The position numbers and the translations under genes were made by a program. 37,665 nucleotides of DNA. It comes from Prevotellaceae bacterium (GTDB taxonomy: Bacteria; Bacteroidota; Bacteroidia; Bacteroidales; UBA932). How positions within the stretch are numbered: position 1 is the first letter of the stretch; every line of letters begins with the position of its first letter. Shown piece after piece: positions 1 through 37,665 of this stretch. The stretch lies in the NCBI GenBank assembly GCA_031265155.1, contig JAISDB010000148.1:1-37665 (forward strand), given 5' to 3'. Below the pieces are notes generated by a model. It was not told where the DNA came from. It saw nothing but the letters and a program-made list of their open reading frames with translations, and did no database searches.

Positions 1-67
1 CCACTTTGTTACACACTTCCCAACTTACCTCAAAAATGTATCCGAGTTTTTTTGCTTTATCAGTCAT
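1..67 (-). CDS. Glycogen synthase, GT3 (eukaryotic) type, N-terminal fragment
   Basis: Only the first 22 codons are in the window, and the gene runs off the left edge on the minus strand. The peptide begins MTDKAKKLGYIFEVSWEVCN and continues KV. The segment FEVSWEVCNKV is the characteristic start of GYS-type (GT3) glycogen synthases, which Bacteroidota carry instead of or beside the GT5 type. The family makes alpha-1,4-glucan from a nucleotide-glucose donor in the cytoplasm. The ATG at 67-65 sits about 16 nt after a good TAnnTTTG promoter. The gene is not in the ORF track because it is partial. Identification rests on one short but distinctive motif. Confidence 0.8.
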   Translation of the reverse strand, partial: MTDKAKKLGYIFEVSWEVCNKV

Positions 68-89
68 TTCGTTTCGTATTTAAAGATTG

Positions 90-97
90 CAAAGGTA
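90..97 (-). promoter_or_regulatory. -7 promoter element for the glycogen synthase gene
   Basis: On the minus strand the octamer reads TACCTTTG, an exact match to the Bacteroidota -7 consensus TAnnTTTG. Transcription would start near 83 and give a short leader before the ATG at 67. No convincing -33 element is visible. Confidence 0.6.
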
Positions 98-260
98 GCA
101 TAAAAAACAATCACTTGTTCCGTGAAGCGCGATTTTTGAGAGGAGGAGAGACTATTTGCTCTGCTTGCGCAAAAGTGGGAATTGGATGCTTGCTGTGTTT
201 TTTTTATTAAAATTAATTGTGATAATCCTGTCAAAATCATGATTTAGACAAGATAAAACA

Positions 261-284
261 CGAACATGGTTTAAAGCCTGTTCG
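261..284 (-). terminator. Probable terminator of the DUF1573 gene
   Basis: CGAACA and TGTTCG arms with an inner GG/CC pairing form a hairpin just beyond the stop of the minus-strand DUF1573 gene. In the minus direction it is followed by TGTTTTATC, a weak U-rich tail. Confidence 0.5.
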
Positions 285-304
285 CGTTGATAATTCTAAA
301 ATTT

Positions 305-688
305 TTATTCGATTTCCGCAGTGATATTTAACTTATGCCAATCAGGAATTGTGTTTGTTATAATGCGAATATCGCTTTCAAATTTGCCTAAATCTTTTCC
401 ATAGGTATCTAAAAGAAATTTCAAAGTGTCGGTTTTCCCTGCGGGAATTTCAGCGTTTTTATTTGTTAGCGAAGTGCAATCACAATTAGGAATTATTTGA
501 TTGAAAACAAGCATGCTATCACCTGTATTTCTTACCACAAAATAACATCCGACGATTTCGCCCTGTTTAATTTTTCCAACATTAAATTCAGTATTCTCAA
601 ACTCTATTTTTGCGCCTTGCGGTTGTGTTTTCCGCCCACAAGAAGCTGCTAAAATAATGACTATAAACAAAATATGTACTTTTTTCAT
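305..688 (-). CDS. DUF1573 lipoprotein
   Basis: This is a 127-residue protein with a lipoprotein signal (MKKVHILFIVIILAASC, Cys17). One DUF1573 domain follows, recognisable from FNVGKIKQGE, a central FVVRNTGDSMLV beta segment and the IIPNCDCTSL motif. DUF1573 is an immunoglobulin-like ASPM/SPD-2/Hydin-related fold common in Bacteroidota envelope proteins. Its molecular function is not established. The length is normal for a single-domain member. The protein is probably anchored in the periplasm or outer membrane. It is transcribed alone: a hairpin follows the stop and the next minus-strand gene upstream ends in its own hairpin. The poly-T/A stretch before the start carries no exact TAnnTTTG. 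Confidence 0.85.
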   Translation of the reverse strand: MKKVHILFIVIILAASCGRKTQPQGAKIEFENTEFNVGKIKQGEIVGCYFVVRNTGDSMLVFNQIIPNCDCTSLTNKNAEIPAGKTDTLKFLLDTYGKDLGKFESDIRIITNTIPDWHKLNITAEIE

Positions 689-813
689 TGCTTTTTTTTT
701 ATAAAATTATCAATCTCATGTAACAATTCAGTTACAGATTTTTTGCCTGCTATTTATCAAACGACTTTTTTTATCGGGCGAAATAATAAAAATTGACAGG
801 TAAATTTTACAAA

Positions 814-839
814 GAGGGGCTGTAATACTTTTGCCCCTC
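814..839 (-). terminator. Terminator after the cysteine-rich lipoprotein gene
   Basis: GAGGGGC and GCCCCTC form a 7-bp GC-rich stem about 17 bp beyond the stop of the minus-strand gene at 856. In the minus direction TTTGT follows. The stem is strong and the T-run is short. Confidence 0.5.
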
Positions 840-855
840 CCCCTCATATTATATC

Positions 856-1446
856 TTAATTTTGACCATAAAATTTATAAACAGAGACTGCATAATGTAT
901 TGCGTTTGTTAATGCTATAGAAGCAACATTACTTGTTGTCCGTGTACAGTCTCCTCCATTTTTACATGGCGTACAACCCCCCCCCATTTTTGGAACACAT
1001 CCATCTGATTCGCTTGCACAGTCTTTTGTAGTACAACTAGTAGTCCAACCACTGCCACTGCCACCGCCACTTGGTAGATAATAATAAATGTTATTTTGCA
1101 AAATTAATGTTAAGGTTAAGGATGTTTCTGTAACATTCCTCTTCCCATAATAAATCCGGTATAATAATCCTGCTTCATTACCTTTTTTTTCATTGTTTAT
1201 TACTTCAACAAAAACTAACTTTGCATCAGGGTTTTCTTTGGAAAAAAACTCTTGTACATCTTTTTGCAAAAACAAATGTTTAATTTCATTTTTATCTGTT
1301 AATTTTGCAATAGGAATCATTTCATCTTGCATTGCTATTTTTTGAGTTGGCTGAATATCGTTCACTATTGTGTCCTTTTTTTTACATCCATTAATGACTA
1401 TCCCTACTACAGCAAAAATTGCTACTAACATTAGCGCTTTTTTCAT
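856..1446 (-). CDS. Cysteine-rich lipoprotein of unknown function
   Basis: I do not recognise a family. The ORF track starts at 1617, but the natural start is the ATG at 1446 (MKKALMLVAIFAVVGIVING, then Cys), which gives a proper lipoprotein signal and a 196-residue protein. Residues after the lipobox are charged (CKKKD), a middle part has alternating hydrophobic beta segments (LVFVEVINN, LLYRIYYGK), and a glycine/serine linker (GGGSGSG) leads to a C-terminal third with seven cysteines. These include CTTKDC and CTPCKNGGDC, which suggests disulfides or metal binding outside the cytoplasm. The codons for MGGGC contain a G9 run that could slip during replication and switch the C-terminus. The transcript appears to have an unusually long leader. 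The segment upstream of 1446 stays in frame, so a longer start cannot be excluded. Confidence 0.65.
   Translation of the reverse strand: MKKALMLVAIFAVVGIVINGCKKKDTIVNDIQPTQKIAMQDEMIPIAKLTDKNEIKHLFLQKDVQEFFSKENPDAKLVFVEVINNEKKGNEAGLLYRIYYGKRNVTETSLTLTLILQNNIYYYLPSGGGSGSGWTTSCTTKDCASESDGCVPKMGGGCTPCKNGGDCTRTTSNVASIALTNAIHYAVSVYKFYGQN
977..985 (-). repeat. Homopolymer tract (G9 in the coding strand) inside a lipoprotein gene
   Basis: Nine consecutive C on the plus strand read as G9 in the coding strand and encode the glycines of KMGGGC. I saw no comparable G or C run elsewhere in this AT-rich window. A one-base slip would change or truncate the cysteine-rich C-terminus. Confidence 0.85.
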
Positions 1447-1784
1447 ATTACAAAATATTAATTGGTTTCCCTTACTCTTTTGGATTTTCAGACTCTCCCG
1501 TGTTTTTGAGATGGTTTTTGTTCCTATCGCTCTGCTTCCATTTACAACGACGCCGTCGTTTATACTTAATGATTTACAAAACATAATAGTAAAAAAAAAA
1601 ATCAACTTTGCCTCCACTTACTTACGGTTTTCGGCTACTCCGCAGAGTTTTGGAACACTTTTAGTCCTTTTGTCAAGGGATTCGTAACTGTTTTTTATTT
1701 GTTCTGTTCTTTCAGAACAGTTGCTCGCATTGGCTTTCAGTAATTTCCGTTGCATTCGCACTTCATTTGTACCTAACTCCTAAA
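1447..1784 (-). promoter_or_regulatory. Long untranslated leader of the cysteine-rich lipoprotein gene
   Basis: Between the predicted start site (about 1784) and the ATG at 1446 lie some 340 nt without a convincing gene. The leader holds an inverted repeat (GTTCTG / CAGAAC near 1704-1721), an A/T homopolymer near 1590-1600, and two very short reading frames (MKCECNGNY and MRATVLKEQNK). The last part is open in frame with the lipoprotein. It may be a structured regulatory leader. No known riboswitch class is recognised. Confidence 0.35.
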
Positions 1785-1790
1785 CGTGTA

Positions 1791-1798
1791 CAAAAATA
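1791..1798 (-). promoter_or_regulatory. -7 promoter element, minus strand
   Basis: The minus strand reads TATTTTTG, an exact TAnnTTTG match. It is the only good promoter candidate I see for the lipoprotein gene at 856-1446, and it implies a leader of about 340 nt. Confidence 0.45.
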
Positions 1799-2027
1799 CA
1801 ACTTTATTTTTAATCTACATAGATTCTATGTTAGAATTTTCTGCTCTAAAATTTTCCATGAAGGGGAAAGAAGAAAGCAACAAAAAGACAAACTCTATCT
1901 ATTCCTTGTTTTGGATTGTCGATAATTTTTAAACTTTCGCAGATAATGAGTAATATTTCTTTCCAGCGAAAGCGCTCAAATACGAATACGGAATACGAAT
2001 TCGGAATTCGGTTAATTCTTTTTTTGA

Positions 2028-2514
2028 GGTGCTATAATTTTTTATAGTACCTTCGCAGTTCAAAAAAACGGCATTGCTAATTAAAAATATAATTGTATCT
2101 TTGCAAAAATAAAAAACGATAATATGAATTGTCCAAAATGTTCAAGTGAAAAGAAAGTAAAGTCAGGCTTTACCAAAGGAAGACAGCGATATAAATGCAA
2201 AGAGTGCGGTTGTAATTATTCTGTAGAACTAAAGTCAACGGTAAAGCCGGAGTCCATGAAAAAGCAGGCATTACATCTGTATCTTGAAGGCTTGGGATTC
2301 CGTTCCACAGGTAGATTTTTAGGAGTAAGCAATGTATCTGTTTTAAATTGGGTTCGCAGTTTTGGTAAAGAGGTAGAGGAATTTAATTCTCAGAATCAGG
2401 GAATAGAAATGGTTGAAGTTGATGAAATGCATTCGTATACCGGATCAAAAAAGCCGGTGTTGGATATGGATTGCTGTTGACAGATACGGGAAAAGATTCA
2501 TCCTAAAATTTTGA
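2028..2514 (+). mobile_element. Remnant of an IS1-family insertion sequence
   Basis: An imperfect 24-bp palindrome at 2028-2051 (GGTGCTATAA ... TTATAGTACC, one mismatch per arm) precedes a damaged IS1-type transposase gene. It may be the left end of the element. No matching right end was found before ribF, and the similarity to transposase ends near 2500, so the right half is lost. The outer boundary is uncertain. Confidence 0.6.
2124..2514 (+). pseudogene. IS1-family transposase, frameshifted and truncated
   Basis: The first frame gives 118 residues with the InsA-type zinc ribbon (MNCPKCSSEKKVKSG ... YKCKECG) at residues 1-30. A helix-turn-helix region with FRSTGRFLGVSNVSVLNWV follows, then the start of the DDE domain with EVDEMHSYTGSKK. 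After the A6 run at 2447-2452 the frame is lost. The expected continuation, CWIWIAVDRYGKRFI, is present in another frame and stops at 2514. IS1 elements use programmed -1 frameshifting, but here the change needed is +1 or equivalent, so this is more likely an indel. About 100 C-terminal residues of the family, including the rest of the catalytic domain, are missing. The gene is not functional. Confidence 0.85.
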
Positions 2515-2723
2515 TAAAAATCTCCATATCTTGGCGCTGTTTTAAAGTATGTCTGTGTAGCTGCTGCTTTTTAGACGGTATTTAAGTAAAGGTAAATCAA
2601 AGCAATAGTAAATTTTTGCCGATTTTTCCTAACACAAAATTAAACCTGTTTAAACTTTTGTAAAATACTAACAACAACATTATTATATGTGCAAAACATG
2701 GTTTTATTATGTTGCAAGAAACT

Positions 2724-2739
2724 TTAACAGTGCTGTTAA
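2724..2739. promoter_or_regulatory. Short palindrome upstream of ribF
   Basis: TTAACAG and CTGTTAA form a perfect 7-bp dyad separated by 2 bp. It lies 17-32 bp upstream of the ribF -7 element, where an operator or activator site would be expected. No regulator is identified. Confidence 0.3.
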
Positions 2740-2755
2740 TTTCCGAATTTTACAT

Positions 2756-2763
2756 TAATTTTG
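2756..2763 (+). promoter_or_regulatory. -7 promoter element of ribF
   Basis: TAATTTTG matches TAnnTTTG exactly. The ribF ATG begins at 2768, only five bases later, so the transcript would be leaderless or nearly so. Confidence 0.55.
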
Positions 2764-2767
2764 CAGT

Positions 2768-3691
2768 ATGATAACATTAAATTATCCTGAAATACCTGCC
2801 GAAAAAAAACTTGTTGCGGCAACAGGTTTCTTTGATGGCGTTCATATGGGACACCAGGTTATTTTGCACAATATAGCCGGTGAGGCAAAACGGCAAAATA
2901 CAAAATCGTGTGTCATTACTTTCTGGCCTCATCCTCGCGTGGTTTTAGACAAAGATGCCGAAACACTGAGACTGCTTACAACCATCGACGAAAAGGCGGA
3001 AATAATATCAAAGATCGGAATAGATTATTTTTATCTTATTCCCTTCACGCAAAAATTTTCACAGTTGTCTCCCATGCAGTTTTTTGAAAATATTTTAGTA
3101 GGTAAGGCTGGTATATCGCAACTTCACATGGGATATAATCATCATTTCGGACATAATGCCCGTGCAGGTTTTGACGAAATAAGCAAGATAGGGAAAAAAT
3201 TTAATGTTGATGTTTTTAAGACGGATGCAATAAGTTATGAAAATCAAAAAATAAGTTCGACAAACATTCGCAGGCTGCTTGAAACAGGCGATATTGAAAA
3301 GGCAAACGCAATGCTCGGGTACGATTACTGCATACAGGGAATTGTTGTGCACGGCAATCGGATAGGACGAAAATTAGGCTTTCCTACGGCAAACATCCAG
3401 CCGAATGCATATAAAATGATTCCTGAAAACGGAGTTTATGCCGTAACAGTGAAAATAAAAAATATTGAATACAGAGGAATGTTAAACATAGGTTTGCGAC
3501 CTACATTGAATAATACCGAAAAGTCTGTTATTGAAGTCAATATTTTCGATTTCGACGAAGATATTTACGACATTACAATAAGTGTGAGAATACTGAAAAG
3601 AATAAGAAACGAACGTTTTTTCGCCTCGCTTGACCTGTTGAAAAATCAATTAAAACAGGATGAATCGACTATTCGCAAAATATTTGAATAA
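2768..3691 (+). CDS. ribF: Bifunctional riboflavin kinase / FAD synthetase
   Basis: This 307-residue protein has the usual length and order of RibF. Residues 15-160 are the adenylyltransferase (FMN to FAD) with the nucleotide-binding GFFDGVHMGH at 20-29 and SSTNIRRLL near 163-171. Residues 180-305 are the kinase (riboflavin to FMN) with the GRKLGFPTANI motif at 200-210 and ENGVYAV after it. It makes both flavin cofactors in the cytoplasm. The ATG at 2768 is preceded directly by a promoter element, so the mRNA probably has almost no leader. A palindrome lies just upstream. It is separated from the next gene by 56 bp that contain a new promoter, so it is probably transcribed alone. Confidence 0.96.
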   Translation: MITLNYPEIPAEKKLVAATGFFDGVHMGHQVILHNIAGEAKRQNTKSCVITFWPHPRVVLDKDAETLRLLTTIDEKAEIISKIGIDYFYLIPFTQKFSQLSPMQFFENILVGKAGISQLHMGYNHHFGHNARAGFDEISKIGKKFNVDVFKTDAISYENQKISSTNIRRLLETGDIEKANAMLGYDYCIQGIVVHGNRIGRKLGFPTANIQPNAYKMIPENGVYAVTVKIKNIEYRGMLNIGLRPTLNNTEKSVIEVNIFDFDEDIYDITISVRILKRIRNERFFASLDLLKNQLKQDESTIRKIFE

Positions 3692-3718
3692 GAAAATGGT
3701 AGTATTTAAATAAATCAC

Positions 3719-3726
3719 TATATTTG
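3719..3726 (+). promoter_or_regulatory. -7 promoter element of the lipoprotein-gpsA-pgi operon
   Basis: TATATTTG is an exact TAnnTTTG match 21 bp before the ATG of the small lipoprotein gene. It lies after the ribF stop, so the three downstream genes can be transcribed separately from ribF. Confidence 0.55.
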
Positions 3727-3747
3727 CTGAAATAAAACGGAAAGAAA

Positions 3748-3948
3748 ATGAAAACATTTTACAAATTGGTAAAAATATTGCTGGCAGCGCTGTTTATCTG
3801 TCTTATTTTAGATGCATGTGCAAGCCGTTACAGCGGCGGTCGTTATCGTCCGCGAAAAAGCAAAAACTGCGACTGTCCTGCATACAGCTACAATATCATG
3901 CAAAATAAGATAATTTTTTTTGCACCGGAAGACCCCCAAAAATTATAA
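3748..3948 (+). CDS. Small lipoprotein
   Basis: This 66-residue protein begins MKTFYKLVKILLAALFICLI and reaches a lipobox-like LDACAS, with Cys24 as the likely lipidated residue. The mature part is short and basic, with SRYSGGRYRPRKSKNCDCPAY. Small lipoproteins with a basic stretch followed by CDCP-like motifs are common in Bacteroidota, but their function is unknown. It is the first gene of an apparent operon: its stop at 3946-3948 is one base before the gpsA ATG at 3950, which suggests translational coupling. The role in that operon is not obvious. Confidence 0.65.
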   Translation: MKTFYKLVKILLAALFICLILDACASRYSGGRYRPRKSKNCDCPAYSYNIMQNKIIFFAPEDPQKL

Positions 3949-3949
3949 C

Positions 3950-4960
3950 ATGACGGCGTCATCAAAAACACGCATGCCAAAAGTTGTTGTTATAGGTAAC
4001 GGAAGTTGGGCGACGGCTCAAATACTTTTGCTTACTCAAAACCTTGAGTCGATAGGCTGGTTTATAAGAGATGAAAAAATGATAAGCCACATCAAGCGGT
4101 ACAGGCGAAATCCGCGATATTTGCAAAAATCAGTAATAGATATTTCAAAACTGCAAATGTCGTGCGATATAAATCTGCTTGTGCGCGATGCGGATATCAT
4201 AATTATAGCGGTGCCGTCGGCATTTTGCAAGGCTGTTCTCAGCGGAATAACATGTAATATAAGTAAAAAATTCATTGTCTCAACAACCAAGGGAATTATT
4301 CCAGATGAACATGTTACGCTGTCCGAATATATGAACGAACAGTTTGGGGTTCCATTTGCAAATATATGCATCATTTCGGGTCCGTGCCATGCGGAAGAGA
4401 TTGCTTTGCAGCGATTGTCATATCTCACGTTTGCAAGTAAAAAAACAGAAGCGGCGGAAGCAATGGCAAAACTTTACGCAACATCGTATGTTCGCGCTAT
4501 AATAAGTACCGACGTTTACGGCACGGAATACGGAGCAATACTTAAAAATATTTATGCCGCAGGCGTTGGCATCTGTCTGGGACTGGGATACGGCGACAAT
4601 TTTATTTCGGTTTTCACGGCAAATGCTCATCGCGAAATGAAACGTTTTCTCAACGAATCGTATCCATCAAAACGAAATACAAGCCTTTCGTCGTATCTGG
4701 GCGATTTGCTGGTAACGTGCTATTCGAAATACAGTCGCAACCGTACATTCGGAATACTTATAGGCAAAGGATATTCACCCGAAGAAGCAATTTCGGAAAT
4801 GAAAATGATTGCCGAAGGTTATTATGCCGCACGTGGAATTTACGAAGTAAACAGGCGATTGAATATCAGCATGCCTATTGCAAAGGCTGTTTATAAGATT
4901 CTATATACGCGCGCGTCCGCAGCTAAGCAAATGGAACTTGTAACCGAAGAATTAAGATAA
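3950..4960 (+). CDS. gpsA: NAD(P)H-dependent glycerol-3-phosphate dehydrogenase
   Basis: The enzyme reduces dihydroxyacetone phosphate to sn-glycerol 3-phosphate for phospholipid synthesis in the cytoplasm. The ORF track starts at 3920, inside the previous gene. I prefer the ATG at 3950, one base after that gene's stop (336 residues); MPKVVV at 3974 is a further option. An N-terminal Rossmann fold starts with VVVIGNGSWATA. It is followed by IIIAVPSAF, the STTKGI segment and the SGPCHAEE loop. The C-terminal domain has the catalytic lysine region LKNIYAAGVGICLGLGYGDN. Length fits the family. It lies 50 bp upstream of pgi. Confidence 0.94.
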   Translation: MTASSKTRMPKVVVIGNGSWATAQILLLTQNLESIGWFIRDEKMISHIKRYRRNPRYLQKSVIDISKLQMSCDINLLVRDADIIIIAVPSAFCKAVLSGITCNISKKFIVSTTKGIIPDEHVTLSEYMNEQFGVPFANICIISGPCHAEEIALQRLSYLTFASKKTEAAEAMAKLYATSYVRAIISTDVYGTEYGAILKNIYAAGVGICLGLGYGDNFISVFTANAHREMKRFLNESYPSKRNTSLSSYLGDLLVTCYSKYSRNRTFGILIGKGYSPEEAISEMKMIAEGYYAARGIYEVNRRLNISMPIAKAVYKILYTRASAAKQMELVTEELR

Positions 4961-5010
4961 AATCAAAATCTGATTTAACAAGCAAAAATATAACAATAAA
5001 ATAACATGTT

Positions 5011-6303
5011 ATGAAACTGTCGATAGAAAATATTCGCAAATTTGTAAGCGATGATGAAATTGCAGCATTGAAAGCAAACGCAGAACAAAGTCTTAAAATG
5101 TTGCACGATAAAACAGGAGAAGGCAACGATTTTCTCGGCTGGGTAAATCTTCCATCTCAAATCACCGAAAGCGAGATTGATGATATTCAGGCTACAGCCG
5201 ATAAAGTTGCAAAGTTAGCCGATTTTGCAGTTGTCATAGGAATAGGCGGCTCGTATCTCGGAGCAAAGGCTGTTATTGAGGCTTTATCGCACAGTTTTGT
5301 TAATTTTAAAACAGAAAAAAAACATCCTCATGTAATTTTTGCAGGACAGAACATCAGCGAAGATTATGCTTTTGAACTGTTTGAAACACTTAAAGGACAC
5401 AGCGTTGCCGCCATTGTAATTTCAAAATCGGGAACAACTGTCGAACCGGCAATTACTTTTCGTTTGATTAAAAAGTATATTGAAGATGCCTGCGGCATTG
5501 AGGAGGCGCGTGAACGTATTGTAGCTGTTACCGATAAGGCTCGCGGAGCGATGAATACAATAGCGAGAAAAAACGGTTATAAAATGTTTGTAATTCCCGA
5601 CGATGTTGGCGGGCGCTTTTCCGTGCTTACGCCCGTAGGGCTTCTGCCTGTTGCCATCGCAGGCTTTGATATAAAAAAACTTGTAAAAGGCGCTGCCGAT
5701 ATGGAAAAGGCGACGGATGTAAATATTGCTTTCGAGCAAAATCAGGCATGTATTTACGCTGCAGCGCGAAATGCCCTGTACGGAAAAGGAAAAAATGTGG
5801 AAATTTTAGCCAATTTCAATCCGAAGCTTCATTCGCTCGCCGAATGGTGGAAACAGCTTTACGGCGAAAGCGAAGGTAAAAACGGAAAAGGCATATTTCC
5901 CGCAAGCGTTGATTTTACTACTGATTTACACTCGCTTGGACAGTATATTCAGGATGGGAAGCGCATGCTGTTTGAAACTGTTTTGAGCGTAGAAAATCCC
6001 AAACACGAATTTGCCGTACCTGCCGACGAAGAAAACATTGATGGCTTGAATTTTGTTGCAAATAAACGTATTGATGAAATAAACAAATGTGCGGAAGCAG
6101 GCACAGTACTCGCTCACGTTGATGGCGGCGTGCCTAATATTCACATATCTGTTCCCGAAATCAGCGAATACAGTATCGGACAATTGATTTATTTTTTTGA
6201 AAAAGCATGCGGCATCAGCGGCTATATGCTTGGAGTAAATCCTTTCGACCAGCCCGGAGTTGAAGCATACAAAAAAAATATGTTTCGACTGCTTGGAAAA
6301 TGA
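5011..6303 (+). CDS. pgi: Glucose-6-phosphate isomerase
   Basis: Interconverts glucose 6-phosphate and fructose 6-phosphate in glycolysis and gluconeogenesis. At 430 residues it belongs to the shorter bacterial type. The first SIS domain has [10 protein letters not shown] (77-86) and the phosphate-binding SKSGTTVE (138-145). The second has [14 protein letters not shown] near 200, the active-site QLYGESEG with Glu286, and His307 in TTDLHSLGQ. Near the C-terminus [12 protein letters not shown] supplies the late catalytic lysine region. It follows gpsA in the same operon, linking hexose and triose phosphate metabolism to lipid precursor supply. It ends 33 bp from a convergent gene. Confidence 0.97.
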
Positions 6304-6336
6304 CATGTCACAGGCAAGCCTGTTTGCAGATGCCGT

Positions 6337-7227
6337 TTATTTTGAATTTATCATATCCAGGCATTTCCACAGGCTGCGCATTGACTTTAACGATACGAAA
6401 GGTTCTGTTTTTGCTGTAATTGACTGCACAAGATTTTTCAGTTCGTTTCGTTCGATAAAAGGAATTTCGTCAAGTGTGAAAAGTTCCTTTACCGGCTCTG
6501 ATATTGATGTTTTGTAAATAAGATTATGCCATTCGCGTTTGCGCAAATCAATAAGCGCCATGTTTTTTTCGGCGACAATTGTGAGTTCGTGGTTGTCGTA
6601 AAATGCGCATGGATTGGCTTTTATGCTTGCGCTTATTCCGTTCAAAAATTCAAAGTTCATTTGCTGCAATTCGGATTTCCGAACAAAAAGCGGTAATTTT
6701 CTATTGTGCATTGACACAACTTCGCTGTCGGCAATCTTAATTATGGCGAATATTTCAGAAATTATGTCAATAACCGTACGCTGATGGCTGTAATCTACGC
6801 TTTTATCGAAATTTATATAACGGATGTTATTATACGTTTCGATTATTTCGCAAATTCCCCAATAATACATTTTAGACATTGATACTTGAACAGTAACTTC
6901 GGCTTCGTCGGCGAAATTGCATAACGAACCTGTGAAATCATTCAAAACGCAATTATAGTCATCAATTAAAACATGTTTCAAATTACGGATTGCATCTATT
7001 ATAAGCCGGCGCTGTATTCTGTTGCCGCAAAAAACAATTATATCCGACGCATCGAGCAAATCCTGATAATTGTCAAAACGATGTTCATCGCAATTGACAA
7101 ACGAAACATCGTCTTTTGGAAAATATGTACCGCTAAACGACAAAGTATCAAGTTTGTCGATAGCGTTGCGATATTCTTTTGCCTTGCCCGAAAAACTTAC
7201 AAATCCTATATTTAATTTCTTTTCCAC
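6337..7227 (-). CDS. Rossmann-like protein, diverged Gfo/Idh/MocA-type oxidoreductase (tentative)
   Basis: The track start at 7248 is a TTG that overlaps the likely promoter sequence. A GTG at 7227 (VEKKLNIGFVSFSG) is a better start and gives 296 residues. KLNIGFVSFSG and then ASDIIVFCGNRIQRRLIIDAI and LKHVLIDD resemble the first beta-alpha-beta units of an NAD-dependent oxidoreductase of the Gfo/Idh/MocA kind. However, the usual glycine-rich loop and the EKP motif are not preserved, so cofactor binding is doubtful. The C-terminal half (FVRKSELQQMNFEFL ... EWHNLIYKT) is not recognised. It is convergent with pgi and 36 bp downstream of the nuclease gene on the same strand, so the two may be cotranscribed. 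Confidence 0.6.
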   Translation of the reverse strand: MEKKLNIGFVSFSGKAKEYRNAIDKLDTLSFSGTYFPKDDVSFVNCDEHRFDNYQDLLDASDIIVFCGNRIQRRLIIDAIRNLKHVLIDDYNCVLNDFTGSLCNFADEAEVTVQVSMSKMYYWGICEIIETYNNIRYINFDKSVDYSHQRTVIDIISEIFAIIKIADSEVVSMHNRKLPLFVRKSELQQMNFEFLNGISASIKANPCAFYDNHELTIVAEKNMALIDLRKREWHNLIYKTSISEPVKELFTLDEIPFIERNELKNLVQSITAKTEPFVSLKSMRSLWKCLDMINSK

Positions 7228-7263
7228 AATAAAGTTACGAATATGCAAAGGTGGTTATTTTTT

Positions 7264-10074
7264 TTATCTTTTACAAATTTGTTTATAATCGCAATATGTG
7301 CAGGCATCTTTGTTTTCGGTTTGTGCAAAAGGTATTGCCGCATCAAAAATATTTGAAATTATGTTACTTAACTGACTTAAAAAGTCATTTTCTATTTGCC
7401 GTATGTCCGTTAATTTTTCCTTTTCAAATTTTATCTGAATATCTTCCTGCCCGGTTAATTTTCTGTTTATGTACAAAATTGATGGCATAACTTTAAATTC
7501 GGGTTTTTGCTTTGATAATATTACAGAATACAGAAACGCCTGAAAAGCATATCCATTGCGATTTTTAGACGATATAAACAAATCTTCGACCGATTTTATT
7601 GCCTTGCCTGTTCCTCCTGTTTTGTAATCCATAACGCGCAGACTGTTTTCTTTCATGTCAATTCTGTCAACGCGTCCGCCCAAATAAATATCAATATTTC
7701 CCGGTGGCGTTTCAAAATTGAACTTATCGACAAGTTCGGTTTCCGTTTTATACAAAATAAACGGAACGCCGGTTTTATCAAATTCCAGCAATTTTTTTAT
7801 GTAATCGACAATCACATCCCGCATAATTAATTGCTCAATACTGTAATTTTGCGAATGGCTGATATTTGCTTCTGCTTTCATTGCTTCGTCAACAGTATTT
7901 TTCAAAAATTCGTTATTGCCGATAAATGCGTCCAGGTCGCTTTCGGTAAGGTATGAATTTTCAAATTTGCCTGCTTTTTTATAAATAAGTTCAGCCGCTT
8001 TATGAAAAATATTACCAAAAGCTGCTGAATCGGAATCCGTTTTATTGTCCGTCAGGTGCAAACTGGCAATATACTTAAAGTAAAATTTCAACGAACAGTC
8101 AATAAACGTATTCAGAGCTAAAGGCGAAAGATATGAATTGCCGCTGCTGTATTTATTCCGCAAAAGCGTGATTATTTCCTGCGTTTTATCAATTTTTATT
8201 TCCGGAATGGCAGGCAATTTTATCGGCGACTGAATATCGAACAGTTCAATATCAAAATCTGATTCTGCTCGTAATTGCAGTATAAACCGGCTTGGTTCAC
8301 CTTTGTTCAATCCGCTGGCAGCCGTACCGTAGCTTACCGTTATATTTTCGGCTCGCTGCAAAAGCCTGTAAAAGTAATATGCGTAAATAGCATCTCGCCT
8401 GTCGGTTGTTGTAAGTCCGAATGCACGACGCAGGCTGTACGGAATAAACGAGGATTCGCTGCCTGATTTCGGCAGCAGATTTTCGTTTGCCGACAGTATC
8501 AAAATGTTTTTGAAGTCAAGATTTTTTGTTTCCAAAATTCCCATTATCTGTAATCCTTTTGCAGGCTCGCCGTCAAAAGGTATGGTTGTTGAAGAAAGTA
8601 ATCGACGCAATAAAATTGAAAAAATTTTTATGTCTATTGCAAATTTTCTGCTGTGAAGCATGTCGCTCAATCTGTTTAGCGATGCATATGCGCGGAAAAT
8701 TGCCTCTTTGTATAATTGATTATTTGCGGCATTTTTTTGTGAAATATTTTTTAATATCTCAACAAGATAGTCAATAAACTTATTGACATCATCAACCGGT
8801 TCGAAGATTGATTTCAGGTTTCTGTCCCTGCTAAAATATTCGTCCGAACACTGACTATCGCCGTTTTTTAATAATTCGGTTTCAATATTTTCAATTTCTG
8901 TCGAAAGCGTTTGTATATACTGATTTTGCAAAACGCTCAAAACATAATCCCTGTTCCACAATTTTCTGTTTTTGTCGAATCCTTTGGTTTGCAAGTCAAT
9001 CAGTACGCTTATTGTGCTGAATATCGGCGTTTGCGACAACGGAAAACCCATTGTTACATTTGCATCCGAAATATTTTCGGGCAGCGAGTACAGTATCGGC
9101 AGCAATAACGATTCGTTACACAAAACAACGGCAGAATCATCAATATCCCGTATCGGTTTTATCCATTCGTGCAAATATCTTGCCTGCGCATTTTCGGTTG
9201 GCGATGATATTATTTTGATTTTTTTCCTGTTTTCCGAAAGCAGATTAAAATGTTCCGCCGGTAATTCCGATGGAAATTCATGCAAATTATTGTGCATGAA
9301 AAATCCTGCTTCGTGATTTTTATTTTTCAGGTAATATTCGTCGTAATCCCAGTAAAATAACGCCTTATCGTGTTTTTTCAGCAAATAAAACAATTCTTTT
9401 TCGCAGGCATTAAGCATATTGAAACCTGCAAATGCATATTTTTGGTATGTAAAAGTTTCTTCGATATTCAGATTTTCATTTTCAATTATCGAACGGTATA
9501 TCATTCCTTCATAAGCTATTTTTTGCGATTGCAGCTTACTGCGAAACTGTATATAAATATTGCCTAAAACATCCCATATTTCCATGAATTTTTTCTTTAT
9601 GTCGCTTTGTTTTTCAATAGAAAAATTTGCAAAAAACTGTTCCAGCGCCTTTTGCTGATTTTCGTCCAGAAATTCAAATGCGTGTTGCATCTTTTTTAGA
9701 TTTTGCAAGTTGCCGAACAGTGATTGTGCATCAGTCAAATTCCTGTCAATATCGTCGAAATCGCGCAAAAGCATTTCTCCCCAGAAATAAAAATCGCTAA
9801 AATTTTCACCGGTTTTAGTATTGTGAACATACACTTCGTACAATTCGCTCACAAGCTGCAGCGTATCGGCAAGATTAAGCTCCGATACGTCTTCTACAAG
9901 ACTGCTGATGGTCAGATAATTCGGCGACCATAAAGTTGTTTCGGCAGCGCTGTATAAATAATTATTGAAAAAAAATTTTGCCCGTTTATTGGGAAATACA
10001 ACGGCAATTTCCGAAAGATTGTTGCCAAACTTGCGGTACAGGTCATTTGCAGTTAATTCCAAAAATTTACTCAT
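7264..10074 (-). CDS. AddB-like PD-(D/E)XK nuclease
   Basis: A 936-residue protein of the Bacteroidota AddB-like family, expected to process DNA double-strand ends together with a UvrD-type (AddA-like) helicase. The N-terminal half resembles an inactivated helicase: VVFPNKRAKFFFNNYL stands where an ATP-binding loop would be, with no intact Walker A. The middle has NILILSANENLLPKSG, typical of helicase motif regions in this family. The C-terminal nuclease has GNIFHKAAELIY, GGRVDRIDMKENSLRVMDYK with the D...DYK catalytic signature, and four cysteines (FIDC, then CTYCDYKQIC at the very end) fitting the AddB iron-sulfur staple. No AddA gene is in the window, whereas related genomes often place the two side by side. 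Confidence 0.85.
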   Translation of the reverse strand: MSKFLELTANDLYRKFGNNLSEIAVVFPNKRAKFFFNNYLYSAAETTLWSPNYLTISSLVEDVSELNLADTLQLVSELYEVYVHNTKTGENFSDFYFWGEMLLRDFDDIDRNLTDAQSLFGNLQNLKKMQHAFEFLDENQQKALEQFFANFSIEKQSDIKKKFMEIWDVLGNIYIQFRSKLQSQKIAYEGMIYRSIIENENLNIEETFTYQKYAFAGFNMLNACEKELFYLLKKHDKALFYWDYDEYYLKNKNHEAGFFMHNNLHEFPSELPAEHFNLLSENRKKIKIISSPTENAQARYLHEWIKPIRDIDDSAVVLCNESLLLPILYSLPENISDANVTMGFPLSQTPIFSTISVLIDLQTKGFDKNRKLWNRDYVLSVLQNQYIQTLSTEIENIETELLKNGDSQCSDEYFSRDRNLKSIFEPVDDVNKFIDYLVEILKNISQKNAANNQLYKEAIFRAYASLNRLSDMLHSRKFAIDIKIFSILLRRLLSSTTIPFDGEPAKGLQIMGILETKNLDFKNILILSANENLLPKSGSESSFIPYSLRRAFGLTTTDRRDAIYAYYFYRLLQRAENITVSYGTAASGLNKGEPSRFILQLRAESDFDIELFDIQSPIKLPAIPEIKIDKTQEIITLLRNKYSSGNSYLSPLALNTFIDCSLKFYFKYIASLHLTDNKTDSDSAAFGNIFHKAAELIYKKAGKFENSYLTESDLDAFIGNNEFLKNTVDEAMKAEANISHSQNYSIEQLIMRDVIVDYIKKLLEFDKTGVPFILYKTETELVDKFNFETPPGNIDIYLGGRVDRIDMKENSLRVMDYKTGGTGKAIKSVEDLFISSKNRNGYAFQAFLYSVILSKQKPEFKVMPSILYINRKLTGQEDIQIKFEKEKLTDIRQIENDFLSQLSNIISNIFDAAIPFAQTENKDACTYCDYKQICKR

Positions 10075-10174
10075 AATTCTGCAATATTAGCAATAATTCA
10101 CGACAATGCAAAATATTGATGCAACTGCTTCAAAACTAAGTAATCATGCGAATCAAATAATTGCATATAATATC

Positions 10175-10393
10175 CTATTCTACATTTACAATATCAATAA
10201 GTTTTACATTAAGAGCCTTACAAACCTTTAACAGCGTGCCGATAGTAAAATTTGTTCTTCCCTTTTCAATTCTGATAAGATTGTTGTATTCAATCTCAAG
10301 TTTGTCGGAAAGTTCCATTATCGACAAATTTTGCCCGTTTCTTAATTCTCTTATTTTCAGTCCTATTTTCATTAAAATTGCTTCTCTGTCCAT
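10175..10393 (-). CDS. XRE-family helix-turn-helix transcriptional regulator
   Basis: A 72-residue protein that is almost entirely one Cro/C1-type HTH. The helices run from KIGLKIRELRNGQNLSIMEL through the recognition region DKLEIEYNNLIRIEKGRTN to the closing helix TIGTLLKVCKALNV. It faces an unknown gene at 10612. The intergenic region holds a 22-bp near-perfect palindrome and an additional half-site ATGATTGCAA 16 bp before its own start. The arrangement suggests an autoregulated repressor that also controls the divergent gene. There is no second domain, so any signal must act through the HTH or a partner. Confidence 0.9.
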   Translation of the reverse strand: MDREAILMKIGLKIRELRNGQNLSIMELSDKLEIEYNNLIRIEKGRTNFTIGTLLKVCKALNVKLIDIVNVE

Positions 10394-10408
10394 AATTTTC
10401 TATCAAAA

Positions 10409-10418
10409 ATGATTGCAA
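10409..10418. promoter_or_regulatory. Operator half-site near the XRE start
   Basis: ATGATTGCAA repeats the right half of the 22-bp palindrome. It lies 16 bp before the xre ATG and overlaps both the -33 region of the divergent promoter and the likely xre start site, which would fit autoregulation. Confidence 0.5.
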
Positions 10419-10433
10419 CAAAGAAAAAAGGTT

Positions 10434-10441
10434 TACATTTG
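10434..10441 (+). promoter_or_regulatory. -7 promoter element facing the 124-residue gene
   Basis: TACATTTG is an exact TAnnTTTG match with a TTG at 10413-10415, 18 bp upstream, as a possible -33 element. Transcription would start near 10448, inside the palindromic operator, leaving a leader of about 160 nt before the ATG at 10612. Confidence 0.6.
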
Positions 10442-10445
10442 CATA

Positions 10446-10467
10446 TTACAATCATATATGATTGCAA
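10446..10467. promoter_or_regulatory. Palindromic operator, likely bound by the XRE regulator
   Basis: TTACAATCATATATGATTGCAA is a 22-bp palindrome with a single mismatched pair. It covers the predicted start site of the plus-strand promoter. The half-site recurs at 10409-10418. Confidence 0.65.
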
Positions 10468-10611
10468 GGTAAAAGTCGGAAATTGTTCAAACATTTTGAA
10501 CAGACTGCTGTTAATCAAGGTAAAGAACGGGATAGTCGAAACGTGCGATATTATTTCAATGGCAAAAATTTTAAATTATAAAAGGTAAAAGTCAATAATT
10601 TTTAAAAGATT

Positions 10612-10986
10612 ATGGAAAATTTATTTTCAAAAACAACATCCGTAATTCGAAGGATGATAGAAAAGCGCATTTCAACAAATCCATTGTTGGTTGGAGATAT
10701 TTTGCCTTTACATGTTAAATGTTTGTCCAACAGCACAATATGGAACTGTCCTGAAAGTATGATTTTCAGTATTATTAATTCATATTTGCATAAGATTCGA
10801 TCGGGCATGTCTGAAAAAGATGCTGTTACGGAAATCGAAGAAGAAGAATTTGCAAATTATAACCTTCATCTGCCTGCAACTCTTGCAGGCTATGTGCAAT
10901 ATCGGCTGAATGAAGAATATCCGATATTTGCGTATCTGTACACCGACAGTTTAATCAACGATTTTTATTATATAATTTCCAATTAA
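10612..10986 (+). CDS. Hypothetical protein divergent from the XRE regulator
   Basis: I do not recognise this 124-residue protein. It is predicted soluble, with no signal peptide. The N-terminus is basic (TSVIRRMIEKRIST), the centre has a CPESMIFSIINSYLHKIRSG segment that looks helical, an acidic stretch EIEEEEF follows, and the C-terminus is rich in tyrosine (EEYPIFAYLYTDSL). Its promoter overlaps an operator presumably bound by the neighbouring XRE protein, so expression is probably repressed by default. The leader contains a small dyad (GTTCAAA/TTTGAAC at 10485-10501) and a repeated AGGTAAAAGTC at 10467 and 10583. A toxin-antitoxin or stress-response pair is possible, but nothing in the sequence proves it. 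Confidence 0.7.
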   Translation: MENLFSKTTSVIRRMIEKRISTNPLLVGDILPLHVKCLSNSTIWNCPESMIFSIINSYLHKIRSGMSEKDAVTEIEEEEFANYNLHLPATLAGYVQYRLNEEYPIFAYLYTDSLINDFYYIISN

Positions 10987-11157
10987 ACAGCTGATATTTA
11001 GTTGCTTGTGAATACGAAGATGAGATTTAATATTTATCATGTATCAGGCAGCAGGTATTCGAATCCTGCATAAAACAGCAGATATTTCATTCGTAATAAA
11101 AACGCGAAAAATAAAGAAACCGCAAGATATTTATTGCTGTTAAACAATATTTTTGTT

Positions 11158-11165
11158 TACTTTTG
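11158..11165 (+). promoter_or_regulatory. -7 promoter element of purQ
   Basis: TACTTTTG matches TAnnTTTG exactly, with an ATTG about 21 bp upstream as the -33 element. It lies 21 bp before the purQ ATG at 11187. Confidence 0.65.
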
Positions 11166-11186
11166 CATAAAATTTTAAGATTGAAT

Positions 11187-11885
11187 ATGAAATTTGGTGT
11201 AGTAATATTTCCCGGATCAAATTGCGACCACGATATGATTTATGTAATGCGTAACATTCTTGGTCAGGAAGTTGTGCAGCTTTGGCATAAAGATGTTGAT
11301 TTGCAAAATGTTGACGGCATACTGTTGCCGGGCGGATTTTCGTACGGCGATTATCTGCGTTCGGGCGCGCTGGCAAGGTTTTCGCCTGTTATGAGCAAAA
11401 TAACGCAATTTGCAAACGACGGCGGATTTGTATTTGGCATTTGTAACGGCTTTCAGATTTTGTGCGAGGCAAATCTGCTGCCCGGAGCGCTGTTGCACAA
11501 CAATAATCAAAAATTCATTTGCCGCAATACTTTCATCCTTCCCGATGGGAAAAACGCCTGCCCGACATATTTTCTCGACAAAAATAAAGCATTGAAAATT
11601 CCCGTTGCACATGGAGAAGGTCGTTATTTTGCCGATGAACAAACGCTTGAAGAATTGAAAAATAACGAACAGATTATTTTCAGATATTGCAGCAAAGATG
11701 GAAATATTTCGGATGAATCAAATCCTAATGGCTCACTCGAAAATATTGCAGGCATTTGTAACAGCGCACGAAACGTTTACGGAATGATGCCTCATCCCGA
11801 ACGCGCTGCCGACAAAAATCTCGGCAATACCGATGGATTGCTGATTTTCGAATCCATGCTTGAAATGATGCAACAGCAAAAATGA
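11187..11885 (+). CDS. purQ: Phosphoribosylformylglycinamidine synthase subunit PurQ
   Basis: The glutaminase subunit of FGAM synthase provides ammonia for the fourth step of purine synthesis. The ORF track begins at 11163, within the promoter. The ATG at 11187 (MKFGVVIFPGSNCDHD) is the true family start and gives 232 residues. The class I amidotransferase fold shows LLPGGFSYGDYLRSGALA, the nucleophile elbow VFGICNGFQIL with its cysteine, NTFILPDG in the middle, PVAHGEGRY, and the C-terminal MPHPER carrying the catalytic His and a following acidic position. It has a single-gene promoter. PurL and PurS partners are not in the window. Confidence 0.95.
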   Translation: MKFGVVIFPGSNCDHDMIYVMRNILGQEVVQLWHKDVDLQNVDGILLPGGFSYGDYLRSGALARFSPVMSKITQFANDGGFVFGICNGFQILCEANLLPGALLHNNNQKFICRNTFILPDGKNACPTYFLDKNKALKIPVAHGEGRYFADEQTLEELKNNEQIIFRYCSKDGNISDESNPNGSLENIAGICNSARNVYGMMPHPERAADKNLGNTDGLLIFESMLEMMQQQK

Positions 11886-11928
11886 ACAATAAAAACGGTA
11901 TATATGCCAAAAATGGCTGGCAATCCAT

Positions 11929-11961
11929 AGCGTAAGTGTTGAAACTACATGTTCTTACGCT
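11929..11961. terminator. Hairpin between convergent purQ and polyprenyl synthase genes
   Basis: AGCGTAAG and CTTACGCT form an 8-bp stem with a 17-nt loop, and TTTTC follows on the plus strand. The right arm overlaps the last codons of the minus-strand gene. It could end purQ transcription; the tail is weak. Confidence 0.4.
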
Positions 11962-12932
11962 TTTCTTGTTGTTATATATTTTGTAAGCATTATCAACGAG
12001 TTTCGAGCTTCGCTTTGAGGAAATTCTTCGAGCAGGTTCAGCGCCTGATTGCAGAAGTATTTCATTTTTTGTTCGGCATAAGCAATTCCCTGATATTTTT
12101 GCGTAAATTCAATTATGTGGTCGATAAATTGCGGATTTTCGGCGCAGGCGCTTAATTTTTCGAGTATTTCTTTTTGTTTGCCGGCAGTTGAATTTTTAAG
12201 AGCATAAATGAGCGGCAATGTTAACTTGTGCTCACGCAAATCGTTTCCGTATGTTTTTCCTGTTTTATTTCCTTTGTCGAAATCCAGAATGTCATCTCTT
12301 ATTTGGAAAGCCAGCCCTATGTTTCGACCTGTTTCGGTCATTTTTTCTATCGTTTTGTCGTCGGCGCCAACCGATACGGCTCCGAAACGCGTGCATGCGC
12401 ATATCAGGCTTGCGGTTTTTTTGTAAATAATATCCAGATATTCTTCTTCGGTAGTATCAAGGGTTATTGATTTTTGTATTTGAAACAGTTCGCCTTCGCT
12501 GAGAAGTTTTACAATCTTGGTAGCCGTTGATATAATATCATATATTTTATTTTTTGTTATAATGTCAAGTGCTTTTGCAAGAAGAAAATCGCCGACAAGT
12601 ACGGCAATCTGCGGCGACCATTGCGACTGTATGGATGGTATTCCGCGCCGTATTTCTGCTCCATCGACAATATCATCATGAATAAGAGTTGCCGTGTGCA
12701 GTATTTCCATTGACTGTGCCGTGATATACGTTTTTTTGCATATTCTGCCGTTCATTTTTGCCGAAAGCAGAATGATTATCGGGCGCATCAGTTTTCCTTC
12801 ATAATTAAGCACATATTGGGTAATATCGTCGAATACAAAATTAAATGAAGAAAATTCTTCGCTGTAAAATTTTTTGAATTGGACAAGCTCATCGGCTATT
12901 GTCTTTTTTATATCTTCAAAAATTAAATCCAT
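11955..12932 (-). CDS. Polyprenyl diphosphate synthase
   Basis: A 325-residue trans-isoprenyl diphosphate synthase that extends allylic diphosphates with isopentenyl diphosphate, probably to the side chain of menaquinone. The chain-length region and first aspartate-rich motif are in LIHDDIVDGAEIRRG. The second aspartate motif is FQIRDDILDFD, followed by the KTGKTYGNDLREHKLTLPL segment typical of the octaprenyl-type subfamily. GKLMRP near residue 50 binds the diphosphate. Product length cannot be read safely from sequence. It lies 30 bp after the LOG gene on the same strand and may be cotranscribed with it, though the functions are unrelated. It is convergent with purQ. Confidence 0.92.
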   Translation of the reverse strand: MDLIFEDIKKTIADELVQFKKFYSEEFSSFNFVFDDITQYVLNYEGKLMRPIIILLSAKMNGRICKKTYITAQSMEILHTATLIHDDIVDGAEIRRGIPSIQSQWSPQIAVLVGDFLLAKALDIITKNKIYDIISTATKIVKLLSEGELFQIQKSITLDTTEEEYLDIIYKKTASLICACTRFGAVSVGADDKTIEKMTETGRNIGLAFQIRDDILDFDKGNKTGKTYGNDLREHKLTLPLIYALKNSTAGKQKEILEKLSACAENPQFIDHIIEFTQKYQGIAYAEQKMKYFCNQALNLLEEFPQSEARNSLIMLTKYITTRKA

Positions 12933-12962
12933 GATTTTGACGTATTTAATGATGTTTTATGG

Positions 12963-13544
12963 TCAGACGACTGCAAATTTTATTGCATCGCTGCTCCACG
13001 GCGACGAATTGTTGACTGCATCAAGAATCTGTTCGGGCGTATCAACAAATTTCCATATATCCGCTGACTGCCTATTCATAAAATTTTCGTCAATCATTTT
13101 CGTCAACAAGTCTTTTAGATGATTATAAAACCCGTTTGTATTAAGAATGACTATTGGCTTTGTGAATTTGCCAAGCCGCTTAAGCGTTATTGCTTCCATT
13201 AATTCTTCGAGTGTTCCGCAGCCTCCGGCAAGAGCGATAATGGCATCTACATTGTCTATCATTTGTTTTTTACGTTCGCGCATGTCGTCAACAACAATCA
13301 GCTCGCTGAGTTCTTTGCTGTCCCACTCAACGGTTCGCATAAATTCCGGAATAATGCCGACTGCATAGCCGCCGTTTTTTACTGTCGTTTCGATTATTTT
13401 TCCCATTAGTCCGTGCGAGCCGCCTCCGCAAACAATCGCATATCCTGCCTTTACCAGTTCACAGGTAATTTGTTCGGCTGCATCAAAATGCGCCTTGTCA
13501 ATTTTATCGCTTGACGAACAAAATATACAAATCCGTTTAATCAT
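12963..13544 (-). CDS. LOG-family nucleoside 5'-monophosphate phosphoribohydrolase
   Basis: A 193-residue protein of the TIGR00730/LOG family, often annotated as a Rossmann-fold nucleotide-binding protein. It starts with ICIFCSSSD, has the nucleotide-binding GGGSHGLMG and the signature LAGGCGTLEELMEAITL that carries the catalytic Glu. DDMRERKKQMI supplies the Arg of the active site. The family cleaves N6-modified or plain nucleoside monophosphates to base and ribose 5-phosphate; bacterial members likely act in nucleotide salvage. The start ATG lies about 19 bp after a TAnnTTTG promoter. It is upstream of the polyprenyl synthase in the same direction. Confidence 0.9.
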   Translation of the reverse strand: MIKRICIFCSSSDKIDKAHFDAAEQITCELVKAGYAIVCGGGSHGLMGKIIETTVKNGGYAVGIIPEFMRTVEWDSKELSELIVVDDMRERKKQMIDNVDAIIALAGGCGTLEELMEAITLKRLGKFTKPIVILNTNGFYNHLKDLLTKMIDENFMNRQSADIWKFVDTPEQILDAVNNSSPWSSDAIKFAVV

Positions 13545-13562
13545 TTTTCAAAAAAGTTTGTG

Positions 13563-13570
13563 CAAAATTA
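13563..13570 (-). promoter_or_regulatory. -7 promoter element of the LOG gene
   Basis: The minus strand reads TAATTTTG, an exact TAnnTTTG match 19 bp before the start codon. Confidence 0.55.
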
Positions 13571-13593
13571 TAAAAAAAACAGAATTTGAGCTA

Positions 13594-13647
13594 TTTTATT
13601 TTCGCAGTTTCAAGCAGCAAATGCAAGTTTTTTTATTTTCGCAGTTT
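13594..13647. repeat. 17-bp direct repeat in an intergenic region
   Basis: TTTTATTTTCGCAGTTT occurs at 13594-13610 and again at 13631-13647, 37 bp apart, between the divergent LOG and NlpC/P60 genes. It may be a regulator site or a duplication. Confidence 0.6.
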
Positions 13648-13709
13648 GCTGATAAATGCATGTTTTTGAAAATATTTCTACAGTTTGGTCATATTTCAAT
13701 ATAATTTTA

Positions 13710-13717
13710 TATTTTTG
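13710..13717 (+). promoter_or_regulatory. -7 promoter element of the NlpC/P60 - epimerase operon
   Basis: TATTTTTG matches TAnnTTTG. A TTTG at 13684-13687, 22 bp upstream, can serve as the -33 element. The ATG of the first gene is at 13753. Confidence 0.6.
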
Positions 13718-13752
13718 TAGTATTATTATATTAATAGTATTTAGTGTTAATT

Positions 13753-14943
13753 ATGAAAAAACTTCTTTTATCTTTATCTTTGACGGCAGCAATCTTATGC
13801 AGCTGTTCAAAAACATCCGACAGCGACAGCGCCTTACGGGAAATTGCGGACAGCGTTCGCCAAAAATTTGTTCCCGACCGCCGGGTTAACGTTTTTGATG
13901 TAAATTTTAAACATGCGGATGGTAAAATCCTGCTGAAAGGCGCAACAACAGTAGCCGAAGCAAAATCAGAACTGTTAAATTCGCTTCAAGCAGTAAATAA
14001 AAATATTATCGACAGCATGATTATTCTTCCCGACGAAAAGCTGGGAGACGAAATTTATGGAGTGGTAACTCTTTCGGTGGCAAGCATGCGCACTTCGGGA
14101 GATTATTCGGCAGAAATGGCAACCCAGGCATTGCTTGGAATGCCCGTGAAAATTCTGCAAAGCGGCGGCTGGCTGCGCGTACAGACTCCCGAAGGATACA
14201 TAAGCTATACATCGGCAGGAAATATTAAAAGAATGAACAGGCAGGAATTTGACGAATGGATTTCATCGCCTAAAATCATTTTTACCGAAATTTATGGTTT
14301 TGCATTTGCAGAGCCTAATTCGGGCAAAGTGATTTCCGACATGGTTGCAGGAAACATGCTTAAACTTGAAGGTGAAACCGGACAGTATTATAAAGCTTCA
14401 TATCCAAACGGCAAAATTGCCTATGTTGACAAAAAGCAGTCAAAAAAATTCGATGAATGGTATTCATCCATAAGTCTTACGGGAGATAATATCGCCGATT
14501 ACGGAAAGCGATTTATGGGAATACCGTACCTTTGGGGAGGCACGTCGTCAAAAGCGATGGACTGCAGTGGCTTTGTAAAAACCGTTTTTTTCATGCATGG
14601 AATAATTCTTCAACGCGACGCATCGCAACAGTGCTACACGGGTCAGCCTGTTGATATCGACAACGATTTTAACAGTCTTGCTCCGGGTGATTTGCTGTTT
14701 TTCGGCAGCAAGGCTCAGGACGGGAAAAAGGAACGTATAGGTCATGTTGCAATTTACATGGGCAACAAACAGTTTATACACGAAGCCACACAGGTTAAAA
14801 TAAGCAGTTTTGACCCGTCCGATCCGAATTACGACAAGTACAATGCAAACCGGCTTGTACGCGCTTCGCGCATTATCGGCAATATTGACACAAAAGGAAT
14901 AACAACGATACAAAGCAACGGGTTTTATCAACAGCAAAAATAA
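13753..14943 (+). CDS. NlpC/P60 family lipoprotein (dipeptidyl-peptidase VI-like)
   Basis: The ATG at 13753 gives 396 residues with a lipoprotein signal MKKLLLSLSLTAAILCSC. The GTG at 13744 in the track adds only three residues. The middle part (about 45-235) contains SH3-like beta segments such as LLGMPVKILQSGGWLRVQTP. Residues from about 245 form the papain-like NlpC/P60 domain with YLWGGTSSKAMDCSGFV (Cys271), IGHVAIYMG (His331) and FIHEAT (His343). Members like this cut gamma-D-Glu-diaminopimelate bonds in muropeptides. The next gene, 37 bp downstream, is a dipeptide epimerase, so the pair would free L-Ala-D-Glu and make it usable. The same pairing is known in Bacteroides. Confidence 0.92.
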   Translation: MKKLLLSLSLTAAILCSCSKTSDSDSALREIADSVRQKFVPDRRVNVFDVNFKHADGKILLKGATTVAEAKSELLNSLQAVNKNIIDSMIILPDEKLGDEIYGVVTLSVASMRTSGDYSAEMATQALLGMPVKILQSGGWLRVQTPEGYISYTSAGNIKRMNRQEFDEWISSPKIIFTEIYGFAFAEPNSGKVISDMVAGNMLKLEGETGQYYKASYPNGKIAYVDKKQSKKFDEWYSSISLTGDNIADYGKRFMGIPYLWGGTSSKAMDCSGFVKTVFFMHGIILQRDASQQCYTGQPVDIDNDFNSLAPGDLLFFGSKAQDGKKERIGHVAIYMGNKQFIHEATQVKISSFDPSDPNYDKYNANRLVRASRIIGNIDTKGITTIQSNGFYQQQK

Positions 14944-14980
14944 AAATTAATAATATTCACAATTATAACATAATATCACT

Positions 14981-16138
14981 ATGGAACAAAGCAGAAGAAA
15001 TTTTTTGAAAACTGCCGCGCTGGCAACAGCAGGCACAGGTTTACTTTTAAACGGAACAGGCGCAAAATTGTTTGCAAGCCCCAAGCCGCGCAGACCGCTG
15101 CCCGGCTCGGCAAAAATGAAATTTACATTTCGTCCTGTCGATTTGCAGCTGAAATACACATTCACTGTTGCAACATTCTCACGCACAATGACGCCAAGCG
15201 TACAGGCAGAAATAGAATACGACGGCGTAACTGGCTATGGCGAAGCGGCAATGCCGCAATATCTCGGCGAGTCGTCGGAATCGGTTATGGCATTCCTGAA
15301 AAGAGTAAATTTGGAACAGTTCCGAAGCCCTTTCGAAATGGATGATATTTTGAATTATGTCGATAGCATTACGGAAAACAATACAGCCGCAAAAGCGTTG
15401 GTTGATATTGCACTGCACGATTTGGTCGGAAAACTTATGGGACAGCCATGGTATAAAATATGGGGATTGAATATTGATAAAATTCCTCATACAACCTACA
15501 CCATAGGAATTGATGAGCCTGAGACGGTTCGCAAGAAAACACGCGAATATGTAAACGATTTCAAAATTCTGAAGGTAAAGCTCGGCGGCTCAAACGACAG
15601 GGAAATGATTAACACGATTCGCGAAGTTACCGACCTGCCTCTTGCCATAGATGCAAATCAGGGATGGAAAGACAAGCATTATGCGCTTGATATGATTCAC
15701 TGGCTCAAGGAAAAGGGAATTGTACTGATTGAACAGCCCATGTCGAAGAAAAAGCTCGACGACATTGCATGGATTACGCAAAACAGCCCGCTTCCCGTTT
15801 TTGCCGACGAATCTCTTCAGCGCCTGAGCGACATAATGAAACTTAAAGATGCATTCAACGGAATAAACATAAAACTGATGAAATGCACAGGAATGCGCGA
15901 AGCATGGAAAATGATTAACATGGCGCGTGCGCTCGACCTGAAAATCATGATAGGATGCATGACCGAAACATCATGCGCAATATCGGCGGCTGCGCAGTTA
16001 TCGCCGGCAGTTGACTTTTGCGACCTCGACGGAAATTTGCTGATTGCTCCCACTGCCGATCTGTACAAAGGCGCAACACTGCAAAACGGCAAAATGATGC
16101 CTACCGATTTGCCCGGAATAGGAATTGTAAAAAAATAA
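14981..16138 (+). CDS. Dipeptide epimerase, enolase superfamily (L-Ala-D/L-Glu type)
   Basis: A 385-residue enolase-superfamily enzyme with a Tat-type signal, SRRNFLKTAALATAGTG, so it is probably exported folded. The capping domain (about 45-170) includes GYGEAAMPQYLGES. The barrel shows the catalytic Lys pair in ILKVKLGG (Lys198, Lys200), metal ligands Asp224 (AIDANQGW), Glu251 (LIEQP) and Asp276 (FADES), and the second catalytic Lys298 in NIKLMKCTG. That last motif and the Asp-Leu-Asp near the C-terminus are typical of L-Ala-D/L-Glu epimerases. It is downstream of an NlpC/P60 peptidase that would make its substrate. Exact dipeptide specificity is inferred from context. Confidence 0.92.
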   Translation: MEQSRRNFLKTAALATAGTGLLLNGTGAKLFASPKPRRPLPGSAKMKFTFRPVDLQLKYTFTVATFSRTMTPSVQAEIEYDGVTGYGEAAMPQYLGESSESVMAFLKRVNLEQFRSPFEMDDILNYVDSITENNTAAKALVDIALHDLVGKLMGQPWYKIWGLNIDKIPHTTYTIGIDEPETVRKKTREYVNDFKILKVKLGGSNDREMINTIREVTDLPLAIDANQGWKDKHYALDMIHWLKEKGIVLIEQPMSKKKLDDIAWITQNSPLPVFADESLQRLSDIMKLKDAFNGINIKLMKCTGMREAWKMINMARALDLKIMIGCMTETSCAISAAAQLSPAVDFCDLDGNLLIAPTADLYKGATLQNGKMMPTDLPGIGIVKK

Positions 16139-16189
16139 ATAAATATAGCAGAATGTAAAGATTGAGTTCAAAACTTAAAGTATAGAGTC

Positions 16190-16483
16190 GTGTGGACATT
16201 TTTCCGAATAATCTTTGCAATTTGGCTGATAACTAAGGTATACAGAGGGATAAGCAAAATTCAAAACGCAAAATTGCGCAATGTACTGATGACAATCTTC
16301 ACAGGACTGGTTATTGCAGGATTGATTATTGTTATCTATCCCGATTATATTCGAACAAATTCAATGATAAGCTATCCTGTTGAAGATAAGGCATATTCAG
16401 ACACCATAGAATATTCTCCATACGCGGTATACCTAAATATATTCTTACAAGAATTGATTATGAAAAAGGGAATCAGAGCATAA
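16190..16483 (+). CDS. Small membrane protein of unknown function
   Basis: A 97-residue frame that begins with GTG at 16190. It has a hydrophobic start (WTFFRIIFAIWLITKVY) and a second transmembrane segment (MTIFTGLVIAGLIIVIYPDY), followed by a polar C-terminal part with PVEDKAYSDTIEY. I do not recognise a family. It starts 52 bp after the epimerase stop in the same direction and could be the last gene of that operon. The GTG start and lack of a visible promoter leave some doubt that it is expressed. It could also be a decayed gene. Confidence 0.45.
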   Translation: MWTFFRIIFAIWLITKVYRGISKIQNAKLRNVLMTIFTGLVIAGLIIVIYPDYIRTNSMISYPVEDKAYSDTIEYSPYAVYLNIFLQELIMKKGIRA

Positions 16484-16718
16484 AAGAATGGGAAAAGAGA
16501 TAGAACTTAGAATGTAGAAACCGCCGGAAATTCAGCCGTTTGAAGAATGGAAGCCGGAACAGAACAAGAATAAAGAAGATAGTATAACAAATGAAAACTG
16601 ATAATATGGGATGTTGTAAAAAGCGTTTCTATTAGTAGGTAAAAAGATTTAGCAATGATTATTCGTGGTAAATGTAAAAATATATAATAAAATGTAATTA
16701 TACAATTTCTAATTGTTA

Positions 16719-16757
16719 ACCTGACAGGCTTCAAAAACCTGTCAGGTCTTGTTTTTT
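16719..16757 (+). terminator. Strong intrinsic terminator (hairpin of module A)
   Basis: ACCTGACAGG and CCTGTCAGGT form a perfect 10-bp stem with a 9-nt loop, followed by CTTGTTTTTTTATT. It lies downstream of the small membrane protein gene and 18 bp before the 57-bp box shared with the region near 27.7 kb. Confidence 0.8.
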
Positions 16758-16765
16758 TATTGACC

Positions 16766-16822
16766 ATTTTCATTTATATTTATTGGTTAACAAATGATTT
16801 GTTCCATTTTTAAGGAGCAACT
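16766..16822. repeat. 57-bp conserved box, copy A
   Basis: This stretch from ATTTTCATTTATA to AAGGAGCAACT aligns without gaps to 27752-27808, with 47 of 57 positions identical by eye. Both copies sit between a hairpin and a tandem array. Read on the minus strand, both can encode a similar C-terminal peptide ending at the same stop codon (LLLKNGTNHLLTNKYK here). Confidence 0.8.
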
Positions 16823-17147
16823 GATTAATGATAAACGAAGGATAGCCGGCTCGCGACAGAACTAAATACATGCTCAGAGCATCAAATTCCTCGTTCCGAG
16901 TGAAGACGTTCTCGCTTTTACTGACAAATTCCTCGTTCCGAGTGAAGACGTTCTCGCTTTTACTGACAAATTCCTCGCTCCGAGTGAAGACGTTCTCGCT
17001 TTTACTGACAAATTCCTCGCTCCGAGTGAAGACGTTCTCGCTTTTACTGACAAATTCCTCGCTCCGAGCGAGAACATCCTCGCTTTTACTGACAAAAGCC
17101 TCGCTAAAAGCGACAAAATGGCAGCACAGTACGAGTATCCGCTGCAT
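16770..17147 (-). CDS. Possible heptad-repeat protein encoded across the 42-bp array
   Basis: The track gives a 162-residue frame beginning inside the downstream gene. A start at the ATG 17147 (MQRILVLCCHFVAF) avoids that and gives 125 residues. The body is a run of seven-residue units (SEAFVSK, SEDVLAR, SEEFVSK, SENVFTR, repeated) with paired hydrophobic residues at a fixed heptad position, as in a coiled coil. The tail is LLLKNGTNHLLTNKYK. Two other frames across the array are also open, because 42 is a multiple of three, so openness alone proves little. The regular heptads and the conserved tail frame at copy B are the arguments for coding. I see no promoter on this strand. Confidence 0.3.
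   Translation of the reverse strand: MQRILVLCCHFVAFSEAFVSKSEDVLARSEEFVSKSENVFTRSEEFVSKSENVFTRSEEFVSKSENVFTRNEEFVSKSENVFTRNEEFDALSMYLVLSRAGYPSFIINQLLLKNGTNHLLTNKYK
16884..17093. repeat. Tandem array, five units of 42 bp
   Basis: Units start at 16884, 16926, 16968, 17010 and 17052. Units 1 and 2 are identical; units 3 and 4 differ from them by one base (GTTCC to GCTCC). Unit 5 has several changes, including AGCGAG...CTCGCT, which makes a perfect small hairpin. Degenerate unit remains extend to about 17114. There are no unique spacers, so this is a minisatellite and not a CRISPR. It ends about 90 bp before the promoter of the next gene. Confidence 0.95.
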
Positions 17148-17185
17148 GAAATCTGCATTATCAGTTTTGCAATTGATATTTTGAT

Positions 17186-17193
17186 TATCTTTG
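17186..17193 (+). promoter_or_regulatory. -7 promoter element of the SUMF1-domain gene
   Basis: TATCTTTG matches TAnnTTTG 20 bp before the ATG at 17213. A TTTG 16 bp upstream is closer than the usual -33 spacing. Confidence 0.55.
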
Positions 17194-17212
17194 CTGTTAA
17201 AATTTACAAAAC

Positions 17213-18694
17213 ATGACACAAAACATTCTAAAAACAGCGATGATTGCCGCAGCGGCAATTTTTATCGCAGGTGCGGCAAGCGCACAGCGCCACCCTGCCG
17301 AACCTGAAATGGTATTTGTAGAAGGCGGCACGTTTACAATGGGCTGCACCGCCGAGCAGGGAAGCATCTGCAAAGATAATGAAAAGCCGGCGCACAGCGT
17401 AACGGTAAACAGTTTTTATATCGGCAAATATGAAATAACGCAGGCGCAGTGGGAAAGTCTCATGGACAGCAATCCATGCTTTGTGCAGGGCGCCAGTCTT
17501 CCTATGGGACATTTAACATGGGATTCCGCTCAGGAGTTTATCTCGCGCCTGAACAAAGCTACGGGTAAAAACTATCGCCTGCCCACCGAAGCCGAATGGG
17601 AATATGCAGCGCGCGGCGGCAGTCGCAGCAAGGGATACAGATACAGCGGCAGCAACAACCTTGACGAAGTGGCATGGTATTACAATAATTCTTCCGACAA
17701 GTACTCCCAAAAGCCTCACAGTGTCGGCACCAAAAAGCCCAACGAACTCGGCATTTACGACATGAGCGGCAACGTCAGCGAATTTTGTTATGACTGGTAT
17801 GGCGGCTACTCCGCCTCGCCTCAGCAAAACCCTACTGGACCCGGCGATGGTCGCGAATGTGTGTTTCGCGGCGGTGGCAACATGTCGGATGCAGAATACT
17901 GTCGCATTTCTTTCCGTAGCGGAGAGATACCAACCGAGTGGAATAGCAATTTCGGTTTCCGCGTGGCGCTGGATGGAGCAGTGACAACGATAGGCGCAGA
18001 TACGGCAACCGTAAAACGCTATCACTTTGCACCGAAGATGGTATTTGTGGAAGGCGGCACGTTCACTATGGGCTGCACCGCCGAACAGGGAAACAGCTGC
18101 GACAGCGACGAAAAGCCCGCGCATAAGGTAAAGGTTGGCAGTTTCTACATCAGTCAATATGAGATAACGCAGGAGCAGTGGTACAGCGTACTGGCATACC
18201 GCAATCGAAGCCAGTTTGCAGGGAAAAACCGTCCTGTCGAAATGGTAACATGGAATGACGTTCAGGAATATATTGCGCGTCTGAACGAATACACAGGCAG
18301 GAACTACCGCCTGCCAACCGAAGCGGAGTGGGAATATGCGGCTCGCGGCGGCAATCGCAGCAAGGGCTACAGGTACAGCGGCAGCAACAACCTTGACGAA
18401 GTGGCATGGCATGAAGGCAATTCGGAAAGGCAAACCCACGATGTGGGAACGAAAAAGCCAAATGAACTCGGCATTTACGACATGAGCGGCAACGTAGGCG
18501 AATGGTGCATGGATTTTTATGGCAAGTATGATGCCTCGTCGAAGCTTCGCCTGAGTCCTTATGGATACGTGGTTCGCGGCGGATACTGGAAGTACGATAT
18601 GGATAACTGCCGTGTTTCGCGCCGTTATCAGCAAGACTCCAATTACATTAGCAGTGCTATAGGCTTCCGCCTTGTATTGCCGGTAGAAGAATAG
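17213..18694 (+). CDS. Secreted protein with two SUMF1/FGE-fold domains
   Basis: A 493-residue protein with a cleavable signal peptide (MIAAAAIFIAGAASAQ). It has two copies of the formylglycine-generating-enzyme-like domain, about residues 31-262 and 274-491. Each has MVFVEGGTFTMGCTAEQG, YEITQ.QW, NYRLPTEAEWEYAARGG and GIYDMSGNV. The FRGG...GFRVAL end differs most between the copies. The two active-site cysteines of true FGE are not seen: only one Cys (EYCRIS, DNCRVS) lies near that region. The protein is thus more likely a binding or structural module than a sulfatase activator. The near-identical central stretches (SKGYRYSGSNNLDEVAW) point to a recent internal duplication. Base composition looks richer in G+C than the neighbours. 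Confidence 0.88.
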   Translation: MTQNILKTAMIAAAAIFIAGAASAQRHPAEPEMVFVEGGTFTMGCTAEQGSICKDNEKPAHSVTVNSFYIGKYEITQAQWESLMDSNPCFVQGASLPMGHLTWDSAQEFISRLNKATGKNYRLPTEAEWEYAARGGSRSKGYRYSGSNNLDEVAWYYNNSSDKYSQKPHSVGTKKPNELGIYDMSGNVSEFCYDWYGGYSASPQQNPTGPGDGRECVFRGGGNMSDAEYCRISFRSGEIPTEWNSNFGFRVALDGAVTTIGADTATVKRYHFAPKMVFVEGGTFTMGCTAEQGNSCDSDEKPAHKVKVGSFYISQYEITQEQWYSVLAYRNRSQFAGKNRPVEMVTWNDVQEYIARLNEYTGRNYRLPTEAEWEYAARGGNRSKGYRYSGSNNLDEVAWHEGNSERQTHDVGTKKPNELGIYDMSGNVGEWCMDFYGKYDASSKLRLSPYGYVVRGGYWKYDMDNCRVSRRYQQDSNYISSAIGFRLVLPVEE

Positions 18695-18740
18695 AGAGCG
18701 GAAAATAATGTAGCCGGTTTTTTTATTAACAAGTTGCATT

Positions 18741-18790
18741 AACACAAATACTGTGGATTACGAATCCACAGTATTTGTGTTTTATTTTAT
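18741..18790 (+). terminator. Strong intrinsic terminator after the SUMF1-domain gene
   Basis: AACACAAATACTGTGGATT and its exact complement form a 19-bp stem around a 3-nt loop (18741-18781), followed by TTTATTTTAT. It would insulate the xylan locus from the upstream gene. Confidence 0.9.
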
Positions 18791-18843
18791 ATGCTGTTTT
18801 AAATTCTTTACATTAATGCAGGCAGTTTCAATTTTATGGACAT

Positions 18844-18997
18844 TGTAAGCATTGTTACATAATATAAACAATACTTGCAAAACTACGCTTATTTTTCGAC
18901 ACTTTTTGAAAAAGCAACATTTTGTGTAACGAGCGATAATTAATATGTTGCATTTATCAATAGTCGTGTAACGTTCAATAAAACAGATGTTACATTT
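18844..18997. promoter_or_regulatory. Repeated dyads upstream of the susC promoter
   Basis: Two 32-bp imperfect direct repeats (18924-18955 and 18966-18997, 24 of 32 identical, 42-bp phase) each begin GTGTAACG and end near GTTACATTT or GTTGCATTT, so each is also a TGTAAC...GTTACA dyad. A third short dyad TGTAA...TTACA lies at 18844-18859. The second repeat ends just upstream of the likely -33 region, a usual place for an activator. Confidence 0.5.
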
Positions 18998-19024
18998 TTG
19001 TTTCCTGTTACTGTCGCTTCGATT

Positions 19025-19032
19025 TACCTTTG
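19025..19032 (+). promoter_or_regulatory. -7 promoter element of the xylan locus
   Basis: TACCTTTG matches TAnnTTTG exactly. Transcription would start near 19039, giving a leader of about 58 nt before the susC ATG at 19098. Confidence 0.65.
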
Positions 19033-19097
19033 TATAATGCAAAAACTGTGTTAAAAATGAAATTTATAATATTATTTTCCATGTAAAAAGAACAGGT

Positions 19098-22000
19098 ATG
19101 AATTTAACAAGAACAAAAAAGAACAGGCTGAAAAAACTGTTGACAGGAAATAGCCTGTATTTGTGTATGCTGTTGATTCCTTTGGGTTTGTCAGCCCAAA
19201 CCGGAATTGCGGTTAAAGGTCAGGTTACCGATAAGGATGGACCTCTGTCAGGAGTTGTAGTTTTGGTTCAGGGAACCAATAAATATGCTGTTACAGACGA
19301 TAATGGCGATTATTCCATTACGGTAAGCGATGAAAATTCCGTTTTATCGATTTCTTACGTCGGGTATAAAACGGTAAACGAACAGGTGGCAGGCAGAACG
19401 CTTATCAATATCATGCTTGAAGAAGATATTGCCACGCTCACAGAATCTGTTGTGGTGGGCTATGGGCAGATGAAACGAAGCGATTTGACAGGTTCGGTTG
19501 TTTCCGTTTCATCTGATGTTATTACAAAATCGGTGGTTACTTCTATCGATCAGGTATTGAACAGGGCGGCAGGCGTGCAGATTACTCAAAACTCAGGTAT
19601 GCCCGGCGCAAGTACATCTGTAAGAATCAGAGGTATAAGTTCGTTGAACGCTTCTAACGAGCCTATTTATGTGATAGATGGAGTAATTATTGATGGCGGT
19701 TCGTCAAGCGGTAACAATACAAACACAAATGCAATATCGTTTGTCAATCCTGCCGATATTGTTTCGATAGACATATTGAAAGATGCTTCGGCTACGGCGA
19801 TTTATGGCTCAAGAGCATCGAACGGCGTTATTATCATTACAACCAAACGCGGACAAAAAGGCGATGCTTCGGTTACTTACAACGGTTATGCAGGCTGGCA
19901 GCAAATACCCGGAAAACTGGATGTGTTAAACCTGCGGGAATATGCAATACACCGTAATACGCTTGCAGAATTGGGCATTTCGCAATGGAACAGCAATTTT
20001 GTTCGTCCCGACTTGCTGGGAAACGGTACCGACTGGCAGGATGAATTATTTACAAGCGCTTTTATGCAAAGTCACAATATCTCCATTTCGGGAGGAAGCG
20101 AACGAAACACTTACGCAATGACGGCAGGATATTTGAATCAAGACGGTATTGCAGCAGGTTCGGGATTTAAGAGATTGAACCTGACAGGAAATTTTGATGC
20201 GCAGGTAAAAGATTTTTTGAAAGCCGGAATAAACTTTGCATTAAGCAATTCAAATCAAAAACTGACTGTTTCCGATCAATCGCTGATTTCGGTTGCATTA
20301 AGAACAACGCCCGATGTTCCCGTACGCAATGCCGACGGCTCTTTTGCAGGAACAGAAGAGCAGTTTATGCCGCGCAATCCGATGGCATTGGCATCGCTGG
20401 TTAATAATACAAATGAAACGACCGGAATACGCGGAAATACTTATCTGGAAGCCAAAATTTGGGACGGATTAACCGTACGTACCGAATTGTCCTTTAACTA
20501 CGGCATTACAAATACATATAGATTTCAACCCAAATACAGCCTTTCATCAACTCAATTTGCCGACGACAACCAGGGCGATTATAACAAGCAGTACAACAAG
20601 TACTGGAACTGGAATACTGTTGCAACGTACGGCAAAACGTTCGGCGTGCATACCATCAACGCCATGCTGGGGCACGAAATGCAAAAATCATTTTGGGAAT
20701 TTATATCGGGAAGCCGGACAGGATATATTGTGAATACCGGAATGCCTGGTTTGAATTTGGGCGATGCTACAACTGCCACCAACAACGGATATCCCGAATC
20801 CAGCGCAATTCAATCGTTTTTTGGTCGCGCGTTCTACTCGTTCGACGATAAATATTTAATAACCGCAACATTACGGCGGGACGGCTCATCAAAACTTCCG
20901 GCGGAAAATCGCTGGGACTGGTTTCCATCTGCAGCCGTAGCGTGGAAAATATCCAATGAAACATTCTTTAAAAACATCGACTTTCTTAAACATGTTGATA
21001 ATGCGAAACTGCGCTTAGGCTGGGGACTTGTAGGCAACCAGAATATTCCAGACAATAATGCTTTCCGATCCGTGTACAGTACGGTAACAACAAATTTCGG
21101 AACAGGCTTGCTGGCAAGCAATACGCCAAATACAAACATAGTATGGGAAAAAACGGGTTCATACAATATCGGGCTGGACTTGAATCTGTTTAACAACCGA
21201 ATCGAATTCATTGCCGATTTCTATTACAAGAAGACGCAGAATCTGTTGCTTCAGGCATCGCTTCCTGTTTATTCGGGAACAAGCGGAACCGGCGGAAGCG
21301 CCCGCCCGTGGGTTAATCTCGGTTCACTCGAAAATAAAGGCTTTGAACTGACATTGAGTACCGTAAATCTTAACACAAAAGATTTCCTGTGGCGTACAAA
21401 TATCACGTTTTCGTTAAATAGAAATAAAATGCTGTCGATTAACACTCAAACAGGTACAGATGTCCGAAGCATTGCAGATCCCGAAGGCGGCACAACTACT
21501 CTTACGCGAACGGTCGTAGGTCAGCCTGTAGGACAGTTCTACGGCTATCAGATCATAGGACGTTTTGAAAAGCCAACCGATTTTTATTACAAGGATGCCG
21601 ACGGTAATATAAAACGTACTCCCGTTATGTTTGACCTGCCGATAGATGAACTTAACGGCGTATGGATTGGCGATTTTATGTATGCAGACCGCAACGGAGA
21701 TGGAAAAATTGATGAAAACGACCTTACCTTTATAGGAAATCCCGAACCTAAATTTACTTTCGGAATCAGCAATACCTTTACTTATAAAAACTGGGATTTG
21801 ACTGTATTTCTCACAGGCTCGGTAGGCAATAAAGCAGTAAATTACATGCGGAGATGGATGGAAAATCCGCGGCGAAATATTTCAAACCTGTTTTCAAAAG
21901 CCACGCGGTATGCACAGACAGGATTGATTAACCCGAACGGATCCGACAATGATTACAGGAATCTTCAAATTACAGGCGGCGACAGCGACATGCCCCGCAT

Positions 22001-22310
22001 ACCTCTTTCAACCGCAACTTCCGACTACGACTTTGCATTCAGCGACAGATATGTTGAAGATGGTTCTTATCTTCGTATTCAGAACATATCGCTCGGATAT
22101 ACCTTACCTTCCAAATTAACCGGCAAATTCGGCGTCAGGACGGTTAAGCTGTATATTAACCTGCAGAACGTATATACATTTACTGATTATTCCGGTTACG
22201 ATCCCGAAATAGGCATATCGTACAGCAACGGCAACCAGTTAACCGGAGTTGATTTCGGACGCTATCCTTCACCGCGTATTTATACATTTGGAATTAATAT
22301 TACTTTCTAA
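19098..22310 (+). CDS. SusC/RagA-type TonB-dependent outer membrane transporter
   Basis: A 1070-residue outer membrane protein that imports oligosaccharides with its SusD partner. A signal peptide ends near GLSAQ. A carboxypeptidase-regulatory-like domain (about 38-110) has VKGQVTDKDGPLSGVVV. The plug follows with the family signatures ESVVVGYGQMKRSDLTGSV, IYVIDGVI and ATAIYGSRASNGVIIITTKR. The rest is the beta-barrel ending in YTFGINITF with a terminal aromatic residue. There is no N-terminal STN domain, so signalling to an anti-sigma factor is not expected. It starts a four-gene locus with a GH10 xylanase, so the likely cargo is xylo-oligosaccharides. Confidence 0.97.
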   Translation: MNLTRTKKNRLKKLLTGNSLYLCMLLIPLGLSAQTGIAVKGQVTDKDGPLSGVVVLVQGTNKYAVTDDNGDYSITVSDENSVLSISYVGYKTVNEQVAGRTLINIMLEEDIATLTESVVVGYGQMKRSDLTGSVVSVSSDVITKSVVTSIDQVLNRAAGVQITQNSGMPGASTSVRIRGISSLNASNEPIYVIDGVIIDGGSSSGNNTNTNAISFVNPADIVSIDILKDASATAIYGSRASNGVIIITTKRGQKGDASVTYNGYAGWQQIPGKLDVLNLREYAIHRNTLAELGISQWNSNFVRPDLLGNGTDWQDELFTSAFMQSHNISISGGSERNTYAMTAGYLNQDGIAAGSGFKRLNLTGNFDAQVKDFLKAGINFALSNSNQKLTVSDQSLISVALRTTPDVPVRNADGSFAGTEEQFMPRNPMALASLVNNTNETTGIRGNTYLEAKIWDGLTVRTELSFNYGITNTYRFQPKYSLSSTQFADDNQGDYNKQYNKYWNWNTVATYGKTFGVHTINAMLGHEMQKSFWEFISGSRTGYIVNTGMPGLNLGDATTATNNGYPESSAIQSFFGRAFYSFDDKYLITATLRRDGSSKLPAENRWDWFPSAAVAWKISNETFFKNIDFLKHVDNAKLRLGWGLVGNQNIPDNNAFRSVYSTVTTNFGTGLLASNTPNTNIVWEKTGSYNIGLDLNLFNNRIEFIADFYYKKTQNLLLQASLPVYSGTSGTGGSARPWVNLGSLENKGFELTLSTVNLNTKDFLWRTNITFSLNRNKMLSINTQTGTDVRSIADPEGGTTTLTRTVVGQPVGQFYGYQIIGRFEKPTDFYYKDADGNIKRTPVMFDLPIDELNGVWIGDFMYADRNGDGKIDENDLTFIGNPEPKFTFGISNTFTYKNWDLTVFLTGSVGNKAVNYMRRWMENPRRNISNLFSKATRYAQTGLINPNGSDNDYRNLQITGGDSDMPRIPLSTATSDYDFAFSDRYVEDGSYLRIQNISLGYTLPSKLTGKFGVRTVKLYINLQNVYTFTDYSGYDPEIGISYSNGNQLTGVDFGRYPSPRIYTFGINITF

Positions 22311-22321
22311 ATTAAAATAAG

Positions 22322-23980
22322 ATGAATATGAACACTAAAAAATTAATATATTCGATTACGGTTGCATTAACCTTATCGTTGAGTTCGTGCAGCGATTTTC
22401 TTGAAATTACGCCAAGAAATGTAGTAACGGGAAGCAGTTTGACTGCCGAAAATCTTTCAGCGCTCACATCGCCCCTTTATAATATTGTATGGGCTGATTT
22501 TAATTCTCAATTTTATTATGGTTTGGGCGATGGCGCTTCGTATAATTTATACGCGCCCTATTCAAACTATATTTATCCTTTTGCCGATTTTTCGGTAACA
22601 GGACTTACAGGACCGCTGGTAAACGCATGGTCGTCGTTCTATCAGGTTGTGCAGCAAGCCAACAAAATAATAATAAGCGTAAACGAAAGTTCTGCAAGTC
22701 AGGATGCGAAAAATCAATACATTGGCGAAGCGCGTTTTATGCGGGGAACTGCCTACTGGTACTTGGCATCGCTGTGGGGAAATGTGATTATATCCGAAGA
22801 CCCTGCGCAAACAGTAAGCAATCCGTTGATGAATACGCATCGCAGCAGCGATGTTTTCGAATTTGCCATACGCGATTTGGAATTTGCGGCAAAATATTTA
22901 CCTGAAAATCCTCCGCAAGCAGGACGTATCGACAGATATGCTGCATTTGGAATGTTATCGCGGGTATATTTGGCGTATTCGGGATTTGTATCGGGACAGT
23001 CGAATCCAAATTCGGGAACGCGCGACAGCGAATATCTGGATCTTGCAAAAAAAGCGGCAGAAAAAGTTATCGGTGAAAGCAAATACAGGCTAATGGATAA
23101 CTATCCGGATCTGTTTAAAGTGGAAAATAACAACAATTCGGAATCCGTATTTGCTTTTCAATGGGTGCCTGGAATGAACAGCAGTACGGGCTGGGGAGTC
23201 ATCAACAATCATCAGGCGTATTTTGCATACAGTTCGGAAATTACCGGCGATGATGCCGCCTGGGGCGACTGGACGCGAGCTACGTATGATGTGATTAAGG
23301 AATACGCTCTTGCCGACACAATTCGTCGCAGGGCTACGTGGATGGGCTACGGAGATTTTTATCCGGAAATCAATAAAGCCAACGGCGGCTTACTTTGTGA
23401 ACGAAGCAACGGACAGCAGTACCTTAATGTAAAAAAAGGCGTTGTCGGTTCTACAAAAGATAATCCTGCCATTGCGCGTATGAATTCCGCCCTGAACACA
23501 TACATGCTGCGTCTGGCTGAAGTTTATTTGAATTACGCCGAAGCAATACTGGGCAACAGCGCCGCTACAACCGATGTTAATGCACTGCTGTATTTCAATA
23601 AGGTTCGCTATCGTGCAAAAATGCCCGAAAAGTCAAGCATTTCATACGAAGATATACGTTACGAGCGCCGTGTTGAATTTTGTATGGAAGGTCAATACTG
23701 GTATGATTTGATTAGCCGCTCGTATTACAAGCGGCAGGATGTTATAGAATACCTTATTGCTCAACACAGAGAAATTATTGTACCGTTTCTTTTTGAATCG
23801 CCCAATAATTTAAGTCCGGATACTTCGAGAGATGAAGCCTCACGCGCTATCGGCAATATTGATGCATCGGTATTTTTATTGCCTTATCCATCGGATGAAG
23901 TGATACAGAATCCATTATTGAGGGAAGCTCCGATTCCTTATCAGTTTACTGAAGAAAGAATAACAGATTTATTTAATTAA
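22322..23980 (+). CDS. SusD/RagB-family glycan-binding lipoprotein
   Basis: A 552-residue surface lipoprotein forming the lid of the SusC channel. It has a lipobox at TLSLSSC (Cys23) followed by SDFLEITP, the usual SusD beginning. Tetratricopeptide-like helices include GEARFMRGTAYWYLASLWG. The C-terminal RagB/SusD part contains TYMLRLAEVYLNYAEAI and IRYERRVEFCMEGQYWYDL, both hallmarks of the family. It starts 11 bp after susC, with a second in-frame ATG two codons in. Ligand is inferred from the xylanase in the same operon. Confidence 0.96.
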   Translation: MNMNTKKLIYSITVALTLSLSSCSDFLEITPRNVVTGSSLTAENLSALTSPLYNIVWADFNSQFYYGLGDGASYNLYAPYSNYIYPFADFSVTGLTGPLVNAWSSFYQVVQQANKIIISVNESSASQDAKNQYIGEARFMRGTAYWYLASLWGNVIISEDPAQTVSNPLMNTHRSSDVFEFAIRDLEFAAKYLPENPPQAGRIDRYAAFGMLSRVYLAYSGFVSGQSNPNSGTRDSEYLDLAKKAAEKVIGESKYRLMDNYPDLFKVENNNNSESVFAFQWVPGMNSSTGWGVINNHQAYFAYSSEITGDDAAWGDWTRATYDVIKEYALADTIRRRATWMGYGDFYPEINKANGGLLCERSNGQQYLNVKKGVVGSTKDNPAIARMNSALNTYMLRLAEVYLNYAEAILGNSAATTDVNALLYFNKVRYRAKMPEKSSISYEDIRYERRVEFCMEGQYWYDLISRSYYKRQDVIEYLIAQHREIIVPFLFESPNNLSPDTSRDEASRAIGNIDASVFLLPYPSDEVIQNPLLREAPIPYQFTEERITDLFN

Positions 23981-23991
23981 AATATATCAAA

Positions 23992-25299
23992 ATGAAAAAC
24001 ATAATATACAAAAGTCTTTTTGCATGGCTCGCGATTGTAAGCGCATCGGTGATTTGCCTTACATCGTGCAAAGACGATGAAAATAACTTGAATACGCCAT
24101 TGAAAATTACAGCAGTTTATTTGGAAGATTCACAATCTTCGGTACCCGACAGGCTCGTGGAATATGCCCGTCTGGGACAGACCCTGCGCTTGGAAGGTTC
24201 CGGATTTAGCGGTTTGCAGAAAATATATATAAACGGACGTTCTACCTTTTTCAATACCGCACTGTTGACAGATGCCAACGTGTTTGTAAGCATTTCCGGC
24301 GAAACTCCGATATTGGATGCCGACCCTGATATAAGAAATACAATTATTCTTGAAAAAAACGGAACTCAATACACATATCCGTTTGAAATTCGGCTGGCTG
24401 CGCCTTCAATTACTGGCGTTTCGCACACGATGCCTCAAGCAGGCGAAGAAATTACCGTTTACGGTACAGGCTTGCAGGGAATAGACAGGGTAATATTCCC
24501 CGGCGATGTTGCAGTAACGGGCGGGATAATATCCGACAATGTGGATGGTAAGTACTGTATTGTTACGGTGCCTGCCGGAATTTCCGACGATGGCGGCTCT
24601 TTGTTTATCGAAGGTATTAACGGCGGAGCATATTCTCCTGCTTATTTTAATTTCAAACGTGGGCTGTTTCACAATTTCGATAATGTAAATAACTATTCGT
24701 GGTCGTCGGGTATTGATGATGCAGGAACGCCTTTGACAGATATAATTCCTGCGTTGGGAAGTCAGCCGAAATCACAGGGCGGATACCAGTGTTTCAATTT
24801 TAGCGGAGCAACCATTGCCGCCAACGCCGATAAACGCTACTGGACTAACTCTGCCGACTGGCCTGCTGCAATGTTGAATGTGATACCCGGGAATACCGCT
24901 GCCGGTATGGCTGCAGTACAAATGGACATTTATGTCGAAGGAAACTGGAATTCGGGAGTTATTCGTATGGTAATGGCTGATGGTTCGGGTACCGACAGAT
25001 ATTGCATGCTTTATCGTCCGTGGTACAGAAACGGAGCTGTCGTGCCGTTCGAAAATCCGGGCTGCTGGTACACTATTACGCTTCCGTTCAGCGACAGCGA
25101 CGATTATTCCGGAAAAACTTTTGTCGATGTTGTTGCTTCGATGTCAAATGCAAGCTATAAGCAGTCGGGACCATGGTTTCATAATACAGGAATAACTGAT
25201 GTTTTTGAACCTGAAGCAACAGATGTAAAAGTTTATTTTGATAATTTGCGCGTAGTGCCGCTGGATACGCCTGTTTATGATGAATTTGGGGATGAATAA
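23992..25299 (+). CDS. Surface glycan-binding lipoprotein (SGBP-B type)
   Basis: A 435-residue lipoprotein in the third position of the locus, where SusE/SusF-like or SGBP proteins sit. The lipobox is VICLTSC (Cys26), and KDDEN after it fits the Bacteroidota surface export signal. Two IPT/TIG-like Ig domains follow (GQTLRLEGSGFSGLQKIYING near 62-82 and GEEITVYGTGLQGIDRVIFPG near 150). From about 225 the C-terminal domain, with FDNVNNYSWSSG and aromatic-rich SADWPAAML and GPWFHNTGITD, resembles the SGBP-B carbohydrate-binding domain first described for xyloglucan. It would hold xylan at the surface for the GH10 enzyme encoded next. Confidence 0.88.
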   Translation: MKNIIYKSLFAWLAIVSASVICLTSCKDDENNLNTPLKITAVYLEDSQSSVPDRLVEYARLGQTLRLEGSGFSGLQKIYINGRSTFFNTALLTDANVFVSISGETPILDADPDIRNTIILEKNGTQYTYPFEIRLAAPSITGVSHTMPQAGEEITVYGTGLQGIDRVIFPGDVAVTGGIISDNVDGKYCIVTVPAGISDDGGSLFIEGINGGAYSPAYFNFKRGLFHNFDNVNNYSWSSGIDDAGTPLTDIIPALGSQPKSQGGYQCFNFSGATIAANADKRYWTNSADWPAAMLNVIPGNTAAGMAAVQMDIYVEGNWNSGVIRMVMADGSGTDRYCMLYRPWYRNGAVVPFENPGCWYTITLPFSDSDDYSGKTFVDVVASMSNASYKQSGPWFHNTGITDVFEPEATDVKVYFDNLRVVPLDTPVYDEFGDE

Positions 25300-25329
25300 A
25301 ATAATGTATAAAATTTTAAGATTAACAAT

Positions 25330-27504
25330 ATGAAATATTTTAAATTTATTTTCCCTGCAATATTACTTGCAGGAAGTTTATTTTCGTGCAATGATGTTGA
25401 CGAATTTAAATATGGCGATGGAAGGACTCCTCTAACCGATATAAAAGACATTCCGCTTTCATTTGACGAAAAACTTGGACTGTACGGAAATCTGACGGAA
25501 TATATTCCGTCGGGAATGTTATTGGGTTGCGGCATTGATATGGTTGATGGCTATATGAATAACGAAACATACCGCAATTTGACAAATGCAAATTTTAACG
25601 CCGTTACGGCAGGTTATCACATGAAGCACGGCGCTGTTGTAAGCAATACCGGTTCATTGAATTTTCAGACTGTTGATAATTTCGTTAACGCTTTGCCTGC
25701 AAATATTGATTTGTTCGGACATACGCTTGTATGGCATCAAAATCAGAACAAAACATATCTTAATCGGCTTACAGCTCCCGAAGTGATAGCTGCGCCGGGC
25801 GAAAATCTGCTGGATTTAAGCGCATTGGAAGATGGAACATTTACAGGCTGGGGCAGAAATAATGCATCGGGCATAACCTTATCAACAGGCGAAGGACGCA
25901 GTGGAGGAGATGCCGTACGTCTGGAAACGATCACCGGTGACAACGAGTGGGATACTCAACTTACTTCTCCCGAAATTCCCGCTGTAACAGGGCATACTTA
26001 TGAACTTTCGTTTTGGATAAGATCCGAAGCGTTTGGTCAGGGCAGAGTTTCGTTTGCAGGAATGACAAACAACTATCCGTGGGTAAACGGAGGAGCGTTG
26101 TTTGATACGGATGAAACATGGCAGGAAATAACTTACTCAGATTTGGAAGCGGCAGACGACGTTATAAAAATATCTTTCGATTTGGGAAAAACAGCAGGCG
26201 TATATTATATTGATATTAACTCAATAAGTGTAACAGATAAAGATGCGGAACCCGCCTACGTAAATCTGATTGCAAACGGTACTTTAGATGATAATTTGGA
26301 TGGATGGGCAAAATGGAATGGCGCAGACAACTGTATGACGCAAGCGGCAACAGCCGATTCATACGAAGGAACAGGCGCCCTGCAAGTAGAAAACGCTACG
26401 GCAGGCAACGAATGGGACACTCAGATACATGTAGATTTTACATCAGCGTTAGAGGAAGATAAGAATTATGAAGTTTCGTTTATGATAAAGTCGGATGCTG
26501 ATGCTACCATGAGATGCTCAACAGCGGGCGGAACGGCTCATTATCAAGGCACACAAAACACAGGCGCTTCGTGGACTAAAATAACATGGGAATTTGTCGG
26601 ACACGGCGACGAAACAGGATTGAATTTTGATCTTGGAAAAAGCGCTGCAACATATTACATTGATAACGTATTGGTAAGAGAAATTATTGATGGCGGAGGC
26701 GGAACAATTGTCATAGATAAAACATGGGAACAGAAAGTACAGATTATTGACGATGCAATGCGTAACTGGATTACCGAAATGGTAAATCATTATAAGAACC
26801 GTGTACACGACTGGGATGTCGTTAACGAACCAATGACCGAAGGCGGAAATGTTCGTCCGGGACAGGAAGTTACGGAAGCAGCCGATGAGTTCTATTGGCA
26901 ATATTATCTTGGCAACGACTATGCCGTTAAAGCATTTCAGTATGCGCGCGCAGTCTGCAATGCCGGCGATAAGCTGTTTATCAACGATTATAATCTCGAA
27001 TCGAATAACTCAAAGCTCGAAGGAATCATAAGTTATGTAAATTATATTGAGCAGCAGGGTCAAACGGTTGATGGCATTGGAACTCAGACTCATGCTTATA
27101 TACGAAATGCAGACGAATCTACAATAAACGAGATGAAAACAGGAATCGACAACATGTTCCAAAAATTAGCCGCTACCGGAAAACTTGTCAAAGTATCGGA
27201 ACTGGATATTCGAGTAGGTTCTACTTCTCCAAGTCCCGACCTGCTGCAGCTTCAATCGGATATGTACCGTTATGTGATTGAATCGTACGTAAGAAACGTA
27301 CCTCAGGCACAGCGTTACGGAATTACAATATGGGGAATAAGCGATGGCAACAACGGTTCGTGGCTCGAAGATGATGCTCCCTGCGTTTGGGATGGTAATT
27401 ATAACCGTAAACCTGCGTACATGGGCGTTGCAAACGGACTGGCAGGATACGATGTAAGCGCCGACTGGGACTACGGTTATATGACCGACTCGCAAAATCC
27501 GTAA
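25330..27504 (+). CDS. Endo-1,4-beta-xylanase, GH10 with two inserted CBMs, lipoprotein
   Basis: A 724-residue lipoprotein (GSLFSCND, Cys20) that cleaves the xylan backbone, probably at the cell surface. The catalytic barrel is split. Its first part (about 60-148) has LGCGIDMVDGY, FNAVTAGYHMKHG and FGHTLVWHQNQN. Two carbohydrate-binding modules of the CBM4/16-like type follow (about 157-302 and 310-452), each with NEWDTQ and a terminal YYIDN or YYIDI strand. The barrel then resumes: the acid/base Glu500 is in WDVVNEP, IGTQTHAYI follows, and the nucleophile Glu624 is in KVSELDIRV. This layout is known from Bacteroides ovatus and Prevotella Xyn10 enzymes. The usual ENxMK motif of the -2 subsite reads GYHMK. 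Confidence 0.96.
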   Translation: MKYFKFIFPAILLAGSLFSCNDVDEFKYGDGRTPLTDIKDIPLSFDEKLGLYGNLTEYIPSGMLLGCGIDMVDGYMNNETYRNLTNANFNAVTAGYHMKHGAVVSNTGSLNFQTVDNFVNALPANIDLFGHTLVWHQNQNKTYLNRLTAPEVIAAPGENLLDLSALEDGTFTGWGRNNASGITLSTGEGRSGGDAVRLETITGDNEWDTQLTSPEIPAVTGHTYELSFWIRSEAFGQGRVSFAGMTNNYPWVNGGALFDTDETWQEITYSDLEAADDVIKISFDLGKTAGVYYIDINSISVTDKDAEPAYVNLIANGTLDDNLDGWAKWNGADNCMTQAATADSYEGTGALQVENATAGNEWDTQIHVDFTSALEEDKNYEVSFMIKSDADATMRCSTAGGTAHYQGTQNTGASWTKITWEFVGHGDETGLNFDLGKSAATYYIDNVLVREIIDGGGGTIVIDKTWEQKVQIIDDAMRNWITEMVNHYKNRVHDWDVVNEPMTEGGNVRPGQEVTEAADEFYWQYYLGNDYAVKAFQYARAVCNAGDKLFINDYNLESNNSKLEGIISYVNYIEQQGQTVDGIGTQTHAYIRNADESTINEMKTGIDNMFQKLAATGKLVKVSELDIRVGSTSPSPDLLQLQSDMYRYVIESYVRNVPQAQRYGITIWGISDGNNGSWLEDDAPCVWDGNYNRKPAYMGVANGLAGYDVSADWDYGYMTDSQNP

Positions 27505-27540
27505 AAGTATTGGATTGAATCGGTAAAATTCGGTAATTTT

Positions 27541-27573
27541 GAGGAAAGTTGTCGCATTTCGACAACTTTCCTC
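27541..27573 (+). terminator. Hairpin downstream of the xylanase gene
   Basis: GAGGAAAGTTGTCG and CGACAACTTTCCTC form a perfect 14-bp stem with a 5-nt loop, 36 bp after the gene. No T-run follows on the plus strand, so it may protect the 3' end rather than terminate. Confidence 0.55.
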
Positions 27574-27643
27574 ATGTTTATAGGCATATTTAGTCGTTCC
27601 TTAAAAAGTATATTTTTCAGAGATAAAAGCGTATAAAGATGTT

Positions 27644-27683
27644 TTTTCTGTTACTTTTGCCTTGACGCAAAAGTAACAGAAAA
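27644..27683. repeat. 17-bp inverted repeat (hairpin)
   Basis: TTTTCTGTTACTTTTGC and its exact complement are separated by 6 nt (CTTGAC). Palindromes of this type, with GTTACTTTTG arms, recur in Bacteroidota genomes from what I recall. It could act as a bidirectional terminator. Confidence 0.8.
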
Positions 27684-27700
27684 GGAAAAAATTATTTATT

Positions 27701-27744
27701 TTGCAGGGTTTTATGCTTGTATTGATTAAAACCCTGCAATTTTT
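27701..27744 (+). terminator. Hairpin of module B
   Basis: TTGCAGGGTTTTA and TAAAACCCTGCAA form a perfect 13-bp stem with a 13-nt loop, followed by TTTTTG. It lies 12 bp before copy B of the 57-bp box, matching the place of the terminator at 16719-16747 before copy A. Confidence 0.65.
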
Positions 27745-27751
27745 GCATCTT

Positions 27752-27808
27752 ATTTTCATTCATAATTATTTATTAATAAATGTTTTGTAGCCTTTTTAAG
27801 GAACAACT
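27752..27808. repeat. 57-bp conserved box, copy B
   Basis: Ungapped counterpart of 16766-16822 (47 of 57 identical). On the minus strand it reads LFLKKATKHLLINNYE and a TGA at the same position as in copy A, but a TAG just upstream closes the frame, so no protein crosses this array. Confidence 0.8.
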
Positions 27809-27883
27809 ATTTATATTGAGTCTGATAAAAGATTACAGTTATAATTGTGGTTTATAAATTAAATCAACAGATCAGTCATTGGA

Positions 27884-28009
27884 TAGCTTAGTGACCTTTT
27901 ATAAATAACTCAGTAACCTTTTATAAATAGCTTAGTAACCTTTTGCAAATAGCTTAGTAACCTTTTATAAATAGCTCAGTAACCTTTCATAAGATAGCTT
28001 AGTATCGAC
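27884..28009. repeat. Tandem array of about 5.5 units of 22 bp
   Basis: Units of the form TAGCTTAGTAACCTTTTATAAA start at 27884, 27906, 27928, 27950 and 27972 (the last 23 bp), with a partial sixth at 27995. Units differ by one to three bases. There are no spacers, so it is not a CRISPR. The unit is not a multiple of three and carries stops, so it is noncoding. The stretch from 28010 to the ubiX stop shows nothing else. Confidence 0.9.
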
Positions 28010-28106
28010 TTGCCCTATAAATATGGTAAACGCATAATCGAATACTTACAAGTAAATGCTGCTTATTTTTGAAAATAATAATTTACGCTATGCCCTGACG
28101 ACATAA

Positions 28107-28679
28107 TTATTTTCCGTTCCATCGGTAGCTTTCGATATTTGCATTCGACAGGTTTAATGCCCGTTCAACAACAGTTTTTGCAATATCATCGACAGTTTGC
28201 GGCTTGCTGTAAAATGAAGGCGATGCGGGACAAACAATTCCGCCTGCAAGCGTTATTTGTTCCATGTTGCGAATATGTATCAGATTTAACGGCGCTTCAC
28301 GGGTAACTGCAATCAACTTTCTGCGTTCCTTAAGCATTACATCTGCAGTTCGTGAAACAAGATCACTGGCGCATCCGCTTGCAATGCGGGCAAGCATGCC
28401 CATCGAGCAGGGAATAACAATAAGAGCGCCGTAATCGGATGAACCGGAAGCAAAAGGAGCGAACAAATCGTCGTTTTCGTATATGTTAATATGTTTGTAC
28501 TTATTAATATTTTCACAGGTCTCGTAATCGAAAACCCGTTTGCCTGTCGGTGTAAATATTACGGCAATTTCATCAAACTGCGAATAGTGCGCATCAAGTA
28601 TGTCGAGCATGGTTTTTGCGTATATCTGTCCGCTTGCGCCTGTTATTCCTATTATTATTTTTTGTTTTTTCATCTTCAT
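28107..28679 (-). CDS. ubiX: Flavin prenyltransferase UbiX
   Basis: The enzyme joins dimethylallyl phosphate to FMN to make prenylated FMN, the cofactor of UbiD-type decarboxylases. The track start at 28820 crosses the promoter and the opposite gene. The real start is the ATG at 28679 (MKMKKQKIIIGITGASG) or 28673, giving 190 or 188 residues. Signatures are IGITGASGQIYAKTML, the FMN-binding PCSMGMLARIASG near 93-105, and REAPLNLIHIRNM with its phosphate contacts. Length is normal. It is divergent from the deformylase gene. No ubiD gene is in the window. Confidence 0.95.
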   Translation of the reverse strand: MKMKKQKIIIGITGASGQIYAKTMLDILDAHYSQFDEIAVIFTPTGKRVFDYETCENINKYKHINIYENDDLFAPFASGSSDYGALIVIPCSMGMLARIASGCASDLVSRTADVMLKERRKLIAVTREAPLNLIHIRNMEQITLAGGIVCPASPSFYSKPQTVDDIAKTVVERALNLSNANIESYRWNGK

Positions 28680-28692
28680 AAAATTATTTTTG

Positions 28693-28700
28693 CAAATGTA
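28693..28700 (-). promoter_or_regulatory. -7 promoter element of ubiX
   Basis: The minus strand reads TACATTTG, an exact TAnnTTTG match 14 bp before the ATG at 28679. The transcript would have only a very short leader. Confidence 0.6.
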
Positions 28701-28723
28701 TGTATTTATTGATAAATCATTTT

Positions 28724-28731
28724 TACTTTTG
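28724..28731 (+). promoter_or_regulatory. -7 promoter element of the deformylase-ygiQ operon
   Basis: TACTTTTG matches TAnnTTTG exactly, 17 bp before the ATG at 28748. It is 24 bp from the divergent ubiX element. Confidence 0.6.
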
Positions 28732-28747
28732 TGAAAAATATTGGACA

Positions 28748-29356
28748 ATGGAAAAGTTAAAAAAGCTGCTTTGCATTTGCATTGTATTTGCTTTTGCTGC
28801 CGGATGCACGAAATCAACATTATCGTTTACCGACAGCGAAATTGCAATTATAGATAAATACCATCAGCAAAAAATGAGACTGCTGATTTATGATGCTGCC
28901 GGCGATTCTCTGATTTTGCGGCAGCAAGCCAAAGAATTTTCAACAGCCGATTTGCAAAGCGATATTTTCAAAAACCTGAAAACGCAAATGCTGCTTACAG
29001 TTCAGGATACGGCAAATGCAGGCGTAGGCATTGCGGCTCCTCAAGTTGGAATTTCAAGACGTTTGATTGCCGTTCAGCGATTCGACAAGCCCGGCGAACC
29101 GTTTGAGTTTTATGCCAACGCTTATATTGCTTACTTTTCCGAAGATAAGCAGACAGGAGCCGAAGGCTGTTTGTCCATTCCGAATATCAGAGGCAATGTG
29201 GAGCGCTCGCAAACAGTAGTTGTAAAATATGCTGACATGGAAACGCTAAAGCCTTGCATCGACACCGTTTCGGGATTTACGGCGGTGATTTTTCAGCATG
29301 AGATCGACCATCTCGATGGCATTCTGTTCATTGACAAACTTCATCCGGATGCATGA
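28748..29356 (+). CDS. Peptide deformylase-family lipoprotein
   Basis: The ATG at 28748 gives 202 residues; the track start at 28700 lies in the promoter. The protein starts with a lipoprotein signal MEKLKKLLCICIVFAFAAGC (Cys20), so it should be exported, unlike ordinary deformylases that act on nascent chains in the cytoplasm. The three family motifs are intact: GVGIAAPQVG, EGCLSIP with the metal-binding Cys, and QHEIDHLDG with the HExxH zinc or iron site. It is therefore likely an active metallohydrolase in the periplasm with an unknown substrate. About 50 residues between signal and domain (FTDSEIAIIDKYHQQKMR) are extra. The stop overlaps the start of the YgiQ gene by 8 bp. Confidence 0.88.
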   Translation: MEKLKKLLCICIVFAFAAGCTKSTLSFTDSEIAIIDKYHQQKMRLLIYDAAGDSLILRQQAKEFSTADLQSDIFKNLKTQMLLTVQDTANAGVGIAAPQVGISRRLIAVQRFDKPGEPFEFYANAYIAYFSEDKQTGAEGCLSIPNIRGNVERSQTVVVKYADMETLKPCIDTVSGFTAVIFQHEIDHLDGILFIDKLHPDA

Positions 29357-31109
29357 TTTTTACGATAAACAGTTATGGTTGCCGACTTCAAAAAAAGAAA
29401 TTGACGATTTAGGATGGAAAGATATTGATATAATATTTTTCAGCGGAGACGCCTATGTCGATCATCCGGCTTTCGGTTCTGCTATTATAGCGCGTATTTG
29501 GCAAAGTATGGGATTCAAAGTTGCAATAGTTCCTCAGCCGAACTGGCGCGACGATTTGCGCGATTTCAAAAAGCTCGGCTGCCCGCGCCTGTTTTTTGCC
29601 GTTTCGGCAGGAAATATGGACAGTATGGTAAATCATTACACAGCCAATAAGCGCCTGCGAAGCAATGATGCCTACACGCCCGATAACAAATCGGGCTTTC
29701 GTCCCGATTATTCGGTAACGGTTTACACAAATATTCTGAAAAATCTTTATCCTTCGATACCTGTTATAATCGGAGGAATAGAAGCCTCGTTACGCCGGCT
29801 TACTCATTACGATTACTGGAAAAACGAGCTTATGCCGAGCATTCTTGTAGACAGCAAAGCCGATTTGCTGGTTTACGGAATGGGCGAAAAGGCGGCAAGG
29901 GAAATAGCCTTGCGAATTGTTGAAGGCGAAAAAACGGATATGCTTGCAAACATTCCTCAAACAGCGTATAAGACAAAAAATATTCCGGCAGACGAAAATA
30001 TTTTATATCTTAATTCTTACGAAGAATGCAGAAACGACAGGAAAAAATTTGCTGAAAATTTTCGCCTGACCGAAGAAGAAAGCAACGCGTTCTCGCCTCG
30101 CATGATAGTTGAACCTGTCGGCGATTACAATATAGTTATAAATCCTCCGTACGCTGCAATGACCGAAAATGAAATAGACGAAGTTTATGATTTGCAGTTT
30201 ACGCGAATGCCGCATCCGCGCTATAAAAATAAACGTATTCCGGCTTACGAAATGATTCGACATTCGGTAAGCATTCATCGCGGATGCTTTGGCGGATGCA
30301 GTTTCTGTACAATTTCGGCTCATCAGGGTAAATTTATAACAAACCGCAGCGAAACGTCAATCCTTAACGAGATAGCCCAAATCACTGAAATGTCGGATTT
30401 CAAAGGATACATAAGCGATATAGGCGGTCCGTCGGCAAACATGTACGATATGCGCGGAAAAAATATAAATATCTGCAGGAAATGCCGTCGAGCTTCGTGT
30501 TTATTTCCATCCGTATGCAGCAATCTCAACAACGATCACAGCAAGCTTACTGAAATTTATAAAAAGATACAGTCGTTGCCTGAAATAAAAAAAGCAACCA
30601 TAGGCAGCGGTATTCGATATGACCTGTTTATGAATGAAGATGGATTTTTTGATAAAAGCTGTGAAAAATATTTTAATCAGTTAGTGAAACATCATGTATC
30701 GGGACGGTTGAAAGTTGCGCCCGAACATACATCCGACAAGGTTTTGAAAGCCATACGCAAGCCATCGTTTGAACTGTTTAAAATGCTGAAAAATGAATTT
30801 GACAGGATAAACAGGGATGAAAAACTGAATCAGCAAATCATGCCGTATTTTATATCATGCCTGCCGCACTGTACTTTTGATGATATGAAAAAACTGTCGG
30901 CGGAAACAAAAAGCCTTCATCTTAAACTCGAACAGGTGCAGGCATTCACGCCAACTCCGATGACTCTGGCTTCTGCAATTTACTATACAGGCATTGACCC
31001 GTACACAGGAAAAAAAGTTTTTACAGCTCGAACAGCAGAGGAACGAAAAAAACAAACCGAACAATTTTTTTCGCACAGCGGTCGTGATAAATATACAACA
31101 GATAAATAA
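29349..31109 (+). CDS. YgiQ-family radical SAM protein
   Basis: The ATG at 29349 (MHDFYDKQLWLPTSKKEID) is the natural start (586 residues); the track start at 29298 lies within the deformylase gene. It has the family layout: an N-terminal domain with FFSGDAYVDHPAFG and GGIEASLRRLTHYDYW, then the radical SAM core with the cluster motif RGCFGGCSFCTISAHQGK. KGYISDIGGPSANMY and a second cysteine group CRKCRRASCLFPSVC follow. The family (UPF0313) has an unclear reaction. The lower length compared with some members reflects a short C-terminal end after the EQFFSHSGRDKY segment. Translation is coupled to the deformylase. Confidence 0.94.
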   Translation: MHDFYDKQLWLPTSKKEIDDLGWKDIDIIFFSGDAYVDHPAFGSAIIARIWQSMGFKVAIVPQPNWRDDLRDFKKLGCPRLFFAVSAGNMDSMVNHYTANKRLRSNDAYTPDNKSGFRPDYSVTVYTNILKNLYPSIPVIIGGIEASLRRLTHYDYWKNELMPSILVDSKADLLVYGMGEKAAREIALRIVEGEKTDMLANIPQTAYKTKNIPADENILYLNSYEECRNDRKKFAENFRLTEEESNAFSPRMIVEPVGDYNIVINPPYAAMTENEIDEVYDLQFTRMPHPRYKNKRIPAYEMIRHSVSIHRGCFGGCSFCTISAHQGKFITNRSETSILNEIAQITEMSDFKGYISDIGGPSANMYDMRGKNINICRKCRRASCLFPSVCSNLNNDHSKLTEIYKKIQSLPEIKKATIGSGIRYDLFMNEDGFFDKSCEKYFNQLVKHHVSGRLKVAPEHTSDKVLKAIRKPSFELFKMLKNEFDRINRDEKLNQQIMPYFISCLPHCTFDDMKKLSAETKSLHLKLEQVQAFTPTPMTLASAIYYTGIDPYTGKKVFTARTAEERKKQTEQFFSHSGRDKYTTDK

Positions 31110-31130
31110 ACGTTCATTTCGAGGAAATGG

Positions 31131-31165
31131 AAAAGAGGCTGTATGTATACACAACAACCTCTTTT
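31131..31165. terminator. Hairpin between convergent ygiQ and DUF3127 genes
   Basis: AAAAGAGG and CCTCTTTT form an 8-bp stem with a 19-nt loop and an A-run and T-run on the two sides, so it can work in both directions between the two gene ends. Confidence 0.5.
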
Positions 31166-31196
31166 CGCCATCATTAATATTAACACAAAAAACCTT

Positions 31197-31595
31197 TTAG
31201 AAAGGCAAATCATCTATTTCATCCGTTGAAATATCTATAAAATCACTAGATGTTGGAGTCGGAATATTATTAAAACCGTTAGCCGGCTGGGATATTGATG
31301 CCTGTTGCTGAATGGCATTTTCGTCCGAAAGCTGTACGCGCCATGCACGTATGGAAGTAAACCATCGTCCGTTGGCTTCGCGCGAGTCGATATTTACGCT
31401 TACCGTTATTTTATCTCCAAGCTTTATTTTATCAAGGTCGCTTATTTTCTCATTCCAAAACGATATGCAAATCTTTCGCGGATACTGTTCTACTGTTTCT
31501 ATTATTACATCCTGTATTTTCCATGCTCCGCGAGCGCCTTCGCCCGATTTGATATCCAATTTCTGTATAAGTATGCCTGCAATGTCGAGAGCCAT
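31197..31595 (-). CDS. DUF3127 protein with SSB-like acidic tail
   Basis: A 132-residue protein matching DUF3127 (OB-fold-like): ALDIAGILIQKLDIKSGEGARGAWKIQDVIIET, QYPRKICISFWNEK and WFTSIRAWRV. A low-complexity linker (QQQASISQPANGFNNIPTPTS) joins this to the acidic end STDEIDDLPF. The shape is that of a single-stranded DNA-binding protein: OB-fold, disordered linker, and an acidic tip ending in Pro-Phe that in SSB recruits partner proteins. The function is not established. It starts 1 bp after the FKBP gene stop on the same strand and is probably cotranscribed. It ends near a bidirectional hairpin. Confidence 0.85.
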   Translation of the reverse strand: MALDIAGILIQKLDIKSGEGARGAWKIQDVIIETVEQYPRKICISFWNEKISDLDKIKLGDKITVSVNIDSREANGRWFTSIRAWRVQLSDENAIQQQASISQPANGFNNIPTPTSSDFIDISTDEIDDLPF

Positions 31596-31596
31596 T

Positions 31597-32274
31597 TTAT
31601 TTTATGATTTTAAACAGTTCTATTTCAAAAATTAATGCTGAATACGGTTCGATAATGCTGCCTCCGCTTCTTTCGCCATAAGCAAGATTATAAGGAATGA
31701 AAAGCGTTATTTTTCCGCCTTCGCGGATTTTTTGTATTCCTTCTGTCCAGCCTGCAATTACACGGTTAAGCGATAAATTAATTTTTTCGTTGGCATCAAA
31801 TTCGCGACCGTCAATAAGCGTGCCTCTGTATGCAACTTCAACTTCGCTTTCGGCTACAGGATATTCTCCCGTTCCTTCCTTTTCTATTCTGTACTGCAAT
31901 CCGCTTTCGGTTGTAACGACTCCGGATTCATTTTTGTTTTTTTCGAGAAACGCTTCTCCTTCTGTCCTGTTTTTTTCACTCTTTTTTGCCTGCAGCGCAC
32001 CCATGAAATTTTGAAGTATCATTCTGTTTGCCATAATGTCGATTTTTCCATCATCGTTGAATATGGCTTTGAACCCTTCAATAAACCTGTCGATGTCAAA
32101 ACCTTCGATATTATACGATTTGAGGCTGTTGCCGACATCAACGCCGAATGCGTACGATGCATCTTTAACGTCCTGTCCTGTTTCTTCGCTTTGAGGATTT
32201 TTATTCGTGCCTTGCGCACACGACACTGTTGTAAACATTAATGCCGCAATACATAAAATTAAAATTTGTTTCAT
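31597..32274 (-). CDS. FKBP-type peptidyl-prolyl isomerase lipoprotein (Mip-like)
   Basis: A 225-residue lipoprotein (LMFTTVSC, AQG follows). The N-terminal dimerisation part (SYAFGVDVGNSLKSYNIEG) resembles FkpA/Mip. A helical linker with AFLEKNKNESGVVTTESGLQY leads to the FKBP domain: VEVAYRGTLIDGREFDA, VIAGWTEGIQKIREGGK and IPYNLAYGERSGG. The key aromatic and acidic residues of the active site are kept, so it is likely an active folding catalyst in the envelope. Its ATG overlaps the stop of the upstream FKBP-like gene by 3 bp, and the DUF3127 gene follows at once, so the three form an operon. Confidence 0.93.
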   Translation of the reverse strand: MKQILILCIAALMFTTVSCAQGTNKNPQSEETGQDVKDASYAFGVDVGNSLKSYNIEGFDIDRFIEGFKAIFNDDGKIDIMANRMILQNFMGALQAKKSEKNRTEGEAFLEKNKNESGVVTTESGLQYRIEKEGTGEYPVAESEVEVAYRGTLIDGREFDANEKINLSLNRVIAGWTEGIQKIREGGKITLFIPYNLAYGERSGGSIIEPYSALIFEIELFKIIK

Positions 32275-33203
32275 TTTCTTTTCGATTTAGAATGATTATT
32301 ATTTTTGATTAATTTTTTAATTTCTATATTGTATATTAAAGCCATGTTTGGCTTTATTTTTTGTGTTATCCATGGTTCTATCGTACTGCCGAATGCAAGC
32401 TCGCTCGGAATGTACAAAGTAAATTTTGCGCCTTCGCCAAACAGCAGCAGTCCTTCAAAAAGACCTTTGATTAAGCGATTTTCGGCAACGAAATAAGCCT
32501 TGTCGCTGCTGCTTTCTATTGTATCGCCGTTGATTTGGGTTATTGCAATGTTAATATACGCCGTATCGTTCAGTGCTGTTTTTGCATCATTTCCCTGATT
32601 TATGACTTTATACTGCAATCCGCTTTCAGTGGTAACAACGCCTTCTTCATTTTTGTTTTTTTCAAAAAATTCGCGTCCTTCCTGAAACCGTTTTTCGTTT
32701 TCCCTTTTTTCAAACCGCATTTTATATTCTATTATGTAGCTGTTTGACTGTTCAAGTTTCAACTGTAACGATGCGGTATCGTTTTTCATCATATCCCTTA
32801 TTCCCTGCTTTGTGTATTTCAGATTTAATCTGAAAATATTAGCTTCGGCAAGCTGATGCGCCCAAATAGCGCCAAGCAGGGCTGTTACATGTTCCTTTTC
32901 CTGTTGGGTATAAACCCGTTGCGGCGATTTTTGCAAAAATTCTCTTAACTGCATCGATAATGTATAGATATTATTTTCAGCCGATACCGGTTCTTTGATT
33001 TTTTGCTTCAATTGAGCTATGGCTTTGCTGATATTTACAAAGTTCAGCCTGTCCATTGTTATCTGGTAACCCCACATGAAACCGATACTGTAACTTAGCG
33101 AGTCAATCTCGTTTGACGAACTGTTTAATCGCGACTGACACGAAGCGGCAGCAATAATACTTGCCAGTACTGATATAAATATAATCAGTTTTTTCATAAT
33201 CAT
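32271..33203 (-). CDS. FKBP-like lipoprotein with degenerate active site
   Basis: A 310-residue lipoprotein (SIIAAASC). It has a long N-terminal helical part including SYSIGFMWGYQITMDRLNF, then EFFEKNKNEEGVVTTESGLQ, almost the same linker as the neighbouring FKBP. The FKBP domain is diverged: the usual FD pair after DG reads IES (NGDTIESSS), and the tryptophan of VIxGW is replaced (RLIKGLFEGLLLF). The closing segment IPSELAFGSTIEPW is kept. It is more likely a chaperone or binding protein than an efficient isomerase. It has two possible starts (33203 and 33197) and its own promoter. It is an apparent paralogue of the next gene in the operon. Confidence 0.85.
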   Translation of the reverse strand: MIMKKLIIFISVLASIIAAASCQSRLNSSSNEIDSLSYSIGFMWGYQITMDRLNFVNISKAIAQLKQKIKEPVSAENNIYTLSMQLREFLQKSPQRVYTQQEKEHVTALLGAIWAHQLAEANIFRLNLKYTKQGIRDMMKNDTASLQLKLEQSNSYIIEYKMRFEKRENEKRFQEGREFFEKNKNEEGVVTTESGLQYKVINQGNDAKTALNDTAYINIAITQINGDTIESSSDKAYFVAENRLIKGLFEGLLLFGEGAKFTLYIPSELAFGSTIEPWITQKIKPNMALIYNIEIKKLIKNNNHSKSKRK

Positions 33204-33240
33204 TGTGTATTTTTATATTTATAATATGTTTTTCAAGATG

Positions 33241-33248
33241 CAAAGATA
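33241..33248 (-). promoter_or_regulatory. -7 promoter element of the FKBP-FKBP-DUF3127 operon
   Basis: The minus strand reads TATCTTTG, an exact TAnnTTTG match, with transcription predicted near 33234 and the first ATG at 33203. Confidence 0.6.
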
Positions 33249-33313
33249 CAAAATTACAATTTTGTTTTGAACATTCATTTGATTTTTTTTAGAAATCAGT
33301 CAAAAACGGATGT

Positions 33314-34099
33314 TTATTTCAATAATTCGGTTATTGTTACAAACGCATATCCCCTGTGTTCCAAATCGGTCATCAGGCTATCCAAAAGATTATACAGCTT
33401 ATCTGTACGTTCGGCATCAACGCCAAAATGCATGAGCAATATGAATCCATTGAGTCCATCAGGATTCCCGTTTTCGTATTTCAGGATATTACCGTAAATA
33501 GTTTTGCTGTCGCGATATTTTCCGCCCATGCCCGGCACTGTATAATCTGCGTTTGAACCTGTACCGCCGGTGAAATTTACAAGCTGCAAGCCGAGTTCGC
33601 GTGTCCATGCCGAAATTGTGTCATTGTAATATTCGTATGCAGGAAGAAAGTACGGAGCATCGGTTTTTGCAATACTGAATTTTTGCATTTCGCTATAATT
33701 ATTTTCTATGTCGTCGATATATTCCTTTTTTGTAACGAGCAGCGAATCACGTTTTTCCCATGCACAGTAAAGCAAATGCCTGTCGGAATGCGCGCCGAGA
33801 TAATGCCCGGCGTGTTTCAGCTCATTAATTACAGGTTTGAACCTGCTCATTCTGTAGGCGTTTCCCGTGAAGAAAAACGAAGCTTTGACATTATGTTTTT
33901 TCAATGTTGCATAAATGGTTTCGTATCCATCCGAGTATCCATCGGATGTGAAAACAAGCGTTATTTTTTTCTCGCTTTTATCGCCGCGCACAATTCCGCC
34001 CTGTATATATTCAAATTCTTTTGTTATTTCCCTTTTTTGAGAATAACTGCACGCCGATATTAACAAGCCTGTGCAAATAAAAATGATTAGCTTTTTCAT
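33314..34099 (-). CDS. NodB-fold polysaccharide deacetylase-family lipoprotein
   Basis: The ATG at 34099 gives 261 residues and a lipoprotein signal MKKLIIFICTGLLISAC; the track starts from a TTG further upstream. The NodB-type barrel begins ITLVFTSDGYSDGYETI, where other members have a DD or GDE pair. The motif GAHSDRHLLY keeps the His pair for metal binding, and ASFFFTGNAYRM is typical. The end has LLMHFGVDAERTDKLY. The family removes acetyl or other N/O-groups from envelope or dietary sugars. It lies 45 bp downstream of a GH3 beta-N-acetylhexosaminidase on the same strand, which hints at joint action on amino sugars or peptidoglycan. Substrate is not known. Confidence 0.85.
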   Translation of the reverse strand: MKKLIIFICTGLLISACSYSQKREITKEFEYIQGGIVRGDKSEKKITLVFTSDGYSDGYETIYATLKKHNVKASFFFTGNAYRMSRFKPVINELKHAGHYLGAHSDRHLLYCAWEKRDSLLVTKKEYIDDIENNYSEMQKFSIAKTDAPYFLPAYEYYNDTISAWTRELGLQLVNFTGGTGSNADYTVPGMGGKYRDSKTIYGNILKYENGNPDGLNGFILLMHFGVDAERTDKLYNLLDSLMTDLEHRGYAFVTITELLK

Positions 34100-34144
34100 A
34101 TTTCTGTTCCAAATTAGATTTATGTTTAATTTATTCATAATCAA

Positions 34145-35821
34145 TCAATAAGTTATTCCGAAATCTTCCCTGTACTTTTCATTTATGCTTACAGGCAATT
34201 TTCCTTTAAATTTCTGTTTTCCGAAAATTGCATTTGCCGAACAGATTTGCGCTTCATCCGAATTGTCATAAGCGACTATTATTGCGGCAAATTTTTCGTG
34301 GTTTTTGAATTTTGAGATTGCATACGGATTTCCGAAAAACACCAAAACAATGTTTTTCTTTATTGTCAAACTGTCGATAAAATCAACAGCAAGCGTATCC
34401 ATGCCGAAATTTGCACGCGCATACGGACGCGTATTATGATAGCCTATAATCACTGTTTCGGCATCCGACAGGCTTACGGCAATTGAGTCGATATTTTCTT
34501 TGACTGTTTCTGGTTTTAATCTGATGGTATCAATTTTGCAGTATTTTTCAAGTTGAGTTTTAAATGCCTTGCCGTTTCCGATTTCAATATATTTTACTTT
34601 TGTTGCATTCAGAGGCAGAATATTTTTATTCGACAGCAATGTAAGCGATGCTTCCGCAAGTTTCATGCGCAGCGTTTTTGCATGTTCGGTGTTTAATCTT
34701 TCCAAAATTCCCTGCGGATTTATCGGGCTAAAACCCTTATGTAATCCCAAATCGTACTTTGCAGCAAGTATTTTCTTACAGTTTTTACGTATATACCGTT
34801 TGGATATTTCGCCATTTATAACGGCTTTTTCGATTTCATCTATTGATTTTTTTACATCTACCGGAATTTCCAGAATATTGTTTCCTGCCATTAGCGAATA
34901 CAGCGCAACCTTTGATGTATCGCGATTATGCAAAGCGCCTTTCATTTCGAGAGCGTCGGTAACTGTCAGTCCTTTGAATTTCAATTTTTTTTGCAGTAAG
35001 CCGGTACATATTTCTTTTGACTGCGATGCCGGAATATCGTTTTCAAACAGCGCAGGTATTCGAAGGTGTGCAGTCATTACGCCTGTTGCGCCACGTTTTA
35101 TAAGTTCACGGAAAGGATATAATTCGTTATCGTTTATATGTTTTTTATCGTGCGCAATTGTCGGAAGCTCTTTGTGCGAATCTTTGTCGGTATCGCCGTG
35201 TCCGGGAAAATGCTTAAGGCTTGTAAGTATTCCTCCGTCCTGCATTCCTTTCATGTATGAATATGCTTTTTCGGTAACTTTGTATTTGTTTTCGCCGAAC
35301 GAACGCATGTTTATTACAGGATTGTCGGGATTGCTGTTAATGTCAACAACGGGAGCAAAGTTAAAATGAATGCCTGTTTTCCGGCACTGTTCGGCAACTT
35401 CCGCTCCGAATTCATAAATCAAACCGTTATCCTGAATTGCTCCGAGCGTAAGCTGTTGCGGAAATTTTACGACGCTGTCCAAACGCATTGCAATTCCCCA
35501 TTCGGCATCTATGGTTATAAGCAGAGGAATATTAGCCTGCGATTGAAGCCGGTTCAGAGTTTTGACATACATTGCAGGACTGCATTCACCCCAAATAATT
35601 CCGCCTATCTGTTCATCACGTATGATATTCGATATTTTATTTACATGCTCTTCGCCGCGCTCCGGATAACAGCCTGTAATAAACAGTTGCGCAATTTGCC
35701 GACGCAAAGTCATTGATTTTATCTGTTTGTTAATCCATTTTCGCTTTGATTCCTGCGCGTTTGCACATATTGAGCCTGCAACGAGCAGTGAGGCGATAAG
35801 CATAATATTAAAATTTTTCAT
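34145..35821 (-). CDS. Beta-N-acetylhexosaminidase-type glycoside hydrolase family 3 protein
   Basis: A 558-residue secreted protein with signal peptide MLIASLLVAGSICANAQ. The GH3 N-terminal barrel has IPLLITIDAEWGIAMRL near 98-114, INMRSFG, the His motif LKHFPGHGDTDKDSHKELP (about 202-220) used as acid/base in NagZ-type enzymes, and the nucleophile Asp289 in TVTDALEMKG. A second GH3 domain follows. It removes N-acetylglucosamine residues, likely from peptidoglycan or glycans. Many Bacteroidota homologues carry an extra C-terminal beta-lactamase-like domain; this one lacks it. It has a promoter of its own and is followed by a deacetylase gene. Confidence 0.93.
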   Translation of the reverse strand: MKNFNIMLIASLLVAGSICANAQESKRKWINKQIKSMTLRRQIAQLFITGCYPERGEEHVNKISNIIRDEQIGGIIWGECSPAMYVKTLNRLQSQANIPLLITIDAEWGIAMRLDSVVKFPQQLTLGAIQDNGLIYEFGAEVAEQCRKTGIHFNFAPVVDINSNPDNPVINMRSFGENKYKVTEKAYSYMKGMQDGGILTSLKHFPGHGDTDKDSHKELPTIAHDKKHINDNELYPFRELIKRGATGVMTAHLRIPALFENDIPASQSKEICTGLLQKKLKFKGLTVTDALEMKGALHNRDTSKVALYSLMAGNNILEIPVDVKKSIDEIEKAVINGEISKRYIRKNCKKILAAKYDLGLHKGFSPINPQGILERLNTEHAKTLRMKLAEASLTLLSNKNILPLNATKVKYIEIGNGKAFKTQLEKYCKIDTIRLKPETVKENIDSIAVSLSDAETVIIGYHNTRPYARANFGMDTLAVDFIDSLTIKKNIVLVFFGNPYAISKFKNHEKFAAIIVAYDNSDEAQICSANAIFGKQKFKGKLPVSINEKYREDFGITY

Positions 35822-35843
35822 TGTGAAACTTTAATTTTTACGG

Positions 35844-35851
35844 CAAATGTA
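35844..35851 (-). promoter_or_regulatory. -7 promoter element of the GH3-deacetylase pair
   Basis: The minus strand reads TACATTTG, an exact TAnnTTTG match 23 bp before the ATG at 35821. Confidence 0.6.
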
Positions 35852-35910
35852 CATGAATTTTTCGTAAGTAAAAGGCAATAAGCGTCAATAAGATAAAGTA
35901 ATTATGAACT

Positions 35911-36198
35911 TTATTTCTTTTTTTGCCGTTTGGGAAACCATCCTTTCTGTACGCGCTTTTCCTGCATTATTGTTTCACCTATGCCCCACAGCGACACAAA
36001 GCCCGATATGCTTGCAATCGATGATACCGTAATATTGCCGGAAAGCAGAGAAACCGCTATTCCCGCTATTCCTGTAAATAAAAAAAATATCCAGAATTTT
36101 TTTGTAAAATAATACTCGCCCTTGATGCATGCCCATTGCGATATGTAAATTATAACAAATAAAGAAAATCCTGCTATTATTCCTGAAAACTGCTCCAT
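35911..36198 (-). CDS. DUF4491 membrane protein, second copy
   Basis: A 95-residue protein with three hydrophobic segments: GIIAGFSLFVIIYISQW, FWIFFLFTGIAGIAVSLLSG and SIASISGFVSLWGIGETI. The end EKRVQKGWFPKRQKKK is typical of DUF4491. The function is not known. It lies 5 bp downstream of another DUF4491 gene, to which it is clearly related (both keep KGEY and GE/EA...Q.KR patterns). The two are likely cotranscribed and may form a heteromer. Confidence 0.8.
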   Translation of the reverse strand: MEQFSGIIAGFSLFVIIYISQWACIKGEYYFTKKFWIFFLFTGIAGIAVSLLSGNITVSSIASISGFVSLWGIGETIMQEKRVQKGWFPKRQKKK

Positions 36199-36203
36199 TG
36201 ATT

Positions 36204-36476
36204 TTATTTTATATCCGTATTTCGCTGTATTCTACGCTTTTCCTGTTTGCCGGCTTCAAATATTGCCCAAAAGCACGAAAATCCGAAACAGCCCAAATAT
36301 ATCGACAGCAATACATTGGTAAATAACGATATTGCTATTGACATTAAACTGAGTACGCTGAAAATCAGTTTCAATTTTTTTTTGCCTAAACGGTATTCTC
36401 CCTTTACAACCAAAGGATGAAACAATCCTATCAGCAAAAATACGGATGCTCCGACTATTAAACCTGTGAAATACAT
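36204..36476 (-). CDS. DUF4491 membrane protein, first copy
   Basis: The ATG at 36476 (MYFTGLIVGASVFLLIGLFH) is preferred over the track start at 36551, which would read through the promoter; it gives 90 residues. Three membrane segments are visible: the start, LIFSVLSLMSIAISLFTNVL and SIYLGCFGFSCFWAIFEA. PLVVKGEYRLGKK between the first two is the best conserved part. The tail KQEKRRIQRN is basic. It is the first gene of a two-gene unit with a paralogue. Function unknown. Confidence 0.8.
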   Translation of the reverse strand: MYFTGLIVGASVFLLIGLFHPLVVKGEYRLGKKKLKLIFSVLSLMSIAISLFTNVLLSIYLGCFGFSCFWAIFEAGKQEKRRIQRNTDIK

Positions 36477-36492
36477 TTTTATATTTTTGCTG

Positions 36493-36500
36493 CAAAGATA
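36493..36500 (-). promoter_or_regulatory. -7 promoter element of the DUF4491 pair
   Basis: The minus strand reads TATCTTTG, an exact TAnnTTTG match 17 bp before the ATG at 36476. Its -33 region lies near the left arm of the stem at 36525, close to where the IS110 element should begin. Confidence 0.6.
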
Positions 36501-36524
36501 GCATAAAAACCACACTTTACACAC

Positions 36525-36566
36525 AAACGCATAAAAATTAGCGGGTATCACTACCAGAGTGCGTTT
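36525..36566 (+). ncRNA. Candidate part of an IS110 bridge RNA (left-end stem-loop)
   Basis: AAACGCA (36525-36531) pairs exactly with TGCGTTT (36560-36566), enclosing an inner hairpin GGTA-TCAC-TACC (36544-36555) with unpaired stretches on both sides. This lies 62 bp before the IS110 transposase ATG, where IS110-group elements encode their bridge RNA. The element's left end is not defined, and only the fold and position support the call. Confidence 0.35.
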
Positions 36567-36628
36567 ATCAAAAGAATCTAAACCCGATTTTTCGTACCTT
36601 TAGAGTTAATTTTTAAAAAACAAAGCGT

Positions 36629-37665
36629 ATGAAAACATCAGGGTTAGATGTGCACAAAGATACGATATTTTGTGCGATTTATGACGGAAAAAGTTATTCC
36701 GCAGTAAAAGGATTTTCGACGACAACCGTTTCGATACGTGCATTGTGCGAGTATTTGCAGTCGGAAAAAGTGAAAAAAGTGGCGATGGAAAGCACTTCCA
36801 CTTACTGGGTTCCCATATGGGATATCCTGTATGCAATGGGGTTTGAGTTGAAGCTGGTTAATCCGCTTCACATCAAGCAAATGCCGGGTCGTAAGAGCGA
36901 TGCAAAGGACGCTAAATGGATAGCGGAACTGCTGTACAAGAATATGCTACGCGGCAGTCTGGTTCCGTCGCCATTGATACAGGAATTGCGCACTTACACC
37001 CGCGAATACAGGACATTAGTAGGTCAGCGCACCAAAGTATTAACGCAGATGGACAGGATTCCGGTGATGTGCGGTATCCGTTTGAGCAGTTGCATCAGCA
37101 ACATTGATTCCAAGAGTTTTATGCAGATTGTCGAGGCGTTGATACGGGGCGAAACCGATCCCGATACACTTGTCCGTTTGGTTTACGGTAACCGTAAAAA
37201 CAAGGAATCGGGCAAGTTGAAAGAATCTCTGACAGGCAATATGAAAGCGCATCAGCGCTTGAAACTGAGCACCTGCAAACAGCAGTTTGATTTATTCGAA
37301 AGCCAGATAGAACTCTATCTGAATGAAATGGAGAAACTTTGCAGCGAACATTTCAGCGAAGAAATCGCCAATCTGACTACCTTGCCGGGTATAAGTCAAA
37401 TCTCTGCCATGATCATCGTAGCCGAAACGGGAGGTGATATGAGTGTCTTTGAGAACAGCGGGAAATTTACCGGATGGACGGGACTGCGTCCGAGAAACGA
37501 TGAAAGCGCCGGAAAATTTAAGAGTACCGCTACCACCAAAGGCAACAAACACCTGCGGGCGATTATCGTTCAGGTAGCCTGGGCTGCTTCACGAACAAAA
37601 GGCAGTTTCTTTATGGACAAATTCCAAAAATTAGCCATACGAAAATCGCGGAAAAAGGCTTTGGT
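36629..37665 (+). CDS. IS110-family transposase, partial at window end
   Basis: An uninterrupted frame from the ATG at 36629 to the last base encodes at least 345 residues. It is missing from the ORF track because no stop is present. The N-terminal RuvC-like DEDD domain shows Asp7 in GLDVHKDT, Glu54 in AMESTSTYW, and Asp91 and Asp94 in GRKSDAKDAKWIAELL. The C-terminal Tnp_20 domain has LPGISQISAMIIVAETG, FTGWTGLRPRNDESAGK and TKGNKHLRAIIVQVAWAA. IS110 recombinases use a bridge RNA from the element's own end to choose target and donor sites. The gene appears intact as far as it goes. The right end of the element is outside the window. Confidence 0.95.
   Translation, partial: MKTSGLDVHKDTIFCAIYDGKSYSAVKGFSTTTVSIRALCEYLQSEKVKKVAMESTSTYWVPIWDILYAMGFELKLVNPLHIKQMPGRKSDAKDAKWIAELLYKNMLRGSLVPSPLIQELRTYTREYRTLVGQRTKVLTQMDRIPVMCGIRLSSCISNIDSKSFMQIVEALIRGETDPDTLVRLVYGNRKNKESGKLKESLTGNMKAHQRLKLSTCKQQFDLFESQIELYLNEMEKLCSEHFSEEIANLTTLPGISQISAMIIVAETGGDMSVFENSGKFTGWTGLRPRNDESAGKFKSTATTKGNKHLRAIIVQVAWAASRTKGSFFMDKFQKLAIRKSRKKAL

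Follow-up and report, generated by a model that had tools for sequence, protein, structure and literature searches.

The window analysed here is a stretch of 37,665 nucleotides, contig C208 of the genome of a Prevotellaceae bacterium (2.84 Mb in 228 contigs). Base-by-base reading covered 1.03 Mb (36%) of that genome. The window contains two loci, A and B, at each of which a 57-bp box is followed by a tandem array. Array A lies upstream of a gene of the FGE-sulfatase family (17213-18694), and the same arrangement is found in G003, a sister species that exact pattern matching against named genomes equates with the MAG Prevotellaceae bacterium Gx481_bin100 (JAIRZQ01). We take the latter to come from a termite-gut sample. 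Positions 19098-27504 hold, on one strand, a gene for a TonB-receptor-plug protein, two more genes, and a GH10 xylanase-like gene, which together look like a polysaccharide-utilisation cluster. The element at locus B is intergenic, between the GH10 gene and a flavoprotein gene. In what follows, t1 denotes the end of the element that carries the box and t2 the other end, which reads GTATATTTTTCAGAGATAAAAG just inside its tip. The features are:

16719-16747, + strand: hairpin A, terminator-like, 5' of box A, with a perfect 10-bp stem (ACCTGACAGG/CCTGTCAGGT) and then a T-run (TTGTTTTTTT)
16766-16822, + strand: box A, a truncated MITE consisting of the terminal 57 bp (t1 end) alone, tip TTTTTAAGGAGCAACT; starts 18 bp after hairpin A
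16823-16882, + strand: spacer A, 60 bp from the t1 tip to array A, partially homologous to the spacer at C217; ATTAAWGATAAAYG is common to G003
16883-17105, + strand: array A (TRF: period 42, 5.3 copies, 95% matches); starts 61 bp past box A
17106-17143, + strand: tail past array A, common to C217, its first part also at C36 and in G003
27588-27591, no strand: left ATTT, putative target-site duplication; site empty in G003
27592-27808, + strand: MITE B, a complete 217-bp short form with paired inverted ends, t2 end at 27592, t1 end at 27808
27592-27607, + strand: left terminal inverted repeat of MITE B, AGTCGTTCCTTAAAAA
27648-27679, + strand: internal hairpin of MITE B, CTGTTACTTTTG...CAAAAGTAACAG, kept in other copies
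27701-27739, + strand: internal hairpin of MITE B, TTGCAGGGTTTT...AAAACCCTGCAA, kept in other copies; the copy-B hairpin of the preliminary description
27752-27808, + strand: box B, the terminal 57 bp (t1 end) of MITE B
27809-27812, no strand: right ATTT, putative target-site duplication
27883-28004, + strand: array B (TRF: period 22, 5.5 copies); starts 75 bp past box B

The preliminary description of this DNA had reported the order of hairpin, box, and array at locus A, and all three parts are present with the spacings it gave, array A running about 12 bp further than it had placed the end. Its second copy near 27.7 kb is likewise real: boxes A and B are identical at 47 of 57 positions (82%), and their array units differ (42 vs 22 bp). 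The likeness of the boxes is not due to chance, since blastn matches box A to MITE B with E=1.8e-12. The idea that the hairpin is swappable between copies does not survive, as it compares an internal hairpin of the MITE (B) with a hairpin that lies outside the MITE and is unrelated to its sequence (A). Hairpin A is of a dispersed type, with 5 copies in the 1.03 Mb, one of them 4.5 kb and another 7.5 kb from any MITE end. Four of the five copies of this hairpin, CCTGACAGG...CCTGTCAGG (16719-16747 of the window; L032:4680; L109:9300; L110:1747), lie less than 140 bp from an array of period 21-23 or 42 bp. As to box A, blastn against a complete MITE (L045:9433-10027) aligns exactly positions 539-595 of the latter, at 88% identity, and finds nothing convincing of further MITE sequence 5' of the box.

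The box is one end, the last 57 bp at t1, of a small, putatively non-coding MITE family with about 100 copies scattered over the genome. Its inverted ends read AGTYGYTCCTTAAAAA...TTTTTAAGGARCRACT, and neighbouring matches face each other. The core of the end, TTTTTAAGGARCAACT, with up to 2 mismatches, occurs at 143 sites in the 2.84-Mb genome vs 18 for a backwards control pattern, and a 30-base t1 pattern has 48 matches vs 0 for its control, so the box does belong to a dispersed family, as had been proposed. Profile search found 47 t1 and 57 t2 ends (104 in all) in the 1.03 Mb, and 27 complete pairs there have inward-matching 16-bp ends. Paired copies mostly span 182-604 bp, in size classes of about 180-220 and 430-605 bp; a few measure only 78-90 bp, and some copies are ends alone. 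Strict t1 matches number 48 in this genome, 16 in G003, and 5 in G006; the pattern is absent from the other 58 of 61 genomes searched, including the congener G001. Among these 61 related genomes, then, the MITE is known from three species of one genus only. Very short palindromes (about 50-78 bp) of two t1-like ends face to face were also noted (L073:4283-4360; L033:5138-5189; L015 about 310-381).

In keeping with a MITE, the copies have terminal inverted repeats at both ends and are short, numerous, and intergenic, and no transposase was seen in them. At locus B, moreover, the site is empty in a relative: the alignment with G003 (L198) runs straight through, with neither MITE nor array, and at the point of array B there is a single ATAGCTYRGT. 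Of 15 inspected pairs, 5 have the same 4-mer on both sides (ATTT, AAAT, ATTT, ATAT, AATT), a number partly explained by the preference of the insertion sites for AWWT. Those flanking MITE B agree with the empty site in G003, and a 4-bp target duplication is likely across the family.

This is a new MITE family, probably of IS5 type, a kind already known. We infer the link to IS5, and a likely parent in an IS5-type element, because the stop codon of a truncated IS5-family transposase (L071:260-1231; PF01609; NCBIfam NF033578 at 272.5 bits, just under the 275-bit cut-off) falls inside a perfect inverted-end copy, AGTCGTCCCTTAAAAA, at its 3' end, and because a similar end, GCTTGTTAAGGAGAGATT, stands downstream of a related G001 transposase. 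The L071 fragment is present in a single copy, is missing its N-terminus and second end, and shares only the terminal repeat with the MITE. No transposase of the L071 type was found in G003, and no intact copy of such a parent was seen. Two other candidates were set aside. L033:5140-7546, where t1 and t2 stand 2.4 kb apart as they might in an autonomous insertion sequence, holds an ordinary gene and no transposase, and the transposase of C162 that adjoins a t2 end (L039) is degraded and was read as a separate insertion.

The arrays are something else: a separate, genus-wide class of intergenic minisatellites of about 21, 22, or 42 bp that does not depend on the box. TRF periods in the genome peak at 21 (16 rows), 22 (17), and 42 (11). 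The units are unrelated between families, and in some cases a 42-bp unit is a dimer of two 21-bp halves. This is so for array A, whose two halves are related (identity at lag 21 of 0.57 vs a mean of 0.26 over lags). Bacterial minisatellites, or VNTRs, are tandem units of tens of bp whose number differs, and which homogenise, between relatives; here, in distinction, the period is fixed near 21-23 bp or multiples across unrelated sequences. Unrelated intergenic arrays with the common 21/22- or 42-bp period are spread over loci L032-L110 (e.g., L096:1921-2211, L104:235-418, L057:6641-6890).

Most arrays have no box. Relatives of array A (L045:10124, L033:18576, and L143:6599 in G003) include one at C217 beside a t1 end and one at C36 with neither t1 end, box, nor spacer. 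Arrays of a second family stand beside t1 ends at C17 and C220 and without one at C217; L033:18576 (family A) and L045:5549 (family 2) are examples free of the box. G001, which has no match to the t1 pattern, carries 21-bp arrays, the longest with 13 copies. The orthologue of array A in G003, upstream of the same FGE-sulfatase family gene, lies 34 bp from a t2 end, and its units are differently homogenised. Because of the box-free arrays, those of G001, and this orthologue, the arrays evidently do without the box, and each locus shows concerted evolution of its own. In G003 the array and the FGE-sulfatase gene are found between two MITE ends (contig C10, L143:6046-8481), at a place where this genome has one MITE only (C217, L045:14230-19023); the G003 segment was either relocated between MITE ends or joined wrongly in the assembly.

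Two general accounts of the units were tried and rejected. Array units are only slightly more self-complementary than expected (mean z 1.1, with p<0.05 in 8 of 55 rows), against palindromic units as a general rule. One frame of array A is open, but a coding repeat is contradicted by 22-bp arrays such as B, whose period does not preserve a reading frame, and by array tails that change frame from one species to the other. Some arrays do fold into very stable hairpins (L033:18576, z=-11; L042:206, z=-9.9; L049, z=-10), and one might therefore read the module as a regulatory or structured-RNA unit of a terminator and repeated hairpins. This has next to no chance of being right: folding is not unusual in the window's own arrays (z=-1.95 for A, +1.5 for B), array B is missing from G003 at an otherwise conserved locus, and in an Rfam search of loci A and B no family reached its gathering score.

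Do box and array nonetheless belong together? Arrays occur within 150 bp outside 8 of 47 t1 ends, against 0.9 expected from random intergenic points (P 0.002), and outside 1 of 54 t2 ends, where about 1 is expected. With the window left out and duplicated modules counted once, 5 of 44 t1 ends have arrays (Poisson P about 0.0015). When t1 and t2 are contrasted directly over independent loci, the difference is weak (P 0.09, or 0.14 with G003 included), and in G003 alone 0 of 13 t1 ends have an outward array within 150 bp. Part of the excess at t1 comes from nesting, the array at L040 adjoining a fragment of a second MITE, and from joint duplication, since window 16766-17143 is 82% identical to C217 over 393 columns and C17 is 80% identical to C220 over 620, the box included in both cases. 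The association claimed in the preliminary description thus stands in part: different units do lie near several copies of the box, and more often than by chance outside t1, but no array lies within 150 bp of 39 of the 47 t1 ends. A box widespread with no arrays nearby, which that description had itself named as fatal to its proposal, is largely what is found. Nor does the array begin at a fixed distance from the box, the eight distances being 47, 61, 62, 75, 76, 93, 93, and 136 bp.

The observed arrangement is real but mostly ordinary. Very probably, intergenic repeats of two sorts, independent of each other, happen to be neighbours here: the end of an IS5-type MITE and minisatellites with a period of two helical turns. 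According to this model, the MITE, non-autonomous and with 16-bp inverted ends, would be moved in trans, presumably by an IS5-family transposase, and would insert into AT-rich sites (AWWT), with a probable duplication of 4 bp. The 21/22/42-bp minisatellites would grow, shrink, and become homogenised where they stand, through slippage or unequal recombination. MITEs would have inserted near some of the arrays, and some segments of box and array (window A with C217; C17 with C220) would later have been duplicated jointly. The model leaves unexplained the residue of arrays on one side, outside t1, and the period of two helical turns common to unrelated arrays. The former counts against it, since an asymmetry between t1 and t2 is not predicted if the two repeats merely share intergenic space by coincidence. 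So do the small number of pairs with identical flanks (5 of 15) and the fact that the sole transposase copy of this type is truncated and scores under the cut-off.

That asymmetry is what one would expect if the t1 end seeded arrays, hairpins or transposase nicking after insertion causing replication to stall or restart and so producing tandem duplications just outside. Locus B, where G003 lacks both MITE and array, fits as well, and there the two may be causally linked in time. We consider such seeding very unlikely all the same, given the many array-free t1 ends, the same array families free of the box elsewhere, the 21-bp arrays of G001, the variable distances, and, in G003, the lack of arrays outside t1 and the abutment of the locus-A array on t2. 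The same findings fail to support the proposal of the preliminary description that the box, now seen to be a MITE end, is a site where repeats are generated or inserted, although the absence of both MITE and array from locus B in G003 leaves it a small chance. It is highly improbable, too, that a transposon end induces tandem repeats in adjoining host DNA on one side only, with a repeat length set by the geometry of DNA (about 21-22 bp, the span of two helical turns, or dimers of that) and not by sequence. Alternatively, box, spacer, array, and tail might form one composite unit that moves or duplicates, comparable to a minisatellite-bearing MITE. The two joint duplications agree with this, as do an array family found inside MITE-derived sequence (L041, L040) and a rarer element with similar ends and an internal 22-bp array (L036:16347-16610, L042). 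We think it unlikely, for the matching 4-mers of B and L040:13150-13729 directly abut the tips of the MITE, with the array falling outside them, the homologue of array A at C36 lacks box and spacer, and no second terminus was found past the arrays. The juxtaposition of MITE end and independent minisatellite remains the preferred reading, and by it the two-copy "module" is explained as a transposon end beside fast-evolving repeats.

The closest published case is BrickBuilt, a MITE of Porphyromonas gingivalis whose leader and tail enclose a 23-bp array as an internal part of the element, every copy using variants of one repeat (PMC4596501). Like BrickBuilt, the present elements belong to Bacteroidales, are intergenic, have inverted ends resembling IS5-family elements, and are associated with tandem repeats whose unit spans about two helical turns. 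Unlike it, the arrays of the window start beyond the t1 tip, at 61 and 75 bp from it, the majority of MITEs are without an array, and the array sequences are unrelated. The inverted ends also differ, GAGACCTTTGCA (GAGACC-type) in BrickBuilt vs AGTYGYTCCTTAAAAA (AGTYGYTCC) here, as do the units (23 bp vs 42 and 22 bp). The same paper mentions 22- and 41-bp repeats, and describes PgRS/MITE464 of P. gingivalis, another MITE associated with a repeat close in length to those here (41 bp), though one with internal repeats and other inverted ends. The rarer element, about 260 bp long (L036:16347-16610; L042, about 6090-6350), has one end reading TTTTTAAGGAGCAACT and the other degenerate; with its array internal, its layout is nearer to BrickBuilt than is that of the main MITE. 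Nothing specific was found in the literature on termite-gut MITEs or on 21/22-bp bacterial arrays. The spike in periods at 21, 22, and 42 bp and the one-sided excess of arrays at t1 pose testable questions on the origin of bacterial minisatellites, and repeats of this kind fragment draft genomes.

A tandem repeat of a different kind lies at L033:7589-9103, which encodes a protein resembling pseudouridine synthases; its long N-terminal extension is built of 34-residue units in tandem (102-bp repeats in the DNA). The length of this array may differ in G003 (L151).
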